Both the position numbers and the translations under genes were made by a program. The notes under the pieces are model-generated. The model ran no database searches and was not told the DNA's origin. It saw only the letters and a program-made list of their open reading frames with translations. Below, piece by piece: positions 1-64,000 of a stretch of 64,000 nt of DNA (positions within the stretch are counted from its first letter, which is position 1; every line of letters starts with the position of its first letter). Origin of the DNA: Paracoccus zeaxanthinifaciens ATCC 21588 (lineage in GTDB: Bacteria; Pseudomonadota; Alphaproteobacteria; Rhodobacterales; Rhodobacteraceae). The stretch is taken from assembly GCF_000420145.1 (NCBI RefSeq), contig NZ_ATUJ01000007.1, forward strand, positions 62,001 through 126,000, in the 5' to 3' direction.

Positions 1-699
1 GGCGACGACGTTATAGGCCAGCGCCACGCGCCCCGCGCGCAACTCCTCGATCATGTCGCCCGAACAGCAGAACAGCCGCGCATCCAGGCGGCCCATCACC
101 TCGGCCAGGCGCCAGAACCCGTCCGAGCCCTGATCGTCCTGCGACACGAGGAAGTAACCCACGCCCGACACCTCGGGGTCGTAGGATGCGATGCGCCCCG
201 CGAAACGGTCGGGGTTCTCGCGCAGGGTCGCGATCAGTTCCCGCCTGCTGCGCGGCAATGGCAGATCCCCGAACCCCCTGCGCGAGGCCAGCGTCACGAC
301 CGGCTCCAGCGCCATGCCCCACAGCTGATCGCGCCAGCGCGCCCAGTCCGGCAGGCCCGGCACATCCAGTTCGACCGAGGCCGCGAAGCCGTCATTCGCC
401 AGCTTCATCTGCAGATCCATCGCGGACGAGATCACCAGGTCGAACCGCGCCCCCTCGTCGCGGATCGCGCGCTGGATCTCGGCCGAGGAAGCCTGGACGT
501 AATGCACGCGCCGCGTCGGATGACGGGCGGCGAAATCGGTCAGCACGGCGGCCATCGCCTCGATATCGGCATTCGACAGCACCTCGATCGGGGCGGCCGG
601 CGGCAGACCGAAATCCTGTTCGGCCTCGATCTCGAATGCATGGGCCGGATTTGCGGACAACCAGGCCGTCAGGCCCAGGGAAATGATAATGCGGCGCAT
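1..699 (-). CDS. Periplasmic ABC-type substrate-binding protein, partial (runs off left edge)
   Basis: About 233 codons are visible. The ATG at 699 opens a signal peptide (MRRIIISLGLTAWLSANPAHA) followed by an extracellular solute-binding fold of the ferric/PgtC type. 'IEVLSNADIEAM' and 'VHYVQASSAEIQRAI' resemble its first beta/alpha units. The gene overlaps the end of the sensor kinase gene by 31 bp, so the order is regulator, kinase, binding protein. That suggests it is a sensory accessory to the kinase, as PgtC is for PgtB, rather than a transporter part; this is inference. No permease is visible. The C-terminal part lies outside the window. Confidence 0.7.
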   Translation of the reverse strand, partial: MRRIIISLGLTAWLSANPAHAFEIEAEQDFGLPPAAPIEVLSNADIEAMAAVLTDFAARHPTRRVHYVQASSAEIQRAIRDEGARFDLVISSAMDLQMKLANDGFAASVELDVPGLPDWARWRDQLWGMALEPVVTLASRRGFGDLPLPRSRRELIATLRENPDRFAGRIASYDPEVSGVGYFLVSQDDQGSDGFWRLAEVMGRLDARLFCCSGDMIEELRAGRVALAYNVVA

Positions 700-2060
700 G
701 TTCCCCCCGTTTCGCGCGGCGCGACGATCAGCCGCCCGCCATGTGCGGCGGCGACCTCGGACACGATGGTCAGCCCCAGCCCCGATCCGCCGGTATCCCC
801 GACATTTCCCCCGCGCCGGAAGCGGGCGACCAGCGCGGCCGGGTCCCCCTCGATCCCGCGCCCGTCATCCAGCACCTCGATGCGCAGTTCGGTGCGCGAG
901 GGGCGGATGGCGACATGCACATGCCCTTCGGATGGGGTGTATTTCAACGCGTTGTCCATCAGGTTGCGCAGCGCGATCTCGAACATGCGCGCATCGCCAT
1001 GCATCTGGACGGGCAGCGCCAGCCCTTCGGTCGTGACCTCGATCTCGCGCATCTCGGCGATGGGGGCGGTCGCGCGCACGACCTCCTGGACGATGGCGGC
1101 GATGTCCAGCGGCCCCGCCGCGAACTGGTCGCTGCGATAGAGCACCATCGCATGATCCAGGATCTGGTTCGCCGAACGGCTGCTCTCGCCCACCGCGCGC
1201 ACGATGCGGCGCAGCCTTGCGGCGGTGGCGGGGTCGTCGGTCTCCGACAGGGCCAGCTCGGCCTCGGTGCGGACCAGCGACAGGGGGGTGCGGATGCGGT
1301 GCGCGGCCTCGAAGATGAAGGTCTCGGTCATCTCCAGCGCGGCACGCAGGCGCGCGATCAGCCCGTTGATCGAGCGCAGCAGCGGCTGCAACTCGCGCGG
1401 CGTCTGGTGGCGCACGGGGCGAAGATCGCGCGGACCGCGCGCGGCCACGACCTGTGCCAGCCGCCGGATCGGCCCCAGCACCGCGCCCGCCGCCAGCAGC
1501 GCGACAGGCAGCGCCAGCGCCATGAACGCCGCCGCCGCCCATGCCGCGCTGCGGGCCGTGTCGCGGGCGATCGCGGCCTGCCCGTGGCGCGTCTGGCCCA
1601 GTGTCACCACCACCTGCCGCGCCCGATCCTCGATCAGCAGGCTGCGACTGACCGAGGCAAGCCGCAGCCGCGCATCGCGGAAATCAGTGGACCAGAAGAC
1701 GGGCACCAGCCCCTCGGGGGGCATGGGGGGCATGGGCAGGTCGTCATACCCGGTCGCCGGATCGCCATCGACGCGCACGGCATAGAAGATGCGTTCCTCG
1801 CCCATCGCCCCCAGCATCGAGAAGGTGCCATAGGGCAGCTCCAGCTCCAGCCCGTCATCGACGCTGCGGATACCGTCCGCGACCGCCGTGACCGCCGCCC
1901 CCAGAACCGCGTCCTGCGACGCCCGCGACGCGCGATCCGCCACCCAGCCCACGGTGAAGGCCAGCCCCGCCACCAGTACCGCCGACAGCAGGATGAATTG
2001 CCAGACCAGCCTGCGCCGCAGCGAGACGCCGCCGCCCGGGCGCATCATCGTGCGGATCAT
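669..2060 (-). CDS. tctE: Sensor histidine kinase, TctE-like
   Basis: 463 residues. A first membrane segment (about 20-40) is followed by a periplasmic sensor region, a second membrane segment near 175-200, HAMP, HisKA with the phospho-acceptor His near residue 254 (FEAAHRIRTPL), and HATPase_c with the N box (NLMDNALKYTP), DDGRGI and GSGLGLTIV. The start is the ATG at 2060 because it overlaps the regulator stop as ATGA; the frame stays open further upstream but there it shadows the regulator. With the divergent tct operon next door, a role in sensing a carboxylate and controlling tctCBA is likely. The ligand is not shown by sequence. Confidence 0.85.
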   Translation of the reverse strand: MIRTMMRPGGGVSLRRRLVWQFILLSAVLVAGLAFTVGWVADRASRASQDAVLGAAVTAVADGIRSVDDGLELELPYGTFSMLGAMGEERIFYAVRVDGDPATGYDDLPMPPMPPEGLVPVFWSTDFRDARLRLASVSRSLLIEDRARQVVVTLGQTRHGQAAIARDTARSAAWAAAAFMALALPVALLAAGAVLGPIRRLAQVVAARGPRDLRPVRHQTPRELQPLLRSINGLIARLRAALEMTETFIFEAAHRIRTPLSLVRTEAELALSETDDPATAARLRRIVRAVGESSRSANQILDHAMVLYRSDQFAAGPLDIAAIVQEVVRATAPIAEMREIEVTTEGLALPVQMHGDARMFEIALRNLMDNALKYTPSEGHVHVAIRPSRTELRIEVLDDGRGIEGDPAALVARFRRGGNVGDTGGSGLGLTIVSEVAAAHGGRLIVAPRETGGTCAALSFPWA

Positions 2061-2722
2061 TCGGGAAACAGCCGATAGCCGACGCCGCGCAACGTCTCCA
2101 ACCGCGCGCCCGACCCTTCCAGCTTGCGGCGCAGGCGCCCGACATAGACCTCGATCGCGTTGTCGCTGACCTCTTCGTCGAACGAAAACAGCCGGTCGAT
2201 CAGGTGCGACTTCGAGAAGGCCTGCCCGGGCCGCGACAGCAGGATCTCCAGCAGGCGCAGCTCGCGGGCGCGCAGTTCTCGGGTCTCGGGGCCGATGGTA
2301 ATGCTGGCGGCCAGCGCGTCGAAGGTGAAGCCCGCGAAATGGCGGCGGCTGTCGGCGGCCCCGTCGCGTCGGCGCAGGACGGCACGGCAACGGGCCTGCA
2401 ACTCGGCAAAGTCGAAGGGCTTGGTGATGTAATCGTCGGCACCCTGATCCAGTGTCAGCACCCGGTCGCCGACCGAGGCCGAGGCCGTCATCATGATCAC
2501 CGCCGTATCGCGCCGCGCCGATCGCTCGCGCGCAAGAAAGTCGCGACCGTCTCCATCCGGCAGCGAAATATCAAGCAGTATCAGATCGTAAGGCGCGGAA
2601 TCCAGAAATTCTCGAGCGTCGCCAAGCGTGGCCGCGTGATCGACGGCATGCCCCTCCATCGCCAGACGAGAGGCGACCGCATCCGCAAGCTCGCGGCTGT
2701 CCTCGACCAGAAGAAATCGCAT
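2057..2722 (-). CDS. tctD: Response regulator, OmpR family, TctD-like
   Basis: 221 residues, the usual OmpR length. The receiver domain has the acidic pair E7/D8, phospho-acceptor D51 (DLILLDISLPD) and the conserved Lys in KPFDFAEL. The C-terminal winged helix ends in EVYVGRLRRKLE and VGYRLFPE. The ATG at 2722 gives a canonical MRFLLVEDS start; the longer open frame upstream runs antisense to tctC and is not coding. It is transcribed divergently from tctC, with an inverted repeat in between, so it probably activates the transporter operon. Confidence 0.9.
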   Translation of the reverse strand: MRFLLVEDSRELADAVASRLAMEGHAVDHAATLGDAREFLDSAPYDLILLDISLPDGDGRDFLARERSARRDTAVIMMTASASVGDRVLTLDQGADDYITKPFDFAELQARCRAVLRRRDGAADSRRHFAGFTFDALAASITIGPETRELRARELRLLEILLSRPGQAFSKSHLIDRLFSFDEEVSDNAIEVYVGRLRRKLEGSGARLETLRGVGYRLFPE

Positions 2723-2744
2723 TCGCCCAAACTTTCGGCATCCG

Positions 2745-2760
2745 TGACAGGTTCGTGTCA
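2745..2760. promoter_or_regulatory. Inverted repeat TGACA-N6-TGTCA in the tctD/tctC divergent region
   Basis: A perfect 5-bp inverted repeat with a 6-bp spacer lies in the 108-bp gap between the divergent regulator and tctC. Position and symmetry fit a response-regulator operator controlling tctC, but no binding site is established from this sequence alone. Confidence 0.4.
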
Positions 2761-2830
2761 GCTTTCCACCAAAACATGAATCCCGCAAGCCTGCCGGGAC
2801 CAACCCGCAGGCACGTCTGGGAGGACAAGC

Positions 2831-3790
2831 ATGAAAATCATCGTTCGCGGGGCCGCCCTGGCCCTTCTGACCTCGGTTGCGCTGCCGGCATCGGCCGCCG
2901 AATGCATCGCGCCCGCCAACCCGGGCGGCGGCTGGGACTTCACCTGCCGCCAGATCGGCCGCATCATGACCGAACTGGAACTGGTTCCGAACATGGTGCA
3001 GGTGACCAACCTTGCCGGTGCGGGCGGCGGCGTCGCCTATGCGCAGGTCGTCTCGAAGCGCAGCGACGACCCCGAACTGTTCGTCGCCGCATCCTCGGCC
3101 ACGACGACGCGCCTTGCGCAGGACGCCTTCGCGGGCGCAACGGCCGACCAGGTGCGTTGGGTCGGCTCGATCGGCGGCGATCCCGGCGTCATCGTGGTGG
3201 CCAAGGACAGCCCGATCCAGGGCCTGAACGACCTGGTCGAGGCCGTGAAGGCCGATCCGGGCAGCGTGGCCTTCGCGGGCGGGTCGGCCGTGGGCGGCTT
3301 CGACCACCTCAAGGTGCTGATGCTGCTGGGCGATGCGGGTGTCGAGGACATGCGCAAGATCAAGTATATCGGCATGGACGGCGGCGCGGACGCGATCACG
3401 CAGACCGTGGGCGGATTCGCGCAGGCCATGACCGGCGACATGTCCGAGATCACGGGCTTCATCCGTTCGGGCGATGTGCGTCCGATCGCGGTCCTGTCCG
3501 AGGAACGCGTCGCGGGCTTCGACGACGTGCCGACCGCGAAGGAACAGGGCGTCGATACCGTCGCGATGAACTGGCGCGGGATCTATGTCCCCAAGGACAT
3601 CAGCGACGAGGATTACCAGCGTTGGGTCGATCACCTGACCGCCGTCGGCCAGTCCGAACAGTGGCAGACCGTCATGGCCGAGAACGGGCTGGAGCCGTAC
3701 CTGGTCACCGGAGCCGAGTTCCAGAGCTTCGTCGACGAGAACATCGCCGAGATCCAGGAACTCTCGCGAGAGATCGGGCTGCTGAAATGA
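2831..3790 (+). CDS. tctC: Tripartite tricarboxylate transporter substrate-binding protein TctC
   Basis: 319 residues with a Sec signal peptide ending near ALPASAAE. It is the periplasmic receptor of a TTT transporter. The Bug-family fold shows the N-terminal PGGGWDFTCRQIG loop and the NLAGAGGGVAYAQV segment that contact the carboxylate of the ligand. A ribosome site GGAGG lies just before the ATG. Its stop overlaps the tctB start (ATGA). The ligand is probably a di- or tricarboxylate or another organic acid. Bug receptors are diverse, so citrate specificity cannot be claimed. Confidence 0.9.
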   Translation: MKIIVRGAALALLTSVALPASAAECIAPANPGGGWDFTCRQIGRIMTELELVPNMVQVTNLAGAGGGVAYAQVVSKRSDDPELFVAASSATTTRLAQDAFAGATADQVRWVGSIGGDPGVIVVAKDSPIQGLNDLVEAVKADPGSVAFAGGSAVGGFDHLKVLMLLGDAGVEDMRKIKYIGMDGGADAITQTVGGFAQAMTGDMSEITGFIRSGDVRPIAVLSEERVAGFDDVPTAKEQGVDTVAMNWRGIYVPKDISDEDYQRWVDHLTAVGQSEQWQTVMAENGLEPYLVTGAEFQSFVDENIAEIQELSREIGLLK

Positions 3791-4230
3791 TCCGAGGCGA
3801 CCGCATCTTCGGCGTCTGCATGATCGTCCTGGCGTTGGGGTACATCCTCAGCGCCAGCGGCATCCAGACCAGCTTCATGTCGGACCCGGTCGGTCCGCGC
3901 GCCTTCCCCTACATGGTGGCGGGCGTGGTGATCCTGACCTCGGTCGTGATGATCCTGCGCCCCGATCCGGACCAGGAATGGCCGGCCGGGCCGATGCTGG
4001 GTCAGCTGGCCATCGCGCTGGCGGTGCTTGCGGGCTATGCCAAGGCGATCTCGCCGCTCGGGTTCCTGATCCCGACCGCCATCGCGGCGGGCGTCCTGTC
4101 CTGGCAGATCGGAGGCCGCCCCGTGCGCGCCGCGATCGCGGGGATCGGGCTGTCGGTGGGCCTGTTCGTCCTGTTCCGCGTCATTCTGGGCCTGGGCCTG
4201 CGCGGCCTTCCCTCGGGCATGGGGTTCTGA
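3787..4230 (+). CDS. tctB: Tripartite tricarboxylate transporter small membrane subunit TctB
   Basis: 147 residues and four predicted membrane helices (for example IFGVCMIVLALGYIL and AFPYMVAGVVILTSVVMIL). This is the size and topology of the poorly conserved TctB subunit. The start overlaps the tctC stop by 4 bp and tctA follows after 4 bp, the classic C-B-A order. Identification rests mainly on context plus hydrophobicity, because TctB sequences diverge strongly. Confidence 0.85.
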   Translation: MIRGDRIFGVCMIVLALGYILSASGIQTSFMSDPVGPRAFPYMVAGVVILTSVVMILRPDPDQEWPAGPMLGQLAIALAVLAGYAKAISPLGFLIPTAIAAGVLSWQIGGRPVRAAIAGIGLSVGLFVLFRVILGLGLRGLPSGMGF

Positions 4231-4234
4231 TCCG

Positions 4235-5761
4235 ATGGACATTCTTTCCAATCTTGCGATGGGTCTGTCCATCGCGCTCTCTCCCTACACGCTGGTGCTG
4301 GCGATCGTCGGCTGCTTCGTGGGCACGATCATCGGCGCGCTTCCGGGCCTCGGCCCGTCGAACGGCGTGGCGCTGCTGATCCCGATCTCGTTCTCGCTCG
4401 GGCTGGATGCGATCTCGGCGCTGGTGCTGCTGACTTCGGTCTATTACGGGGCGATGTATGGCGGGCGCATCAGCTCGATCCTGCTGAACATCCCGGGCGA
4501 CGAGCCCGCGATGATGACGACGCTGGACGGATACCCGATGGCCCGGCAGGGCATGGCCGGCGAGGCGCTGGTCGTTTCGGGCGTCGCATCCTTCGTCGGC
4601 GCCTTCCTTGCGACCGTCGGCCTGATGGTCTTCGCCCCCTACCTGGCGCGCGTGGCCTACCAGTTCGGTCCGGCCGAGTATTTCGCGCTGTACATGCTGG
4701 CCTTCTGCACGCTTGGCGGCATCGGTTCGTCGAACCAGGCCAAGGCCGCGCTGGCCGCCGCGATCGGCCTTGCCATCGCGATGATCGGGCTGGACAAGAC
4801 CACCGGCATGCCGCGCTTCACCTTCGGTGAACTGCACCTGATGGACGGCGTGGACTTCCTCGTGGCGATCGTCGGCCTGTTCGCCGTGGCCGAGATCTTC
4901 CACTTCATCGAGAGCCATGGCCGCGACAGCGCCATCGGCGTCAAGCTGGGCAAGATCCTGGTGCCGTGGAAGATGCTGCGCCAGACCTCGGGCGCGATGC
5001 TGCGCGGGTCGGGCATCGGCTTCATCGCGGGCGTTCTGCCCGGCGCGGGCGCCTCGCTCGGGTCGTTCCTGGCCTATATGGGCGAGAAGTCCGCAGCCTC
5101 GGACAAGGACAGCTTCGGTCGCGGCAACCCGCGCGGCGTCGCCGCCCCCGAGGCCGGCAACAACGCGGCCGCAGGCGGGGCGCTGGTCCCGATGCTGACG
5201 CTTGGCGTGCCGGGTTCGGGCACGACCGCCGTGCTGCTGGCGCTGCTGCTGACGCTGAACATCACCCCCGGCCCGCTGCTGTTCACCGAACGCCCCGAGG
5301 TCGTCTGGTCGCTGATCGCGTCGCTTCTGGTCGCCAACGTCGTGCTGCTGCTGATGAACGTGCCGATGGTCAAGGTCTTCGTGAAGATCCTGTCGGTCCC
5401 CGCATGGGTGCTGCTGCCGGGTGTGACGATGATCGCCTTCGTGGGCATCTACTCGTTGACCGGGTCCAGCTTCGACATGCTGATGATGGTCGGTTTCGGG
5501 GTGCTGGGTTATGTCATGCGCAAGCTGGACATCCCGACCGTGCCGGTGATCCTGGGCATCCTCTTGGGCAACTCGATGGAGGACAACCTGCGCCGCGCCA
5601 TGGTGCTGTCGGACGGGGACTGGACCTATCTCTTCTCCTCGCCCATCGCATTGGGGCTGTGGATCGCCGCGATCATGGGCTTCGTCGCCCCGATCTTCCT
5701 GCGCCGCTTCCTGAAGAAGCCGCCGCTGCCTGCAACCGACCCGACCCTGAACGAGGACTGA
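4235..5761 (+). CDS. tctA: Tripartite tricarboxylate transporter large permease TctA
   Basis: 508 residues, about 12 membrane helices. It is the transport channel of the TTT family. Two glycine/proline signatures typical of TctA are present, IGALPGLGPSNGVALLIP near 30 and IAGVLPGAGASLGSFLAY near 265. The C-terminal half has PEAGNNAAAGGALVPMLTLG and VPGSGTTAVLLALL. It works with TctB in the inner membrane and receives ligand from TctC. The next gene starts one base after its stop, implying cotranscription with the downstream AtuA-like gene. Confidence 0.93.
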   Translation: MDILSNLAMGLSIALSPYTLVLAIVGCFVGTIIGALPGLGPSNGVALLIPISFSLGLDAISALVLLTSVYYGAMYGGRISSILLNIPGDEPAMMTTLDGYPMARQGMAGEALVVSGVASFVGAFLATVGLMVFAPYLARVAYQFGPAEYFALYMLAFCTLGGIGSSNQAKAALAAAIGLAIAMIGLDKTTGMPRFTFGELHLMDGVDFLVAIVGLFAVAEIFHFIESHGRDSAIGVKLGKILVPWKMLRQTSGAMLRGSGIGFIAGVLPGAGASLGSFLAYMGEKSAASDKDSFGRGNPRGVAAPEAGNNAAAGGALVPMLTLGVPGSGTTAVLLALLLTLNITPGPLLFTERPEVVWSLIASLLVANVVLLLMNVPMVKVFVKILSVPAWVLLPGVTMIAFVGIYSLTGSSFDMLMMVGFGVLGYVMRKLDIPTVPVILGILLGNSMEDNLRRAMVLSDGDWTYLFSSPIALGLWIAAIMGFVAPIFLRRFLKKPPLPATDPTLNED

Positions 5762-5762
5762 G

Positions 5763-7112
5763 ATGGCAACCCGCGTACTTGTTCCCTCGGGCGTGCTGGG
5801 CCTCGGCTTCGATGCCGACGCGCTTGCCCGGGGGGTGGACATGGCACCCGACATCATCTGCATCGACGGCGGGTCCACCGACAGCGGGCCGTTCTCGCTC
5901 GGGGCCGGGGTGTCGAAATATTCGCGCGCGGCGACGCGGGCGGAATGGCGCGTGCTGATGCAGGCGCGTGCCCGTGCGGGCGTGCCGCTGGTCATCGGCA
6001 CCGCGGGCACTTCGGGGACCGACAGCACGGTCGACTGGATGTACGACATCACGACCGAGCTGGCCGCCGAACTGGGCCAAAGCCTGCGCATCGCCCGCAT
6101 CTACAGCAGCCAGCCGCAGGACCGTATCGCCGCGGCCCTGCGCGCGGGCGCGATCACGCCCCTGACGCCCGCGCCCGAATGCGACCCCGAGGGGCTGGCC
6201 AATATCGTGGCGCTTGCGGGGGCCGAACACATCCAGGCCGCGCTGGAAGGCGGCGCCGACATCGTGATCGCGGGCCGCACGACCGACACCGCGACCATCG
6301 CCGCCCTGCCCCTGATGCGGGGCGAGGCTGCGGGCGCGTGCTGGCACGGCGCCAAGATCGCGGAATGCGGCGCGCTGTGTTCGACGCATCCGACCTCGGG
6401 GGTGATCATGGTCGATTTCGACCGCGATGGTTTCACCGTCGAGGCGCTGCACCCCGATGCGCGCTGCACGCCGCATTCGGTCTCGGCGCATATGCTCTAC
6501 GAGAATTCGGACCCGTTCCGGCTGTACGAGCCGGGCGGATACCTGGACGTGACGGCTGCGCGCTATGCCGCGCTGGACGACCGCCGCGTCCGGGTCGAGG
6601 GGTCGGAATGGGTGCCCGGCCCCTATACCGTCAAGCTGGAGGGCGCGCGCATCGCGGGTTTCCAGACGACGATCATGGCGATCCTGCGCAACGCCCATTA
6701 CGTCGCGAACGCGCAGGCATGGGTGGACCGGCTGAACGGCTTCCTCGCCCCCGAGATCGAGCGCCGCATGGGCCTGACCCCCGACGCCTATTCGCTGGAT
6801 TTCCGGCTGATCGGCGTCAACGGCGCGCTTGGTCCCATCGAGAACCGCAAGGGCGACCCGGTCGAGGTCGGCGTGCTGGGCATCATCACCGCCGCCACCC
6901 AGGCCGAGGCATCCGAGATCGGCAAGCTGATCAACCCCTTCGTCCTGCACTATCCGCTGACCGACGACGAGGAACTGCCGACCTTCGCCTTCCCCTATTC
7001 GCCGGCCACGACGGATCGCGGCGCGCTGTACGAATTCGCACTGAACCACGTCATGGCGCTGGACGATCCGATGTCGGCCTTCCGGCTGCAATTCGACGAG
7101 GTGACGGCATGA
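5763..7112 (+). CDS. AtuA/DUF1446-family protein (acyclic terpene utilisation-like)
   Basis: 449 residues, matching the DUF1446 domain found in AtuA. Characteristic segments are DIICIDGGSTDSGPFSLGAG at the N-terminus, VIGTAGTSGTDSTVDWMYDI and DIVIAGRTTDTATIAALP. AtuA belongs to the citronellol/geraniol gene cluster of Pseudomonas but its reaction is unproven. Here it is fused by position to a TTT transporter and a DUF4387 gene. A role in catabolism of the imported organic acid is therefore more likely than terpene use. The ATG follows the tctA stop by one base and overlaps the next start. Confidence 0.75.
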   Translation: MATRVLVPSGVLGLGFDADALARGVDMAPDIICIDGGSTDSGPFSLGAGVSKYSRAATRAEWRVLMQARARAGVPLVIGTAGTSGTDSTVDWMYDITTELAAELGQSLRIARIYSSQPQDRIAAALRAGAITPLTPAPECDPEGLANIVALAGAEHIQAALEGGADIVIAGRTTDTATIAALPLMRGEAAGACWHGAKIAECGALCSTHPTSGVIMVDFDRDGFTVEALHPDARCTPHSVSAHMLYENSDPFRLYEPGGYLDVTAARYAALDDRRVRVEGSEWVPGPYTVKLEGARIAGFQTTIMAILRNAHYVANAQAWVDRLNGFLAPEIERRMGLTPDAYSLDFRLIGVNGALGPIENRKGDPVEVGVLGIITAATQAEASEIGKLINPFVLHYPLTDDEELPTFAFPYSPATTDRGALYEFALNHVMALDDPMSAFRLQFDEVTA

Positions 7113-7420
7113 CCCGCAATCCGACGCTTGGCCAGATCGTGACCAAGGTGCGGTCCAAGAATGCCGGACCGTTCTGGGTGACCATCGACATCTTCTGCGG
7201 CACCGAGGACGCGTTCACGCGCGTCACCGAAGGGCTTGCCACGGATCGCGTCGCGCGACTGTTCGCGGTCGAGCCGCAGCTGCTGAAACGCTTCGACATC
7301 GCGGATCTGCGCGTGGTCAAGTTCAGCCTGCCGCGCCCCGTCATCCAGGGCGCGGCAGCGGATCGCGACATGCACGGGGCGCAATACGCCGCCCTGCTCG
7401 AGGAGCTGGCGCTGGACTAG
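7109..7420 (+). CDS. DUF4387 domain protein
   Basis: 103 residues, the whole of a small DUF4387 domain. Conserved-looking segments are SKNAGPFWVTIDIFC, VEPQLLKRFDIADLRVVKFS and RPVIQGAAADRDMHGAQYA. The start overlaps the AtuA-like stop (ATGA), and this pair often occurs together, sometimes as a fusion. It is probably a subunit or partner of the DUF1446 protein; the activity is unknown. It ends tail to tail with doeB, sharing four bases. Confidence 0.7.
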   Translation: MTRNPTLGQIVTKVRSKNAGPFWVTIDIFCGTEDAFTRVTEGLATDRVARLFAVEPQLLKRFDIADLRVVKFSLPRPVIQGAAADRDMHGAQYAALLEELALD

Positions 7421-8409
7421 GCGCCCGTTTCCGGCACGGCGATCACCGCGACGCAATCGCCCAGCTGCACGAGGCCGGGGAAATGGCGCGCGGCGATCAC
7501 GCCCGCACGGTTCGCACGCAGCTCGACCGGCTGGGCGCCCATGCGGTCGCCCGCCCAGATCCGGGCGATGGGCTGACCTTCGGTCACGCTCTCGCCCAGA
7601 TCGACCAGCGGGTGCAGCAGGCCTGCACGCTCGGCAAAGTGGAAGCAGTCGTCGCCCGGCATGTCCAACATCACGCTGTCCGCCTGCGCGACCGCATCCG
7701 ACAGGATGCCCGCATGGGCCAGCACATTGCGCGCCCCGCGAATGGCGATCCGCGCCGATGCCGCGGTCGCGGTGCCGCCGCCGCCCAGCTCGGTCGTGAC
7801 GAAGACCTTGCCCTTCTCCTCGACGGCGGTGTCGAACATGCCGACCGCGTCGATTTCCCGCATCATCATCGAATATGGCGCGCCGAAGGCCCGCATCGCC
7901 GCGACGCAGGCGGCCTGCTGGTCCGCATCGTCCAGGTAATGCGCCGCCGCATAGGGCAGGAAGTCCAGCGTCTTGCCCCCCGAATGGTAATCCAGCACCA
8001 CATCCGCCATCGGCACCAGCACGCTGTCGAAGTAATGCGCGATCTTCTGGGTCACCGTCCCGTCCGGCCTGCCCGGAAAGCAGCGGTTCATGTTCACCTG
8101 GTCGATCGGGCTGACCCGCGTGCCCGCCGCGAAGGCGGGCATGTTCAGATAGGGCACGATGATGACGCGCCCGGTGATGTCCTGCGGCTCCAGCTCCCAT
8201 GCAAGCTGCTGCAGCGCGATGGGGCCTTCGTATTCGTCGCCGTGATTGCCGCCGGTCAGCAGGGCCGTCGGCCCTTCGCCATTGGCGATGACGGTGATCG
8301 GGATCATCACGCTGCCCCAGGCGCTGTCGTTGCGCGAATGGGGCAGCCGAAGGAAGCCGTGATGCTTGCCGGGCCCGTCCAGCGGGATGGTGGGACTGAT
8401 CGGGTTCAT
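7417..8409 (-). CDS. doeB: N-alpha-acetyl-L-2,4-diaminobutyrate deacetylase DoeB (EutE)
   Basis: 330 residues, AstE/AspA-type zinc deacylase. It removes acetate from N-alpha-acetyl-diaminobutyrate, the second step of ectoine breakdown. Zinc ligands are visible in GGNHGDEYEGP (His and Glu) and DYHSGGKTLDF (His). It is the last gene of the minus-strand eut run and its start overlaps the doeA stop by four bases. In marine Rhodobacteraceae the same gene is called eutE. Confidence 0.92.
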   Translation of the reverse strand: MNPISPTIPLDGPGKHHGFLRLPHSRNDSAWGSVMIPITVIANGEGPTALLTGGNHGDEYEGPIALQQLAWELEPQDITGRVIIVPYLNMPAFAAGTRVSPIDQVNMNRCFPGRPDGTVTQKIAHYFDSVLVPMADVVLDYHSGGKTLDFLPYAAAHYLDDADQQAACVAAMRAFGAPYSMMMREIDAVGMFDTAVEEKGKVFVTTELGGGGTATAASARIAIRGARNVLAHAGILSDAVAQADSVMLDMPGDDCFHFAERAGLLHPLVDLGESVTEGQPIARIWAGDRMGAQPVELRANRAGVIAARHFPGLVQLGDCVAVIAVPETGA

Positions 8410-9602
8410 GCCTTCACCAGCATTCGACGGGGGATGTTGCAGAACAGCTCAGGCTCTCGTTCGGTGATGACGATGGATTCCGTCGTCTCGTAGCCCCAGC
8501 CCTCCATCCAGAGACCGGTCATGAAGTGGAAGGTCATGCCCGGCTTCAGCTCGGTCTGGTCGCCGCGGCGCAGGGACATGGTGCGCTCGCCCCAGTCGGG
8601 CGGATAGGACAGCCCGATCGGATAGCCGGTGCGGTTGTCCTTGACGATGCCATAGCGGTCGAGGACCGTGAAGAAGGCATTGGCGATATCCTCGCAGGTA
8701 TTGCCCGCGCGCGCGGCCTCGAGGCCCGCGTCCATGCCCTCCAGCACCGCCTTCTCGGCGTCCAGCATTTCCTGCGGGGGCGTGCCCAGGAAGATCGTGC
8801 GCGACAGCGGCACGTGGTATCGCTGATAGCAGCCGGCGATCTCGAAGAAGGTGCCCTCGTCCTTCTTCAGCGGCAGGTCGTCCCAGGTCAGATGCGCCGC
8901 CGCCGCGTCGGGGCCGGAAGGCAGCATCGGCACGATGGCCGGATAATCGCCGCCATGCTGGGACCATTCGTCGTAACGCAGACCCGCGTCATAGATCTCG
9001 GCCACGAGGTCGCATTTGCGCATCCCCACCTCGATCTTGTCGGCGATGCGGCGATGCATGCGCTCGACGATGCGGGCGGCCTTGCGCATATAGGCCAGCT
9101 CCTTGGGCGTCTTGACCGCGCGCTGCCAGTTGACCAGCCCCGTCGCATCCAGGATCTGCGCGTCGGGCAGGCCATAGACCAGCCGTTCATGCGCCTTGGC
9201 GGAATACCAGTAATTGTCCATCTCGACGCCGATGAAGCCGGTATGCCAGCCCCGGTCGGCCAGCTGCGCCCACAGGTAATCCATCGGGTGCCGCTCGACC
9301 GACATGACGTAGTAATCGGGATAGCCGACGATGCACTCCTCGGGCATCCAGACGGTGCGCAGCGCGCCCGGCGCGTCGATGCCGCGACCGTACCAGATGG
9401 GCGGCCCCTCCGGCCCCACGATGACGCATTGATGGACATAGAAGGACCAGCCGTCATAGCCGGTCAGCCAGGCCATGTTGGACGGGTCGCTGACGATCAG
9501 CAGATCGAGGCCCAGCTTTTCCATGCTGGCGCGGGTCTTCTTCAACCGTTCCTCGTATTCCTCGGTCGAGAAACGCTCGGGGGTCCTTTGCAGTTCGGGC
9601 AT
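8406..9602 (-). CDS. doeA: Ectoine hydrolase DoeA (EutD)
   Basis: 398 residues, M24 (creatinase/aminopeptidase P-like) fold. It opens the ectoine ring to N-acetyl-diaminobutyrate. The N-terminal creatinase-like domain (LLIVSDPSNMAWLTGYDG) precedes the pita-bread domain with HGGDYPAIVPMLPSG, FFEIAGCYQRYHVPLSRT and a C-terminal GMTFHFMTGLWMEGWG. It begins immediately after the eutC stop with no gap and overlaps doeB. Assignment is strengthened by the full eut context. Confidence 0.93.
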   Translation of the reverse strand: MPELQRTPERFSTEEYEERLKKTRASMEKLGLDLLIVSDPSNMAWLTGYDGWSFYVHQCVIVGPEGPPIWYGRGIDAPGALRTVWMPEECIVGYPDYYVMSVERHPMDYLWAQLADRGWHTGFIGVEMDNYWYSAKAHERLVYGLPDAQILDATGLVNWQRAVKTPKELAYMRKAARIVERMHRRIADKIEVGMRKCDLVAEIYDAGLRYDEWSQHGGDYPAIVPMLPSGPDAAAAHLTWDDLPLKKDEGTFFEIAGCYQRYHVPLSRTIFLGTPPQEMLDAEKAVLEGMDAGLEAARAGNTCEDIANAFFTVLDRYGIVKDNRTGYPIGLSYPPDWGERTMSLRRGDQTELKPGMTFHFMTGLWMEGWGYETTESIVITEREPELFCNIPRRMLVKA

Positions 9603-10562
9603 TCACGTGTCTTTCGAAAACGCGGCAAGCGCGTGGGTGGCAATGGCGGTGTCCTGCACGCCGGTACCCGTCAGGTCGCAGATGGTGATCTGATCGGGAT
9701 GGGTTCTGCCGGGGCGCTGCCCGGCAATGATCTGCCCCAGTTCGGGGATGACGGTGCCGTCATGGGCACCCGCGGCGATGGCGGCACGCAATTCGCCCAT
9801 CAGCCGCACCTGGTCCGCGCGATCCGCCACATAGAGATCGGCGCGGGAAATGCATTCGGGGGTCAGCTCGTTCTTGCCGGGCTGGTCGCTGCCCATCGCG
9901 GTCACGTGCTGACCGGGGCGCAGCCATTCGGCCCGCAGGATCGGCTGCGCGGCGGGCGTGGTCGTGACGACGATGTCGGCCATGCCCACGGCCTCGGCCG
10001 GGTCGGCGGTCGCGCGGATGCGCAGGTCGGGTCCGTCCAGTTCGCGGGCCAGCGCCTGTGCGCGATCCGGGTCGCGCGCCCAGATGGCCGCGCGCGTGAT
10101 CGGCCTGACCAGCCGCAGCGCCCGCAGCTGCATCCGCGCCTGCAGCCCCGCCCCCATGATCGCGGCCGTGCTGGCATCGCCCCGCGACAGGTGCCGCGCC
10201 GCGACGCCCCCCGCCGCCGCCGTCCGCAGGTCGGTCAGGTATCCGTTGTCCAGAAGCACCGTCCGCACGCGCCCCGTCACCGCATCCAGCACCACCATCA
10301 GCCCCGAGGTGGACGGCAGCCCCCGCGCCGGATTGTCGAAGAACCCCGGCGAGATCTTGACCGCGAAGCCGTCGAAGCCCGGAACCCAGGCGGTCTTGAC
10401 ATCCACCTCTCCGTTCACCTCGGGCAGGTGCATGGACATGACCGGCGGCTGAACCACGCCGCCCGTGGCCAGCCTGCGGAACGCGTCTTCGATCACGTCG
10501 ATGGCGGCGTGGTCCAGATGCAGCCTGTCGCGCAGCTGCGCCTCGGTCAGAACGGCGGTCAT
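9603..10562 (-). CDS. eutC: Ornithine cyclodeaminase-family protein EutC
   Basis: 319 residues, mu-crystallin/ornithine cyclodeaminase family with a Rossmann domain (AAIMGAGLQARMQLRALRLV, then VVTTTPAAQPIL). In ectoine clusters EutA, EutB and EutC are thought to convert 5-hydroxyectoine to ectoine, with EutC as the reductase/cyclodeaminase-like step. That is literature inference rather than proven chemistry. The start overlaps the eutB stop by four bases. Confidence 0.85.
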   Translation of the reverse strand: MTAVLTEAQLRDRLHLDHAAIDVIEDAFRRLATGGVVQPPVMSMHLPEVNGEVDVKTAWVPGFDGFAVKISPGFFDNPARGLPSTSGLMVVLDAVTGRVRTVLLDNGYLTDLRTAAAGGVAARHLSRGDASTAAIMGAGLQARMQLRALRLVRPITRAAIWARDPDRAQALARELDGPDLRIRATADPAEAVGMADIVVTTTPAAQPILRAEWLRPGQHVTAMGSDQPGKNELTPECISRADLYVADRADQVRLMGELRAAIAAGAHDGTVIPELGQIIAGQRPGRTHPDQITICDLTGTGVQDTAIATHALAAFSKDT

Positions 10563-11509
10563 GGCCCCTCGCGGAGGATGGCGGCATGGGCCGCGGGGTC
10601 GATATTTCCGCCCGACAGGATCAGGACCAGCGGCCCGCGAGAGGTCAGCTGCCCCGACAGGACCGCGCCCGCGCCGACCGCCGCCGCCCCCTCGACCACG
10701 TGGCCCTCGGATGCAAGGTGGCGGATGCCCGCGGCGATGTCCCTCTCTCGGACCAGGATCAGGTCGTCCATCAGGGCGCGGACCATGTCGAAGGTCAGGC
10801 GGTTGCGCAGCCCGATCCCGCCGCCAAGGCTGTCGGCAAGGGTCGGCAGTTCCTGCACCTCGACGGGGTGGCCCGCCCGAAGGCTGGCGGCCATCGCCGC
10901 ACCGCGCTTCATGCTGATGCCGACGATGCGGATGTCGGGGCGGCGGGCTTTCATCGCCGCGGCGACGCCCGCCAGCAGGCCGCCCCCCGACAGCGGGATC
11001 GCGACGGTCGCGGCATCGGGCACCTGCTCCAGCAGCTCCAGCCCAAGCGTGCCCTGCCCCGCGATCACGTCGGGATGGTCGAAGGGCGGGATCAGGGCGA
11101 ACCCCTCGTCACGCTTCAGGCGGCGAGCCTCGTGGAATGCCTCGTCCTGGCTGTCGCCGATCACGCGGGCCTCGGCGCCCAGATCGCGGATGGCCTCCAG
11201 CTTGTTGTCCGGCACCAGCGAGGACATGCAGATCACCGCCCGCGCCCCCGCCTGACGCGCGGCATGGGCCAGCGCCCGCCCGTGGTTCCCGGTCGAGGCC
11301 GTGGTGACGCCCGCCACCCGGCCCATCCGCATCACCGCGTTCGTGGCCCCGCGCAGCTTGAACGCCCCGGTCGTCTGGCGATGTTCCAGCTTCAGCCAGA
11401 CGGGGGCGCCGACCAGCGCCCCAAGCGCCGCCGAGGGCGCGACCGGCGTTTCCAGCACCTGCCCCGCGATGCGGTCGCGGGCGGCAAGGATGTCGTCCAG
11501 CCCTACCAC
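10559..11509 (-). CDS. eutB: Threonine dehydratase-like PLP enzyme EutB
   Basis: 316 residues, fold-type II PLP enzyme. The Schiff-base lysine lies in TTGAFKLRGA, the phosphate loop is SGGGLLAGVA and the cofactor ring contact is STGNHG. I place the start at a GTG at 11509, overlapping the eutA stop (GTGGTAG), because the first residues VVGLDDILAARDRI fit the family N-terminus and no ATG is near. Its role in the hydroxyectoine branch with EutA and EutC is inferred. Confidence 0.87.
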   Translation of the reverse strand: MVGLDDILAARDRIAGQVLETPVAPSAALGALVGAPVWLKLEHRQTTGAFKLRGATNAVMRMGRVAGVTTASTGNHGRALAHAARQAGARAVICMSSLVPDNKLEAIRDLGAEARVIGDSQDEAFHEARRLKRDEGFALIPPFDHPDVIAGQGTLGLELLEQVPDAATVAIPLSGGGLLAGVAAAMKARRPDIRIVGISMKRGAAMAASLRAGHPVEVQELPTLADSLGGGIGLRNRLTFDMVRALMDDLILVRERDIAAGIRHLASEGHVVEGAAAVGAGAVLSGQLTSRGPLVLILSGGNIDPAAHAAILREGP

Positions 11510-12207
11510 GTCCGTCTGCCGAACAGCGCCCCCGAACCGGTCGCGGGGATCTGCGCCTGGTCCAGCATCGCCCAGAACAACGCCTGGTTCGCGCTGAGGA
11601 CGGGCTTGCCCAACGCCTCCTCGATCCGCGGGATCAGGGGCATCACCGGCAGCGCGGTGCAGCTGATGAACAGCGCCTGCGCGTCGGGATGATCGCTGCC
11701 GACGGCCATTTCCACGATCCGTTCCGCCGGCAGGACCGCCATGTCGCGGTCGTCCGGGAAGTTCATGGAGACGCGGCGGACCACGTCGATGCCATGCGCC
11801 TCGAAATGGTCGCCGACCAGGTTGGTCGTGGCCTCGAGATAGGGTGTCATCAGCGCGACGCGTTCCGCGCCAAGCGCCGCGAAGCCGCGCAGCGCGGCGC
11901 CCGCGGGCGTGGTCACATGCGCCCGCCCCCCGGCCAAGGCGTCCATCTGGTCGCCCAGCACCGCCGAGGCCGAGGTGCAGCCGAAGCCGATCCCGTCCAG
12001 ATGCACCCCCGGCACGATCAGGTCCACCGCCGCCCGCAGGCGCGGGCCGGTATTGCGCAGGTTCTCTTCGGTGGTGGGGTTGTCGAATTCGATGCGGGTC
12101 ACGTGCAGGCGCGTGCCCTCGGGCATGACCAGGCGGGCATCCCCCTCGATCGTCATGTCGGTCGCCAGCGCGATCAGCCCGAAGCGGCGGATGTCGTCCT
12201 TCCACAT
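11503..12207 (-). CDS. eutA: Asp/Glu racemase or maleate isomerase-family protein EutA
   Basis: 234 residues, arylmalonate decarboxylase/maleate cis-trans isomerase family. Two catalytic-type cysteines are visible, GFGCTSASAVLG near 75 and ALFISCTALPVMP near 185. It is the first eut gene after usp. ATG at 12207 (MWKDDIRRFG) is preferred over a GTG nine bases upstream because GAGGTG lies at proper spacing before it. It is proposed to act with EutB and EutC on hydroxyectoine. Confidence 0.86.
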   Translation of the reverse strand: MWKDDIRRFGLIALATDMTIEGDARLVMPEGTRLHVTRIEFDNPTTEENLRNTGPRLRAAVDLIVPGVHLDGIGFGCTSASAVLGDQMDALAGGRAHVTTPAGAALRGFAALGAERVALMTPYLEATTNLVGDHFEAHGIDVVRRVSMNFPDDRDMAVLPAERIVEMAVGSDHPDAQALFISCTALPVMPLIPRIEEALGKPVLSANQALFWAMLDQAQIPATGSGALFGRRTW

Positions 12208-12217
12208 GGCGGCCACC

Positions 12218-12661
12218 TCAGACGGTCAGCACGGGACAGGGCGCAAGCCCGGTCACCTTGTGGCTGACGGAACCCAGCAGGTAATTCTCGGTCGCGCCCA
12301 GCCCGCGCGAACCGATGACGATCAGGTCGCACTCCTTTTCGCGGGCGACGGCGACGATTGTACGGGCGGGCTGCCCCGCGCGGATGAAGGCGCTGACCCG
12401 TTCGACGCCCGCATCGCGCGCCAGGCTTTTGGCGTAATCGGCCGCGTCGCGGGCATGGCTGCGCATGGCGTCGTCCAGGCTGCCGCCCTGATCGCGCGCG
12501 CCGCGCGTCATCGACAGCGACGCCTCCAGCATCGAGTGGTGGCGATAGACGGTGAGGATGATCAGCTGCGCATCGCACAGCCTGGCCATCTCGGCCGCCT
12601 TTTCCAGCGACCTTTCGGCCCCGTTCGATCCGTCATAGGCGACAAGGATGCGTTGGAACAT
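12218..12661 (-). CDS. usp: Universal stress protein (TeaD-like)
   Basis: 147 residues, a single UspA domain with an intact ATP-binding signature (VIGSRGLG, nine residues, then GS). It sits between the TRAP permease and the eut genes, 3 bp after uehC. In Halomonas the equivalent TeaD is an ATP-binding regulator of the TeaABC ectoine transporter, so a similar role in restraining uptake is likely here. Confidence 0.88.
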   Translation of the reverse strand: MFQRILVAYDGSNGAERSLEKAAEMARLCDAQLIILTVYRHHSMLEASLSMTRGARDQGGSLDDAMRSHARDAADYAKSLARDAGVERVSAFIRAGQPARTIVAVAREKECDLIVIGSRGLGATENYLLGSVSHKVTGLAPCPVLTV

Positions 12662-12664
12662 GGA

Positions 12665-13951
12665 TCACTCCGCAAAGGCCAGGTCGCGCAGGAACAGCGC
12701 GATGTCGGGGAAGAAGATCAGCCCCACCGCGACCGACAGCAGGATCACGATGAAGGGCGGCGTGCCCGCGATCACCTCGGCATAGGGGCGCTTGAAGACC
12801 GCGATGGCCGTGAAGATGTCGCAGCCGAAGGGCGGCGTGGCGCTGCCGATGGCCACCTGCAGGGTGATGATCGTGCCGACCAGCACCGGGTCCAGCCCGA
12901 CCGACGCCACCACGGGCGAGAAGATCGGCACCAGGATCAGGATCACGACGATCGGGTCCACGAACATGCAGCCCACGAAGAACGCGATCGAGATGGTGAA
13001 CAGCACGCCATAGGGGCCCATGTCGTCGATGCCGATGCCGCCCAGGATCGCCTGCGGGATCTGCGCGAAGCTGATGATATAGCTGAAGGCCGCGCCCGCA
13101 CCCACCAGGATGAACACGACCGCCGTGATCAGCCCCGTCGATTTCGCGGTCGCATAGAGCTGCTTCACCGTCAGTTCGCGGAAGACGATCATCTCCAGGA
13201 TCAGCGCATAGAGGACGCAGGCCGCCGCAGCCTCGGTCGGCGAGAAGACGCCCCCGTAGATGCCGCCGATGATGATGACCGGGAAGCCAAGCGGCCAGAT
13301 CGCGCGGCGGATGGCGCGGGCGCGTTCGCCCCAGGTCGCGGGCGGTTCGGTCGGCACGTCGTGGCGCACCGCATAGATATAGGCATAGATCGAGAACAGC
13401 ACGAGGATCAGCACCCCCGGCCCGATGCCCGCGATGAACAGTTCGGAAATCGAGGTGCCCGACACCACGCCATAGATGATCATCCCGATCGAGGGCGGGA
13501 TCAGGAAGGCGATGTCGGATGCGTTGATGATCAGCGCCAGGCTGAACTTGTCGCTGTAACCCGCCTTCAGCAGGCGCGGGCGCAGCGGGCCGCCGATGGC
13601 GACCACGGTGGCCTGCGTCGAACCCGACACCGCGCCGAACATCGTGCAGGCGCCCGCGGTCGAAATCGCCAGCCCGCCCTTCACATGGCCCAGGAAGGCC
13701 ATCACCAGGTCGATCAGCCGTTCGGCCGACTGGCCGCGCGTCATGATGTCGGCGGCGAAGATGAACATGGGCACCGCGATCAGGCTGGCGGGCTGGATCC
13801 CCGCGATCACCTGCTGGACCAGCGTGTCCAGCTGGCCGATGCCCCCGAAGATGCCGACGAAGCCGACGGTCGCGCCGATGATCAGCGGCACCATCATCGG
13901 AAAGCCCAGCAGAAGCAGGACGATCATCGTCCCCAGAATGGCCGTGGTCAT
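12665..13951 (-). CDS. uehC: Ectoine TRAP transporter large permease UehC
   Basis: 428 residues, DctM family with about 12 membrane helices. Typical motifs are VPMFIFAADIMTRGQSAERL, FGAVSGSTQATVVAIGG and IPPSIGMIIYGVVSGTS. It is the ion-coupled translocation subunit, paired with UehB and fed by UehA. The start is 3 bp from the uehB stop. Linkage to eut genes makes ectoine and hydroxyectoine the probable substrates. Confidence 0.92.
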   Translation of the reverse strand: MTTAILGTMIVLLLLGFPMMVPLIIGATVGFVGIFGGIGQLDTLVQQVIAGIQPASLIAVPMFIFAADIMTRGQSAERLIDLVMAFLGHVKGGLAISTAGACTMFGAVSGSTQATVVAIGGPLRPRLLKAGYSDKFSLALIINASDIAFLIPPSIGMIIYGVVSGTSISELFIAGIGPGVLILVLFSIYAYIYAVRHDVPTEPPATWGERARAIRRAIWPLGFPVIIIGGIYGGVFSPTEAAAACVLYALILEMIVFRELTVKQLYATAKSTGLITAVVFILVGAGAAFSYIISFAQIPQAILGGIGIDDMGPYGVLFTISIAFFVGCMFVDPIVVILILVPIFSPVVASVGLDPVLVGTIITLQVAIGSATPPFGCDIFTAIAVFKRPYAEVIAGTPPFIVILLSVAVGLIFFPDIALFLRDLAFAE

Positions 13952-13954
13952 CGC

Positions 13955-14614
13955 TCAGACCTCTTCTTCGTCGTTGTTGTCATAGCCTTCGAGCGTCGAG
14001 GTCGAGAGCCAGATGGCCCGATCGATCAGGTTCTTGATCGCCGTCAGCGCGTATTGCAGGCCGGTCAGGAAGAACCCGAGCGGCGCCCAGACCAGGATCC
14101 ACCAGTTCGGGATCTGCAGCGCGGGCATCACGCGGCCCCGCTGCGCCTGCGTCATGACGTAATCGAAGGCGTACCAGGCCAGCCCCAGCATCACCGTCGC
14201 GGTCACCGCCGAGATGACGAACATCGCCACCTTGCGCGGGCGGAAGGGCAGCGCGTCGAAGAAGGCCGACATGCGGATGTGCCGACCGTGCCGCGCGGCA
14301 TAGCTGATGCCCGCAAAGGTGATCAGCACGATCAGCGCCGTGTTCACCTCCTCGGAGAAATAGAGAGAGCGTCCGAAGCCGAAGCGGCCCACGACATTGG
14401 CCATGGTGTTCAGCGCCATCAGCAGGACGCCCGATGCCAGAAGCACCGCCTCGATCCGGGCGATCACGGTATCGACGACCCCCAGGATCCCCGGCAGCCC
14501 CGAGGAATAGGAGCTGTCGTCGATATCGTCATCGGCCAGCGAGACGGCCTCGGCGGCGGCGATGATGTCCGGGTCGACGGCAGGTCGGCGGTCGGGTTCG
14601 GGGTGCGATGTCAT
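13955..14614 (-). CDS. uehB: Ectoine TRAP transporter small permease UehB
   Basis: 219 residues, DctQ family with four membrane helices (for example [20 protein letters not shown] and [18 protein letters not shown]). There is an acidic N-terminal extension of about 45 residues before the first helix. It follows uehA after 113 bp holding two strong hairpins, the usual arrangement that lets the receptor be made in excess. Confidence 0.88.
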
Positions 14615-14618
14615 GGCT

Positions 14619-14646
14619 GGGGTCCGATGGGCAGGGGTCCGATGGG
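14619..14646 (-). repeat. Two tandem copies of a 13-bp repeat before uehB
   Basis: The 13-mer GGGGTCCGATGGG (plus-strand reading) occurs at 14619-14631 and 14634-14646, just upstream of the uehB start. It replaces a clear ribosome-binding site and may be a slippage product. Confidence 0.6.
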
Positions 14647-14662
14647 GAGAGGTTCGGAGAAT

Positions 14663-14715
14663 GTCGGACCCGGGCCGGTCCGACCGGTGGGCGGGCCGCG
14701 CGATACGCGGCCCGC
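14663..14715 (-). other. Two tandem intercistronic stem-loops between uehA and uehB
   Basis: Hairpin 1: perfect 8-bp stem 14663-14670/14677-14684 with a 6-base loop. Hairpin 2: perfect 10-bp stem 14691-14700/14706-14715 with loop CGATA. Both lie 3' of uehA with no T run. They are likely to stabilise the uehA message or attenuate readthrough into uehBC, which would raise the receptor:permease ratio. Confidence 0.65.
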
Positions 14716-14727
14716 GATGTCAGGGGA

Positions 14728-15741
14728 TCAGCCTTCGCTGCCCGCGGCCTCGAGGTCGGCCTTCATCTGGTCCAGCACTTCCTGCGCACGCGGACCGCCG
14801 ATTTCTAGGAAGGTCGCCTCGACATCCGATGCGGTGTCGCGGAAGGGCGCGCGCTCTTCCTCGGACAGCTCGGTCACGGTCATGTCGGGCTTGGCCTCCA
14901 TGATCATCTCCAGCGACTTGGCGGTCAGGCCCTGCTGGTATTCGACGATATGGTCGAAGGCGGCCGAAACGGCGTCCTGCACGACGGTCTTGTCCTCGTC
15001 GGACAGGCCCTCGTAGAACTCCTGGTTGGCCATCAGCGCGGTGGTGAAGTTGTTGTGGCCCAGGCGCGTGATGTGGTCCGTGACTTCGTACATGCGGGTG
15101 GATTCGATGTAGAAGGCAGGGTTTTCCTGACCGTCGATGATGCCGGTCTGCAGGCCGCCATAGACCTCGCCCCAGGGCAGCGGCGTGGGCGTCGCGCCGA
15201 AGGCCTTGTAGCTTTCGACCAGCAGCGGGTTGGTCATGACGCGGACCTTCACGTCGCTCAGGTCGTCAGGCCCCGATACGGGCTCCTTGGTGGTCAGCAT
15301 GACCTCGCCCTCGGGATACATGCTCAGCAGTTCCAGCCCCTGCTCGGCATAGAGTTCCGGGAAGATCGAGTTGATGGCTTCCGAGTTGCGGAAGAAGCTG
15401 ACCAGCTGCTCCTGATCCTCGGGCAGCAGGTAGGGCACGAAGAAGACCTGCGCCTCGGGGATGACCGCGCCGGTGAAGCCGGGCGACTGGTTCACGAATT
15501 GCAGGATGCCCGACTGGGTCTGTTCCAAGATGTTGTCGCTTTCGCCCAGCGTGCCATAGGGGAACAGCTGGACCTCGTGGTCGGAATTGGCCTCGACCTC
15601 TTCCTTGAACTTCTGGGCGAAGACGCCCTGCACCTCGTCCAGCGCCTCCTCGAAGGCATAGCGCCAGGTGTCGGCGGTGGCTGCGCCCGATCCCAGCATC
15701 AGTGCTGCGATACTGGCGGCGGTCAGGGTCTTGATGGTCAT
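14728..15741 (-). CDS. uehA: Ectoine/hydroxyectoine-binding TRAP receptor UehA
   Basis: 337 residues, DctP family, signal peptide MTIKTLTAASIAALMLGSG cleaved near ATA-D. The start at 15741 is set by a textbook GGAGGTAAC ribosome site; the longer open frame upstream crosses the promoter. Family features include FPYGTLGESDNILEQTQSG and the conserved Arg region DVKVRVMTNPLLVESYKAFG, followed by PLPWGEVYGGLQTGIIDGQE. It is the periplasmic receptor that delivers ectoines to UehBC. Confidence 0.93.
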   Translation of the reverse strand: MTIKTLTAASIAALMLGSGAATADTWRYAFEEALDEVQGVFAQKFKEEVEANSDHEVQLFPYGTLGESDNILEQTQSGILQFVNQSPGFTGAVIPEAQVFFVPYLLPEDQEQLVSFFRNSEAINSIFPELYAEQGLELLSMYPEGEVMLTTKEPVSGPDDLSDVKVRVMTNPLLVESYKAFGATPTPLPWGEVYGGLQTGIIDGQENPAFYIESTRMYEVTDHITRLGHNNFTTALMANQEFYEGLSDEDKTVVQDAVSAAFDHIVEYQQGLTAKSLEMIMEAKPDMTVTELSEEERAPFRDTASDVEATFLEIGGPRAQEVLDQMKADLEAAGSEG

Positions 15742-15858
15742 GTTACCTCCTTTGGGGGGTCGTCTCTTCGCGTTGCGCGTCCGGCCCTCGGGGTTGCGGG
15801 ATACCGTCCGGCATCCCGATGGCGCTTGGGCCGAGAGTTCTGCCCATGCGGATTCCAA

Positions 15859-15905
15859 GTCAATTTCTATATTAAACCATGACAATTATACCGATGGGTG
15901 TCAAA
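15859..15905 (-). promoter_or_regulatory. uehA promoter/operator region with repeated G(T/A)CAAWT elements
   Basis: An AT-rich patch in the 198-bp gap between enuR and uehA. The plus strand reads GTCAATT at 15859, GACAATT at 15881 and GTCAAAT at 15899, spaced 22 and 18 bases. On the minus strand it contains TTGACA and TATAAT-like words, but not at clean sigma-70 spacing. It is a good candidate for the EnuR operator and uehA promoter; the exact elements are uncertain. Confidence 0.4.
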
Positions 15906-15939
15906 TAGCCCCCCGGAATGTCCTGCTTTGGAAGTAATC

Positions 15940-17301
15940 TCAGCGGTGCAATACTGCCGAAAGGTTGCGCAGCGCCTGTTCCAGTTCGCCCATGCCCGCC
16001 CCCCCGATCGAGACCCTGATCGCAGGCCCCGAGGGCAGTACGGCAAAGCCCGCGCCGGGCGCGATGGCGACCTGCCTGTCCAGCGCGGCAGCGACGGTGG
16101 CGGGCTCGTCCGCGCCTTCGGGCAGCGGCAGCCAGCGGTGCAGGCCGTGCAGGAACCCCTGCGAGCCCGTGCCGAGGTATCGCAGGGCCATGCGGTTGCG
16201 GGCGGCCAGCTCGGCCCTCTGGGCCTCGAGCAGGGCGTCGGCGGTGCCCCCGGATATCCAATCCTGCGCGATCTCGGCCATCAGGGGCGTCGCCATCCAG
16301 GCCATCGACAGATGCCGGTTCAGCGCGGCCTCTGCCAATTTTTCGGGCAAGGCAAGAAAACCCAGCCGCAGCCCCGGCGACAGGCATTTCGACAGCCCCG
16401 TGAAATAGAAGCTGCGTTCCGGCGCAAAGCCCGAGATGGCGGGCGGTCGGCGCGGCGGCATCGGTCCGGTCGGATCGCTTTCGAGGATCATCAGCCCGGC
16501 GGTCGCGGCGGCCTCGGCCAGCGCCTCGCGGCGGTCGCGGTCCACGATCCGCGCCTGCGGCCCCCCGCCCGAGGGCAGCAAGAACACCGCGCGCATCCGA
16601 CCCCCCGAACGCGCGGCGGCCTCGATCAGGGCCTCGGGGATCATGCCGCGGTCGTCGCATTCCACGCCCTTCAGCCGCAGGTGCAGATGCTGGGCCGCTG
16701 GCTTGATCGTGTGGCAGGTGACCGCTTCCGTCGCGATCCAGTCGCCCGGCTGGGCCACCGTCAGCAGCGCCACGAACATCGCGGGCGTGGTGCCGTTGGT
16801 GATCAGGATGCGCTGCGCGGGTACGGTGATCCCGCAGCGCGACAGCCATGCCGCCGCCATCCCGCCGTAAAGCGACATGGTCTGGCGCGGGCGAAAGGAC
16901 AGCATCGCGGATTGCGGCAGCCGGTGCGCAAGGCGCGTCATGCTGTCGGCCCAGGCATCCGCGATGCGCGGCAGGTGGACGGGCGTCATCATCGACAGAT
17001 CCACCGGCGGGCGGTCGGTGGGCGCGCGGAACCACGGCACCTCGATCGATTCGCGGGGGCCGGACCTGACGAAGCTGCCGCGACCCACCTGCCCCGAGAT
17101 CAGGTCGGCGCGGATCAGTTCCTCGTAGGCGCGGCTGACGGTCTGGACCGACACGCCCAGCTGCCATGCCAGGTCGCGATGCGGCGGCAGGCGCTGGCCC
17201 GGACGCAGGCTGCCCGCGTCGATGGCGGCGGCAATGCCCTGCGCAAGGCTGCGATAGGCGGGGCGGATGATATCCTCGCGGCGGAGTGGCCAATGCGACA
17301 T
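15940..17301 (-). CDS. enuR: MocR-family ectoine-responsive regulator EnuR
   Basis: 453 residues: an N-terminal GntR winged helix (GQRLPPHRDLAWQLGVSVQTV, YEELIRADLISG) joined to an aminotransferase fold-I domain with the PLP lysine in FTGLSKCLSPGLRLG. EnuR is known to bind PLP and use the ectoine catabolites acetyl-diaminobutyrate and diaminobutyrate as inducers. ATG at 17301 opens MSHWPLRRED. It lies upstream of uehA on the same strand and is divergent from asnC with 72 bp between, so one region may control both arms. Confidence 0.9.
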   Translation of the reverse strand: MSHWPLRREDIIRPAYRSLAQGIAAAIDAGSLRPGQRLPPHRDLAWQLGVSVQTVSRAYEELIRADLISGQVGRGSFVRSGPRESIEVPWFRAPTDRPPVDLSMMTPVHLPRIADAWADSMTRLAHRLPQSAMLSFRPRQTMSLYGGMAAAWLSRCGITVPAQRILITNGTTPAMFVALLTVAQPGDWIATEAVTCHTIKPAAQHLHLRLKGVECDDRGMIPEALIEAAARSGGRMRAVFLLPSGGGPQARIVDRDRREALAEAAATAGLMILESDPTGPMPPRRPPAISGFAPERSFYFTGLSKCLSPGLRLGFLALPEKLAEAALNRHLSMAWMATPLMAEIAQDWISGGTADALLEAQRAELAARNRMALRYLGTGSQGFLHGLHRWLPLPEGADEPATVAAALDRQVAIAPGAGFAVLPSGPAIRVSIGGAGMGELEQALRNLSAVLHR

Positions 17302-17373
17302 GGCCGCAAGATCGCCGCAGGCGAAGCCATTGTCCAGATTGACATTCGTGCGGCGCAGGGGAACAACCCCGAC

Positions 17374-17865
17374 ATGACCCCGCCCAACGCCCCGAAACTG
17401 GACGACCGCGACATCGCGATCCTTGCGACCCTGACCCGCGAGGGGCGGATCGCCAAGACCGAGCTTGCCGCGCGGGTGAACCTGTCGCCCACCCCCTGCT
17501 GGGACCGCATGAAGCGGCTGGAGAAGGCGGGCCTCATCCGTGGCTACCGGGCCGAGATCGACCTGACCCGCATGGGCCCGCATGTCCATGTCTTCGTCAC
17601 GGTCGAGCTGGACAGCCACCGCGCCGAAAGCTTTCAGACCTTCGAACGCATCATGGCGCGGATGGATGCCGTCACCGGCTGCTGGGCCATCGGCGGGGGC
17701 TTCGATTACCTCATGTCGGTGATCTGTCGCGACATCGCGGAATTCCAGGACATGATGGACGGCCTGCTGGAAAGCCGCGCGGGTGTGCGGCGCTATTTCA
17801 GCTATATCGTGACGAAGCCGGTCAAGGACCTGCCGCCCGTGACGGCGCTGCTGCCGCAAGGGTAA
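17374..17865 (+). CDS. asnC: Lrp/AsnC-family regulator of the ectoine cluster
   Basis: 163 residues. N-terminal HTH (LDDRDIAILATLTREGRIAK, ELAARVNLSPTPCWDRMKRL) and C-terminal RAM ligand domain (GCWAIGGGFDYLMSVICRDI). Lrp/AsnC members called AsnC or DoeX accompany ectoine catabolic genes and work alongside EnuR. The ATG at 17374 follows AGGGGAAC. It is followed by ssd and atf on the same strand after 116 bp. Confidence 0.86.
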   Translation: MTPPNAPKLDDRDIAILATLTREGRIAKTELAARVNLSPTPCWDRMKRLEKAGLIRGYRAEIDLTRMGPHVHVFVTVELDSHRAESFQTFERIMARMDAVTGCWAIGGGFDYLMSVICRDIAEFQDMMDGLLESRAGVRRYFSYIVTKPVKDLPPVTALLPQG

Positions 17866-17981
17866 TTCTCGGGTTCGGGGGGCCTGCGGCAGCGGATTCC
17901 TCTGCGGAATAACTTGCATTCAGTGAAAACCACCCCGCGCCACGGCGCATCCTGACCGCGCAATCAGTCAGGAGGTGGCCC

Positions 17982-19442
17982 ATGTTCGACGATCATCGCA
18001 GCCCGCTGGAAGATCGGCTGGCCGATCCGGGCCTGCTGCCCGGCGCGGGCGATTTCCCCGCCGCAGGACGGCTGGCCGTCCGCGATCCCGCAAACGGCGC
18101 GCTTGTCGCGCAGGTCGCGATCAGCGACGCGAACGGCGCCCGCGCAGCCGTCGATGCCGCGCAGGCGGCCTTCGGGGACTGGTCCACGACCCTGCCCCAG
18201 AACCGCGCCGCGATCCTGCATCGCTGGCACGCGCTGCTGACCGAGGCCAAGGAGGATCTGGCCCGCATCATGGTCGCCGAACAGGGCAAGCCCATTTCGG
18301 AAGCCCGCGGAGAGATCGACTATGCCGCAAGCTTCGTGCAGTTCTATGCCGAGGAGGCCCTGCGCCCGAATATCGAGGGTGTCACCAGCCACCTGCCCGA
18401 TGCCGAGATGGAGCTGTGGCGCGAACCCGTGGGCGTCGCGGCACTGGTCACGCCCTGGAACTTCCCCTGCGCGATGATCACCCGCAAGGCCGCGGCCGCG
18501 CTGGCGGCAGGCTGCACCGTGGTCATCCACCCCTCGGCGGAAACGCCACTGTCGGCGCTGGCGCTGGCCGAACTGGCGCGGCGCGCGGGCTTCCCGGACG
18601 GCGTGGTCAACACGGTGATCGGCGATGCCGCCACCATCGTGGGCGAATGGACCGCCGACAAGCGCGTGCGCGCGCTGTCCTTCACCGGCTCGACCGAGGT
18701 GGGGCGGCTGCTCTATCGTCAATCGGCCGACACGGTGAAGCGGCTGGTCATGGAGCTGGGCGGCCACGCGCCCTTCATCGTCTTCGAGGGCGCCGACCTG
18801 GATCGCGCCGTGGCCGAGGGCATCAAGGCCAAGTTCGCCACCAGCGGCCAGGACTGCCTGGGCGCCAACCGCTTCTATGTCCAGGACGCGATCTATGACG
18901 AGTTCTGCGCCCGCTTCGCCCGCGCGACCGAGGCGCTGAGCCTCGGCGCAGGCATGCAGGATCCCGATATCGGCCCGCTGATCCACGACCGGCAGGTGGC
19001 GAAATCGCAGGCCCATGTGGACGACGCGCTGGAACGCGGCGCGCGCCTGCTGACGGGCGGCGGCGTCGATGCCGAACTGGGTCCGCTGTTCTTCCGGCCC
19101 ACCGTGCTGGCCGACGTCTCCGACGACGCCGCCATCATGTCCGAGGAAACCTTCGGCCCCGTCGCGGCCATCAGCCGCTTCACCACCGAAGAGGAAGTCA
19201 CTGCACGCGCCAACGCCAGCGAATACGGGTTGGTCGCCTATGTCCACAGCATGGACCCGCGCCAGATCTATCGCATGACGCGGGCGCTGCAATACGGCAT
19301 GGTCGCCGTGAACCGCACCAAGGTCACGGGCGCACCGATCCCCTTCGGGGGCATGAAGCAATCGGGGCTGGGCCGCGAAGGCGCCCGCCAGGGCCTCGAG
19401 GCATTCACCGAAATCAAGTATATCTGCCGCAACTGGGCCTGA
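17982..19442 (+). CDS. ssd: NAD(P)-dependent aldehyde dehydrogenase of ectoine catabolism (Ssd/DoeC)
   Basis: 486 residues, succinate-semialdehyde dehydrogenase-like. Catalytic Glu is in MELGGHAPFIVFEG, catalytic Cys in TSGQDCLGANRFYV, and the oxyanion Asn in LVTPWNFPCAMIT. In ectoine breakdown this position oxidises aspartate semialdehyde to aspartate (DoeC), although the gene is usually named ssd. The ribosome site GGAGG lies 8 bases before the ATG. The aminotransferase that makes its substrate follows 11 bp later. Confidence 0.88.
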   Translation: MFDDHRSPLEDRLADPGLLPGAGDFPAAGRLAVRDPANGALVAQVAISDANGARAAVDAAQAAFGDWSTTLPQNRAAILHRWHALLTEAKEDLARIMVAEQGKPISEARGEIDYAASFVQFYAEEALRPNIEGVTSHLPDAEMELWREPVGVAALVTPWNFPCAMITRKAAAALAAGCTVVIHPSAETPLSALALAELARRAGFPDGVVNTVIGDAATIVGEWTADKRVRALSFTGSTEVGRLLYRQSADTVKRLVMELGGHAPFIVFEGADLDRAVAEGIKAKFATSGQDCLGANRFYVQDAIYDEFCARFARATEALSLGAGMQDPDIGPLIHDRQVAKSQAHVDDALERGARLLTGGGVDAELGPLFFRPTVLADVSDDAAIMSEETFGPVAAISRFTTEEEVTARANASEYGLVAYVHSMDPRQIYRMTRALQYGMVAVNRTKVTGAPIPFGGMKQSGLGREGARQGLEAFTEIKYICRNWA

Positions 19443-19453
19443 AAGGAGCAATC

Positions 19454-20824
19454 ATGCTGACGAATGACGAACTTGCGAAATGGGACCGCGAGAGCTTTTT
19501 CCACCCCTCGACCCATCTCGGTCAGTTCGAACGCGGCGAGGCCCCGCAGCGGATCGTGACGGGTGGCGAAGGCGTCCACATCACCGACCGTGACGGCAAC
19601 CGCCTGCTGGACGGGTTCGCGGGGCTGTATTGCGTGAACGTGGGGTATGGCCGCACGCAGATCGCCGATGCCATCGCCAAGCAGGCGCACGAGCTGGCCT
19701 ATTACCACTCCTATGCCGGCCATGGGTCCGAGGCGTCCATCACGCTGGCCAAGATGGTGATGGACCGCGCCCCCGAGGGCATGGCCCGCGTCTATTTCGG
19801 CCTTGGCGGGTCGGACGCGAACGAGACGAACGTGAAGCTGGTCTGGTACTACAACAACATCCTGGGCCGCCCGCAGAAGAAGAAGATCATCAGCCGCTGG
19901 CGCGGTTATCACGGGTCGGGCCTGGTGACCGGGTCGCTGACGGGGCTGGAGCTGTTCCACAAGAAGTTCGACCTGCCCCTGTCGCAGGTGGTCCATACCG
20001 AGGCGCCCTATTACTTCCGCCGCCCCGACCTGAACATGTCCGAGGCCGACTTCACCGCCCATTGCGCGCAGAAGCTGGAGGAGCTGATCGAGGCCGAAGG
20101 CGCCGACACCATCGCGGCCTTCATCGGCGAGCCCGTGCTGGGCACCGGCGGCATCGTCCCGCCCCCCGCCGGCTACTGGGAGGCGATCCAGAAGGTGCTG
20201 GACAAGCACGACATCCTGCTGATCGCGGACGAGGTCGTGACCGGCTTCGGGCGTCTGGGCAGCATGTTCGGCAGCGACCATTACGGCATGAAGCCGGACC
20301 TGATCACCAGCGCCAAGGGTCTGACCAGCGCCTATGCGCCGCTGTCCGCGACCATCGTCGGCCAGCGCATGTGGGAGGTCCTGTCGCGTGGCACCGACGA
20401 GAACGGCGTGCTGGGCCACGGCTGGACCTACAGCGCGCATCCCATCGGCGCGGCCGCGGGCATCGCCAACCTGAAGCTGATCGACGAGCTGGGCCTGGTC
20501 GGGAACGCGGGCAAGGTCGGCGCCTATCTGAACGCGCAGATGACCGCCGCCGTGGGCGATCACGCCCATGTGGGCGAGGTGCGCGGCGAAGGCATGCTCT
20601 GCGCCGTGGAACTGGTCGCCGAACGCGACGGTCGCCGCCTCTTCGACCCGTCCGAGAGCAAGGGCGCCAAGGTCGTGGCCGCCATGCTGAAGCGCGGCGT
20701 CATCGCCCGCGCCATGCCGCAGGGCGACATCCTGGGCTTCGCCCCGCCCCTGTGCCTGACCGAGGCCGAGGCCGACAGGATCGTCGAGGTCACCCGCGAC
20801 AGCATCGCCGAGGTGCTGGGCTGA
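19454..20824 (+). CDS. atf: Class III aminotransferase of ectoine catabolism (Atf/DoeD)
   Basis: 456 residues, fold-type I omega-aminotransferase. PLP lysine in LITSAKGLTSAYAPLSA; the Asp that binds the pyridine nitrogen is in LLIADEVVTGFGRLG. It probably transaminates L-2,4-diaminobutyrate to aspartate semialdehyde, feeding Ssd. Family members also act on beta-alanine and taurine, so the substrate comes from context. A strong terminator follows directly. Confidence 0.87.
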   Translation: MLTNDELAKWDRESFFHPSTHLGQFERGEAPQRIVTGGEGVHITDRDGNRLLDGFAGLYCVNVGYGRTQIADAIAKQAHELAYYHSYAGHGSEASITLAKMVMDRAPEGMARVYFGLGGSDANETNVKLVWYYNNILGRPQKKKIISRWRGYHGSGLVTGSLTGLELFHKKFDLPLSQVVHTEAPYYFRRPDLNMSEADFTAHCAQKLEELIEAEGADTIAAFIGEPVLGTGGIVPPPAGYWEAIQKVLDKHDILLIADEVVTGFGRLGSMFGSDHYGMKPDLITSAKGLTSAYAPLSATIVGQRMWEVLSRGTDENGVLGHGWTYSAHPIGAAAGIANLKLIDELGLVGNAGKVGAYLNAQMTAAVGDHAHVGEVRGEGMLCAVELVAERDGRRLFDPSESKGAKVVAAMLKRGVIARAMPQGDILGFAPPLCLTEAEADRIVEVTRDSIAEVLG

Positions 20825-20833
20825 CGAACCGGA

Positions 20834-20861
20834 CCCCCGCCCCGATCAGGGCGGGGGTTTT
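20834..20861 (+). terminator. Rho-independent terminator after atf
   Basis: Perfect 9-bp GC stem 20834-20842/20849-20857, six-base loop, then TTTT. It closes the asnC-ssd-atf transcript. Confidence 0.9.
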
Positions 20862-20899
20862 CCGTTCACGCGCCGAATTCGTTCCCGCGCAGGCAAAGG

Positions 20900-20936
20900 A
20901 AAAGGGCCGCGTTCCGATCCGGAACGCGACCCTTTT
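20900..20936 (-). terminator. Bidirectional terminator between atf and rpmG
   Basis: Stem CGCGTTCC/GGAACGCG around a 5-base loop, extended by GGG/CCC and AAAA/TTTT arms past one mismatch. It is U-rich in either reading and sits 25 bp after the rpmG stop. Confidence 0.85.
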
Positions 20937-20960
20937 TTCATCGACCGGACGGTCAAGATC

Positions 20961-21128
20961 TTACTTGATCTTGCCTTCCTTGTACTCGACGTGCTGACGA
21001 ACGACCGGATCGTACTTACGAACGGTCATCTTTTCAGTCATCGTGCGGGCGTTCTTCTTGGTGACGTAGAAGTGCCCGGTGCCGGCGGTCGAGTTCAGCC
21101 GGATCTTGATGGTGGTCGGCTTCGCCAT
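20961..21128 (-). CDS. rpmG: 50S ribosomal protein L33
   Basis: 55 residues: [18 protein letters not shown] at the start, then [20 protein letters not shown], typical of L33. It is the cysteine-free form that does not bind zinc. The start is fixed by family length; the longer open frame crosses the promoter and a tRNA gene. It has its own promoter 60-90 bp upstream and a terminator downstream, so it is monocistronic. Confidence 0.96.
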
Positions 21129-21193
21129 GAGTGTCGCTCCTGCTTCGGGGCAATCGCGCGCCGCAAACCCCGTGGAATTCGTATGGAAGCCGC

Positions 21194-21221
21194 CTTTTAG
21201 CTGTCCGTGCTGCGAAGTCAA
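21194..21221 (-). promoter_or_regulatory. rpmG promoter (TTGACT-16-TAAAAG)
   Basis: Minus-strand -35 TTGACT at 21221-21216, 16-bp spacer, -10 TAAAAG at 21199-21194, followed by a GC-rich discriminator (GCGGC). The same -10/discriminator sequence recurs before the first tRNA-Glu gene. Confidence 0.75.
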
Positions 21222-21311
21222 CCGCTTTCGGCGGGTTTTTTCACAAGGTTTTCCACAGACATGCCAACAGCCCCGGACGGGGTTGCAAGGCGTATTCCGA
21301 AGGTAAGGAAG

Positions 21312-21386
21312 TGGCAGCCCGTAGGGGAATCGAACCCCTCTTTCCAGGTTGAAAACCTGGCGTCCTAACCGATAGACGAACGGGCC
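21312..21386 (-). tRNA. tRNA-Glu (TTC), copy 1
   Basis: 75 nt with CCA encoded. The acceptor stem GGCCCGT pairs with ACGGGCT (first pair G-U). The anticodon stem CCAGG/CCTGG encloses loop TTTTCAA with anticodon TTC. The T-arm GAGGGGTTCGATTCCCC is standard. It is identical in sequence to the second copy 167 bp upstream. Confidence 0.97.
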
Positions 21387-21427
21387 ACTTGGTTTCACCG
21401 ACGACATCTGCCGCCCGTGGAAGCCGC

Positions 21428-21455
21428 CTTTTAGCGATCCTTGCGATGGTGTCAA
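21428..21455 (-). promoter_or_regulatory. tRNA-Glu copy 1 promoter (TTGACA-16-TAAAAG)
   Basis: -35 TTGACA at 21455-21450, 16-bp spacer, -10 TAAAAG at 21433-21428, with a GC-rich discriminator identical to that of rpmG. It lies about 40 bp upstream of the tRNA 5' end. Confidence 0.8.
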
Positions 21456-21553
21456 CAGCCTTTCGGCAAGTTTCTCACCCGCGCCGGATCAAGGCGCATC
21501 CCATGCGAAGGGTCCGACCTGGTGGTCAGGGTCCGTTCCGCGATGGAAGGAAG

Positions 21554-21628
21554 TGGCAGCCCGTAGGGGAATCGAACCCCTCTTTCCAGGTTGAAAACCT
21601 GGCGTCCTAACCGATAGACGAACGGGCC
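21554..21628 (-). tRNA. tRNA-Glu (TTC), copy 2
   Basis: 75 nt, same sequence, anticodon TTC and encoded CCA as copy 1. It has a separate upstream promoter, so the two tRNA genes can be transcribed independently. The adjacent gatCA genes use misacylated Glu-tRNA(Gln) as substrate, but the genes are on opposite strands. Confidence 0.97.
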
Positions 21629-21667
21629 ACTTGTCACGCTGCAGGTCTTCCCTGCGGCGTGAGGCGG

Positions 21668-21696
21668 TGTTTAGGCAAAGCCGTTCCGCCCCGCAA
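21668..21696 (-). promoter_or_regulatory. tRNA-Glu copy 2 promoter (TTGCGG-17-TAAACA)
   Basis: -35 TTGCGG at 21696-21691, 17-bp spacer, -10 TAAACA at 21673-21668, and a CCGCC discriminator. It is a weaker match than that of copy 1. Confidence 0.55.
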
Positions 21697-21861
21697 GAGG
21701 AAAAATGCAGCCGTCCCGTTTTTTTCGCCCGGACAGGCCAAACCCCTGAAAAGACGGGCCTTCCCCCCTGCCCCCTTCATCCGCGCGCGCATATGGTGGC
21801 GCGAAATCTTGCGGGATCATCGCGGGCAAGGTAGACCCGCGCCCGAACGAAAGGAAATGTC

Positions 21862-22149
21862 ATGTCGATCACCGAAGACGAGGCCCGCAAGGTCGCGCAT
21901 CTGGCGCGCATCGCGGTCGATGACGCCCAACTGCCGGCTCTGGCGCGCGAACTCAGCGGCATTCTGCATTTCATGGAACAGCTGAACGAGGTCGATGTCG
22001 AAGGCGTCGAGCCGATGACCGGCGTCACGCCCATGCGCCTCAAGCGCCGCGAGGATGGCGTCACCACGGGCGGCATGCCCGAGAAGATCCTGTCGAATGC
22101 CCCCGACGCGCGCGAGGGCTTCTTTGCCGTGCCGAAGGTGGTGGAATGA
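21862..22149 (+). CDS. gatC: Asp-tRNA(Asn)/Glu-tRNA(Gln) amidotransferase subunit C
   Basis: 95 residues, normal GatC length: [19 protein letters not shown] at the N-terminus, [18 protein letters not shown], and the C-terminal RMLSNAP-like segment ([20 protein letters not shown]). It wraps GatA and GatB to stabilise the complex. Ribosome site AAGGAAATGTC. It overlaps gatA by four bases; gatB is not in the window. Confidence 0.95.
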
Positions 22150-23630
22150 CCGAACTGAACCGCATGACCATCGCCGGGGCCCGCGACGCGCTGGCCAAGG
22201 GCGAGACCACCTCGGTCGAACTGACCGAAGCCTGCATCGCCGCGGCCGAGGGCCAGGGCGCGCTGAACGCGTTTGTCCACAGGACCGCGGACATGGCCCG
22301 CCAGATGGCCGCCGAGGCCGACAAGCGCATCGCGGCGGGCAATGCGACCGCCATGACGGGCATCCCCGTCGGCGTGAAGGACGTGTTCGCCGTCAAGGGC
22401 GTGCCGACCCAGGCGGGCAGCAACATCCTCAGGGGTTTCGTGCCCGAATATGAATCGACCGTCACGCGCAACCTGTGGGATGCGGGCGCGGTCATGCTGG
22501 GCAAGCTGAACCAGGACGAGTTCGCCATGGGCTCGACCAACGAATCGAGCTGCTACGGCCCCGCAGTGAACCCGTGGCGCGGGCCGGACGGCCAGCAGCT
22601 GACGCCGGGCGGATCGTCGGGCGGGTCCGCCGCCGCCGTGGCCGCCGACCTGGTGATCGCCGCGACCGGCACGGATACCGGCGGCTCGATCCGCCAGCCC
22701 GCGGCCTTCACCGGCACGGTCGGTCTGAAGCCCACCTATGGCCGTGTCAGCCGTTGGGGCACGATCGCCTATGCCTCCAGCCTGGACCAGGCGGGTCCGA
22801 TGACCAAGACGGTCCGCGACGCCGCGATCATGCTGGGCGCGATGGCGTCGGCCGATCCGATGGACAGCACCTGCGCCGACCTGCCCGTCCCCGATTTCGA
22901 GGCCGCGCTGACCGGCGACATCCGCGGCAAGCGCATCGGCATCCCGCGCGAATACCGCATGGAGGGCATGCCCGATGCCATCGACGCGCTGTGGAAGCAG
23001 GGCGCCGAGATGCTGCGCGACGCGGGTGCCGAGATCGTGGATATCAGCCTGCCCCACGCGAAATACGCGCTGCCGGCCTATTACGTGATCGCCCCCGCCG
23101 AGGCGTCCTCGAACCTCGCGCGCTATGACGGCGTGCGCTACGGGCACCGCGCCAAGCTGGCGCAGGGCGACGGCATCGTCGAGATGTACGAGAAGACCCG
23201 CGCCGAGGGCTTCGGCCCCGAAGTGCAGCGCCGCGTGATGATCGGCACCTATGTGCTGTCGGCGGGCTTCTACGACGCCTATTACAACCGCGCCCGCAAG
23301 GTCCGCGCGCTGATCAAGCGCGACTTCGAGAACGCCTTCGCCGACGGGATCGATTCGATCCTGGCGCCGACCACCCCCTCGGCGGCCTTCGCCCTGGGTT
23401 CGGTCGACAAGGGCGATCCGGTGCAGATGTACCTGAACGACGTGTTCACGGTCACGCTGAACCTGGCAGGTCTGCCCGGCGTCGCGGTGCCGGTCGGTCA
23501 GGACGCGCAGGGGCTGCCGCTTGGCCTGCAGATGTTCGGTCGTCCCTTCGAGGAGGGCGATCTGCTGAACCAGGCATCGGTGCTGGAACGGGCCGCAGGT
23601 TTTGTGGCCAAGCCCGACCGCTGGTGGTAA
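22146..23630 (+). CDS. gatA: Asp-tRNA(Asn)/Glu-tRNA(Gln) amidotransferase subunit A
   Basis: 494 residues, amidase-signature enzyme that releases ammonia from glutamine for transamidation. The Ser-cisSer-Lys triad is visible: Lys in [12 protein letters not shown], Ser in [14 protein letters not shown] and the nucleophile Ser in [13 protein letters not shown]. Full length with a normal C-terminus. It is translationally coupled to gatC. Confidence 0.97.
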
Positions 23631-23658
23631 CGTCGGCGGACAAGCGAACGGAGGCGTG

Positions 23659-23988
23659 ATGCGCGGCTGGAAGGTGATCTTTGTGCTGGCGCTGGCCGGC
23701 TGTGGCGTCAACCAGGGTTGGAACCCGAACTATCAGTTCGAGAACAACCCCTATGGCGAATATCGCGCCGCCCGCGAGGCGGCGCTGGTATCGAACAGCG
23801 GCCCCGTGCAGGAGATCCCTGTCGCGCGTCCCTTCTATGCGCCCAAGGCTGCCGATATCGCGAGCAAGGACCCTGTCCCCGCCCCGGCCACCATGGGCGT
23901 GCGCAAGCTGCGGATCGTCAGGCCCGCCGCACAGGCGGACGCCCCGGTCGATATCGCCCCGCAGATGCGGGCCGAACAGGCGCCATGA
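23659..23988 (+). CDS. Small lipoprotein of unknown function
   Basis: 109 residues. MRGWKVIFVLALAGC is a lipoprotein signal with lipobox LAGC, so it is probably membrane-anchored. The mature part is polar and proline/alanine-rich with no domain I recognise. GGAGG precedes the ATG at 23659. It sits between gatA (28 bp) and the amidase (4-bp overlap), suggesting an envelope role with the amidase. Confidence 0.75.
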   Translation: MRGWKVIFVLALAGCGVNQGWNPNYQFENNPYGEYRAAREAALVSNSGPVQEIPVARPFYAPKAADIASKDPVPAPATMGVRKLRIVRPAAQADAPVDIAPQMRAEQAP

Positions 23989-24665
23989 CGCATCCCAGCC
24001 CGAATCATGGCGACAGGCGCGGCCAGCGCCCGTCGCTGATCGTGCTTCACTTCACCAAGATGATCGACGCGGCCTCTGCCCGCGCAAGGTTGTGCGACCC
24101 CGCGGCCGAGGTCAGCGCCCATTGGCTGATCGACGAGGACGGCAGCATCGACGCGCTGGTCCCCGAGGATCGCCGCGCATGGCATGCGGGCGCGGGCAGC
24201 TGGCGCGGGCAGGACGACGTGAACAGCCGTTCCATCGGGATCGAGCTGGCCAATCCCGGCGATCGCCCCTTTGCCGCGCCGCAGATGGCCGCGCTGCGCG
24301 ACCTGCTGCGCGGCATCATGGAGCGCTGGCAGATCGGCCCTGAAGCGGTGATCGCGCATTCCGACCTTGCACCGGGGCGCAAGGACGATCCCGGCCCCCG
24401 CTTCGACTGGGAAGGTCTGGCCCGCGAAGGGCTGGCCGTGTTCACCCGCAGGACCGCCGCCGACGCGCCGCTTGCGCAATCGCTGACGGCCATCGGATAT
24501 CCCGAATGCGACGCCGATGCGCGGCTGGCGGCCTTCCGCCTGCGCCACCGCCCCTGGGCGCGCGGCCCCGAAACCGCTGCAGACCGCGCCGTCGCCGCCG
24601 CGCTTCGCGACTTGACGGCCCAGGGCCCCTCGTCCATATCCGCAGCTGCGCGGAGGGCCGGATGA
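23985..24665 (+). CDS. N-acetylmuramoyl-L-alanine amidase, AmpD-like
   Basis: 226 residues, Amidase_2 zinc fold. Likely ligands are His in LIVLHFTKMID, His in VIAHSDLAPGRKDDPG and Asp of KDDPG; SIGIELANPG is also typical. There is no signal peptide, as in cytosolic AmpD, which cleaves anhydromuropeptides. About 60 residues extend past the catalytic core. The last 18 bases, including the stop, overlap the 5' strand of RNase P RNA helix P1, and the rnpB promoter lies inside this gene. Confidence 0.85.
   Translation: MTHPSPNHGDRRGQRPSLIVLHFTKMIDAASARARLCDPAAEVSAHWLIDEDGSIDALVPEDRRAWHAGAGSWRGQDDVNSRSIGIELANPGDRPFAAPQMAALRDLLRGIMERWQIGPEAVIAHSDLAPGRKDDPGPRFDWEGLAREGLAVFTRRTAADAPLAQSLTAIGYPECDADARLAAFRLRHRPWARGPETAADRAVAAALRDLTAQGPSSISAAARRAG
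24612..24640 (+). promoter_or_regulatory. rnpB promoter inside the amidase gene (TTGACG-17-CATATC)
   Basis: -35 TTGACG at 24612-24617, 17-bp spacer, -10 CATATC at 24635-24640. A start 7-8 bases downstream would fall at the first base of helix P1 (24648). Confidence 0.6.
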
Positions 24666-25024
24666 CCGTGGCGGTGCAGACCGTCGAGGAAAGTCCGGAC
24701 TCCATGAGGTAACGGTGCCGGGTAACGCCCGGCGGGGGCAACCCCAGGGAAAGCGCCACAGAGAACAGACCGCCCGTGTCCGCACGGGTAAGGGTGAAAC
24801 GGTGGGGTAAGAGCCCACCGGGGGACTGGCAACAGGACCCGCATGGCAAGCCCCACCGGGAGCAATGCCGAATAGGGATCGCGCGCGGGGGCAACCCCGC
24901 AGGGCCACCTTGCCCCAGCAGATCCGGGTAGGCAGCTAGATCCGGCCGGCAACGGTCGGGGCAGATGAATGGTCATCCAGCCGCGCAAGCGGTGGACAGG
25001 ATCCGGCTTACAGGCCCTCCGCGC
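24648..25024 (+). ncRNA. rnpB: RNase P RNA, bacterial type A
   Basis: The catalytic RNA of RNase P. Conserved blocks are visible: GAGGAAAGTCCGGACTCC near 24692, ACAGAGAACAGACC near 24758, GGTAAGGGTGAAACGGTG, AGCAATGCCGAATAGGG near 24860, GCAGATGAATGGTC near 24960 and ACAGGATCCGGCTTACAGGCC-like end. Helix P1 is a perfect 12-bp pairing of 24648-24659 with 25013-25024, which sets the ends. The 5' end overlaps the amidase gene by 18 bases and the 3' end lies 8 bases from the converging next gene. Confidence 0.97.
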
Positions 25025-25032
25025 GCATCACA

Positions 25033-25479
25033 TCAGGTTTTCTTCGACTTGGCCCGCGCCTCGGTCGCCTTGGCGATGGCATCGGCGGCCTCGCCCTGCA
25101 TCTTCTGCGCGAACCCCACCATCTGCGCGGCATAGGCCTCGGCCCAGTCGGCAAAGCCCTTGCCGTCGCCGCCCGTCATCTTCATGGCCGAGGCGCGCAT
25201 CTCCTCGCCCTGCTTGCGCATGGTCTCGTACTGGGTTTCCAGCGTGCCCTGCATCTGCTGCCACTGGTTGCGCACGGTATCGCTGGCCTGGGACAGATGC
25301 GCCTGCATCTGGCGGTTGACCTCTTCCTGCTGGGCCATCGCCTGTTCCTGCCACTTGCGGGCCTGGGTCATGGCCTCCTCGCTGTTCTTCGACATGGCAT
25401 CCTGCCATTCGCCCATGCGTTCCTCGAAGGTGCGGGCGTTGTCGGCCAGCGCGTTCAGCATGTCGGACATCTTCATCAT
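25033..25479 (-). CDS. Coiled-coil protein, phasin-like (function unproven)
   Basis: 148 residues, no signal peptide, almost wholly helical with many Gln, Met and Glu. MSDMLNALADNARTFEERMG and EEVNRQMQAHLSQASDTVRN suggest a long amphipathic coiled coil, with a Lys-rich tail AKSKKT. Composition resembles phasins that coat polyhydroxyalkanoate granules, but no pha gene is nearby. Good ribosome site GGAGG before the ATG at 25479. It converges on rnpB. Confidence 0.6.
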   Translation of the reverse strand: MMKMSDMLNALADNARTFEERMGEWQDAMSKNSEEAMTQARKWQEQAMAQQEEVNRQMQAHLSQASDTVRNQWQQMQGTLETQYETMRKQGEEMRASAMKMTGGDGKGFADWAEAYAAQMVGFAQKMQGEAADAIAKATEARAKSKKT

Positions 25480-25514
25480 CGCAGAATCCTCCTGGTGGCG
25501 GGGCGGAATGCGAA

Positions 25515-25547
25515 AGGCCCCCGGTTGCAGGCTGCATCCGGGGGCCT
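25515..25547 (-). terminator. Hairpin terminator after mltG
   Basis: Perfect 10-bp stem 25515-25524/25538-25547 with an internal TGCA/TGCA mini-stem, 24 bp past the mltG stop. It has only a short T run. Confidence 0.7.
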
Positions 25548-25570
25548 CTGCTTGTCAAATGCGATGCGCG

Positions 25571-26755
25571 TTACTGGTCCGTCTGGACGGGGCTGTCGGT
25601 CGGCAGACCGCGATTGGCCTCGATCTCGCGCCAGCGGGCGACGGCGGCGTTGTGTTCCTCCAGCGTGCGCGAGAAGGCGTGGCCACCCGTGCCGTCGGCG
25701 ACGAAGAACAGGTATTCCGTCTCGTCGGGGTTCAGCGCGGCGCGGATCGCGGCACGGCCCGGATTGGCGATGGGCGTCGGCGGCAGACCGTCGATCTGGT
25801 AGGTGTTGTATTCCGTCCGCGCGTTCAGTTCGGACCGGCGGATGCCGCGGTCCAGGATGCCCTGCCCGTTCGTGATGCCGTAGATGACGGTCGGGTCCGT
25901 CTGCAGGCGCATACCCTGGCGCAGGCGGTTCACGAAGACGCTGGCGACCTGCGGGCGTTCATCCGCGACGCCGGTCTCCTTCTCGACGATCGAGGCCATG
26001 ATCAGCGCCTCTTCGGGGCTGTCATAGGGCAGACCGAAGGGGCGATCCTCCCATGCCTGGGCCAGGATCGCTTCCTGGCGGCGGGCCATGTCGGCCAGGA
26101 TCGCGTTGCGGTCGGCGCCCTTCTGCAGCTGGTAGCTGTCGGGCGCGAGGCTGCCCTCGGCGGGGATCTCGGTCACCTCGCCGGTCAGGAACTCGGCCGC
26201 GCGCAGGGCCTCGACGACCTGCCAGCTGGTGACGCCCTCGGCCATGACCAGCGACAGGCGCACATCGGCCTTGGCCTCGGCCTGCGCGATCTCTTCGGGG
26301 CGTTCCTCGGTGGCGGGGTTGAAGCGGGCCATCTCCTCGTAGGCGCCCGTCTCGGGGTTCATGTCACGCAGCAGGACGCTGTTCTCGCGGACGCCCACGC
26401 GGACCAGCACCTCGGTCCCGCAGGTGGACGGGCCGCCCGCCGTGACCGTATCGACGATCTGTTCCATGCTGGCGCCCGGAGGCACGAGGAAGCTGCCGAA
26501 TTTCAGGTCGCGCGCCTTGCCCATGTAATCCGCGCCCGCGCGGAAGATGTATGCGTGGCTGATCGCCCCCAGCGAGGCCAGCTGGTTGCTGACCGCGTTC
26601 AGGCTGGCCCCAGGCGAGATCTGGACGCATTGCGCAACCTCGCTTGGACCCGGACCGCTGAATTCGCGCTTGGCCCATGCGATGGCGGCGGCAATCGCCA
26701 CCATCAGCACGATCAGCAGCGTCAGAAAGTTCGACGCGATGTTGCGCCAGATCAT
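25571..26755 (-). CDS. mltG: Endolytic murein transglycosylase MltG
   Basis: 394 residues. One N-terminal membrane helix (FLTLLIVLMVAIAAAIAWA), a LysM-like segment, then the YceG domain with catalytic Glu in IMASIVEKETGVADERP and the motif RLRQGMRLQTDPTVIYGI. It cuts nascent glycan strands and is thought to set chain ends. The start overlaps the fabF stop by one base (TAATG), and the fabF-mltG pairing is common in Rhodobacteraceae. Confidence 0.95.
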   Translation of the reverse strand: MIWRNIASNFLTLLIVLMVAIAAAIAWAKREFSGPGPSEVAQCVQISPGASLNAVSNQLASLGAISHAYIFRAGADYMGKARDLKFGSFLVPPGASMEQIVDTVTAGGPSTCGTEVLVRVGVRENSVLLRDMNPETGAYEEMARFNPATEERPEEIAQAEAKADVRLSLVMAEGVTSWQVVEALRAAEFLTGEVTEIPAEGSLAPDSYQLQKGADRNAILADMARRQEAILAQAWEDRPFGLPYDSPEEALIMASIVEKETGVADERPQVASVFVNRLRQGMRLQTDPTVIYGITNGQGILDRGIRRSELNARTEYNTYQIDGLPPTPIANPGRAAIRAALNPDETEYLFFVADGTGGHAFSRTLEEHNAAVARWREIEANRGLPTDSPVQTDQ

Positions 26756-28014
26756 TACCGGACCTTCCCGATGATCAGGCAGGCATTGGTGCCCCCGAAG
26801 CCGAAGCTGTTGGACAGCGCGACATCGACCTTGCGGCGGACGGCGGCATTGGCGGCCAGATCCAGCTGCGGCTCGACCGCGGGATTGTCCAGGTTGATCG
26901 TCGGCGGGCAGATCTGGTCGCGGATCGCGAGGATGCTGAAGATCGCCTCGACCGCGCCGGCGGCACCCAGAAGGTGGCCGATGCTGGACTTGGTGGACGA
27001 CATGACCGCGTTCTTCGCGTGATCGCCTAGCAGGCGTTCCACCGCGCCCAGCTCGATCGTATCGGCCATGGTGCTGGTGCCATGCGCGTTGATATAGTCG
27101 ATCTGCGACGGCTCGATCCGGGCCGAGGCCAGCGCCGCCTTCATCGCGCGGAAGCCGCCATCGCCATCCTCGGCAGGGGCGGTGATGTGATAGGCGTCGC
27201 CCGACATCCCGTAGCCCAGCACCTCGGCATAGATCTTGGCGCCACGCGCCACCGCGTGCTCGTATTCCTCGAGCACGACGACGCCCGCGCCCTCGCCCAT
27301 GACGAAGCCGTCGCGGTCGTCGTCATAGGGGCGGCTGGCCGATTTCGGATCGTCCTCGCGCTTGGTGGACAGGGCCTTGCAGGCGTTGAAGCCCGCGATC
27401 CCGATCTCGCTGATGGGGCTTTCGGCGCCGCCCGCGACCATCACGTCCGCGTCGCCGAAGGCGATCATGCGGGCCGCGTCGCCGATGGCATGGGCGCCGG
27501 TCGAACATGCCGTCACCGGCGCGTGGTTCGGACCCTTGAAGCCATAGCGGATCGACACCTGGCCCGAGATCAGGTTGATCAGCGCGCCGGGGATGAAGAA
27601 GGGGCTGACGCGCTTGGGGCCGCGTTCCTTGATCAGGACCGCCGTCTCGGCGATCGAGGTCAACCCGCCAATGCCCGAGCCGATCATCACGCCGGTGCGC
27701 AGCAGGTCCTCTTCGTCCTCGGGGGTCCAGCCCGCATCGGTCACCGCCTGATGCGCCGCCGCCATGCCATAGAGGATGAAGTCGTCGACCTTGCGCCGGT
27801 CCTTGGGCGCCATCCAGTCGTCGGGGTTGAAGGTGCCGTCCGTGCCGTCGCCGAAGGGAATCTCGCAGGCGTATTTCGTCACCACGTCCTTCGCGTCGAA
27901 GCGGGTGATCGGGCCCGCGCCCGACTGCCCTTCCAGAAGCCGCGACCAGGTTTCCTCGACCCCAGAGGCCAGAGGCGTGACCATACCCAATCCCGTAACG
28001 ACAACCCTGCGCAT
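26755..28014 (-). CDS. fabF: Beta-ketoacyl-ACP synthase II
   Basis: 419 residues, elongating condensing enzyme of fatty acid synthesis. Cys-His-His triad: Cys in VTACSTGAHAIGDA, His in INAHGTSTMADTIE and His in KSSIGHLLGAAGA. ATG at 28014 gives the standard MRRVVVTGLGMVTPLASG start. acpP, which usually lies just upstream in this family, is absent; instead a separate promoter and a 540-bp gap precede the gene. Confidence 0.97.
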   Translation of the reverse strand: MRRVVVTGLGMVTPLASGVEETWSRLLEGQSGAGPITRFDAKDVVTKYACEIPFGDGTDGTFNPDDWMAPKDRRKVDDFILYGMAAAHQAVTDAGWTPEDEEDLLRTGVMIGSGIGGLTSIAETAVLIKERGPKRVSPFFIPGALINLISGQVSIRYGFKGPNHAPVTACSTGAHAIGDAARMIAFGDADVMVAGGAESPISEIGIAGFNACKALSTKREDDPKSASRPYDDDRDGFVMGEGAGVVVLEEYEHAVARGAKIYAEVLGYGMSGDAYHITAPAEDGDGGFRAMKAALASARIEPSQIDYINAHGTSTMADTIELGAVERLLGDHAKNAVMSSTKSSIGHLLGAAGAVEAIFSILAIRDQICPPTINLDNPAVEPQLDLAANAAVRRKVDVALSNSFGFGGTNACLIIGKVR

Positions 28015-28046
28015 CTTGGAAACCCTTGCCTGCCTTAGTTTGCGCG

Positions 28047-28075
28047 GTGATACACGCAGGAACCCCGGCACGCAA
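28047..28075 (-). promoter_or_regulatory. fabF promoter (TTGCGT-17-TATCAC)
   Basis: -35 TTGCGT at 28075-28070, 17-bp spacer, -10 TATCAC at 28052-28047, 33 bp before the start codon. It supports fabF-mltG being its own transcription unit. Confidence 0.55.
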
Positions 28076-28129
28076 CGCAACAACGCCTGCCCGTCCCGTG
28101 GAACAGGCAGACGTGAAGCCACTGAGGGG

Positions 28130-28338
28130 TCAGTGGAATTCCAGGACGGACTTGTCGTTCGACAGGTGACGCTCGGCCAGTTTCCGCCCGTGGACGCCCT
28201 TCACCAGCGGACGGACGGGATGCGATACTTCTGCGAGACCAGCAGATCCGCAACAGGCAGCCTCTGTCGCGGGGCACCCGCGCGGATGCGGACGGGCCAC
28301 ATGTTCGGCGCATTGGTGCCGACGCCAACGAGCGGCAT
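28130..28338 (-). pseudogene. Possible frameshifted small gene
   Basis: From ATG 28338 the reading is MPLVGVGTNAPNMWPVRIRA and onward to SQKYRIPSVR, then a stop at 28201. A -1 frame from the tandem GTCC repeat near 28210 continues as PLVKGVHGRKLAERHLSNDK and ends at 28130. Both halves have GC-rich third positions. One extra GTCC unit would join them into about 70 residues. No homologue recognised; it could also be chance. Confidence 0.25.
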
Positions 28339-28468
28339 GGAGTTCCCACCGAAGCCATCTGCTTGGCTGACGGAGTTTTCAAGACCAATTTTGCAGGCAC
28401 AGTGCACTGCGCCTTGTCCGTCAGTCGTCAAACACGAAGCCGAGTTGCTTCGCTGCATCAATACAGCC

Positions 28469-28500
28469 CGAGGGCGAGCGGACATGTCCACCCGCCCTCG
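28469..28500 (-). terminator. Hairpin after the nth-pfkB operon
   Basis: Outer 8-bp stem 28469-28476/28493-28500 with inner 10-bp palindrome GGACATGTCC, 57 bp past the pfkB stop. There is no T tract, so it may act as a 3' stabiliser or Rho-assisted end. Confidence 0.45.
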
Positions 28501-28557
28501 ACGAAGATGTTCAATTTCCGCCGTGCGATGTGCATCGAGGCGGCAGCCGGCGCTCTG

Positions 28558-29568
28558 TCACAGACCCGCAGCGCGGAAATCCGCCAGCAGGTCGCGCTCG
28601 GGGCGGGCGCCGACATGGCCGATCACCTCGGCGGCGGCGATGCAGCCCATGCGGCCCGCGACCTCCAGCGGCCGCCCCGAGGCAAGGCCATAGATCAACC
28701 CGGCGGCGAACTGGTCCCCCGCGCCCGTCGCATCCACCGGCACCACGCGATGGACCGGCGCGGTCACGCGCTCCTCGTTGCGGATCAGGATCGCATCGTC
28801 GCCCGAGCGCGTGCAGACGACCGTGCCGCAATCGGCGGTCGCAAGGCGCAGCGCCTCTTCCAGGTCCTCGACCTGATAGAGCGACTGCCATTCGTGGACA
28901 TTGCCGATGACGTAATCCATCCGCCCCGCGACCAGTTCGCGGAAATCGTCGCGATGCCGGTCCACGCAGAACGGGTCCGACAGCGCGATGCCCGCCTGCC
29001 CGCCCGCGCGGTGGATCTGGTCGGCGGCCTTCATGAAGGCGTCCTTGCCCTTCGGCTTGTCGAACAGGTACCCCTCCAGGAACAGCCAGCCCGCACCGTC
29101 GAAGACCGCCGGATCGACATCCTCCGGCCCCAGCTCGGCCGAGATGCCGAGATAGGTGTTCATCGACCGCTCTCCGTCGGGGGTCACGAAGATGATGGTG
29201 CGAGAACTGGGCAGGCTGCCGCCCGGAACCGGCGCGTTGACGAAGCGCGTGCCCGCACCCTCGGTCTGGGCGACATAGCTGCGGCCGATCTCGTCATCGG
29301 CGACGCAGCCGATGAAGGCGGTGCGCAGGCCCAGCTTGCCGATGCCCGCAAGCGTGTTCGCCACGCTGCCGCCCGCCGCCATGCGCGATCCCGAATGGCG
29401 TTCGGAATGGTCGTCCGCCTGCGCCGCCATCAGGTATTCCGAGCGTTCGCGGTCGACCAGCTGCATGATCCCCTTCTCGATCCCCAGCTGTGCCAGGCGC
29501 TCTTCCTCGGTGGGGGCGATGATGTCCATGACGGCATTGCCGATGCCGATGACATAGGGCTCGTTCAT
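28558..29568 (-). CDS. PfkB-family (adenosine kinase-like) sugar/nucleoside kinase
   Basis: 336 residues, ribokinase superfamily. N-terminal GIGNAVMDIIAPTEEERLA, substrate GG motif GGSVANTLAGIGKLG and the catalytic signature VDATGAGDQFAAGLIYG with its Asp base. The insert YLMAAQADDHSERHSGSRMA is typical of the adenosine-kinase-like subgroup in alphaproteobacteria. The start overlaps the nth stop (ATGA), an operon with nth. The true substrate cannot be read from the sequence. Confidence 0.88.
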   Translation of the reverse strand: MNEPYVIGIGNAVMDIIAPTEEERLAQLGIEKGIMQLVDRERSEYLMAAQADDHSERHSGSRMAAGGSVANTLAGIGKLGLRTAFIGCVADDEIGRSYVAQTEGAGTRFVNAPVPGGSLPSSRTIIFVTPDGERSMNTYLGISAELGPEDVDPAVFDGAGWLFLEGYLFDKPKGKDAFMKAADQIHRAGGQAGIALSDPFCVDRHRDDFRELVAGRMDYVIGNVHEWQSLYQVEDLEEALRLATADCGTVVCTRSGDDAILIRNEERVTAPVHRVVPVDATGAGDQFAAGLIYGLASGRPLEVAGRMGCIAAAEVIGHVGARPERDLLADFRAAGL

Positions 29569-30221
29569 TCGGTCTTCTCCTCGAATGCGCAGAATTCTTC
29601 GATGGGGCAGATGGCGCAGCGGGGCCGCCGCGCCTGGCAGACATAGCGTCCGTGCAGGATCAGCCAGTGATGGGCATGGGTCTGGAAACGCGCGGGGACG
29701 TGATCCTCGATCGCGCGCTCGACCTCGTCCACGTCGCGGCCCGGGGCGATGCGGGTCCGGTTGCCGACGCGGAAGATATGGGTGTCGACGGCCTGCGCGG
29801 GATGCCCGAAGGCGCAGGACAGGACCACGTTCGCGGTCTTGCGCCCCACCCCCGGCAGCGACATCAGCGAGGCGCGGCTGTCGGGAACCTCGCCGCCGTA
29901 ATCCTTGACCAGAATGCGAGACAGGGCGATGACGTTCTTCGCCTTCTGGCGGAACAGGCCGATGGTCTTGATATGCTCGGTCACGCCTTCGAGGCCCAGA
30001 TCCAGCATCTTCTGCGGCGTGTCGGCCTGCGCGAACAGCCCGCGCGTGGCCTTGTTCACCCCGACATCGGTCGCCTGGGCCGACAGCGCGACCGCCACGA
30101 CCAGGGTGTAGGGGTTCACGAAATTCAGCTCGGTCTCGGGCGCGGGGTTGGCGTCCTGCAACCGCGAGAAGATCGCGACCTGCGTGCCGAAGGGCAAGGC
30201 TGGGGGAAGGCGTTTCGACAT
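29565..30221 (-). CDS. nth: Endonuclease III
   Basis: 218 residues, bifunctional base-excision glycosylase/AP lyase for oxidised pyrimidines. The helix-hairpin-helix LPGVGRKTANVV carries the catalytic Lys, the Asp is in AVDTHIFRVGNR, and a [4Fe-4S] loop of spacing C-X6-C-X2-C-X5-C ends the protein. ATG at 30221 has GGGGG just upstream and is preferred to an in-frame start 33 bases further up. Confidence 0.95.
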   Translation of the reverse strand: MSKRLPPALPFGTQVAIFSRLQDANPAPETELNFVNPYTLVVAVALSAQATDVGVNKATRGLFAQADTPQKMLDLGLEGVTEHIKTIGLFRQKAKNVIALSRILVKDYGGEVPDSRASLMSLPGVGRKTANVVLSCAFGHPAQAVDTHIFRVGNRTRIAPGRDVDEVERAIEDHVPARFQTHAHHWLILHGRYVCQARRPRCAICPIEEFCAFEEKTE

Positions 30222-30428
30222 GATCCCCCGCTTTTGACCGCGCCCGCGCGCCAATGCAAGCGCCGCGCGGAATTCCGCACCGGACCGTGCAGTTCACCGA
30301 AACTTGGCTTTCCATTTGCCCGGAACTGCGACAGCGTGCCACGCGTTGAAACCGGCCCGACAGCGGGCCGACAAGAACAAGACGGCGCGGCACATGCCCC
30401 GCCACCGGAACATCGAAAGGGAGCTCCG

Positions 30429-31100
30429 ATGAAACTCCGCAGCACCGCAATCCTGGCCGTTTCCGGCCTCATGGTCCTTGGCGCCTGCGCCGATCCGAAC
30501 GCCACGGGCACGGGGACCGGCACCGGTCTCAGCCGCACCCAGCAGGGCGCGCTGGCAGGGGCCGCCGTTGGCGCGCTCTATGGCGCGACGCGCGACGACG
30601 ACAACAACAACGAAGGCCGCGATGCTGCGCGTGGCGCGATCATCGGCGCGGCTGCCGGCGCGATCGCGGGCAACATCTTGGACCGCCAGGCGGCGGCGCT
30701 GGAACAGTCGATCCAGAACCCGAACGTCCAGATCGTGAACCACGGGTCCTACCTGCAGGTCGTCATGCCCGAGGGCATCCTGTTCGCGACCGACAGCGCC
30801 GCGGTTTCCGGCCCCGCCCAGAGCGATCTCTATGCCGTGGCGCGGAACCTGAACCAGTATCCGAACAGCCGCGTCGAGGTGATCGGCCATACCGACAATA
30901 CCGGCAGCGCGTCCTATAACCAGGACCTGTCGCAGCGCCGCGCGCAGTCGGTTCTGGGCATCCTGTCGGCGGCAGGCGTCAGCCAGAACCGCATGGTCGC
31001 CGTCGGCCGCGGCCTGACGCAGCCCGTCGCGTCGAACGACACCGCATCGGGTCGTGCGCAGAACCGCCGGGTCGAGATCATCATCCGCCCGACGCAGTAA
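30429..31100 (+). CDS. OmpA-family lipoprotein with glycine-zipper segment (YiaD-like)
   Basis: 223 residues. Lipobox VLGAC (signal MKLRSTAILAVSGLMVLGAC), a Gly/Ala-rich zipper around 35-85 (GALAGAAVGALYGATR and AIIGAAAGAIAGNIL), then an OmpA C-terminal peptidoglycan-binding domain with VEVIGHTDNTGSASYNQDLS and AQNRRVEIIIRP. It is probably an outer-membrane lipoprotein tethered to peptidoglycan. Monocistronic, with a shared terminator downstream. Confidence 0.9.
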   Translation: MKLRSTAILAVSGLMVLGACADPNATGTGTGTGLSRTQQGALAGAAVGALYGATRDDDNNNEGRDAARGAIIGAAAGAIAGNILDRQAAALEQSIQNPNVQIVNHGSYLQVVMPEGILFATDSAAVSGPAQSDLYAVARNLNQYPNSRVEVIGHTDNTGSASYNQDLSQRRAQSVLGILSAAGVSQNRMVAVGRGLTQPVASNDTASGRAQNRRVEIIIRPTQ

Positions 31101-31143
31101 AAGGACGGGCCGGTTCACCCCGGCCCCGCCCAATCGGAAACGA

Positions 31144-31178
31144 GAAACCCCCGGCTGCCACGTGGCACCGGGGGTTTC
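31144..31178. terminator. Bidirectional terminator between OmpA lipoprotein and atpF
   Basis: Perfect 11-bp stem GAAACCCCCGG/CCGGGGGTTTC (31144-31154/31168-31178) capped by the palindrome TGCCACGTGGCA. It serves converging transcripts. Confidence 0.85.
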
Positions 31179-31202
31179 TTCATTCCAGGGACGGGGCGGC
31201 GC

Positions 31203-31766
31203 TCAGTTCAGGCGGCGCGCCACATCCTCGATCGCATCGTCGATCCCGGCCGAGCGGTTGCCCGCCTGGACCTGCTTTGCCAGCAGCTCGGAGGCGGCGG
31301 ACACGGCAGCGGCGACGGCCTTGTCACGGACGGCGCGCACGGCGTCGTTCTCGGCGCTGGCGATCTGATCCTCGGCCGCCTGCAGGCGACGGTCGATCGA
31401 ACGCGCCAGGTCGTCCTGCGCACGTGCGGCCTGAGCCTCGGCGTCGCGACGGGCATTGGCGACGATTTCCTCGGCCTGGCCCGTCACTTCGCGCTGGCGG
31501 CGCTCGTAGCTGGCATAGATCTCCTGCGCTTCCTCGCGAAGGCGGCGTGCCTCGTCCAGATCGGCGCGGATCCCCTCGGCACGCTTGTCCAGCAGGCCGC
31601 CCAGAAGGGCCGGAACCTTGAAGTAGACCAGCACGCCGATGAAGACGATGAACGCCAGCAGCACGATGAAATCGGTGTTGCGCAGCGAGAAGAACGGACC
31701 CGTCGCGGCGGCTGCCGGACCGGCGATCATCGCGCCGGCGGCTGCGGTTGCGAGAAGACGCTTCAT
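31203..31766 (-). CDS. atpF: ATP synthase F0 subunit b
   Basis: 187 residues. An N-terminal hydrophobic region includes a signal-like stretch and the membrane helix [20 protein letters not shown], followed by a long charged coiled coil ([20 protein letters not shown]). It forms the peripheral stalk as a heterodimer with b'. It overlaps the b' gene by four bases and is the last gene of the F0 operon. Confidence 0.95.
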
Positions 31767-32392
31767 TGCACCGCTCCTTTCATCCGGGCGTCGATGGCGG
31801 CGTCGATGCTGGCGGCATCGGCGTTGCCACCGAAGGACGCGACCAGTTCGGCGGCGACATCACGTGCGACTTCGCGCGCGCCGGCATCCGACGATGCGCG
31901 GATCTCGCGCAGGCGTGCTTCGGATTCGGCGGTGCGGGCCGCGATTTCGGCATCTGCCTTGGCGATTGCCGCGTCCAGCTCGGCCTGGATCTCGGCGCGG
32001 TTCTGCGCCACGATCGCCTGAGCTTCGGACCGGGCATCGGCCAGGGCCTTGTCATAGGCAGCTTCGGCCGCACGGGCCTTCTGCTTGAATTCCTCGGCGG
32101 CCATCAGATCGCCGGTGATCGCGCCCTGACGGTCCGACAGGACGGCGGCGATACGGGGCAGCGCGACGCGCGACAGGACCAGATAGAGGACCACCAGCGT
32201 CACGACCAGCCAGAAGATCTGGTTGCCGAACGTGGTCAGATCCAGCTGCGGAAGTCCCGCGGCTTCGGCATGGCCCGCTGCATCGGCCCCGTGGGCCGCG
32301 GCATCGGTGCCGTGGGCTGCGTCGTGACCGACGACTTCGCCCTCAGAGTGTTCGACCGCGTGGGTGGCGGCCTCTTGCAACAGGCTGAACAT
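31763..32392 (-). CDS. atpF': ATP synthase F0 subunit b'
   Basis: 209 residues. An unusual His/Ala/Asp-rich N-terminal tail (about 40 residues, [20 protein letters not shown]) precedes the helix [20 protein letters not shown] and a coiled-coil stalk. b/b' pairs are typical of photosynthetic bacteria and many alphaproteobacteria. It lies 74 bp after atpE, behind a strong hairpin. Confidence 0.93.
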
Positions 32393-32422
32393 TTCCTACC
32401 CCATGGCCTTGAAGATCACGAT

Positions 32423-32446
32423 GGGGCGGGGGCGAACCCCCACCCC
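32423..32446 (-). other. Intercistronic hairpin between atpE and atpF'
   Basis: 10-bp stem with one mismatch (32423-32432/32437-32446) and a CGAA tetraloop (TTCG on the minus-strand RNA), placed 3' of atpE. Such structures can protect the atpE message, matching the need for many c subunits per complex. Confidence 0.65.
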
Positions 32447-32466
32447 GCCGCAAGGATGGCGTGGGA

Positions 32467-32703
32467 TCAGACCGCGAACATCAGCAGAAGCGCGACGAGG
32501 AACGAGAAGATCCCCAGTGCTTCCGCAAAGGCCATGCCGATGAACAGCGTGGCGGTCTGACCGGCAGCAGCCGACGGGTTGCGCAGGGCACCGGCCAGGA
32601 AGTTGCCGGCGACGTTGCCCACGCCGAGGGCTGCGAAGCCCATGCCGAACGCGGTCAGGCCGACGCCGATGTACTGGCCCAGTTCTGCGATATTGCCTTC
32701 CAT
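32467..32703 (-). CDS. atpE: ATP synthase F0 subunit c
   Basis: 78 residues, two-helix proteolipid that forms the rotor ring. First helix glycine-rich ([20 protein letters not shown]), polar loop [11 protein letters not shown], second helix with the proton-binding Glu in [17 protein letters not shown] 32703 is fixed by family length. Hairpin downstream, atpB upstream. Confidence 0.97.
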
Positions 32704-32785
32704 GGTATCTCTCCTTGCGGTTGGAAGATTGGCGATCTTGGTTGGGCGACCCCGGCAGGGGTCGCTGTCGCTGCGCGTCGTCGCC

Positions 32786-33535
32786 TCAGTGCGACGGGTG
32801 CAGCGCATCCTTGAGGTAGACGCAGGTCAGGATCGTGAAGACGTAAGCCTGCACGAAGGCCACCAGCACTTCGAAGGCATACATGCCGACGACGGCCACG
32901 ATGGCGACGGGTGCGACCGCGGCGATTGCCGCGAAGCCTGCGAAGACCTTGATGACGGCGTGGCCCGCGATCATGTTGCCTGCCAGACGGATGGACAGGC
33001 TGAGCGGACGCACGAAGTAGCTGATGACCTCGATCACGGCCAGGATCGGGCGCACGGCCAGCGGCGCGGACTTGATCCAGAACAGTTCGAGGAAGTGGCT
33101 GCCGTTCTTGACGAAGCCGATGACGGTCACGCCGATGAACACGGCCATGGCCAGCACGCCGGTCACCGCGATATGCGAGGTGACGGTGAACGCGGTCGGA
33201 ACCAGGCCCAGCATGTTGCCGAAGCAGATGAACATGAACAGCGTCAGCACGTAGGGGAAGTACTGCAGGCCGTCCTTGCCGGCGATGTCCTCGATCATCT
33301 TGTGGACGAGGCCGTATGCCATCTCGGCGACCGACTGCGCGCGGTTCGGGACCACGGCGCGGCCACGGGTGCCCAGCACCAGCAGCGCGATGGACGCAAG
33401 CGCGGTCAGCGCCAGCCACAGCGTGACGTTGGTGGGCGTCCACCAGTGGACCTCGGCCCCGCCGAAGAGCGGCTTGACCACGAACTGGTCCATCGGGTGG
33501 AATTCAAGGCCGCCGCCAGTCGCTTCCGTCGCCAC
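32786..33535 (-). CDS. atpB: ATP synthase F0 subunit a
   Basis: 249 residues, about six helices. The essential Arg is in [17 protein letters not shown], which forms the proton path against subunit c. I start at GTG 33535 (reads [18 protein letters not shown], like relatives), with AGAGGG correctly spaced upstream; a TTG two codons earlier is the only in-frame alternative. It begins 2 bp after the atpI stop. Confidence 0.95.
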
Positions 33536-33537
33536 GA

Positions 33538-33885
33538 TCAATCCCTCTCGTCACTGCCCGACCTCGGGCCGGTATCCTTGTCGATCTCGCCCGCGGTGCG
33601 CATCATCGTCTTGATGCCGGCCGCGAGGCCGAGAAAAATGAAGACGACCATCATCAGGGGCATCGTCCCCAGAAGATAGTCCAGACCGTAACCGATCGCC
33701 CCGCCAAGCCCCAGCCCGGTCACAAGCTCGATCACCATCCGCCAGGCCAGGTTGGCCTGTTCGTACTTGCCCATCGGACCTGGGGTCCGCGGACCGGGTG
33801 CCTTCGCGGCCAGCTTCTCCTCGAGCGCGCGGAGACGGTCGGCATCCGATCCCTTTTCCGCGTCGTCCCGGGGTTCACCGGCCAT
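33538..33885 (-). CDS. atpI: ATP synthase assembly protein AtpI
   Basis: 115 residues. Charged N-terminus, then two membrane helices ([23 protein letters not shown] and [18 protein letters not shown]). AtpI helps assemble the c ring. First gene of the F0 operon, with a clear promoter upstream; F1 genes are not in the window, which is normal for this group. Confidence 0.9.
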
Positions 33886-33913
33886 GCTTCACGCCCCCGT
33901 GTTCGTTGCAGGC

Positions 33914-33942
33914 TGTCTAGAAAGAACAGCCCCCCAAGTCAA
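33914..33942 (-). promoter_or_regulatory. F0 operon promoter (TTGACT-17-TAGACA)
   Basis: -35 TTGACT at 33942-33937, 17-bp spacer, -10 TAGACA at 33919-33914, 29 bp before the atpI start codon. Confidence 0.75.
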
Positions 33943-34003
33943 GCACGGGGTTCCCCGTTGCAAGCCCATGAAAAAGCGTCATATTCCCATTTCGTCGCGC
34001 GCA

Positions 34004-34032
34004 TTGCATTCCGCGGCGCGGCAGGACATTAT
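34004..34032 (+). promoter_or_regulatory. Promoter of the arsR-psuK-psuG unit (TTGCAT-17-CATTAT)
   Basis: -35 TTGCAT at 34004-34009, 17-bp spacer, -10 CATTAT at 34027-34032, 35 bp before the regulator start. Confidence 0.6.
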
Positions 34033-34066
34033 TCAACCCGCTGGTTGACCAAGGCCCGATCCCCAT

Positions 34067-34435
34067 ATGCCCCCTGCCCCCATTCCACCATCCGGCCCCG
34101 ACCGGCTGGACCTGATCTTCGCGGCCCTTGCCGATCCCACGCGCAGGCGCGTCATGTCGATGCTGCTGGAAGACGACATGGCCGTCAGCGACGTCGCCCA
34201 GCCCTTCGAGATGAGCCTTGCGGCCGTGTCCAAGCACCTCTCGGTGCTTGCAGCCGCGGGCCTGATCCGTCAGGAACGGCGGGGCCGGATCACCTGGTGC
34301 ATGCTGGACCCTTCGGGAATGCGCATGGCCTCGGTCTGGATGCAGGGCTTCGGACAATTCGATCCGGTGGACCTGGACGATTTCGAACGCTTCCTGGAAG
34401 CCGAACTGAGGGAAATGGATGACGACGACGCCTGA
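34067..34435 (+). CDS. ArsR-family regulator, cysteine-poor (possible PsuKG regulator)
   Basis: 122 residues, winged HTH: DLIFAALADPTRRRVMSMLL, recognition helix AAVSKHLSVLAAAGLIRQER and wing RGRITWCML. The metal-binding Cys box of ArsR/SmtB is missing, so it probably senses something other than metal. It overlaps psuK by 17 bp, which suggests that it controls the pseudouridine genes. Confidence 0.85.
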   Translation: MPPAPIPPSGPDRLDLIFAALADPTRRRVMSMLLEDDMAVSDVAQPFEMSLAAVSKHLSVLAAAGLIRQERRGRITWCMLDPSGMRMASVWMQGFGQFDPVDLDDFERFLEAELREMDDDDA

Positions 34436-35300
34436 GGTCCTGTGCATCGGGGCGATGCTGTGGGACGTGATCGGCCGCGCGCCGCGCCGCATGGCGCCCG
34501 GTGCGGATGTGCCGGGACGGATCCGCCACATTCCGGGGGGCGTCGCGCTGAATGTCGCGGTCGCGCTGGCCCGTTGGGGCGTCTCGCCCGCCGTGCTGTC
34601 CGCCGTGGGCCGCGACCCCGAGGGCGAGGCCCTGATCGCCGAGGCCGAGCGCCTTGGCGTGCTGACCGGACACTTGTTCCGCGACGGCGGCCTGCCCACC
34701 GACTGCTACATGGGCATCGAGGACAGCGAGGGGCTGATCGCGGCCATCGCCGACGCCCATTCGCTGGAGGAGGCGGGCGACGCGATCCTCTCGCCCCTGG
34801 ACGACGCGCTGGCCGCCTGGTCGCGCCCGGTGGTGCTGGACGGCAACCTGACCGAGGATCTGCTGGCCGTGATCGCCCGCGATCCGCGCCTGTCCCATGC
34901 CGATCTGCGCGTGGTGCCCGCAAGCCCCGGCAAGGCCGAGCGGCTGGAGCCCCTGATCGCCGCACGGCGCGGCTGCTTCTATCTCAACCGTCTCGAGGCC
35001 GAGATCCTGGCCGGGCGCGCCTGCGCGGATGCCGCCAGCGCCGCCGAGGCCGTGGTCGCGCGCGGCGCCGCCCGCGTGCTGGTCACGGACGGTCCCCATG
35101 CGGCGGCGGATGCGATGGCCAACGGGCCGACCCTGACCCATCGCCCGCCCCCCGTCACGGTCGCGCGCGTCACCGGCGCGGGCGACTGCTTCCTTGCCGC
35201 GCATCTTGCGGCCGAATTGAAGAACCAGCCGCGCGATGCGGCCCTGCGGCAGGCGGTCGAAGCCTCTGCCGCGCATGTCTCCGGAAAGGACGTCCCCTGA
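34419..35300 (+). CDS. psuK: Pseudouridine kinase
   Basis: 293 residues, PfkB family. Substrate motif GGVALNVAVALARWG, catalytic signature VTGAGDCFLAAHLAAEL. The immediate psuG neighbour makes pseudouridine the likely substrate: it is phosphorylated to the 5'-phosphate before cleavage. Start at ATG 34419 inside the regulator's last codons; stop overlaps the psuG start (TGATG). Confidence 0.88.
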   Translation: MTTTPEVLCIGAMLWDVIGRAPRRMAPGADVPGRIRHIPGGVALNVAVALARWGVSPAVLSAVGRDPEGEALIAEAERLGVLTGHLFRDGGLPTDCYMGIEDSEGLIAAIADAHSLEEAGDAILSPLDDALAAWSRPVVLDGNLTEDLLAVIARDPRLSHADLRVVPASPGKAERLEPLIAARRGCFYLNRLEAEILAGRACADAASAAEAVVARGAARVLVTDGPHAAADAMANGPTLTHRPPPVTVARVTGAGDCFLAAHLAAELKNQPRDAALRQAVEASAAHVSGKDVP

Positions 35301-36211
35301 TGAAAGATGCCCCCCTCAGCTTCTCGCCCGAAGTCGCAGATGCGTTGAAGCAGGGCCGCCCGGTCGTGGCGCTGGAATCCACGATCATCACCCACGGGAT
35401 GCCCTGGCCGCAGAACCTGGAAATGGCCCAGAAGGTCGAGGATGTCATCCGCGAAGGCGGTGCGGTCCCCGCGACCATCGCCGTGATGGGCGGTCGCATC
35501 CATGTCGGCCTGACGACCGAGGAACTGACCGCGCTGGCCCAGACCCCGCCCGACCAGGCGATGAAGCTGAGCCGCGCCGATCTGGCCGTCTGCATCGCGA
35601 ACGGTCGCACCGGCGCCACGACGGTCGCGGCCACGATGATCTGCGCCGAACTGGCGGGCATCCACGTCTTTGCCACCGGCGGCATCGGCGGCGTTCATCG
35701 CGGCGCGGAAACCAGCTTCGACATCTCGGCCGACCTGCAGGAGCTGGGCCAGACCCCCGTCACCGTCGTCGCGGCGGGCGCGAAGGCGATCCTCGACCTG
35801 CCCAAGACCTGGGAGGTTCTGGAGACGCTCGGCGTTCCGGTCATCGCCTTCGGTCAGGACGAGCTGCCCGCCTTCTGGTCGCGCGAGAGCGGCATCAAGG
35901 CGCCGCTGCGCATGGACGATCCGGCGGAGATCGCCGGGGCCGCGAAGATGCGCGCGCGCCTGGGCCTGAAGGGCGGCCAGCTGGTCGCGAACCCGATCCC
36001 GGCCGATGCCGAGATCGCGCGCGACGAGATCATGCCCGTGATCGAACAGGCGCTGGCCGAGGCCGAGGCGCAGGGCATTGCGGCCAAGGCCGTCACGCCC
36101 TTCCTGCTGGGCCGCATCTTCGAACTGACCGAGGGCCGCTCGCTGGCCTCGAATATCGAGCTGGTGCTGAACAACGCCCGCCTGGCCGCGAAGATCGCCG
36201 CCGCCTTCTGA
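35300..36211 (+). CDS. psuG: Pseudouridine-5'-phosphate glycosidase
   Basis: 303 residues, full-length. It splits the C-C bond of pseudouridine 5'-phosphate to uracil and ribose 5-phosphate. Conserved segments: VALESTIITHGMPWPQNLE (catalytic Glu), ATGGIGGVHRGAETSFDISA, and VVAAGAKAILDLPKTWE containing the Schiff-base Lys. It ends base-to-base with the converging patatin gene. Confidence 0.95.
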   Translation: MKDAPLSFSPEVADALKQGRPVVALESTIITHGMPWPQNLEMAQKVEDVIREGGAVPATIAVMGGRIHVGLTTEELTALAQTPPDQAMKLSRADLAVCIANGRTGATTVAATMICAELAGIHVFATGGIGGVHRGAETSFDISADLQELGQTPVTVVAAGAKAILDLPKTWEVLETLGVPVIAFGQDELPAFWSRESGIKAPLRMDDPAEIAGAAKMRARLGLKGGQLVANPIPADAEIARDEIMPVIEQALAEAEAQGIAAKAVTPFLLGRIFELTEGRSLASNIELVLNNARLAAKIAAAF

Positions 36212-37273
36212 TCAGGCGACGGGATTGTCGAACAGGGTCCGCAGATCGAAGCTGTCGGCCCTGTTCAACTTGTCGGCGTGCCGGTCCAGGAATGCATCGG
36301 CCGCCGCCTGCCCCGCGGATTTCATGTCCTCCAGCATCCCGGGCCGCGGCAGCAGCTTGGACCGCGCGTTCAGGTCGTTCATCAGCTTGTCGTCGTCGAT
36401 CAGGTGCACCAGCACGTTCTTCATGGCGCGGTTGTTCATCCGCCCCTCGTCGAACAGCTTCTTGACGAAATTGATCGCCCGCAGCTGCGACAGGAGCGAG
36501 CTGTTGAAGCTGACCTCGTTCACGCGATCCGCGATCTCGACCGGACTGCGCGGGACCACGTCGCGGACCAGCGGATTGATCGCCACGATCATGATGTCGC
36601 GCGGGAACCGCCCCTCGTACAGCGGAAACAGGGCCGGGTTGCCGGTAAATCCCCCGTCCCAATAGGCCTCGGTCATGCCCGATGCGGGGCACGCGATCTC
36701 GACCGCCTGGAACATCGTCGGCAGGCAGGCCGAGGCCATGATCGCATCGACCGTCGCATCCGCGCCCGTGAACACCCGCAGCCGCCCCGTCCGCACATTG
36801 GTCGCGGCCACGAACAGCTCGGGGCCGCCCGCGCAGGCGTAATCGGCATAGGGAAGCCCCTGCATCAGCGGCCCGAGCGGGTTGGTATAGAGCGGGCCGT
36901 AGTCGTAGGGGCTGAAGATCCGGGTCAGGTTCTCGAGCCAGGCCGAGGGCTGGAACATCTCGGTCCAGCGCTGCATCGTGCGGTTCATCGGCATCAGCGA
37001 CTGCGTCCAGCGCACGATGCGGTTGTCGCTCATCAGGCCGACCTCGGACCAGAGGCGGTCCAGGTTCTCCTTGGCGGCCATGCGGCCCGCGCGCCCGCCA
37101 TGCGCGCCCAGGCCCGCCTTCAGCGCCGCGCCGTTCAGCGCCCCGGCCGAGGTGCCGCTGACGGCGGCGATCTCCAGCCAGTGTTCGTCAAGAAGACGGT
37201 CCAGAACGCCCCAGGTGAAGGCGCCATGCGCCCCGCCGCCCTGCAGGGCCAGGTTGACCGATTTGCGTTCCAT
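36212..37273 (-). CDS. Patatin-like phospholipase
   Basis: 353 residues. Oxyanion hole LQGGGAHGAFTWGVL, nucleophile elbow VSGTSAGALNG, and catalytic Asp in WDGGFTGNPALF. ATG 37273 (MERKSVNLALQ) is chosen; an ATG four codons upstream is possible. No signal peptide, so a cytoplasmic serine lipase acting on phospholipids or acyl-CoA is likely. Confidence 0.9.
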   Translation of the reverse strand: MERKSVNLALQGGGAHGAFTWGVLDRLLDEHWLEIAAVSGTSAGALNGAALKAGLGAHGGRAGRMAAKENLDRLWSEVGLMSDNRIVRWTQSLMPMNRTMQRWTEMFQPSAWLENLTRIFSPYDYGPLYTNPLGPLMQGLPYADYACAGGPELFVAATNVRTGRLRVFTGADATVDAIMASACLPTMFQAVEIACPASGMTEAYWDGGFTGNPALFPLYEGRFPRDIMIVAINPLVRDVVPRSPVEIADRVNEVSFNSSLLSQLRAINFVKKLFDEGRMNNRAMKNVLVHLIDDDKLMNDLNARSKLLPRPGMLEDMKSAGQAAADAFLDRHADKLNRADSFDLRTLFDNPVA

Positions 37274-37345
37274 CCAGCCCCGCATTCCTTTCGCAGTCGC
37301 AGAAAGGATAGGAAGGCGGGGCCGATGACGCAAGCTGCCGGGGGA

Positions 37346-38473
37346 TCAGTCCTCGGCGTTGGCCTCGGCGCGGCTTTTCCCGGCGACATCCAGCGCCAGC
37401 GTGGCGGCCATGAAGGCATCCAGATCGCCGTCCAGCACGCCCTGCGTGTCGCTGGTTTCCTCGGAGGTGCGCAGGTCCTTGACCATCTGATAGGGGTGCA
37501 GGACGTAGGACCGGATCTGGTTGCCCCAGCCGGCCTCGCCCTTGGCGGCGTGCTGGGCGTTGATCTCGGCGTTGCGGCGGTCCAGCTCCATCTGGTACAG
37601 GCGCGCCTTCAGCGCGGCCATGGCGTTGGCGCGGTTCTGATGCTGCGACTTCTCGGAACTGGTCACCACGATGCCCGTCGGGATGTGCGTGATCCGCACC
37701 GCCGAGTCGGTCGTGTTGACGTGCTGACCGCCCGCACCGGACGAGCGGTAGGTGTCGATGCGGATCTCGTTGTCGGGGACCGTGATCTCGATATTCTCGT
37801 CGACCACCGGATAGACCCAGACGCTGCTGAAGCTGGTGTGACGGCGCGCGGCGCTGTCATAGGGGCTGATGCGGACAAGGCGATGCACGCCCGATTCCGA
37901 TTTCAGCCAGCCATAGGCGTTGTGCCCGCTGATCTTGTAGGCCGCGCTGCGGATGCCCGCCTCGTCGCCGCCGGTCTCGGACAGAAGCTCGACCTCGTAG
38001 CCCTTCTTCTCGGCCCAACGGACATACATCCGCGCCAGCATCGACGCCCAGTCGCAGCTTTCGGTGCCGCCCGCGCCCGCGTTGATTTCCAGGAAGGTGT
38101 CGTTGCCGTCGGCCTCGCCGTTCAGCAGGGCCTCCAGTTCCTTCTGCGCGGCCAGCTCGGCCAGCGATTTCAGGTTCGCCTCGGCCTCGGAGACCAGATC
38201 GGCATCGCCCTCTTCCTCGGCCAGTTCGACCATCTCGGCATTGGCGGTCAGGTCGGCGTCGATCCGGCGATAGGTCTCGATCGCGTCGGCCAGCGCCTGG
38301 CGTTCGCGCATCAGCTTCTGCGCGCGGGCCGGGTCGGACCACAGGTCGCCATCCTCGATCATGGCGTTCATTTCTTCCAGGCGATGGGGCGCGGTCTGCC
38401 GGTCCATGCGCTGACCCAGCAGCGTCAACGAGCGACGGATGGATTCGATTGTGGACTGCGTCTCGGCGCGCAT
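37346..38473 (-). CDS. prfB: Peptide chain release factor 2
   Basis: 375 residues, class I release factor with catalytic GGQ in [17 protein letters not shown]. The codon-reading tripeptide region reads [14 protein letters not shown], where E. coli RF2 has SPF. The gene is one uninterrupted frame from ATG 38473, so the programmed frameshift found in many bacteria is absent. N-terminal helical domain ([20 protein letters not shown]) normal. Confidence 0.95.
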
Positions 38474-38555
38474 GGAATTCCCCTTCTGGTGCGAGGGGCA
38501 GACATAGCTTGCCCCGCATCCGGCGGCAAGACCGGGCGAAGCCGCCGCGCCGAAA

Positions 38556-38620
38556 GGATTAATCCATTATGGATAATCAAATTACATTTAAATTGATTCA
38601 ATTGTTATTTCCTTTATATT
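38556..38620 (+). promoter_or_regulatory. AT-rich promoter/operator of the peroxidase gene
   Basis: A strikingly AT-rich patch. -35 TTGATT at 38593-38598, 16-bp spacer, -10 TATATT at 38615-38620. A perfect palindrome GGATTAATCC lies at 38556-38565, and the inverted repeat AATCAA/TTGATT (38575-38580/38593-38598) overlaps the -35. It looks like a regulated promoter. Confidence 0.6.
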
Positions 38621-38656
38621 TTGGCCCGTGATCTTTTAAATGTCCCCGAGGTTATC

Positions 38657-40120
38657 ATGTCCCATCAAAATCACGGAATGAGCGGTTTCGACCGCTTCGT
38701 CGAAGCCTGCCTTCACGGCGAGGCGCTGAACAGCACCGATCATGTCCTGCCCCAGGTCTTCGGTCGCCTTCTGAACCACAACCCGCTTGTCTGGCACGGC
38801 GACGAACAGGTGCTTCTGTCGGTCTTCGGCAGCCTGATCGACACGCTGCGGCTGGATGACGACAGCGGGCCCGCCGATGCGGGGCTGACCTTCTTCGGGC
38901 AGTTCATCGACCACGACGTGACCTTCGACGTGACCAGCGTCATCGGCCGCACCATCGACCCGCGCCGCATCCGCAACATCCGCACGCCCAACATGGACAT
39001 GGATTGCGTCTATGGCGACGGCCCCGAAGCCAGCCCGCATCTCTATACAGAGCTGGAGGGCCACGAGGGTTACCTGCTGTTCGGGCGGTCGGACTATCAC
39101 CTGGACCTGGCGCGCAACGCCAAGGGCACGGCGCTGATCGGCGACCCGCGCAACGACGAGAACATCTTCGTCAGCCAGATCCAGGGCGCATATATCTGCC
39201 TGCACAACCTGATCCTGCGGCAGCTTCACACCAACGGGCCGATGGCCTCGGACATCCGCGATCGCTCGATGGCCGGAACCTCGAACGACCTGTGGTCGGG
39301 AAATGCGAGAATACCGGTAAATGATTATGAAATCGCCCGGCGTTTCGTCCAATTGCATTATCAGACGCATGTCATGGACGATTTTCTTCCGGGTTTCGTG
39401 GCGCAGAATGCGCTTCACGACGCGAAGGAAGGCGCGGGTTATCTCAGCGACGCGCCGCTGATGCCGGTCGAGTTCTCGGGCGCCTGCTTCCGCTTCGGCC
39501 ATGCGACCGTCAGGAACCGCTATCAGCTGTCGCCGGGGACCGAGATCTCGATCTTCGGGCATCGCGGCAAGCGGACGGCGGAACACCAGATGGACATGGG
39601 GCTGTTCTTCCAGTCGGGACACCAGCCTGCGCAGAAGGCCCGCCCCGTCGGGCTGGGCGTGGCCGAGGGCCTGTTCGAGCTGCCTTTCATCCATGACGGC
39701 CTGCACCTGCCAAACGGTACCGAAGTCCCGGTCGAACTGGCGCGCAAGCTGCCGCTGCGCAACATCCTGCGCGACCGTTACGCGCTGGAGATCGCAAGCG
39801 GCCAGCAGGCCGCGGCGGCGCTGGACCTGCCCGCCCTGCCCGCGCCCGAGGTTCTGGCCGATGCGGGGATCACGCGCACGCCGATGTGGTTCTATGCCCT
39901 GCAAGAGGCCGATGCCGGCGGCCAGGGTCGCCTGACCGGCGTGGGCGGACGGATCGTCGCGACCACGCTGATCCGCATCCTGCAGGCCGATCCAGACAGC
40001 CTGTGGCACGCCCACGGGTTCGAGCCGCTGCCCGAGCTGGCCCGGATCGGCGACTGCTTCGCCTGGGTCGAGGAGAACCGCGTCGACCTGCTGGGCCACG
40101 TGGATCTGCTGAACGGTTAA
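38657..40120 (+). CDS. Animal-type haem peroxidase
   Basis: 487 residues, An_peroxidase superfamily (peroxinectin/myeloperoxidase relatives). Distal His in FGQFIDHDVTFD, a Ca-type Asp nearby, GDPRNDENIFVSQIQGAY with the conserved Arg/Glu, and proximal His in FRFGHATVRNRYQLSP. No signal peptide is visible. ATG 38657 follows GAGG. An interior patch (39300-39420) and the promoter are unusually AT-rich, hinting at acquisition. It overlaps mrcA tail to tail by four bases. Confidence 0.88.
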   Translation: MSHQNHGMSGFDRFVEACLHGEALNSTDHVLPQVFGRLLNHNPLVWHGDEQVLLSVFGSLIDTLRLDDDSGPADAGLTFFGQFIDHDVTFDVTSVIGRTIDPRRIRNIRTPNMDMDCVYGDGPEASPHLYTELEGHEGYLLFGRSDYHLDLARNAKGTALIGDPRNDENIFVSQIQGAYICLHNLILRQLHTNGPMASDIRDRSMAGTSNDLWSGNARIPVNDYEIARRFVQLHYQTHVMDDFLPGFVAQNALHDAKEGAGYLSDAPLMPVEFSGACFRFGHATVRNRYQLSPGTEISIFGHRGKRTAEHQMDMGLFFQSGHQPAQKARPVGLGVAEGLFELPFIHDGLHLPNGTEVPVELARKLPLRNILRDRYALEIASGQQAAAALDLPALPAPEVLADAGITRTPMWFYALQEADAGGQGRLTGVGGRIVATTLIRILQADPDSLWHAHGFEPLPELARIGDCFAWVEENRVDLLGHVDLLNG

Positions 40121-42669
40121 TACAGCCCGCCCGAGGACATGGTCCCGAAATCGGGCCGCTTGGGGATGACCCGCTTCTGGCCGGTCGAGGTGGTGATCGA
40201 CTGCCCCGTCCGGCCCGAGGCACCGGCCTCCCACGGCAGGATGACGGTGGCGTCCCCGAAGCCCGACACGACATAGGGCGACAGCCAGTCCGGATCGGTC
40301 CCGTCGCGGAAATATTCGCTGATGACGTTCGGCCCCGTCGCATCGTCCGGCAGGCGCTGGCCGGTCACGCGGTCGATCTTGACCCAGTAGCCGCCCGGCG
40401 GGACCTTGAACTCGGTCCCGCCGAATTCGCGCACGGCCTCGCGCATGAAGGCGTTGAAGACCGGAACGCACAGCGTCCCGCCATAGGCGCTGGACCCGAG
40501 CGACCGCGGCTGGTCGTACCCCAGATAGCAGCCCGCCACGATATTGCTGGAATAGCCGATGAACCACACGTCCTTTGCGTCGTTCGTGGTGCCCGTCTTG
40601 CCCGCGATCGGCACGGGCAGGTTCACGCCCTTGCCCGACCCGCGCTTGACCACGCCCTCCATCATCGAGGTCAGCTGATAGGCCGTGACCGCGTCCATCA
40701 CCCGTTCGCGATTGTTGTCGATGACCGGCCCCTGGCCGAAGGGCAGCGCCTGCATGCCGCAGGTCTCGCACACACGCTTGTCGTGGCGATAGACGGTGCG
40801 CCCGCGACGATCCTGCACGCGGTCGACCAGCGTCGGCTCGACCCGCTCGCCGCCATTGGCGAACATCGCATAGGCCGCGACCATCTTGAACAGCGTCGTC
40901 TCCTGCGCGCCAAGCGAGTTGGCAAGGAAGGGCCGCAGCTTGACATAGACGCCGAAACTCTCGGCATAGCGGGCGACGTTCTCCATGCCGATATCGTCGG
41001 CGATGCGGATGGTCATCAGGTTGCGCGACTGCTCGATCCCGGTGCGCAGGGGAGTCGGACCGTAATGGCGACCCGAGCTGTTCTTCGGCTCCCACAGGCC
41101 CTGCGGCGTGTTGATGCGGATGGGTTCGTCCACCACGATCGTCGCGGGGGTATAGTTGTTGTCCAGCGCGGCGGCATAGACGAAGGGCTTGAAGGCCGAA
41201 CCCGGCTGGCGCTGCGCCTGCGTCGCGCGGTTGAAGACCGAGGACTGGTACGAGAACCCGCCTTGCATCGCCAGCACGCGCCCGGTGTTCACGTCCATCG
41301 CCATGAAGCCGCCCTGCACCTGCGGCACCTGCCGCAGCGTCCAGCGGATGAAGCTGCCGTCGCTGTCGCTGGTCATCGCGCGCACCAGCACGACGTCGCC
41401 CAGTTCCAGAAGGTCGGACGCGACCTGCGCGCGCGGGCCCAGCTGCCCGCTGTCGCGGTCCAGCCTGCGCGCCCATTGCACGTCGCGGGCGGGGATCCAG
41501 TGGCCGTCGGCGTCCTCCTCGATCCCCTCGATGCCGATGCGGGCGTCGCTTGCGCCCAGTTCCAGCACGACGGCGGGGTGCCAGCCGGGAATGTCGCGCG
41601 GCAGGCGCAGGTCCCACAGGGCGCCGCGCCACTCGGCCTCGTCGTCCAGCAGGTCGGCGGCGATCACCTCGCCCGTGCCGCGCCAGACGCCGCGACCGCG
41701 GTCGTAATCCTCCAGCGCGCGTTGCAGTGCCGATGCGGCCTGGTCCTGCAGGTTCGGCTCGACCGTGGCGCGGATGGTCAGGCCGCCGCCGAAGAACTCC
41801 TCCTCGCCGAACTCGCGGCTCAGCTGGCGGCGGATCTCGTCGGTGAAGTAGTCGCGCGGCGGCATCTGGCTGCCGGCCGAGGGGAAGTCGCCGTTCTGGA
41901 CCGAGCGCAGCGGCAGACGCGCCTCGGACTGATAGGTCGCCTCGTCGATGAAGCCGTTCTGCCACATCTCGCGCAGGACATAGTTGCGCCGCTCGGTCAC
42001 GCGCTCCTTGGCGCGGACGGGGTGGTATCGGCCCGGCGCCTGCGGCATCGCGGCCAGCATCGCGGCCTCGTGCGGGGCCAGCTCGGCCAGCGCCTTGTTG
42101 AAATAGACCTGCGAGGCCGCGGCCACGCCGAAGCTGTTCTGCCCCAGGAAGATCTCGTTCAGGTACAGTTCCAGGATCTCGTCCTTGGTCAGCGTGCGTT
42201 CCAGCCGCGCCGCCAGGATCAGTTCCTTGACCTTGCGTTCGACGCTGCGGTCGCTGGACAGAAGGAAGTTCTTCATCACCTGCTGGGTGATCGTGGACGC
42301 GCCGCGCACGCTGTTGCCGCGACTGGCGACAGCCTGCCACGCGGCCCCCACGATGCCCCGCAGGTCATAGCCCGGATGGCTGTAGAAGTTCTTGTCCTCG
42401 GCGCTGATGAAGGCCTGCTTGACCAGGTCGGGGATTTCCTCGACCGGGACGAAGATGCGGCGCTCCTCGGCGAATTCGTCGATCAGCTGACCTTCGCCGG
42501 AATAGACGCGGCTGATCGTCTTCGGCGCATACTGGGCCAGCGTCTCGTGGCTGGGCAGATCGCGGCTGTAGATCCAGAAGATCCCGCCCACGGTCAGCGC
42601 GGCGAAGAACAGACCGGTCACGACCCAGGAAAAGATCGCACCGAAGAAGGACAGGATGGGACGCAGCAC
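40117..42669 (-). CDS. mrcA: Penicillin-binding protein 1A
   Basis: 850 residues. Short cytoplasmic start and one membrane helix (SWVVTGLFFAALTVGGIFWI), GT51 glycosyltransferase domain with ISAEDKNFYSHPGYD and the GASTITQQVMKN motif, an OB-like insert, then the transpeptidase with SAFK (RQPGSAFKPFVYA), SRN (EQSRNLMTIR) and KTGT (AGKTGTTNDAKDVWF). It starts at GTG 42669. It polymerises and cross-links peptidoglycan. Confidence 0.96.
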   Translation of the reverse strand: MLRPILSFFGAIFSWVVTGLFFAALTVGGIFWIYSRDLPSHETLAQYAPKTISRVYSGEGQLIDEFAEERRIFVPVEEIPDLVKQAFISAEDKNFYSHPGYDLRGIVGAAWQAVASRGNSVRGASTITQQVMKNFLLSSDRSVERKVKELILAARLERTLTKDEILELYLNEIFLGQNSFGVAAASQVYFNKALAELAPHEAAMLAAMPQAPGRYHPVRAKERVTERRNYVLREMWQNGFIDEATYQSEARLPLRSVQNGDFPSAGSQMPPRDYFTDEIRRQLSREFGEEEFFGGGLTIRATVEPNLQDQAASALQRALEDYDRGRGVWRGTGEVIAADLLDDEAEWRGALWDLRLPRDIPGWHPAVVLELGASDARIGIEGIEEDADGHWIPARDVQWARRLDRDSGQLGPRAQVASDLLELGDVVLVRAMTSDSDGSFIRWTLRQVPQVQGGFMAMDVNTGRVLAMQGGFSYQSSVFNRATQAQRQPGSAFKPFVYAAALDNNYTPATIVVDEPIRINTPQGLWEPKNSSGRHYGPTPLRTGIEQSRNLMTIRIADDIGMENVARYAESFGVYVKLRPFLANSLGAQETTLFKMVAAYAMFANGGERVEPTLVDRVQDRRGRTVYRHDKRVCETCGMQALPFGQGPVIDNNRERVMDAVTAYQLTSMMEGVVKRGSGKGVNLPVPIAGKTGTTNDAKDVWFIGYSSNIVAGCYLGYDQPRSLGSSAYGGTLCVPVFNAFMREAVREFGGTEFKVPPGGYWVKIDRVTGQRLPDDATGPNVISEYFRDGTDPDWLSPYVVSGFGDATVILPWEAGASGRTGQSITTSTGQKRVIPKRPDFGTMSSGGLY

Positions 42670-42736
42670 GCAATAACCGCCTTGTGAACGCAGGTGAGGT
42701 CTCTATACCGCCCTTCGCCCGGACGGTCAAAGCACG

Positions 42737-43945
42737 TCAGCGTCGAAGAAGCTGCGTCCGCGCACCCTCGTCCCGCCACCATCCGAGCGTGGCGTCGGCC
42801 ACCGCCTCGACCATGCGGGCGCGCCAGGCCGGGTCGGTCAGGTTCTGCCGGTCGTTCGGGTCGCTGATGAAGCCCAGCTCCAGCAGCGCCGAGGCGATGT
42901 CGGGCGATTTCAGCACCGAGAACGCGGCCCCCTGGATGGGCCTGCCATGCAGCCCGATGCCCTTCAGCGCCATGCGCGACGCCAACAGCCGCGCGAAGGC
43001 GTCCGATCGGGGCTGCGTGTCGGTGCGCGCGAAATCCATCAGGACATGGGCGAGGGCGTCATCCTCGCCCGCAAGGTCCATGCCCGTCAGCAGGTCCGCG
43101 CGGTCGTGGCGCATCCCCAGTTGCCGTGCCGCGCGGGCATTGGCCTTGGTGTCCCAGACATAGACCGTCGCCCCCGCCGCCTGCCCCCGCGGCAGCGCGT
43201 CGGCATGCAGCGACAGCATCAGGTGAGAGCCCGCCTCCCTTGCCGTGGTCATGCGCGATTCCAGCCCGACATAGACGTCGCGATCGCGCGTCATGTTCAC
43301 CGTCACGCCGCGCGCCTGCAACGCGTCGCGCAGCTCCTGCGCGAAGGTCAGCACGAGGACGGCCTCGGTCTCTCCTCCGGCCTGGGCACCGGGATCGAAG
43401 CCTCCGTGACCGGGATCCAGCGTCACGATCAGACCGTCGGCGCGTTCGAAGGGAACGATCTCGGCGGGATCGGGCAGATTGCGCAGCGCGGCAGCGGCCG
43501 AGGGGCGCGGCGCGAAAGCCTCGTCCGAGACCGGATCCAGCAGGATGCGCAGGCCCGCCTCGGCGCCGCCCACATCCATTCCGGCCTGGGTGACGCGGAA
43601 GGGACCGGGCAGTTCGAACACCATGCGCGACCAGCCGCGGCGGAAGGCGCCCCACCGGATCGCGGGAAGAAGATCGTTCCCGAACAATCCCTTCGGGCTG
43701 CTTCCGCGAAAGTCTATACCCTTGACATCGACGACCAGGCGCGCCGGATCCCCCACCAGGAAGACGCGCCACGGAACGGGGCGGTCCAGCACCAGCCGGA
43801 ACTCCAGCGGCTGGGGGCCGAAGACGCGCTGCCACCAGCCGTCGGGTGCCTGCGTGATGGATGACGCCCCCGTCAGCAGGCGGGCATCCTCGGCCATGGC
43901 AGGGAACGCCATGGCCAGCGCAAGGATCGCAGCAAGCGCCTTCAT
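42737..43945 (-). CDS. N-acetylmuramoyl-L-alanine amidase, AmiC-like
   Basis: 402 residues. Signal peptide (MKALAAILALAMAFPAMA), AMIN domain (FRLVLDRPVPWRVFLVGDPA), then Amidase_3 with zinc ligands His in LDPGHGGFDPGA, Glu in ETEAVLVLTFAQEL, His in LSLHADALPRG and the catalytic Glu in ALLELGFISDPND. A periplasmic septal hydrolase. The start overlaps the aminotransferase stop; mrcA follows downstream. Confidence 0.93.
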   Translation of the reverse strand: MKALAAILALAMAFPAMAEDARLLTGASSITQAPDGWWQRVFGPQPLEFRLVLDRPVPWRVFLVGDPARLVVDVKGIDFRGSSPKGLFGNDLLPAIRWGAFRRGWSRMVFELPGPFRVTQAGMDVGGAEAGLRILLDPVSDEAFAPRPSAAAALRNLPDPAEIVPFERADGLIVTLDPGHGGFDPGAQAGGETEAVLVLTFAQELRDALQARGVTVNMTRDRDVYVGLESRMTTAREAGSHLMLSLHADALPRGQAAGATVYVWDTKANARAARQLGMRHDRADLLTGMDLAGEDDALAHVLMDFARTDTQPRSDAFARLLASRMALKGIGLHGRPIQGAAFSVLKSPDIASALLELGFISDPNDRQNLTDPAWRARMVEAVADATLGWWRDEGARTQLLRR

Positions 43946-45075
43946 CTTGCGGCCATGAAGTCCGTCAGGCGGCGCAGACCCTCGGCGATGTCCTCGGTCG
44001 CGCGGGCATAGCTGAAGCGCAGCCACTGCCCCCCGCGCTCCGGATCGAAGTCCAGCCCCGGCGTCACCGCGACACCCGCGCCGTCCAGGATCTCTCGGGC
44101 CAGGTCCAGCGAATTGTCGGTCAGGTGCGACACGTCGGCATAGACGTAGAACGCGCCCTCGGGCGGGGCGATGCGGTCGAAACCCGCCTTGGGCAGCCCC
44201 TCCAGCATCAGGCTGCGGTTGCGGGCATAGACGGCAAGGTTGGCTTCGGCCTCGGGGATGCAGTCCAGCGCGGCAAGGGCCGCGATCTGGCTGGCATGGG
44301 GCGGGCAGATGAACATGTTCTGGGCCAGACGCTCGAATGTGCGGACCATGTCGGGCGGCACCACCATCCAGCCCACGCGCCAGCCGGTCATCGAGAAATA
44401 CTTGCTGAAGCTGTTGATGACGATCACGTCATCCGTCACCTCCAGCGCGGAATGGCAGCGATCGCCATAGGACAGCCCGTGATAGATCTCGTCCGAGATC
44501 AGCGTCATGCCGCGCGCCTTCGTGGCATCGGACAGCGCCTGCAGTTCCGGCACGGTCAGCACGGTCCCCGAGGGGTTGCCGGGCGATGCGACGATCAGGC
44601 CCTGCGCATCGGGCAGATCCTCGGGGCGCGGCTGGAAACGGTCCTCGGGGCGGGTCGGGATGCCGACCGGGTCCAGCGACATCGCCCGCAGGATCTGGCG
44701 ATAGCTGGGATAACCGGGGAACCCCATCGCCACCTTGTCGCCCGCCTCGAACAGGGCCGAGAACGCCAGCACGAAGGCGCCGCTGCTGCCCGCCGTCACG
44801 ACCACCCGCGCGGGGTCCAGATCGATCCCGTACCAGCGGCGATAAAGGTCCGCGATCCCCTGCCGCAATTCGGGCAGCCCAAGCGCGACCGTGTATCCAA
44901 GCGGCGCGTCCAGCGCATCGGCCAGCGCGCGACGGGCACCTTCGGGCGCGGGGGTGCCGGGCTGGCCGACCTCCATGTGGATGATGTGGCGGCCCGCCGC
45001 TTCGGCGCGGGCGGCATCGGCCATGACGTCCATGACGATGAAGGGGTCCACCTGACCCCGATCGGATTTGCGCAT
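43942..45075 (-). CDS. Class I pyridoxal-phosphate aminotransferase
   Basis: 377 residues, fold-type I. PLP lysine in INSFSKYFSMTGWRVGW, Asn in SPGNPSGTVLT and Asp in LISDEIYHGLSY; C-terminal Arg in LRFSYARATEDI binds the substrate carboxylate. Aspartate/aromatic aminotransferase-like; the exact amino donor is uncertain. Start ATG 45075. Cotranscribed with amiC and probably mrcA. Confidence 0.87.
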   Translation of the reverse strand: MRKSDRGQVDPFIVMDVMADAARAEAAGRHIIHMEVGQPGTPAPEGARRALADALDAPLGYTVALGLPELRQGIADLYRRWYGIDLDPARVVVTAGSSGAFVLAFSALFEAGDKVAMGFPGYPSYRQILRAMSLDPVGIPTRPEDRFQPRPEDLPDAQGLIVASPGNPSGTVLTVPELQALSDATKARGMTLISDEIYHGLSYGDRCHSALEVTDDVIVINSFSKYFSMTGWRVGWMVVPPDMVRTFERLAQNMFICPPHASQIAALAALDCIPEAEANLAVYARNRSLMLEGLPKAGFDRIAPPEGAFYVYADVSHLTDNSLDLAREILDGAGVAVTPGLDFDPERGGQWLRFSYARATEDIAEGLRRLTDFMAAR

Positions 45076-45234
45076 GCTCGGACCTCGGTTCTTTTGGCTG
45101 CCCTGATAGCGCGACAGGGGCTGCGGGGCCAAGCACCTTCCTGCGGGATCGGTCACGCCGCCGTGTTCGCAGGCTGCTTGCGCCGCCGGACCGGTCGGTC
45201 CACTGTTTGTCGCGAAACGACCAGAGGTTCGCAG

Positions 45235-45981
45235 ATGAAGCGCATGATCGCCGCCCTTGTCATGGGCACCGCACTGGCAGGCCCAGCCCTGTCCTTCGAC
45301 ATCCAGTCCATGTCCGACGAAGAAAAGGCAGCCTTCGGCGAGGCCGTCCGCGAATACCTCGTGGCCAATCCCGAAACCCTGGTCGAGGCGATCACCGCAC
45401 TTGAGGAACGCCAGGCCCAGACCGCCGCGATGGACGACCAGCAGCTGATCACCCAGAACAGCGAGGCGATCTTCCAGGACGATCACAGCTGGGTCGGCGG
45501 CAATCCGGACGGTGATCTGACCATGGTCGAGTTCATGGATTATCGCTGCGGCGTCTGCCGGCAATACAATGAATCGGTGTTCGACGCCGTCGAGGATGAC
45601 GGCAATATCCGACTGATCGTGAAGGAATTTCCGATCCTCGGCGAGGATAGCGAACGCTCCAGCCGCTTCGCGCTGTCGGTCAAGGCGCTTGCGGGCGACG
45701 ACGCCTACAAGGCTGCCCATGACGCGCTGATCACCCTGCGCAGCAGCGCCTCGGACGACGCGCTTCGCGGGATCGCGGACGAGATCGGCGTGGATGCCGA
45801 CAAGGCCATTGCGGGCATGCAGGACGATGCCGTGACCGAGATCCTGCGCAAGAATTACGAGCTGGCGCAAAAGATGGGCATCCAGGGGACGCCCAGCTTC
45901 GTCATCGGCGACCAGCTGCTGCGCGGCGTTCCGCGCGCAGGCATCGCCTCGACGGTCGAACAGATCCGCGAGACGATGTGA
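45235..45981 (+). CDS. DsbA-family thiol:disulfide oxidoreductase, periplasmic
   Basis: 248 residues. Signal peptide (MKRMIAALVMGTALAGPALS), an N-terminal helical extension of about 60 residues as in Com1/ScsC-like proteins, thioredoxin-fold active site CGVC (MDYRCGVCRQY) and cis-Pro in GIQGTPSFVIG. It is likely an oxidase or isomerase for secreted proteins. ATG 45235; monocistronic. Confidence 0.9.
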   Translation: MKRMIAALVMGTALAGPALSFDIQSMSDEEKAAFGEAVREYLVANPETLVEAITALEERQAQTAAMDDQQLITQNSEAIFQDDHSWVGGNPDGDLTMVEFMDYRCGVCRQYNESVFDAVEDDGNIRLIVKEFPILGEDSERSSRFALSVKALAGDDAYKAAHDALITLRSSASDDALRGIADEIGVDADKAIAGMQDDAVTEILRKNYELAQKMGIQGTPSFVIGDQLLRGVPRAGIASTVEQIRETM

Positions 45982-45989
45982 TCCCTGAC

Positions 45990-46024
45990 GGACGAAGGGG
46001 CGGGCATGGCCTGCCCCCTCGTCC
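45990..46024 (+). terminator. Hairpin terminator after the DsbA-like gene
   Basis: 12-bp stem with one mismatch (45990-46001/46013-46024), 8 bp beyond the stop. No T tract. Confidence 0.6.
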
Positions 46025-46261
46025 GGTCGGCGCATCCACTGCCGGTAGATGCTGATCCGGGCAGGTTAGGCCGTGAACGCGTTACCTGCCGCCTGCTGGA
46101 TAAGGAAGGTCGGCCCCTCATCCCAGGGAAGGAATCTGCCTGCCAGCCCGAGCGATTGGTTTCTACGCGACGGTCAGGCTGCGAGCAGCGCAGCGACTGT
46201 GCCCCCGAACCCAGACAGCCCGCGACGCAGGTAGCGGGCTGTCGGACGGATCGGACGGAAC
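46025..46261. other. Structured intergenic stretch between converging genes
   Basis: No open frame of coding character. It contains GGCAGGT/ACCTGCC pairing (46060-46066/46084-46090) and a perfect 10-bp stem at 46214-46223/46234-46243. It could hide a small RNA, but no known family was recognised. Confidence 0.4.
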
Positions 46262-46286
46262 CTGCCCCGGATCGTCCCCGGGGCAG
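46262..46286 (-). terminator. Hairpin terminator after manC
   Basis: Perfect 9-bp stem CTGCCCCGG/CCGGGGCAG with a 7-base loop, 4 bp past the manC stop. Confidence 0.65.
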
Positions 46287-46290
46287 CGCC

Positions 46291-47721
46291 TCAATCTTCG
46301 CTCGAGCGGGAATAGACGTCCTCGTAGCGGATGATGTCATCCTCGCCCAGATAGCTGCCGGTCTGGACCTCGATCAGGACCATCGGCACCTTGCCCGGGT
46401 TCTCCATCCGGTGGACGGCACCCAGGGGGACATAGATGGACTGGTTCTCGGTCACGAGGGTGACCTGATCGTCCACCGTGACGCGGGCGGTGCCGTTCAC
46501 CACGATCCAGTGCTCGGACCGGTGGACATGGCTTTGAAGCGACAATGCGGCGCCCGGCTTGACAACGATGCGCTTGACCTGGAAGCGGTCGGCAAGGGCC
46601 AGCGTCTCGAACCAGCCCCAGGGGCGATGATCGCGCGGGAAGGATTCGGCCTGCTTGTGGCCCTTTTCCTTCAGCGCGGTGACGGCCTTGCGCACATCCT
46701 GCGCGCGCGACTTGTCGGCCACCAGAACCGCATCCGAGGTGGCGACGACCATCAGGTCCTTCAGCCCGATCCCCACGACCTGCAGATCGGAATCCTCGGA
46801 GCGCAGCAGCACATCGTCGCAATCGATCGCGGTCGAGTTCCGGCAGGCGACGTTGCCCCCTGCCTGCCCGTCCAGCTGTTCGCGCCAGACCGCGTCCCAA
46901 CCGCCCAGATCCGACCAGCGCCCCGAGAAGCGCACGACGCTGAGGTTGTCGGCCTTCTCCATCACGGCAAAGTCGATGCTGTCGTCGCGCGCGCTGTCCC
47001 AGCCCGCACGCGCAAGGCGCAGGAAGCCCAGATCGACATGCGATTCATCGATGGCGCGGGTGACCGGCTCGATGAATTCGGGGGCGTGGGCCTTGAAGGC
47101 CTCGATCATGACGCGCGCGCTGAACAGGAAGATGCCCGCGTTCCACAGGAAATTGCCCGCCTGCAGCATCTGCTCGGCGCGCGCGGCGTCCGGCTTCTCG
47201 ACGAAGCGGGTCAGCGGCTGCACCGCTTCGGGGCCGTTGCCGCCCAGTTCGAGATAGCCATAGCCGGTCTCGGGGCGATCGGGCGTGATGCCGAAGGTGA
47301 CGATCCGCCCCTGGCGCGCGGCGACGGCGCCCGTCTCGACCGCTTCGCGGAATGCGCCCGCATCGGGGATCACGTGGTCCGAGGGCGCGACCAGCAGCAG
47401 CCCCTCGGGGTCGGTCTGCGCCTGCAGCAGGGCGGCGGCAAGGATCGCGGGCGCGGTGTTGCGGCCCGAAGGCTCGATCACGATGCGCCCGGGTTCGATC
47501 CCGGCCTGTTCCAGCTGCTCGGCCACGATGAAGCGGAAATCGGAATTGGTCATCACGACCGGCGCGGCGAAGCCGTTCCCCGACAGGCGCAAGGCCGAGG
47601 CCTGGAACAGCGTCTCATCCCCGATCAGCTGGGCGAATTGCTTGGGAAAGCTCTTTCTGGAAACGGGCCAAAGCCGCGTGCCGGAACCTCCAGCCATCAG
47701 AACCGGGGTGATCGTACTCAT
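46291..47721 (-). CDS. manC: Mannose-1-phosphate guanylyltransferase / mannose-6-phosphate isomerase
   Basis: 476 residues, bifunctional type. N-terminal nucleotidyltransferase with LMAGGSGTRLWPVSRKSFPK and FVEKPDAARAEQML; C-terminal cupin isomerase with RPWGWFETL and QSHVHRSEHWIVVNG. It supplies GDP-mannose for polysaccharide or glycan synthesis. It has its own promoter and structured leader; no other sugar-nucleotide gene is adjacent, so it may serve several pathways. Confidence 0.94.
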   Translation of the reverse strand: MSTITPVLMAGGSGTRLWPVSRKSFPKQFAQLIGDETLFQASALRLSGNGFAAPVVMTNSDFRFIVAEQLEQAGIEPGRIVIEPSGRNTAPAILAAALLQAQTDPEGLLLVAPSDHVIPDAGAFREAVETGAVAARQGRIVTFGITPDRPETGYGYLELGGNGPEAVQPLTRFVEKPDAARAEQMLQAGNFLWNAGIFLFSARVMIEAFKAHAPEFIEPVTRAIDESHVDLGFLRLARAGWDSARDDSIDFAVMEKADNLSVVRFSGRWSDLGGWDAVWREQLDGQAGGNVACRNSTAIDCDDVLLRSEDSDLQVVGIGLKDLMVVATSDAVLVADKSRAQDVRKAVTALKEKGHKQAESFPRDHRPWGWFETLALADRFQVKRIVVKPGAALSLQSHVHRSEHWIVVNGTARVTVDDQVTLVTENQSIYVPLGAVHRMENPGKVPMVLIEVQTGSYLGEDDIIRYEDVYSRSSED

Positions 47722-47763
47722 GACAAACCTCTTTGCGCGGCCCGCGCGTCAACAATGCTTCCT

Positions 47764-47793
47764 TGCGCGGCCCCCGCAGGGGCCACCCGCGCA
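47764..47793 (-). promoter_or_regulatory. Structured manC leader hairpin
   Basis: Inner perfect stem GGCCCC/GGGGCC (47769-47774/47779-47784) and outer TGCGC/GCGCA arms (47764-47768/47789-47793), located between the manC promoter and start codon. It could be regulatory or simply stabilising. Confidence 0.4.
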
Positions 47794-47820
47794 GGATAGC
47801 CCCGAACCATACGCGGACAA
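47793..47820 (-). promoter_or_regulatory. manC promoter (TTGTCC-16-TATCCT)
   Basis: -35 TTGTCC at 47820-47815, 16-bp spacer, -10 TATCCT at 47798-47793, 72 bp upstream of the manC ATG. Confidence 0.6.
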
Positions 47821-47873
47821 AAGGCAATCCGTCACCTTTTATCGCAATGTTTCGAACGGAATGGGCCGGACGC

Positions 47874-50849
47874 TCAGTGTCCGCGGTCGCAGATCGGGCA
47901 ATGCGGCGCGCCGTCCGACCCGACCGAGGTCGCCTCGCCGCAGATGCTGCAGGCGTGGTGGCGCAGGCTTGCGCGGCCCTGCAGCACCATCAGCTCCTGC
48001 GGCAGACGCTTGCGCAGGTAACCGGCGCTGCTGATCTGCTTGAGCATGGTCAGCGATTTCGGCTCGGGGCGCTCGGGCGTGCGCCGCCCCTCGGCGCGGC
48101 CGCCGCCCAGATCGTCGAAGCGCGCCCCCTCGGGCTTCACATGCGCCAGGTCCGTCCGGTCGAGATAGCTGACCGCCAGTTCGCGGAAGACGTAATCCAG
48201 GACCGAGGTCGCCGTCTTGATGCTGTCGTTCCCCTCGACCGGGCCGGCAGGCTCGAAGCGGGTGAAGGTAAAGGCGTCGACGAATTCCTCCAGCGGGACG
48301 CCGTATTGCAGCGCGACCGACACGGCGATGGCGAAGTTGTTCATCATCGCCCGGAAGGCCGCGCCCTCCTTGTGCATGTCGATGAAGATCTCTCCGACCG
48401 AGCCGTCATCGTATTCGCCGGTCCGAAGATAGACCTTGTGCCCGCCGACGCTGGCCTTCTGGGTATATCCCTTGCGGCGCTGCGGCAGCTTGCGGCGATC
48501 GCTGCGGGCGGCCTCCTTGACGACGATCCGCTCGGCCATGCGTTCGGCCAGGGCGCCCGCGCGGACAGGTGCGGGGGCATCGGGCAGGATGTCGTCCTCG
48601 ACCTCGGCGACATGGGCGGCAAGGCGCGACCCCTCGCGCTGGATGCGGCAGTGCCAGAGGCCCAGATCATGCGCCAGCTCGAACAGGGACTGGATCTGGG
48701 CGATGCCGGTCGCATGCGGCACGACGGTCCGGCGCTGCACGTCGCCCGACAGCGCGTGCTGGACGGCGGCGGTCAGGCGGATCGACGCCTCGGGGTGGAC
48801 GCGGCGGGTGCTGCTGCGCCCGACGGCCTGCGCGCAGTCGAAGACCGCCAGGTCGGCAGGGTCCAGATCGGGGGCGCCCTCGACCGTCATCGCGCCGCAG
48901 ACATGGGCGTTCGCCGCCTGGATCTGGCGGGCCGAGAAGCCCAGATGCGCCAGCATGTCGAAGCCGGGATCGTCCAGCCGGTCCTGCGGGATGCCCAGGA
49001 TGTCGCGGCAGAATTCCTGCCCGAGCGTCCACTGGTTGAAGACGAAGCGGATGTCGAAAGCATCCGGCAGCGCGGCCTCGATCCGGTCGATCTGGTCATG
49101 GCCGAAGCCGTGGCCCGCAAGGGCCGCGTGGCCGATCTCGGGGCTGCCCAGCAGGGTGCCGTGCCCCGTCGCATGGGTCGCGATCCGCGCGATCGCATCG
49201 GTCGGATAGCCCAAGGCGCCCAGCCCTGCGGCAACCGCGGGCGCGATGACACGGCGATGCGCGCCATCCGCGTCGGGCACATGATGGACCAGCGCCTGAA
49301 GCGGCTCGATGCCGTCGGCCTCCCAGCCCAGAAGCAGCCGCAGATCGCCCGAGGGACGGACGGCGCAGACCTGTCCGTGACGCAGGCCCGATGCCTGGGC
49401 CAGGGCCAGCGCATTGCCGAAGATGGCCTGCGCCGGGCCGCGCTCATCGGCGCGATCCGACAGCATGCGCAACATCGCCCGCCGGTGGGTGCCGAAGGCG
49501 GTCCCCTCGGCCGTGCAGGCCGCGATGCGGGCCGAACTTTCCCACGCCGCACCCGCGATGACCGCGCACAGTTCGGTCGCAAGCTCCTGTGCCTCATCCG
49601 ATCCATAGGCAAGGCCCATCGACATCAGCACGGCCCCCAGCCCCACGGGGCCGATCGCAAGGTGATCGGCCTGCGGGTCCGCGGCGTGCTGCGCGATCGC
49701 GGTCAGGCGGGTGGCATGGGCCAGCCCCTGGTGGTCGAACTGGCCGCCCTGACAGAAGGCCGGCAGGTACAGATGCGCGGACAGATCGGCCCGCCCCGCA
49801 AAGGGGGGCATGTTGTCCGTGAATTCCAGCGCGGGATCGCCCGTCGCCCATGCGGCATCGCCGATGCGATCCCACAGGCCGGCATCGTCGCCGTCCTGCA
49901 TGGCGCGCAGGAAGCCGTCGCCCAACCGCAGGGTGCACTCGGTCTGCTGGCCGGTGACGCTGGCCCAGCCCTCGCCGTCCCAGTCGTCGTCGAAGACCGG
50001 CAGCTCGGTCGAGGCAAAGCCCTGGCGCGCATGATCCAGCACGCGCTGCACCTGCGTTTCGGGGATCATCGCGCGGCGGGCCTCGCGCAGGGCATGGCTC
50101 AGCGCGGGTTCAGTACCGGTGCGGGCAACCTCGGCCAGGGCGGCAAGGCGGTCGCGCTGCATCCGCGACCCGGCGATCAGCGCCGAGAGCTTGCGTTCCT
50201 CGTCCAGCTTCCAGTCAATGAAGCGGCGGGCCTCGGGGTGGGCCACGTCGCAGACCGCATGGATGCCCGGCTTGCGGATCGCGGCACCGCGCATCAGGGC
50301 GGCGCGCGCGCGGTCGGCCTCTTGCAGCGGGGCCATCAGGGGCGCGTCATCGGCAAAGCGCAGCGTAGTGTCGGTGTCAGGGCGCGCCGGTTCCTCGGCG
50401 CCATAGGCCCAGGCAAGGCCGAAACCGTCCCAGAGACCCGCCACCGGCGCGGCCATCCCCTGCGCCATCATGCGCGTCATGTCGTCCAGAAAGGCGCGGG
50501 CGCAGGATTCCGACGCCAAGGTTCCGGCCTTCCATGCGCGATGGGTCAGCGCGCCTGCGATGCGTTCGATCAGCTGGGGCAGACCGCCCTCATCGCTGAA
50601 CGACGCCCCCGGCGCGGGACGCGAGGGCCAGAGGAATTCGGGAACGCCATCCTCGGGGATGCGCTGCGTTTCGGACGGCACGACGCCGCGCGCCAGCATC
50701 GAGGCAAGGGCATCGACCTGGATCGCGGACCAGTGGGATGGGGCAAGCACGTCGCCCTTGTCGGACGGATGCGCGACCAGCGCGATATCGGCCCATGGCC
50801 CCGCGAGGTCGTTCGAGAAGCGACGTTCGATCTGCATGGTTTGCGCCAT
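47874..50849 (-). CDS. Degenerate class II (B12-type) ribonucleotide reductase homologue, NrdJ-like
   Basis: 991 residues against roughly 1200 for alphaproteobacterial NrdJ. N-terminus (MQIERRF, VPEFLWPS) and middle (FDIRFVFNQWTLGQEFCRDI, VCGAMTVEGAPDL) match NrdJ. The TSCPD domain at about 790-905 is very well kept (RRKGYTQKASVGGHKVYLRT, MMNNFAIAVSVALQYGVPLE). However, the block with the first redox Cys (HACFIQSV in canonical NrdJ) and GSGTGTNFS is missing near 150-190. The active-site NPCSE is not found; the aligned stretch reads FTDNMPPFAGRADL near 345. APTGTIG is replaced by RPSGDLRLL. The C-terminus ends in a CSIC/CPIC zinc-ribbon-like pair. The frame is intact, so it is retained but probably not a reductase. 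An alternative start is ATG 50837. Confidence 0.8.
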   Translation of the reverse strand: MAQTMQIERRFSNDLAGPWADIALVAHPSDKGDVLAPSHWSAIQVDALASMLARGVVPSETQRIPEDGVPEFLWPSRPAPGASFSDEGGLPQLIERIAGALTHRAWKAGTLASESCARAFLDDMTRMMAQGMAAPVAGLWDGFGLAWAYGAEEPARPDTDTTLRFADDAPLMAPLQEADRARAALMRGAAIRKPGIHAVCDVAHPEARRFIDWKLDEERKLSALIAGSRMQRDRLAALAEVARTGTEPALSHALREARRAMIPETQVQRVLDHARQGFASTELPVFDDDWDGEGWASVTGQQTECTLRLGDGFLRAMQDGDDAGLWDRIGDAAWATGDPALEFTDNMPPFAGRADLSAHLYLPAFCQGGQFDHQGLAHATRLTAIAQHAADPQADHLAIGPVGLGAVLMSMGLAYGSDEAQELATELCAVIAGAAWESSARIAACTAEGTAFGTHRRAMLRMLSDRADERGPAQAIFGNALALAQASGLRHGQVCAVRPSGDLRLLLGWEADGIEPLQALVHHVPDADGAHRRVIAPAVAAGLGALGYPTDAIARIATHATGHGTLLGSPEIGHAALAGHGFGHDQIDRIEAALPDAFDIRFVFNQWTLGQEFCRDILGIPQDRLDDPGFDMLAHLGFSARQIQAANAHVCGAMTVEGAPDLDPADLAVFDCAQAVGRSSTRRVHPEASIRLTAAVQHALSGDVQRRTVVPHATGIAQIQSLFELAHDLGLWHCRIQREGSRLAAHVAEVEDDILPDAPAPVRAGALAERMAERIVVKEAARSDRRKLPQRRKGYTQKASVGGHKVYLRTGEYDDGSVGEIFIDMHKEGAAFRAMMNNFAIAVSVALQYGVPLEEFVDAFTFTRFEPAGPVEGNDSIKTATSVLDYVFRELAVSYLDRTDLAHVKPEGARFDDLGGGRAEGRRTPERPEPKSLTMLKQISSAGYLRKRLPQELMVLQGRASLRHHACSICGEATSVGSDGAPHCPICDRGH

Positions 50850-51261
50850 CCTTCCTGCATCGCGCCCGCGCGACAGACCTGCCCACGCGCATGACGCGGG
50901 GATCGGAGGGCATGGCCATCCGTTTCGGTCCTATCGAATTCGCATGTGGCTGCGGCTCGAATCGCCACCACATCTTGTGCCGGTTGGGCTGTTTGACCCA
51001 AGGTGGCGCGCGCCTTGGGGCCTTTCAACCGCTTTATTTGGCCCGTGTCGGGCGTCCCGCCATTGACAGGGGCGAAGGCGGATTCGCCCACAGGACAAGG
51101 CGATCACGGACGGGAAAACAGGGGGCAAGCGGCGATTTCCGCGCGAAACCAAGGGCGTGCCGAAACCCGCCCTCAGCTTATCCACAGGGTTGCGCGAAAA
51201 CCGCCCACAGCTTGCTCACAGCCGATGCAAAAACGTCACAATCGGCAGGTTTTTGCAGGGC
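50850..51261. promoter_or_regulatory. 412-bp upstream region of the NrdJ-like gene
   Basis: No gene. It contains the DnaA-box-like cluster at 51178-51240, an extra TCGCCCACA at 51084, a hairpin CCCAAGG/CCTTGGG at 50997-51003/51013-51019, and ACATCTTGT near 50970 that weakly resembles an NrdR-type site. No B12 riboswitch box was seen. Confidence 0.5.
51178..51240. promoter_or_regulatory. Cluster of DnaA-box-like sites
   Basis: One perfect TTATCCACA at 51178-51186, followed on the same strand by CCGCCCACA (51201), TTGCTCACA (51212) and AACGTCACA (51232). Spacings of 23, 11 and 20 bases are close to whole helical turns. Only the first is a consensus box. DnaA control of nrd promoters is known in other bacteria. 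Confidence 0.5.
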
Positions 51262-51810
51262 TCAGCCAGCAGCCTCGGGGAAGACAGCCCCGGCATCGGT
51301 GACGATCAGGTCCAGCGGCTGATCGAAGGGCTCGACGGGAATCGCCTGAACGCGCTGACAGGCGAATGCCAGGCCCATCGCCAGCACAGGCCCCTGCGCG
51401 CGCAGCCGTTCCAGGGTGCGGTCGTAGAAGCCGCCGCCATAGCCCAGCCGGTGCCCCTGCCCGTCGAACCCCGCCAGCGGGACGATCACCACGTCGGGGC
51501 GCATCTCGGGCGCATCCGGCCCGGGATGAGAGACGCCGAAATCGCCGCGCACCAGCGGTGCATCGGGCTGCCATTCGCGAAAGACCAGCGGCCGGTCGCG
51601 GCCCGTGACCACCGGCAGGACCAGCCCGCCCTGATGGTCCTGCAGCGCGGGCCGGGGGTCGGCCTCGTCGCGGATGGGCCAATAGGCCGCGACGACGCCG
51701 CGCCGGAAGGGCAGCAGCGCATTCGCAAAGTGCCGCGTCAGCGCATCCGCGTCGCCGCCTGCCGCGCGTGCCGCCAGCGCCTGGGCACGCAGCGTGGCCT
51801 TCGCGGTCAC
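51262..51810 (-). CDS. 5-formyltetrahydrofolate cyclo-ligase
   Basis: 182 residues. Nucleotide/phosphate motif VPLAGFDGQGHRLGYGGGFY, followed by DRTLERLRAQGPVLAMGLAF, and N-terminal basic TAKATLRAQALAARAAG. It converts 5-formyl-THF to 5,10-methenyl-THF. The start is a GTG at 51810 that overlaps the mgtE stop (GTGA), so it is coupled to mgtE. Confidence 0.88.
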   Translation of the reverse strand: MTAKATLRAQALAARAAGGDADALTRHFANALLPFRRGVVAAYWPIRDEADPRPALQDHQGGLVLPVVTGRDRPLVFREWQPDAPLVRGDFGVSHPGPDAPEMRPDVVIVPLAGFDGQGHRLGYGGGFYDRTLERLRAQGPVLAMGLAFACQRVQAIPVEPFDQPLDLIVTDAGAVFPEAAG

Positions 51811-53198
51811 AGCAGCACCGCCGATGCCAGCCCGAGGAAGGCGAAGAAGCCCACCACGTCCGTCACCGTGGTCACGAAGGTCCCCGAGGCAAGCGCGGGG
51901 TCGGCGCCCACCTTCTCCAACCCCAGGGGCACGAGGATGCCCGCAAGCGCCGCGATGGCCAGGTTCACGATCATCGCGACGGCGATCACCGCGGCCAGCG
52001 ACACGCCGTCGAACCAGATGAAGGCCACGATCCCCATGACGACCGCGAAGGCCAGGCCGTTCAGAAGGCCCACGATCGCTTCTCGTCTGACGACGCGCCA
52101 GACATTGCTTCCGCTCAGGCTCTTGGTGGCAAGGGCGCGCACGGCGACGGTCAGCGTCTGCGTGCCCGCGTTCCCGCCCATCGAGGCGACGATGGGCATC
52201 AGCACGGCCAGGGCCACGACCTGCTGGATCGTCGCCTCGAAGACGGCGATGACCAGCGATGCGGCAATGGCGGTCGCCAGGTTCACGATCAGCCAGGGCA
52301 GGCGCTGGCGCAGCGTCTCGGCCACGCTGTCGGTGATGGCCGATTCCTCGCCCACGCCCGCAAGGCGCAGGATGTCTTCCTCGTGTTCCTCGTCCAGGAC
52401 GGTCATGGCGTCGTCGATGGTGATGACGCCGACCAGCCGCTCCGATGCATCGACCACCGGGGCCGAGATCAGGTGGTACTGGTTGAAGGCATAGGCGACA
52501 TCGCCCTCTTCGGCATAGGCGCTGATGGTGCGGAAGCTGTCCTCGGCCAAGTCGCGCAGCGGCACGTCGCGCCGCGTCGCCAGCAGGCGCCCAAGCGTGA
52601 CATAGCCGATGGGATGGCGGCGCGGATCGACCAGGATGATGTGATAGAACTGCTCGGGCAGCCATTCCTCGGCGCGCAGGAAGTCGATCGTCTCGCCCAC
52701 GGTCCAGTGTTCGGGCGCGGTGACGACCTCGGACTGCATGAGGCGGCCCGCCGAGTATTCGGGATAGGCCAGCGACTGCTGGACGGCGGCGCGATCGCTT
52801 TCGTCCAGCGCCGCCAGGATCTCGGCGCGGTCGGGTTCGTCCAGATCCTCGATCAGGTCGACGACATCGTCGCTGTCCATCTCCCGGACGGCCTCGGCAA
52901 GGACGTGCCGGGGCAGCATCTCGACGAATTCCTCGCGGATGGATTCGTCGATCTCGGACAGGATCTCGCCGTCGATCTCACCGCCATAGAGGTCGATGAA
53001 ATCCTTGCGCCCGCTCGGGGTCAGCCGCTCGATCAGGTCGGCGATGTCGGCGGCGTGCATCGGCTCCAGCGCCGCGTTCAGCATGTGGGCGTCGCCCGCC
53101 TCCAGCGCCTCGTCGACGCGGGCCAGCCATTCGGGGCCCGGGCCGAAATCGCCTTCGTCGCGGTCGTCCTGACGGTCCAGGATCTGTTCTTCGGCCAT
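51807..53198 (-). CDS. mgtE: Magnesium transporter MgtE
   Basis: 463 residues. Acidic N domain (MHAADIADLIERLTPSGRKD), two CBS domains (YPEYSAGRLMQSEVVTAPEH; ISAPVVDASERLVGVITIDD), then five membrane helices with MGGNAGTQTLTVAVRALA and the pore Asp in TTVTDVVGFFAFLGLA. A Mg-gated channel of the inner membrane, full length. Confidence 0.95.
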   Translation of the reverse strand: MAEEQILDRQDDRDEGDFGPGPEWLARVDEALEAGDAHMLNAALEPMHAADIADLIERLTPSGRKDFIDLYGGEIDGEILSEIDESIREEFVEMLPRHVLAEAVREMDSDDVVDLIEDLDEPDRAEILAALDESDRAAVQQSLAYPEYSAGRLMQSEVVTAPEHWTVGETIDFLRAEEWLPEQFYHIILVDPRRHPIGYVTLGRLLATRRDVPLRDLAEDSFRTISAYAEEGDVAYAFNQYHLISAPVVDASERLVGVITIDDAMTVLDEEHEEDILRLAGVGEESAITDSVAETLRQRLPWLIVNLATAIAASLVIAVFEATIQQVVALAVLMPIVASMGGNAGTQTLTVAVRALATKSLSGSNVWRVVRREAIVGLLNGLAFAVVMGIVAFIWFDGVSLAAVIAVAMIVNLAIAALAGILVPLGLEKVGADPALASGTFVTTVTDVVGFFAFLGLASAVLL

Positions 53199-53234
53199 GA
53201 TGTCCCTCTTGTCTTGCGTTACCGGCCCAACAGA

Positions 53235-54047
53235 TCAGCCGCGCAGAAGTTCAAGCGCGGCACGGTGCAGTTCGGGGCTGGCGGCGGCGATGACCTGCCC
53301 CCCTTCATGCGCCGGACCGCCCTGCCAGTCGGTGACGATCCCGCCCGCCGCCTGCACGACGGCCAGCGGCCCCGCGATGTCATAGGATTGCAGACCGGCC
53401 TCGATCACAAGGTCGATCTGTCCGATGGCCAGCAGACCATAGGCATAGCAGTCCAGACCGTAGCGCGTCAGCCGCACCCGGTCGGCCACGCGGCGGAACG
53501 CGGCGGCCTCGGGCGGGGTGCCGATCTCGGGGAAGGTGGACAGCAGCGTGGCCTGCGCCAGGTCCACGCCGTGACGGACCGCAAGGCGGCGTTCGCCCAT
53601 CGGGCCGGTCATCCGCGCCTGGCCCAGCCCGCCCTCGAACCGTTCGGCGGTATAGGGCTGGTCGATCAGGCCATAGCGGACCCCCTGCCCGTCCGACAGC
53701 CCGATCAGCACGCCCCAGCTGGCCGCACCGCTGATGAAGGCACGCGTGCCGTCGATCGGGTCCAGGATCCAGGTCAGGCCGCTGGTGCCGGCAAGCGCGC
53801 CGTATTCCTCGCCCAGGATGCCGTCACCCGGGCGCTCGGTCGCCAGCACCTCGCGCATGGCGCGTTCGGCGGCGCGGTCGGCCTCGGTCACGGGGTCGAA
53901 ATCCGCGGGGCGCTTGTTGTCGGCGGCAAGATCATCGCTGCGGAAGAAGGGCAGGATCGCCGCCCGCGCTGCATCGGCCATGCGATGGGCCGTGCGGATC
54001 AGCAGGGCGCTGTCATGCCCCTCGATGCTGTCGGTCATGCTGTGCAT
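53235..54047 (-). CDS. hisN: Inositol monophosphatase-family phosphatase (HisN-like)
   Basis: 270 residues. Metal motifs GEEYGALAG, WILDPIDGTRAFISG and YDIAGPLAVVQAAGG are intact. Closest in character to histidinol-phosphatase HisN of actinobacteria and alphaproteobacteria, but an inositol or CysQ-type phosphatase cannot be excluded. ATG 54047 has AAGGGGG upstream. It precedes mgtE by 36 bp on the same strand. Confidence 0.75.
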   Translation of the reverse strand: MHSMTDSIEGHDSALLIRTAHRMADAARAAILPFFRSDDLAADNKRPADFDPVTEADRAAERAMREVLATERPGDGILGEEYGALAGTSGLTWILDPIDGTRAFISGAASWGVLIGLSDGQGVRYGLIDQPYTAERFEGGLGQARMTGPMGERRLAVRHGVDLAQATLLSTFPEIGTPPEAAAFRRVADRVRLTRYGLDCYAYGLLAIGQIDLVIEAGLQSYDIAGPLAVVQAAGGIVTDWQGGPAHEGGQVIAAASPELHRAALELLRG

Positions 54048-54147
54048 AAGGCCCCCTTCGCTGCCGTTCGGATCGGTGTAACCCGTCCCGGCTGCGGGGA
54101 CCAGCCATCCGGCGCGACTGTCGCCGTGGCTTCATCTTGCAGATGTG

Positions 54148-54177
54148 ACGGGGCCCGCGACGATGCGCGGGCCCCGT
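54148..54177 (-). terminator. Terminator after the XRE regulator
   Basis: Perfect 12-bp stem 54148-54159/54166-54177 with a 6-base loop, 5 bp past the stop of the regulator. Confidence 0.8.
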
Positions 54178-54182
54178 TCAGA

Positions 54183-54542
54183 TCACGCTGCGTCCGACAG
54201 CACCCTTGCCAGTTCGAAGATCTGGCGGCGCTGCGCGGCCGGCATGGTGTAATAGGCGCGCACAAGCTGCAGCGCCTCTTTGTCGGCGAAGATATCGCCT
54301 TCGACGATATCCGGGATCTCGCCCTCCATCAGCCCTTCGAAGAAGAAGCTGACCGGGACATCGACCGCCTGGGCGATATCCCACAGACGCGAAGCCGAGA
54401 CGCGGTTCATCCCCGTCTCGTACTTCTGGATCTGCTGAAACTTGATCCCGACCTTATCGGCAAGCTGCTGCTGCGTCATACCGATCATCCAGCGGCGATG
54501 GCGAATACGTTTACCAACATGAACATCTACACTGTGCTTCAT
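54183..54542 (-). CDS. XRE-family helix-turn-helix regulator
   Basis: 119 residues. HTH_3 at 8-65 (GKRIRHRRWMIGMTQQQLAD, KVGIKFQQIQKYETGMNRVS), followed by DVPVSFFFEGLMEG and an acidic C-terminal half ending ELARVLSDAA. This compact regulator is widespread in alphaproteobacteria; targets are unknown. Divergent from the quinone oxidoreductase gene with 186 bp between. Confidence 0.88.
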   Translation of the reverse strand: MKHSVDVHVGKRIRHRRWMIGMTQQQLADKVGIKFQQIQKYETGMNRVSASRLWDIAQAVDVPVSFFFEGLMEGEIPDIVEGDIFADKEALQLVRAYYTMPAAQRRQIFELARVLSDAA

Positions 54543-54728
54543 CGTCCAGCCCTTTCAATCTAAAGAGGCGGTAACCCGACGAGGCTCAATTAGCGAGTGT
54601 CATGTTGGTTAAGGCGTCCCATTCTGACCAAAAAGACAGGTCCGGACAGCCCGAAGGTGACCTTTCGTACAGCATCTCGACAGAATGCCTCGTTCCCGGT
54701 CAGATATCCGCAAAGGGAGGAACGCGTC

Positions 54729-55688
54729 ATGATTCGGACAGCCGTCATCGAAACAGCGGGCAGCGATCCGGTGCTGCGGCAGGTCCCGCGCCCCGCCGCG
54801 GGGGATGGCAGGGTGCATGTCCGCATGGTCGCGTCAGCCCTGAATTTCGCCGATCTGCTGAAGGCGCAGGGCAAGTATCAAGAGCGTGAGGAGCTTCCCT
54901 TCGTGCCGGGCCTGGAAGGTGCGGGCGTCGTCGTCGACGCCCCCGAGGGCGCATCGGTCGCGCCGGGCGACAGGGTGATCGTCGCGGCCCCCGGCACCAT
55001 GGCCGAAGAGGTCGCGGTTCCCGAAGCCGCGGTCCAGCGCATCCCCGACGAGATGGGCTTTGCCGAGGCTGCCGGTTTCCATGTGGCTTATGGGACAAGT
55101 CACATGGCACTGTCAGGTCGCGCGCGACTTAAACCGGGCGAGACACTCGTGGTCCTGGGGGCCGCCGGAGGGGTCGGCCTGACCGCGGTCGAGATCGGCC
55201 GCGCGATGGGCGCGCGGGTGATCGGCGTGGCCCGCGGGGCGCACCGGCTGGCCGTGGTTAAGGCGGCGGGCGCGCACGAGGTGATCGACAGCGCCGAATG
55301 CACGGATCTGCGCGCCGCGCTGCGCGACCTGGGCGGCGTGGATGTCGTCTATGACGCCGTGGGGGCCGAACCGGGCGAGGCCGCGTTCCGCGCCCTGCGG
55401 CGCGGGGGACGGTTCCTGCTGATCGGCTTCGCGGCGGGCCGCCCGCCCGAGCTTCCGCTGAACCACGCGCTGGTCAAGAACATCGCGGTCCACGGCTTCT
55501 ACTGGGGCGGATATCGCGATCTGGACCCCGACGCCATGTCCGACAGCATGGAGGCCCTGTTCGCGATGTATCGCGCCGGCAATCTCAGCCCCGTCACCGG
55601 CGAGACGCTGCCCCTCGACCGCATCGCCGAGGCCTTTGCCATGCTGAGAGAGAGGCGCAGTGTCGGGAAACTGGTCATCACCTTCTGA
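54729..55688 (+). CDS. Zinc-free NADPH:quinone oxidoreductase family protein
   Basis: 319 residues, medium-chain dehydrogenase superfamily. N-terminal GroES-like part (ALNFADLLKAQGKYQ, PGLEGAGVVVDAPEG) lacks zinc ligands; Rossmann part has VVLGAAGGVGLTAVEIG. The longer open frame upstream is rejected because GGGAGG sits just before ATG 54729. Reduces quinones or enals; the substrate is unknown. Confidence 0.87.
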   Translation: MIRTAVIETAGSDPVLRQVPRPAAGDGRVHVRMVASALNFADLLKAQGKYQEREELPFVPGLEGAGVVVDAPEGASVAPGDRVIVAAPGTMAEEVAVPEAAVQRIPDEMGFAEAAGFHVAYGTSHMALSGRARLKPGETLVVLGAAGGVGLTAVEIGRAMGARVIGVARGAHRLAVVKAAGAHEVIDSAECTDLRAALRDLGGVDVVYDAVGAEPGEAAFRALRRGGRFLLIGFAAGRPPELPLNHALVKNIAVHGFYWGGYRDLDPDAMSDSMEALFAMYRAGNLSPVTGETLPLDRIAEAFAMLRERRSVGKLVITF

Positions 55689-55788
55689 AAAGCGCGACCT
55701 GACGCCTCTGTCAGTTGAAAAGCGGCGCGTTCCGCACGATATTCAAGCACAAGGCGCACCAGCGCCATTCATGCTTAGGGAGACTTCG

Positions 55789-56532
55789 ATGGCAGACTAC
55801 AACACCTACCGCTCCGCGCAGGGCGTCGGCGCCCGCCAGGCGGCGGTCGACGAGGGGCTGCGGGCCTACATGAACAAGGTTTATGGGCTGATGGCAGTGG
55901 GCATGGGTGTGACCGCCGTCGCGGCCTATGGCATCGCCACCGCAGCCGTGAACGACGGTCAGCTGACCCAGCTGGGCTATGCGATCTACGCCTCGCCGCT
56001 GAAATGGGTCATCATGTTCGCGCCGCTGCTGATGGTCTTCGCCTTCGGCGCCGCGATCAACCGCCTGTCGGTCGGCGCGGCCACCGGCCTGTTCTATGCC
56101 TTCGCGGCCCTGATGGGCCTGTCGATCAGCTCGATCTTCCTGGTCTACACCTCGGTGTCGATCGTGCAGACCTTCCTCGTGACCGCGATCGCCTTCGGCG
56201 GCCTGTCGATCTATGGCTATACGACCAAGAAGGACCTGTCGGGTCTGGGCACGTTCCTGATGATGGGCCTGATCGGCCTGATCGTCGCGTCGATCGTGAA
56301 CATCTTCCTGCAGTCCAGCGCGATGCAGTTCGCGATCTCGGTGATCGGCGTACTGATCTTCGCGGGCCTGACCGCCTATGACACGCAGAACATCAAGAAC
56401 ACCTATCTGCAGATGGCCGGTTCGGACAGCGACTTCATCGGCAAGACCGCGATCATGGGTGCCCTGCGCCTGTATCTCGACTTCCTGAACCTGTTCATGT
56501 TCCTGCTGCAGTTCATGGGCAACCGCGAGTGA
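55789..56532 (+). CDS. Bax inhibitor-1/YccA-family membrane protein
   Basis: 247 residues with seven membrane helices, from VYGLMAVGMGVTAVAAYGIA to LYLDFLNLFMFLLQFMG. The BI-1 motif near the last helices (GLTAYDTQNIKNTYLQMAG, ALRLYLDFLNLF) is intact, with the paired Asp that forms the pH-sensing gate. A likely ion or proton leak/homeostasis protein of the inner membrane. ATG 55789 after AGGGAG. Terminator follows. Confidence 0.93.
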   Translation: MADYNTYRSAQGVGARQAAVDEGLRAYMNKVYGLMAVGMGVTAVAAYGIATAAVNDGQLTQLGYAIYASPLKWVIMFAPLLMVFAFGAAINRLSVGAATGLFYAFAALMGLSISSIFLVYTSVSIVQTFLVTAIAFGGLSIYGYTTKKDLSGLGTFLMMGLIGLIVASIVNIFLQSSAMQFAISVIGVLIFAGLTAYDTQNIKNTYLQMAGSDSDFIGKTAIMGALRLYLDFLNLFMFLLQFMGNRE

Positions 56533-56556
56533 TCGCGACGACCCGCTGAAACGACG

Positions 56557-56587
56557 AAGGCCCCGGCATCGCGCCGGGGCCTTTTTT
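56557..56587 (+). terminator. Rho-independent terminator after the BI-1 gene
   Basis: Perfect 11-bp stem AAGGCCCCGGC/GCCGGGGCCTT, 5-base loop, then a T run. Confidence 0.92.
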
Positions 56588-56589
56588 CG

Positions 56590-57600
56590 TCATGCAGCCC
56601 GGCTTGCAGGCATGTCCGACAGCACCTCGGACGCGATGCGGAAGCTGTTCAGCCGCGCCTGGTGGTCGTGGATCTGACCGGTCAGGATCAGCTCGTCCGG
56701 TCGGTATTCCGCGATGATGCGGCCCAGCTGGTCGCGGATGTCGTCGGCGGTGCCGCAGGCGGTCACGCGCAGCGACTGGTCGACCGCACGACGCATCGGC
56801 GCGCCGATCGCCGCGTCGATATCGTCCACCGGAACGGGGAACTTGCCCGTCTGCCCCGTGCGCAGCCGCGCGAAGGCCTGCTGCATGCTGGTGCGCAGGC
56901 GGGCGGCCTCGGCCGAGGTATCGGCGGCGAAGACGTTGACCGCGACCATCGCATGCGGCTTCTGCCAGCGGGCCGAGGGGCGGAAATGGCTGCGATAGAC
57001 ATGCAGCGCCTGCTCCAGCGCGTCGGGCGCGAAATGGCTGGCGAAGGCATAGGGCAGCCCCAGATGCGCGGCCAGTTGCGCCCCGAACAGGCTGCTGCCC
57101 AGGATCCAGACCGGCACCTCGGTCCCCTCGCCCGGCAGCGCGCGCACGGCGGCACCCGGCTGCTTCGGCCCCAGATAGTCGATCAGTTCGACCACGTCCT
57201 GCGGGAAGCTGTCCGCCATCGGATCGCGGCGCAGGGCGCGGATCACGGACTGATCGCCCCCCGGCGCGCGGCCCAAGCCAAGATCGATCCGGTCGGGAAA
57301 GGCCGTGGCCAGCGTGCCGAACGCCTCGGCCACTGTCAGGGGCGCGTGGTTCGGCAGCATGATGCCGCCCGCACCGACGCGGATCCGCGACGTCTGCTGC
57401 GCGATCAGGCCGATCAGCACGGCGGTCGCGGCGCTGGCGATCCCCTCCATGTTGTGATGCTCGGCCAGCCAGTAACGGTGATAGCCCCAACCCTCGGCGT
57501 GCCGCGCGAGGTCGAGGCTGTTCGCGATCGCGTCCCGCGCCTCGGACCCTTCGGGGACCGGCGCAAGATCGAGAAGCGAATAGGGGATGTGCTGCGTCAT
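56590..57600 (-). CDS. LLM-class flavin-dependent oxidoreductase (MsnO8-like)
   Basis: 336 residues, bacterial luciferase-like TIM barrel. [20 protein letters not shown] and [19 protein letters not shown] are characteristic, as are [20 protein letters not shown] and [11 protein letters not shown]. Uses reduced flavin; the substrate is unknown. It ends only 2 bp from the preceding gene's T run, so transcripts converge. Confidence 0.9.
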
Positions 57601-57684
57601 TCACGCTATCTAGGCGGAATTGCGGACTCTGCAAGAAGGGGCCGGTCGCGGATGTGAAAAAGGGGCGCGCGGCGCCCCTTCCCC

Positions 57685-58275
57685 TCAGCCCATCTTGCGC
57701 AGATAGGTCCATGTCGGCACGCGCGCATTGCGTGCGACCGACCAGCTTTCGGCATCGCCCAGATAGGCGAACCCGCAATTGGTCAGCACCCGGGCCGAAC
57801 CGGGGTTGTCCTGGAACGCCTCGGCGAACAGGGTCCGCGCCTTGTGGGGGTTGGCCGCGACGATGGCCGCGACGGCCTCGGTCGCAAAGCCCGTGTTCCA
57901 GAAGCCCGCACCGATCCAGAAGCCAAGCTCGGACTGCTCGCCCTCCATCCGGGTCAGCGAGACGACGCCCAGCACCTCGGCCAGGTTGTTGGCAGAGCCG
58001 TCGATGGCCCAGACATCCTCGTCGCGGTCGGTCGACAGGGCGCGCGCGACGAAACTGTCGGCGCTGCCGGGCGGCAGCGGATGCGGAATGGCGCGCGTCC
58101 CCTCGGCCACGCGGCGATCGCCGGTGTAATGCGCGATCAGGCCGGCATCGGACGGGCGCAGCGGGCGCAGCACGAAGCGATCGGTAGGGATCACCGGCTG
58201 CGTCAGGGCAGCGGCATCGACGGGCTTCAGGTCATCCAACCGCGAACCCTCCCTCATGGGTGCAGACATTACCAT
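57685..58275 (-). CDS. GNAT-family N-acetyltransferase (RimJ/RimL type)
   Basis: 196 residues. Acetyltransf_3 pattern: TDRFVLRPLRPSDAGLIAHY, GFWIGAGFWNTGFATEAVAA (acetyl-CoA loop) and NPGSARVLTNCGFAYLGDAE. ATG 58275 with the strong site GGGGGAGG is preferred over upstream in-frame starts. Downstream of rpmA but behind a hairpin; it may acetylate a protein N-terminus or a small amine. Confidence 0.85.
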   Translation of the reverse strand: MVMSAPMREGSRLDDLKPVDAAALTQPVIPTDRFVLRPLRPSDAGLIAHYTGDRRVAEGTRAIPHPLPPGSADSFVARALSTDRDEDVWAIDGSANNLAEVLGVVSLTRMEGEQSELGFWIGAGFWNTGFATEAVAAIVAANPHKARTLFAEAFQDNPGSARVLTNCGFAYLGDAESWSVARNARVPTWTYLRKMG

Positions 58276-58338
58276 GTTTCCTCCCCCGGAAACTGGCGCC
58301 GGATCATCTCCGGGCAATACCTTGTTACGAAAACGGCT

Positions 58339-58366
58339 GGGGGGACCGGCTTTCGCCGATCCCCCC
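58339..58366 (-). terminator. Hairpin terminator after rplU-rpmA
   Basis: 12-bp stem with one mismatch (58339-58350/58355-58366) and a TTTC loop, 26 bp past the rpmA stop. Confidence 0.6.
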
Positions 58367-58392
58367 TCTAACATCGAAATGTTACGCCCGGG

Positions 58393-58665
58393 TTACTCGG
58401 CAGCTTCCTGCGTAGCAGGCATGACCGAAATATAGGTGCGACCCTTCAGGCCCTTGCGGAAGGACACGTGGCCGTCGGTCAGTGCGAACAGGGTGTGGTC
58501 CTTGCCCATACCGACGTTCTCGCCCGCCCACCACTTGGTGCCGCGCTGACGCACGATGATGTTGCCCGCGATGGCCGCCTGGCCACCGAACAGTTTCACG
58601 CCAAGACGGCGACCGGCAGAGTCGCGACCGTTGCGCGAGGAACCGCCTGCTTTCTTATGTGCCAT
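58393..58665 (-). CDS. rpmA: 50S ribosomal protein L27
   Basis: 90 residues: [20 protein letters not shown] and [20 protein letters not shown] are diagnostic. The N-terminus reaches the peptidyl-transferase centre and is not preceded by the cleavable extension seen in Firmicutes. 12 bp after rplU. Confidence 0.97.
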
Positions 58666-58677
58666 GGGTAGTCCTCC

Positions 58678-59043
58678 TTAGGCTTCGACGGCCTGGGTGC
58701 GGCCACCGGTTGCGGCCTTGACGCCGGTCTTGTCGGCGCCGTTTTCCAGCACGTCCGTCACGCGCACCAGCGTCAGCTGCTGGCGGTGACCACGCGTGCG
58801 CTGCGAGCTGTGCTTGCGGCGACGCTTGACGTAGGTGATGACCTTGTCGGCCTTGATCTGGTCGATCACTTCGGCCTGGACGCAAGCGCCCTCGACCAGC
58901 GGTGCGCCCAGGGTCGAGCCGACCATCAGAATCTCGTTGAACTGGATTTTCTCACCAGCCGTGGCGTTCAGCTTCTCAACGCGCAGGACGTCACCCGCCT
59001 GCACCTTGTATTGCTTGCCGCCAGTCTTCAGAACCGCGAACAT
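58678..59043 (-). CDS. rplU: 50S ribosomal protein L21
   Basis: 121 residues: MFAVLKTGGKQYKVQAGDVL start, YVKRRRKHSSQRTRGHRQQL RNA-binding stretch. There is a short C-terminal extension past VTDVL (ENGADKTGVKAATGGRTQAV). ATG 59043 fixed by family alignment. A long structured leader precedes it. Confidence 0.96.
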   Translation of the reverse strand: MFAVLKTGGKQYKVQAGDVLRVEKLNATAGEKIQFNEILMVGSTLGAPLVEGACVQAEVIDQIKADKVITYVKRRRKHSSQRTRGHRQQLTLVRVTDVLENGADKTGVKAATGGRTQAVEA

Positions 59044-59121
59044 CGCTTCTTCCTTCGTCAACCGCGTCCTTCGGCCCCGGCGAACCGGCATTGAGTGGGG
59101 ATTCCCCGCCTTTGGACAGCG

Positions 59122-59181
59122 CATCCCCTTCGGGATGTCATTGAAAACATTAGACCGGCCAAGGCAGAAGCCCGGCCGGTC
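59122..59181 (-). promoter_or_regulatory. Structured 5' leader of rplU-rpmA
   Basis: Two hairpins in the expected transcript: a perfect 8-bp stem 59153-59160/59174-59181 with a 13-base loop, and CATCCC/GGGATG with a GAAG tetraloop (59122-59137). The leader from promoter to start codon is about 135 bases, long enough for ribosomal-protein autoregulation. Confidence 0.45.
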
Positions 59182-59186
59182 CGGCG

Positions 59187-59215
59187 CGTATCGCGCATTC
59201 GACTGCGAAAGTCAA
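59187..59215 (-). promoter_or_regulatory. rplU promoter (TTGACT-17-GATACG)
   Basis: -35 TTGACT at 59215-59210, 17-bp spacer, -10 GATACG at 59192-59187. Same -35 as rpmG and the F0 operon. Confidence 0.6.
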
Positions 59216-59226
59216 GCAATCGCGGG

Positions 59227-61044
59227 TCAGCCTGCGGCCTTTTCCTCCAGCGTCAGCCATTCCTCCTCGGCGTCCGACAGGGCCTGCTGACGTTCGGCCA
59301 GGGCCTCGGTCGCCTTCTGGAACTTGGCGGGGGCCTTCTGGAACAGCTCGGGGTCGGCCAGGAACTGGGACAGCTTGGCCATCTCGGCCTCCAGCCGCTC
59401 GATGATCGCGGGCAGCGCCTCCAGCCGGTGCTTCTCGGAGAAGCTGAGCCCCGCCTGCGGCTTGGCCGCCTTGGGCTTCTCGGGGGTGGCGGCCGGTTTC
59501 GCGGGCTTGTCGGCGGCTTGGACGGCGGGCTCGGCCTCGGGGCGTTGGGCGCGGTAATCGCTCCAGCCGCCGGCATAGACGGTGGCGCGGCCATCGCCCT
59601 CCATCGCGACGGTCGTGTCCGCCACGCGGTCGATGAAATCGCGGTCGTGGCTGACCAGCAGCACCGTGCCGTCATATTCGCCCAGCAGGTCCTGCAGCAG
59701 GTCCAGCGTCTCGACGTCCAGGTCGTTCGTCGGTTCGTCCATCACCAGCAGGTTCGAGGGACGCGCCATCAGGCGGGCCAGCAGCAGGCGCGCCTTCTCG
59801 CCGCCCGACAGGCTGCGGACGGGGGCGCGGGCCTGCGCCTCGTCGAACAGGAAGTCCTTGAGATAGGCCACGACATGCTTCGGCACGCCCCGCACCATCA
59901 CCTGGTCGGACCGCCCCGAGACGCGCATCTCCGGGTCGCCCGTCAGCGCATCCCACAGCGTCTGGTCGGGGTTCAGCGCCGAACGGGTCTGGTCGAAGAT
60001 CGCGACCTCGAGATTGGTCCCGAGCGTGACCGAGCCTTCGTCCGGCGCGACCTCGCCCGTCAGCATCTTGATCAGCGTGGTCTTGCCCGCGCCGTTGGGG
60101 CCCACGAAGGCGATGCGGTCGCCGCGGTTCACCAGCAGGTCGAAGGGGCGCAGGATCACCCGGTCGCCGAAGGTCTTGGCGATGCCGCGCACGTCGATGA
60201 CTTTCTTACCCGAGGTCGGACCGCTTTCCAGCGCCATCGCGGCAGCACCCTGCCGTCGGATCTGGGAACTGCGTTCGGCACGCAGCGCGGCAAGGGCGCG
60301 GACGCGGCCCTGGTTGCGCTTGCGGCGCGCGCTGATGCCTTCGACGGCCCAACGGGCCTCGGCCTTGATCTTGCGGTCCAGCTTGTGGCGGGCGTCGTCC
60401 TCGGCCGACCAGGTGGCCTCGCGCCAATCCTCGAAATGCTCGAACCCGCGTTCCTGGCGGCGGACCTCGCCGCGGTCGATCCACAGCGTGGCGCGCGTCA
60501 GGCGGCGCAGGAAGGCGCGGTCGTGGCTGATCAGGACATAGCCTGCGCGGGTCTGCGACAGGTGATCCTCCAGCCAGCCGATGGCCTCGATGTCCAGGTG
60601 GTTCGTCGGCTCGTCCAGCAGCATCAGCTCGGGCGCCTGCGCCAGCAGCCGGGCCAGCGCGGCGCGACGGCGTTCGCCCCCCGAAGCGGTATCGATGGGA
60701 CGGTTCGGGTCGAACTTCAGCCCCTCGGCGGCCATGTCCACGCGATAGGATTCGGCCTCGGGCAGGTCGGCGCGGGCGAATTCGCCAAGCGTCTCGAAGC
60801 CCGACAGGTCTGGGTCCTGCTCCATGTAGCCGGTCGAGACGCCGGCAGACAGCACGACCTCGCCCTTGTCGGGTTCGACAAGGCCGCCCATGACCTTCAT
60901 CAGCGTGGATTTCCCCGACCCGTTGCGGCCCACCAGGGCCACCCGGTCGCCGGGCTGGACCGTCAGCGAAAGCCCGTCGAACACGGGGTTGCCGCCGAAG
61001 GTCAGCGATATGTCGTTCAATTGCAGAAGGGGTGCGCGTGCCAT
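59227..61044 (-). CDS. uup: ABC-F family ATPase, Uup-like
   Basis: 605 residues, two ABC cassettes without membrane domains. Walker A GRNGSGKST and GPNGAGKTT; signatures SGGERRRAAL and SGGEKARLLL; Walker B LLDEPTNHLD and VMDEPTNDLD. The C-terminal coiled-coil arm (residues about 520-605, EALPAIIERLEAEMAKLSQF) is typical of Uup rather than EttA. Acts on ribosomes or branched DNA intermediates. Confidence 0.92.
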   Translation of the reverse strand: MARAPLLQLNDISLTFGGNPVFDGLSLTVQPGDRVALVGRNGSGKSTLMKVMGGLVEPDKGEVVLSAGVSTGYMEQDPDLSGFETLGEFARADLPEAESYRVDMAAEGLKFDPNRPIDTASGGERRRAALARLLAQAPELMLLDEPTNHLDIEAIGWLEDHLSQTRAGYVLISHDRAFLRRLTRATLWIDRGEVRRQERGFEHFEDWREATWSAEDDARHKLDRKIKAEARWAVEGISARRKRNQGRVRALAALRAERSSQIRRQGAAAMALESGPTSGKKVIDVRGIAKTFGDRVILRPFDLLVNRGDRIAFVGPNGAGKTTLIKMLTGEVAPDEGSVTLGTNLEVAIFDQTRSALNPDQTLWDALTGDPEMRVSGRSDQVMVRGVPKHVVAYLKDFLFDEAQARAPVRSLSGGEKARLLLARLMARPSNLLVMDEPTNDLDVETLDLLQDLLGEYDGTVLLVSHDRDFIDRVADTTVAMEGDGRATVYAGGWSDYRAQRPEAEPAVQAADKPAKPAATPEKPKAAKPQAGLSFSEKHRLEALPAIIERLEAEMAKLSQFLADPELFQKAPAKFQKATEALAERQQALSDAEEEWLTLEEKAAG

Positions 61045-61161
61045 GATCGCGCCCTAGCCCCTGTCGCGGCGCGGGTCAATCTGTCGCGTGCGCGCGCGGT
61101 CGATATTGACAAGATCGGTCGGGATTGCGATGCCCCTGCCGGAATGCATCAGGAGGAACCC

Positions 61162-62160
61162 ATGCGTCTGACCGCACTTGCACTGATCGCCGGCAGCGTC
61201 GCGCTGCCCGCCATGGCCGAGGAAGTGAACGTCTACAGCCACCGTCAGCCCGAGCTGATCCAGCCGCTGATCGACGCCTTCACCGCCGAGACCGGCATCG
61301 ACGTGAACCTGGCCTATGTCGACAAGGGCATGGTCGAGCGCCTGCAGGCCGAGGGCGACCGTTCGCCCGCCGACCTGGTCCTGACCGTGGACGTGGCCCG
61401 CTTGGGCGAGCTGAAGGATGCAGGCGTCCTGCAGGCCGTCGAGGACGAGGCCCTGGACGCCGTTCCCGCGACGCTCAGCGACGACGAGAACCAATGGTTC
61501 GCCCTGACCACCCGCGCGCGCATCGTCTATGCCAGCAAGGACCGCGTGGCCGATGGCGACGTGACCACCTACGAGGACCTGGCCGATCCGAAATGGAAGG
61601 GCCGCATCTGCACGCGCACCTTCACCCACGACTACAACGTCGCGCTGACCGCCGCCTTCCTGGCCCATCACGGAGAGGCCGAGACCCGCGAATGGCTGAA
61701 CGGCATCAAGGCCAACCTGGCCCGTCCGCCCGAAGGCGGCGACCGCGACCAGGTCAAGGCGATCTGGGCCGGCCAGTGCGACATCAGCCTGGGCAACACC
61801 TACTACATGGGTGCGATGCTGAAGGATGACGAGCAGAAGGAATGGGCCGACAGCGTGCGCATCGTCTTCCCCACCTTCGAGGATGGCGGCACGCATGTGA
61901 ACGTCTCGGGCGTCGCGATGACCAAGGCATCGCCCAACCGCGAGGCCGCGCAGAAGCTGATGGACTTCCTGGTCGGCGACGAGGCCCAGTCGATCTATGC
62001 CGAGACCAACAACGAGTTCCCGGTGGTCGAGGGCGTCCCCGCCTCGGAACTGGTCGCAAGCTGGGGCGAATTCACTGCCGACGAGCTGCCCCTGGCCGAG
62101 ATCTCGGACCTGCGTCCCAAGGCGCTGGACCTGATCGAGGAAGTGAACTTCGACGGCTGA
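61162..62160 (+). CDS. Ferric-iron ABC transporter substrate-binding protein, FbpA/FutA-like
   Basis: 332 residues. Signal peptide MRLTALALIAGSVALPAMA, then EEVNVYSHRQPELIQPLIDA typical of Fe3+-binding proteins and the iron-coordinating Tyr pair in SLGNTYYMGAML. AGGAGG precedes ATG 61162. No permease or ATPase gene follows, so it is an orphan receptor relying on a transporter elsewhere. Confidence 0.9.
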   Translation: MRLTALALIAGSVALPAMAEEVNVYSHRQPELIQPLIDAFTAETGIDVNLAYVDKGMVERLQAEGDRSPADLVLTVDVARLGELKDAGVLQAVEDEALDAVPATLSDDENQWFALTTRARIVYASKDRVADGDVTTYEDLADPKWKGRICTRTFTHDYNVALTAAFLAHHGEAETREWLNGIKANLARPPEGGDRDQVKAIWAGQCDISLGNTYYMGAMLKDDEQKEWADSVRIVFPTFEDGGTHVNVSGVAMTKASPNREAAQKLMDFLVGDEAQSIYAETNNEFPVVEGVPASELVASWGEFTADELPLAEISDLRPKALDLIEEVNFDG

Positions 62161-62183
62161 TCCCGGCCTGGCAGACGAAATCG

Positions 62184-62217
62184 GGGGGCGCAGCCGCAAG
62201 GGCTTGCGCCCCCTTTT
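62184..62217 (+). terminator. Rho-independent terminator after the iron receptor gene
   Basis: 9-bp stem GGGGGCGCA/TGCGCCCCC (62184-62192/62205-62213) followed by TTTT. Confidence 0.85.
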
Positions 62218-62260
62218 CATGCCGCGCAAGACTTCGCCCCGAAGAACAACGGGGGGCGGC

Positions 62261-63196
62261 ATGCCACAGAAGATCATCATCGACACCGATCCGGGACAGG
62301 ACGACGCCGTGGCCATCCTGACGGCCCTCGCCTCGCCCGAACTGCAGGTGCTGGGCATCACCGCCGTCGCGGGCAACGTGCCGCTGGCGCTGACGCAGGT
62401 GAACGCCCGCAAGGTGGTCGAGCTGTCGGGCGTGGATGTCCCCGTCTACGCCGGCTGCGACAGGCCGCTGGCCCGCCCCCTGGTCACGGCGGAACATGTG
62501 CACGGCAAGACCGGCCTCGACGGGACCGACCTGCCCGAGCCTTCGGTCCCCCTGCAGGACGGGCACGCGGTCGATTTCATCATCCGCTCGCTGCGCGACC
62601 ATGATGCCGGGACCGTCACGCTGGTTCCCGTGGGGCCGCTGACCAATATCGCCGAGGCGTTCCGTCGCGCCCCCGACATCGTCGCCCGCGTCCAGCAGAT
62701 CGTGCTGATGGGCGGCGCCTATTTCGAGGTGGGCAACATCACCCCCGCCGCCGAGTTCAACATCTTCGTCGATCCCGAGGCCGCGGCCGAGGTCTTTGCC
62801 TCGGGCGTGCCGCTGGTCGTGCTGCCGCTGGACGTGACGCACAAGGCGCTGACCAGCGCGGACTGGATCGCCACCCTGCGCGCGATGCCGAACCGCACGG
62901 GGCCTGCGGTCGCCGGCTGGACGGATTTCTTCGAACGCTTCGACACCGAGAAATACGGAAGCAGCGGCGCCCCCCTGCACGACCCCTGCACCATCGCCTG
63001 GCTGCTGCAGCCCGACCTGTTCCAAGGCCGCCGCATCAACGTGGAAATCGAGACCGAGGGTGGCCTGACCACCGGCATGACCGTGGCCGACTGGTGGGGT
63101 GTGACCGACCGGCCCGCCAATGCGCTGTTCCTGAAGGATGTGGATCGCGACGGGCTATTCGCCCTGCTGACCGAGCGGCTCGGTCGCCTGCCCTGA
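62261..63196 (+). CDS. Inosine/uridine-preferring nucleoside hydrolase
   Basis: 311 residues. Calcium-binding N-terminal IIIDTDPGQDDAVAILTAL, then VTLVPVGPLTNIAEAF, MGGAYFEVGNITPAAEFNIF and the late His/Asp LHDPCTIAWLL. Releases ribose from nucleosides in salvage. ATG 62261 follows GGGGGG. Its last 42 bases overlap the converging ompH gene. Confidence 0.93.
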   Translation: MPQKIIIDTDPGQDDAVAILTALASPELQVLGITAVAGNVPLALTQVNARKVVELSGVDVPVYAGCDRPLARPLVTAEHVHGKTGLDGTDLPEPSVPLQDGHAVDFIIRSLRDHDAGTVTLVPVGPLTNIAEAFRRAPDIVARVQQIVLMGGAYFEVGNITPAAEFNIFVDPEAAAEVFASGVPLVVLPLDVTHKALTSADWIATLRAMPNRTGPAVAGWTDFFERFDTEKYGSSGAPLHDPCTIAWLLQPDLFQGRRINVEIETEGGLTTGMTVADWWGVTDRPANALFLKDVDRDGLFALLTERLGRLP

Positions 63197-63859
63197 GCGG
63201 TCGAGATCGGGCAGCGGGACGGTGCCTTCGCCATCGCCCAGCTGCTCGTCCAGGACCTCGATCAGATCCTCGGTGACGTCGATCGCATCCAGCGACACGA
63301 AGACCGTCCGGCGGTCCAGCACGGCGACCGCGCCCCGGTCCTGCATCGCCTGCCCCATCGCGGGCAGCGCCGCGCGGAAGAAGGCCACTCGGTCCTCCTC
63401 GGCCCAGCTGTTCAGGTCCTGCACGACCTGCGCGCGGGCGCGGCGGATCTCGGTCGCGCGGATGTCGAAATTCTCGGCCAGGCGGCGAAACTCGGCCGGG
63501 GGAAGCTCGGCGCGGCGCTGCGTCAGGTCGGATTCCTCGGTCGAAAGCTGCTCGGTCAGGCGCTCGTTCTCGGCAGCGATCTTGTCGCCCTCGACCTCGA
63601 GGACGCGCTGCGTGCGGCGTCCCCATTCCGATTGCAGATACAGGCTGTCCTGATCCAGCGTCAGGATGGGCGCCATGATCGGCACCGATCCGTCATCCGC
63701 CGCGATGGTGCTGTTGGGCAGCGTGGCTTCGGGCTGGTCCTGGCGCAAGGCCTCGACCCCCGGGATCTGCTGGCCAAGCGGTTCTGCCTGCTGCGCCATC
63801 GCCGTGGCCGGGACGATGCCCAGCCACCCCGCCATCCCTGCCCGAAGCAATCCCTTCAT
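63155..63859 (-). CDS. OmpH/Skp-family periplasmic chaperone
   Basis: 234 residues, longer than Skp. Signal peptide (MKGLLRAGMAGWLGIVPATA), then LTLDQDSLYLQSEWGRRTQR and a helical coiled-coil core (AAENERLTEQLSTEESDLTQ). It guides outer-membrane proteins to BamA; the start overlaps the bamA stop (ATGA), the classic bamA-skp order. Extra N-terminal (about 40) and C-terminal polar tails. Confidence 0.88.
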   Translation of the reverse strand: MKGLLRAGMAGWLGIVPATAMAQQAEPLGQQIPGVEALRQDQPEATLPNSTIAADDGSVPIMAPILTLDQDSLYLQSEWGRRTQRVLEVEGDKIAAENERLTEQLSTEESDLTQRRAELPPAEFRRLAENFDIRATEIRRARAQVVQDLNSWAEEDRVAFFRAALPAMGQAMQDRGAVAVLDRRTVFVSLDAIDVTEDLIEVLDEQLGDGEGTVPLPDLDRSGQATEPLGQQGE

Positions 63860-64000
63860 CAGAAGTTGGTCTGGATCGTCAGGTCGAAGTTCTGCACCTC
63901 GTCATAATCTTCCTTGCGCACGGCGTGCGAGAAGTTGAACCTCAGCGGTCCGATGGGCGTGGTCCAGAAGATCGAGGCACCGACCGCGGCGCGGACATAC
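63859..64000 (-). CDS. bamA: Outer membrane assembly factor BamA, C-terminal end only
   Basis: The last 46 codons are visible. The final beta strands read GASIFWTTPIGPLRFNFSHA and EVQNFDLTIQTNF, ending in the terminal Phe of outer-membrane barrels. Position upstream of ompH supports BamA. The rest lies beyond the right edge. Confidence 0.85.
   Translation of the reverse strand, partial: YVRAAVGASIFWTTPIGPLRFNFSHAVRKEDYDEVQNFDLTIQTNF

Follow-up and report, generated by a model that had tools for sequence, protein, structure and literature searches.

The window analysed here, 64,000 nucleotides of the genome of Paracoccus zeaxanthinifaciens ATCC 21588 (G000; 3.05 Mb in 35 contigs, 99.99% complete), contains a gene that resembles a long class II ribonucleotide reductase (RNR), NrdJ, without its catalytic motifs, which raises the question of whether such a gene is a relic in decay or a protein that is kept for another job. 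An earlier note had described an uninterrupted frame of 991 codons at 47874..50849 with retained NrdJ architecture. Both points were borne out, and we add that the frame lies on the minus strand, as do all features given below, running from an ATG at 50849 to a stop at 47874, which is included in the coordinates. Pfam recognised the N-terminal domain (Ribonuc_red_2_N), part of the barrel domain (profile positions 283-444 of 523) and TSCPD, the last with 41.8 bits against PF12637, above the cut-off of 22.8. The model for long NrdJ, NF005736, scored 765.7 bits, below its cut-off of 1737. The protein has 991 residues, compared with 1186-1236 in the intact NrdJ proteins examined, and a search against its own genome returned only itself at E <= 0.001. 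The openness of the frame is weak evidence when taken alone, because the antisense frame over the same gene is likewise open, for 1053 codons.

Alignment with intact NrdJ proteins showed that every active-site motif reported missing in the earlier note is indeed absent. The strand HACFIQSV, which carries the first redox cysteine, is gone through a 23-residue and a 44-residue deletion relative to the intact protein of G016 (site at residues 155-169, 50343..50387). The thiyl-radical loop NPCSE was removed by a 20-residue deletion relative to the same protein (site at residues 348-357, 49779..49808), and there is no cysteine between residues 305 and 366. A phmmer comparison with PDB 7b9q also left the NPCSE stretch without partner residues, so this loss does not depend on one aligner. 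ACNLASMNL aligns to ADLSAHLYL (49764..49790), with loss of the second redox cysteine, and the APTGTIG phosphate loop aligns to RPSGDLR (49338..49358). The same deletions are found in a second species, G119 (identity 64-66%), and are therefore not a sequencing artefact. A further loss had been missed. Class II enzymes of this type have six cysteines in the C-terminal tail, of which PMC5704485 assigns 1, 2, 4 and 5 to zinc, from a homology model that metal measurements back only partly, and 3 and 6 to electron delivery. By homology to the enzyme of that study, the window gene ends in a zinc-ribbon remnant (47889..47951) that keeps the four predicted zinc cysteines (C967, C970, C984 and C987) and has lost the redox pair. 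Among 184 alignment rows, one of them a repeated reference, NPCSE is kept in 176, the eight without it being six genes that we call dead and two fragmented genes; the APTGTIG loop is kept in 177 and all six tail cysteines are present in 177. Judged by its motifs, the window protein is almost certainly catalytically dead.

The six dead genes came from a search of 125 Paracoccus genomes for long NrdJ. A match was obtained in 112 genomes, nine of them weak, and none in 13; long NrdJ was thus not seen in 22 genomes (the 13 and the nine), five of which are less than 90% complete. The 103 loci that were read comprise 94 intact single frames, three fragmented genes of intact type (G124, G031 and G018) and the dead genes of G065, G070, G107, G101, G119 and G000. 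At the NPCSE site G065 has NPSGE, G070 STDGA, G107 SAAGE and G101 APAGD, while in G119 and G000 the loop is deleted altogether. Sizes are graded, from the near full-length protein of G065 down to the 991 residues of the window protein. Tail cysteines 3 and 6 are lost and 1, 2, 4 and 5 kept in G119, G107 and G070, as in the window; G065 has lost cysteines 3, 6 and also 1, and G101 has lost TSCPD and has no tail. Any job of the dead protein is non-essential in the genus, because G101 lacks TSCPD and 22 of the 125 genomes lack the gene. NPCSE was also kept in all of 80 loci from named genomes, the 80 strongest among at least 596 matches; some of these loci repeat the same Paracoccus genomes and others belong to other genera. 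The active-site segment of an intact NrdJ was also run against 394 Rhodobacteraceae genomes, nearly every one of which stands for a different genus. Apart from G000, 28 genomes gave no match or one weaker than 1e-60, and a TSCPD query of these found the domain in five: a prophage fusion in G509, pieces at contig ends in G303, G356 and G396, and a match in G359. Among the matches listed for these 394 genomes there was no clear second dead NrdJ outside Paracoccus, in a screen that is blind to mild cases, since a protein like that of G065, in which this segment is almost complete, would score as intact.

The position of the gene indicates where it came from. Its upstream neighbours are MgtE (51810..53198) and genes for 5-FCL, IMPase and an HTH protein; downstream lies a ManC-type mannose-1-phosphate guanylyltransferase (46291..47721). 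Across 183 nrdJ loci, MgtE is a neighbour in 96, IMPase in 95, the HTH gene in 92 and ManC in 15, and the MgtE/IMPase/HTH neighbourhood is missing in some Paracoccus and in the other genera looked at. All six dead genes adjoin MgtE, IMPase and HTH upstream and five also ManC downstream, so that the dead genes occupy the old nrdJ locus. The window gene is best explained, from gene order and homology, as a vertical orthologue of Paracoccus nrdJ that would have lost ribonucleotide reduction. A 15-bp box, CACAAGATNTNGTGG, stands 130 nucleotides before the ATG without mismatch (50965..50979). With up to two mismatches and within 450 bases, it precedes 58 of the 77 Paracoccus nrdJ genes that are not dead and none of 77 shuffled sequences, counts to be read with the facts that it was first spotted by eye, the consensus being fitted to some of the sequences later counted, and that the shuffles preserve base composition only. 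By the same limits it was not found before the other five dead genes. We take the box to resemble an NrdR box; the consensus of the E. coli-type NrdR box had no occurrence in the window at up to three mismatches. No riboswitch was found at the dead gene at Rfam thresholds.

Whether catalysis was lost once or several times was approached with trees. A tree of the MgtE, IMPase and HTH genes (81 of the 103 Paracoccus loci, those with all three) and an rpoB DNA tree of 30 genomes both call for three changes to the dead state (5-95% bootstrap range for rpoB, 3-3), in the lineages (G000, G119), (G107, G070, G065) and G101. The two species trees differ in some of the relatives that they place next to these lineages: the flanking genes make G016 the sister of G101, rpoB makes G097/G121 its sister, and the G107 group also changes place. 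By rpoB, the six dead species lie inside one group of 14 species (92/96) together with eight intact species. The NrdJ gene tree joins the six dead proteins (100*), although their branches are long and the tool issued a warning; when the other dead rows were removed the groups shifted place, and several branch lengths stood at 10. On the TSCPD DNA tree the five dead rows take two changes, and neither a single clade (p-AU 0.55) nor a grouping of G000, G119 and G068 (p-AU 0.45) was rejected. G119 and G107 share 33 of 113 derived residues where 18.3 are expected (sd 3.9), under a null that ignores site-specific preferences, and the motif QKASVGG is in all five TSCPD-bearing dead proteins and none of 174 intact ones. 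The shared derived residues, QKASVGG among them, would agree with a single loss and later transfer, and the trees may accommodate either one loss with lateral spread or three losses.

Selection after the loss was assessed with a pairwise codon model (GY94, custom script), 2dlnL being tested against a ratio of 1. The divergence between G000 and G119 postdates the catalytic loss, because the deletions are common to both; in the G107 group the loss presumably came before the split, judging from the common lack of the cysteine. Whole-gene dN/dS was 0.160 for G000-G119 (2dlnL 310), 0.118 for G107-G070 (486) and 0.126 for G107-G065 (495). Over TSCPD it fell to 0.019 (2dlnL 94), 0.006 (89) and 0.012 (115), respectively, which upholds the earlier suggestion of selection on the TSCPD half: selection is purifying, and strongest there. 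Regional dS reached 25-88 in the tail (three dead pairs), the linker (G107-G065) and the second barrel part (barrel2; G000-G119), and these ratios were discarded. Five intact pairs gave whole-gene values of 0.022-0.067, one of them, G018-G074, over 834 codons only because G018 is fragmented. The whole-protein ratios of dead pairs are about 2 to 7 times those of intact pairs, an observation that counts against reading the protein as a pseudoenzyme.

Invariant positions tell of the same unevenness along the protein. Over 174 intact proteins, with some genomes counted twice, 544 positions are invariant. Of the 82 in TSCPD, G000 keeps 80, G119, G107 and G070 all 82, G065 80 and G101 five; of the 419 in the catalytic part, G000 keeps 170, G119 195, G107 304, G070 284, G065 341 and G101 224. 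The retained module of the window protein comprises TSCPD and the helix that follows it (residues 791-958, 47976..48479; 80 of 82 TSCPD invariants). We found neither a stop or frameshift nor a dN/dS near 1 in the window gene, as a pseudogene would have; what we found is loss of the catalytic residues, later purifying selection and a real enzyme elsewhere in the cell, as in a pseudoenzyme. The dead NrdJ is thus very probably a selected pseudoenzyme and not a decaying pseudogene, and the part under selection is likely to be the retained C-terminal module.

The real enzymes of the window's genome, a second RNR having been proposed as a check, are the class Ib pair NrdE and NrdF together with a short NrdJ of class II, all above their NCBIfam cut-offs (TIGR04170, TIGR04171 and TIGR02504). 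None of the six dead species lacks the short NrdJ, which nearly all other Paracoccus among the 125 genomes also have; the class I small subunit (PF00268) occurs in 77 of the 125, including G000, G119 and G101 and excluding G107, G070 and G065. The short NrdJ, with the class I enzyme in three species, would have supplied dNTPs and so made catalysis by the long NrdJ dispensable, and the C-terminal module (TSCPD and zinc ribbon) would have kept a job. The window protein is like long Rhodobacteraceae NrdJ (NF005736/PRK07562; PDB 7b9p, 7b9q) in locus, N-terminal domain, barrel remnants, TSCPD and zinc-ribbon cysteines, and unlike it in lacking NPCSE, the active-site redox cysteines, APTGTIG and the C-terminal redox pair.

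What is retained corresponds to NrdJb of P. aeruginosa and to the cysteine-rich C-terminal domain of S. nassauensis NrdJd, which PMC5704485 equates with each other; from its position, TSCPD would belong to this C-terminal unit of the related enzymes. According to PMC4520616, the P. aeruginosa counterpart is a separate subunit that is needed for class II-dependent growth and has its docking site close to the edge of the cofactor cleft, and coenzyme binding resides in the part equivalent to NrdJa. That part is the eroded one here, so by analogy the B12 sensor once suggested for the window protein is not supported. For S. nassauensis, PMC5704485 describes a C-terminal domain that is needed for the higher oligomers stimulated by dATP and dGTP and that acts across subunits in oligomers; there are also hints of an additional nucleotide site, so that the unit may have a purine-dNTP site of its own. 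NrdJb is an electron shuttle, whereas the window unit has no redox pair and is still attached to a dead body. Docking or oligomerisation remains as a role, because the electron-shuttle cysteines are gone, and by analogy we put it forward tentatively as the mechanism: the dead NrdJ would be a non-catalytic docking or assembly protein, its eroded body a putative scaffold and its TSCPD binding a partner, either another RNR or some other protein. To name any particular partner would be a poor guess. The account as a whole, a NrdJ orthologue that lost catalysis and was kept as a pseudoenzyme for its tail in docking or assembly, is one that we hold with moderate confidence.

A narrower reading, in which the dead NrdJ acts directly on a real RNR, either oligomerising with the short class II NrdJ or inhibiting it, seems improbable. 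It draws on the short NrdJ being present in every dead species, on the action across subunits just described and on the upstream box of intact nrdJ retained in the window. The presence of the short NrdJ does not, however, single out dead species, since nearly all intact species have it; it sits on a different contig and has its own C-terminal region and cysteine-rich tail, and the redox pair for electron delivery across subunits has been lost from the dead protein.

Less probable still is a slowly dying pseudogene, in which catalysis became redundant, the frame happens not yet to be broken and the conservation of TSCPD is residual. Erosion is graded over the six species, TSCPD is lost in G101 and the gene is missing in 22 of 125 genomes, five of the six have lost the upstream box, and high GC keeps frames open, as the antisense frame illustrates. 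Against this stand whole-protein dN/dS values of 0.12-0.16, far from neutrality by the likelihoods given above at a dS of 1.2-1.7; the contrast between 80-82 of 82 TSCPD invariants in five of the six and 41-81% of those in the catalytic part; and the frames of G000 and G119, which stay open through every indel.

A neofunctionalised enzyme, whose barrel remnant performs other chemistry, is very improbable. All six dead proteins do have 100 catalytic-part invariants in common, that of G065 is near full length with serine for the thiyl cysteine plus other losses, and the part designated 'mid' is under selection (0.088-0.149). In G000 and G119, however, the finger loop and both redox-cysteine strands are deleted or replaced, the electron shuttle is gone in all five tail-bearing dead proteins, and an unsystematic look turned up no new polar or metal motif common to the dead proteins.

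The age of the module was judged from synonymous divergence. TSCPD dS is 1.04 between G000 and G119, compared with 0.41-1.07 in four neighbouring genes and 1.49 in the whole gene, and 0.66 between G107 and G070, compared with 0.20-0.74 in neighbouring genes; since it matches the surroundings, the module is as old as its neighbours and not a recent import, and recent gene conversion of TSCPD is unlikely. A repeated refreshing of the dead gene's TSCPD by recombination with intact nrdJ of other Paracoccus is hardly credible. In its favour, third-position identity of the G000 TSCPD to intact G073 (0.749) is slightly higher than to its sister G119 (0.731), as is that of the G119 TSCPD (0.754), TSCPD dS is below that of the whole gene and derived residues common to the lineages exceed independent draws. 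Against it, the dS of TSCPD falls within or close to the neighbouring-gene values, the TSCPD DNA tree unites G000 with G119 (100/99), QKASVGG is confined to dead proteins, none of 28 intact species compared has a TSCPD tract near-identical at synonymous sites, and recombination would have to spare an otherwise unselected product.

As a probable selected pseudoenzyme the gene offers a case in which catalysis was removed naturally and the tail kept; related species carry both near full-length and strongly shortened forms, and the role of TSCPD without catalysis becomes directly testable. Two of the three dead lineages keep the module almost unchanged, and evolution would therefore have separated both functions. 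It is possible, if rather doubtful, that the TSCPD and zinc-ribbon tail of class II RNRs is an autonomous module with a job independent of ribonucleotide reduction, such as a hub for assembly or regulation that responds to purine dNTPs. The window gene would resemble those herpesvirus R1 homologues that lost RNR activity and acquired roles in host interaction, as an RNR large subunit given another job, but these cases are viral; in the open-access literature searched we found no bacterial case, nothing on dead bacterial RNRs and nothing on the function of TSCPD, and to our knowledge the domain has no known function on this or other class II RNRs.

Structure prediction was informative for the module. 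A whole-protein AF2 model from 45 rows (the window and 44 loci) had a mean pLDDT of 54 and was uninformative on folding of the body. Folded apart from the body, on an alignment of viral-contig and bacterial relatives, the module reached pLDDT 90-97 over most of TSCPD (construct mean 76). Foldseek gave no significant PDB match for the modelled module (best E 0.3). With VIA-align, IscU, SufU, CsdE and lipoyltransferase/LplA domains appeared among unrelated proteins; their Z values of 3.2-5.7 do not reach 8, from which the tool treats a match as meaningful. These domains we take to be one fold group (SufE/NifU-like), and a SufE/NifU-like fold for TSCPD is no more than a lead.

Among the 174 intact Paracoccus and Rhodobacteraceae NrdJ proteins, 82 of the 111 positions in the TSCPD part (equivalent by homology to residues 791-901 of the dead protein in the window) are invariant, as are 30 of the 38 active-site positions, while the first barrel part has only 92 of 203. 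Conservation of the TSCPD part in intact NrdJ is thus similar to that of the active site, and far exceeds that of the first barrel part. The dead NrdJ of Paracoccus genome G101 (locus L124, 8009-10753, minus strand) is cut off ahead of TSCPD and ends in an unrelated tail; a search for the domain in the rest of this 17-kb locus gave no convincing match (best E 0.88).

No class I small subunit was found in three other Paracoccus genomes with a dead long NrdJ (G107, G070 and G065). Among the class I and class II enzymes covered by the search, the short B12-dependent reductase is therefore the one on which these genomes seem to rely.

In G509, from another Rhodobacteraceae genus, phage tail-fibre (protein J-like) sequence stands in place of the 5' half of nrdJ. 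The fusion is a single open frame of 1092 codons (L246, 7249-10524, minus strand), and its nrdJ 3' half retains APTGTIG and the six tail Cys.

The window also contains an HTH_3 gene (54186-54542), which was compared with its orthologue in locus L123 of the sister genome, G119. The two proteins are identical despite a dS of 0.41, as are those of G107 and G070 (dS 0.20), which points to very strong constraint. A class A RNase P RNA lies at 24650-25026 of the window.
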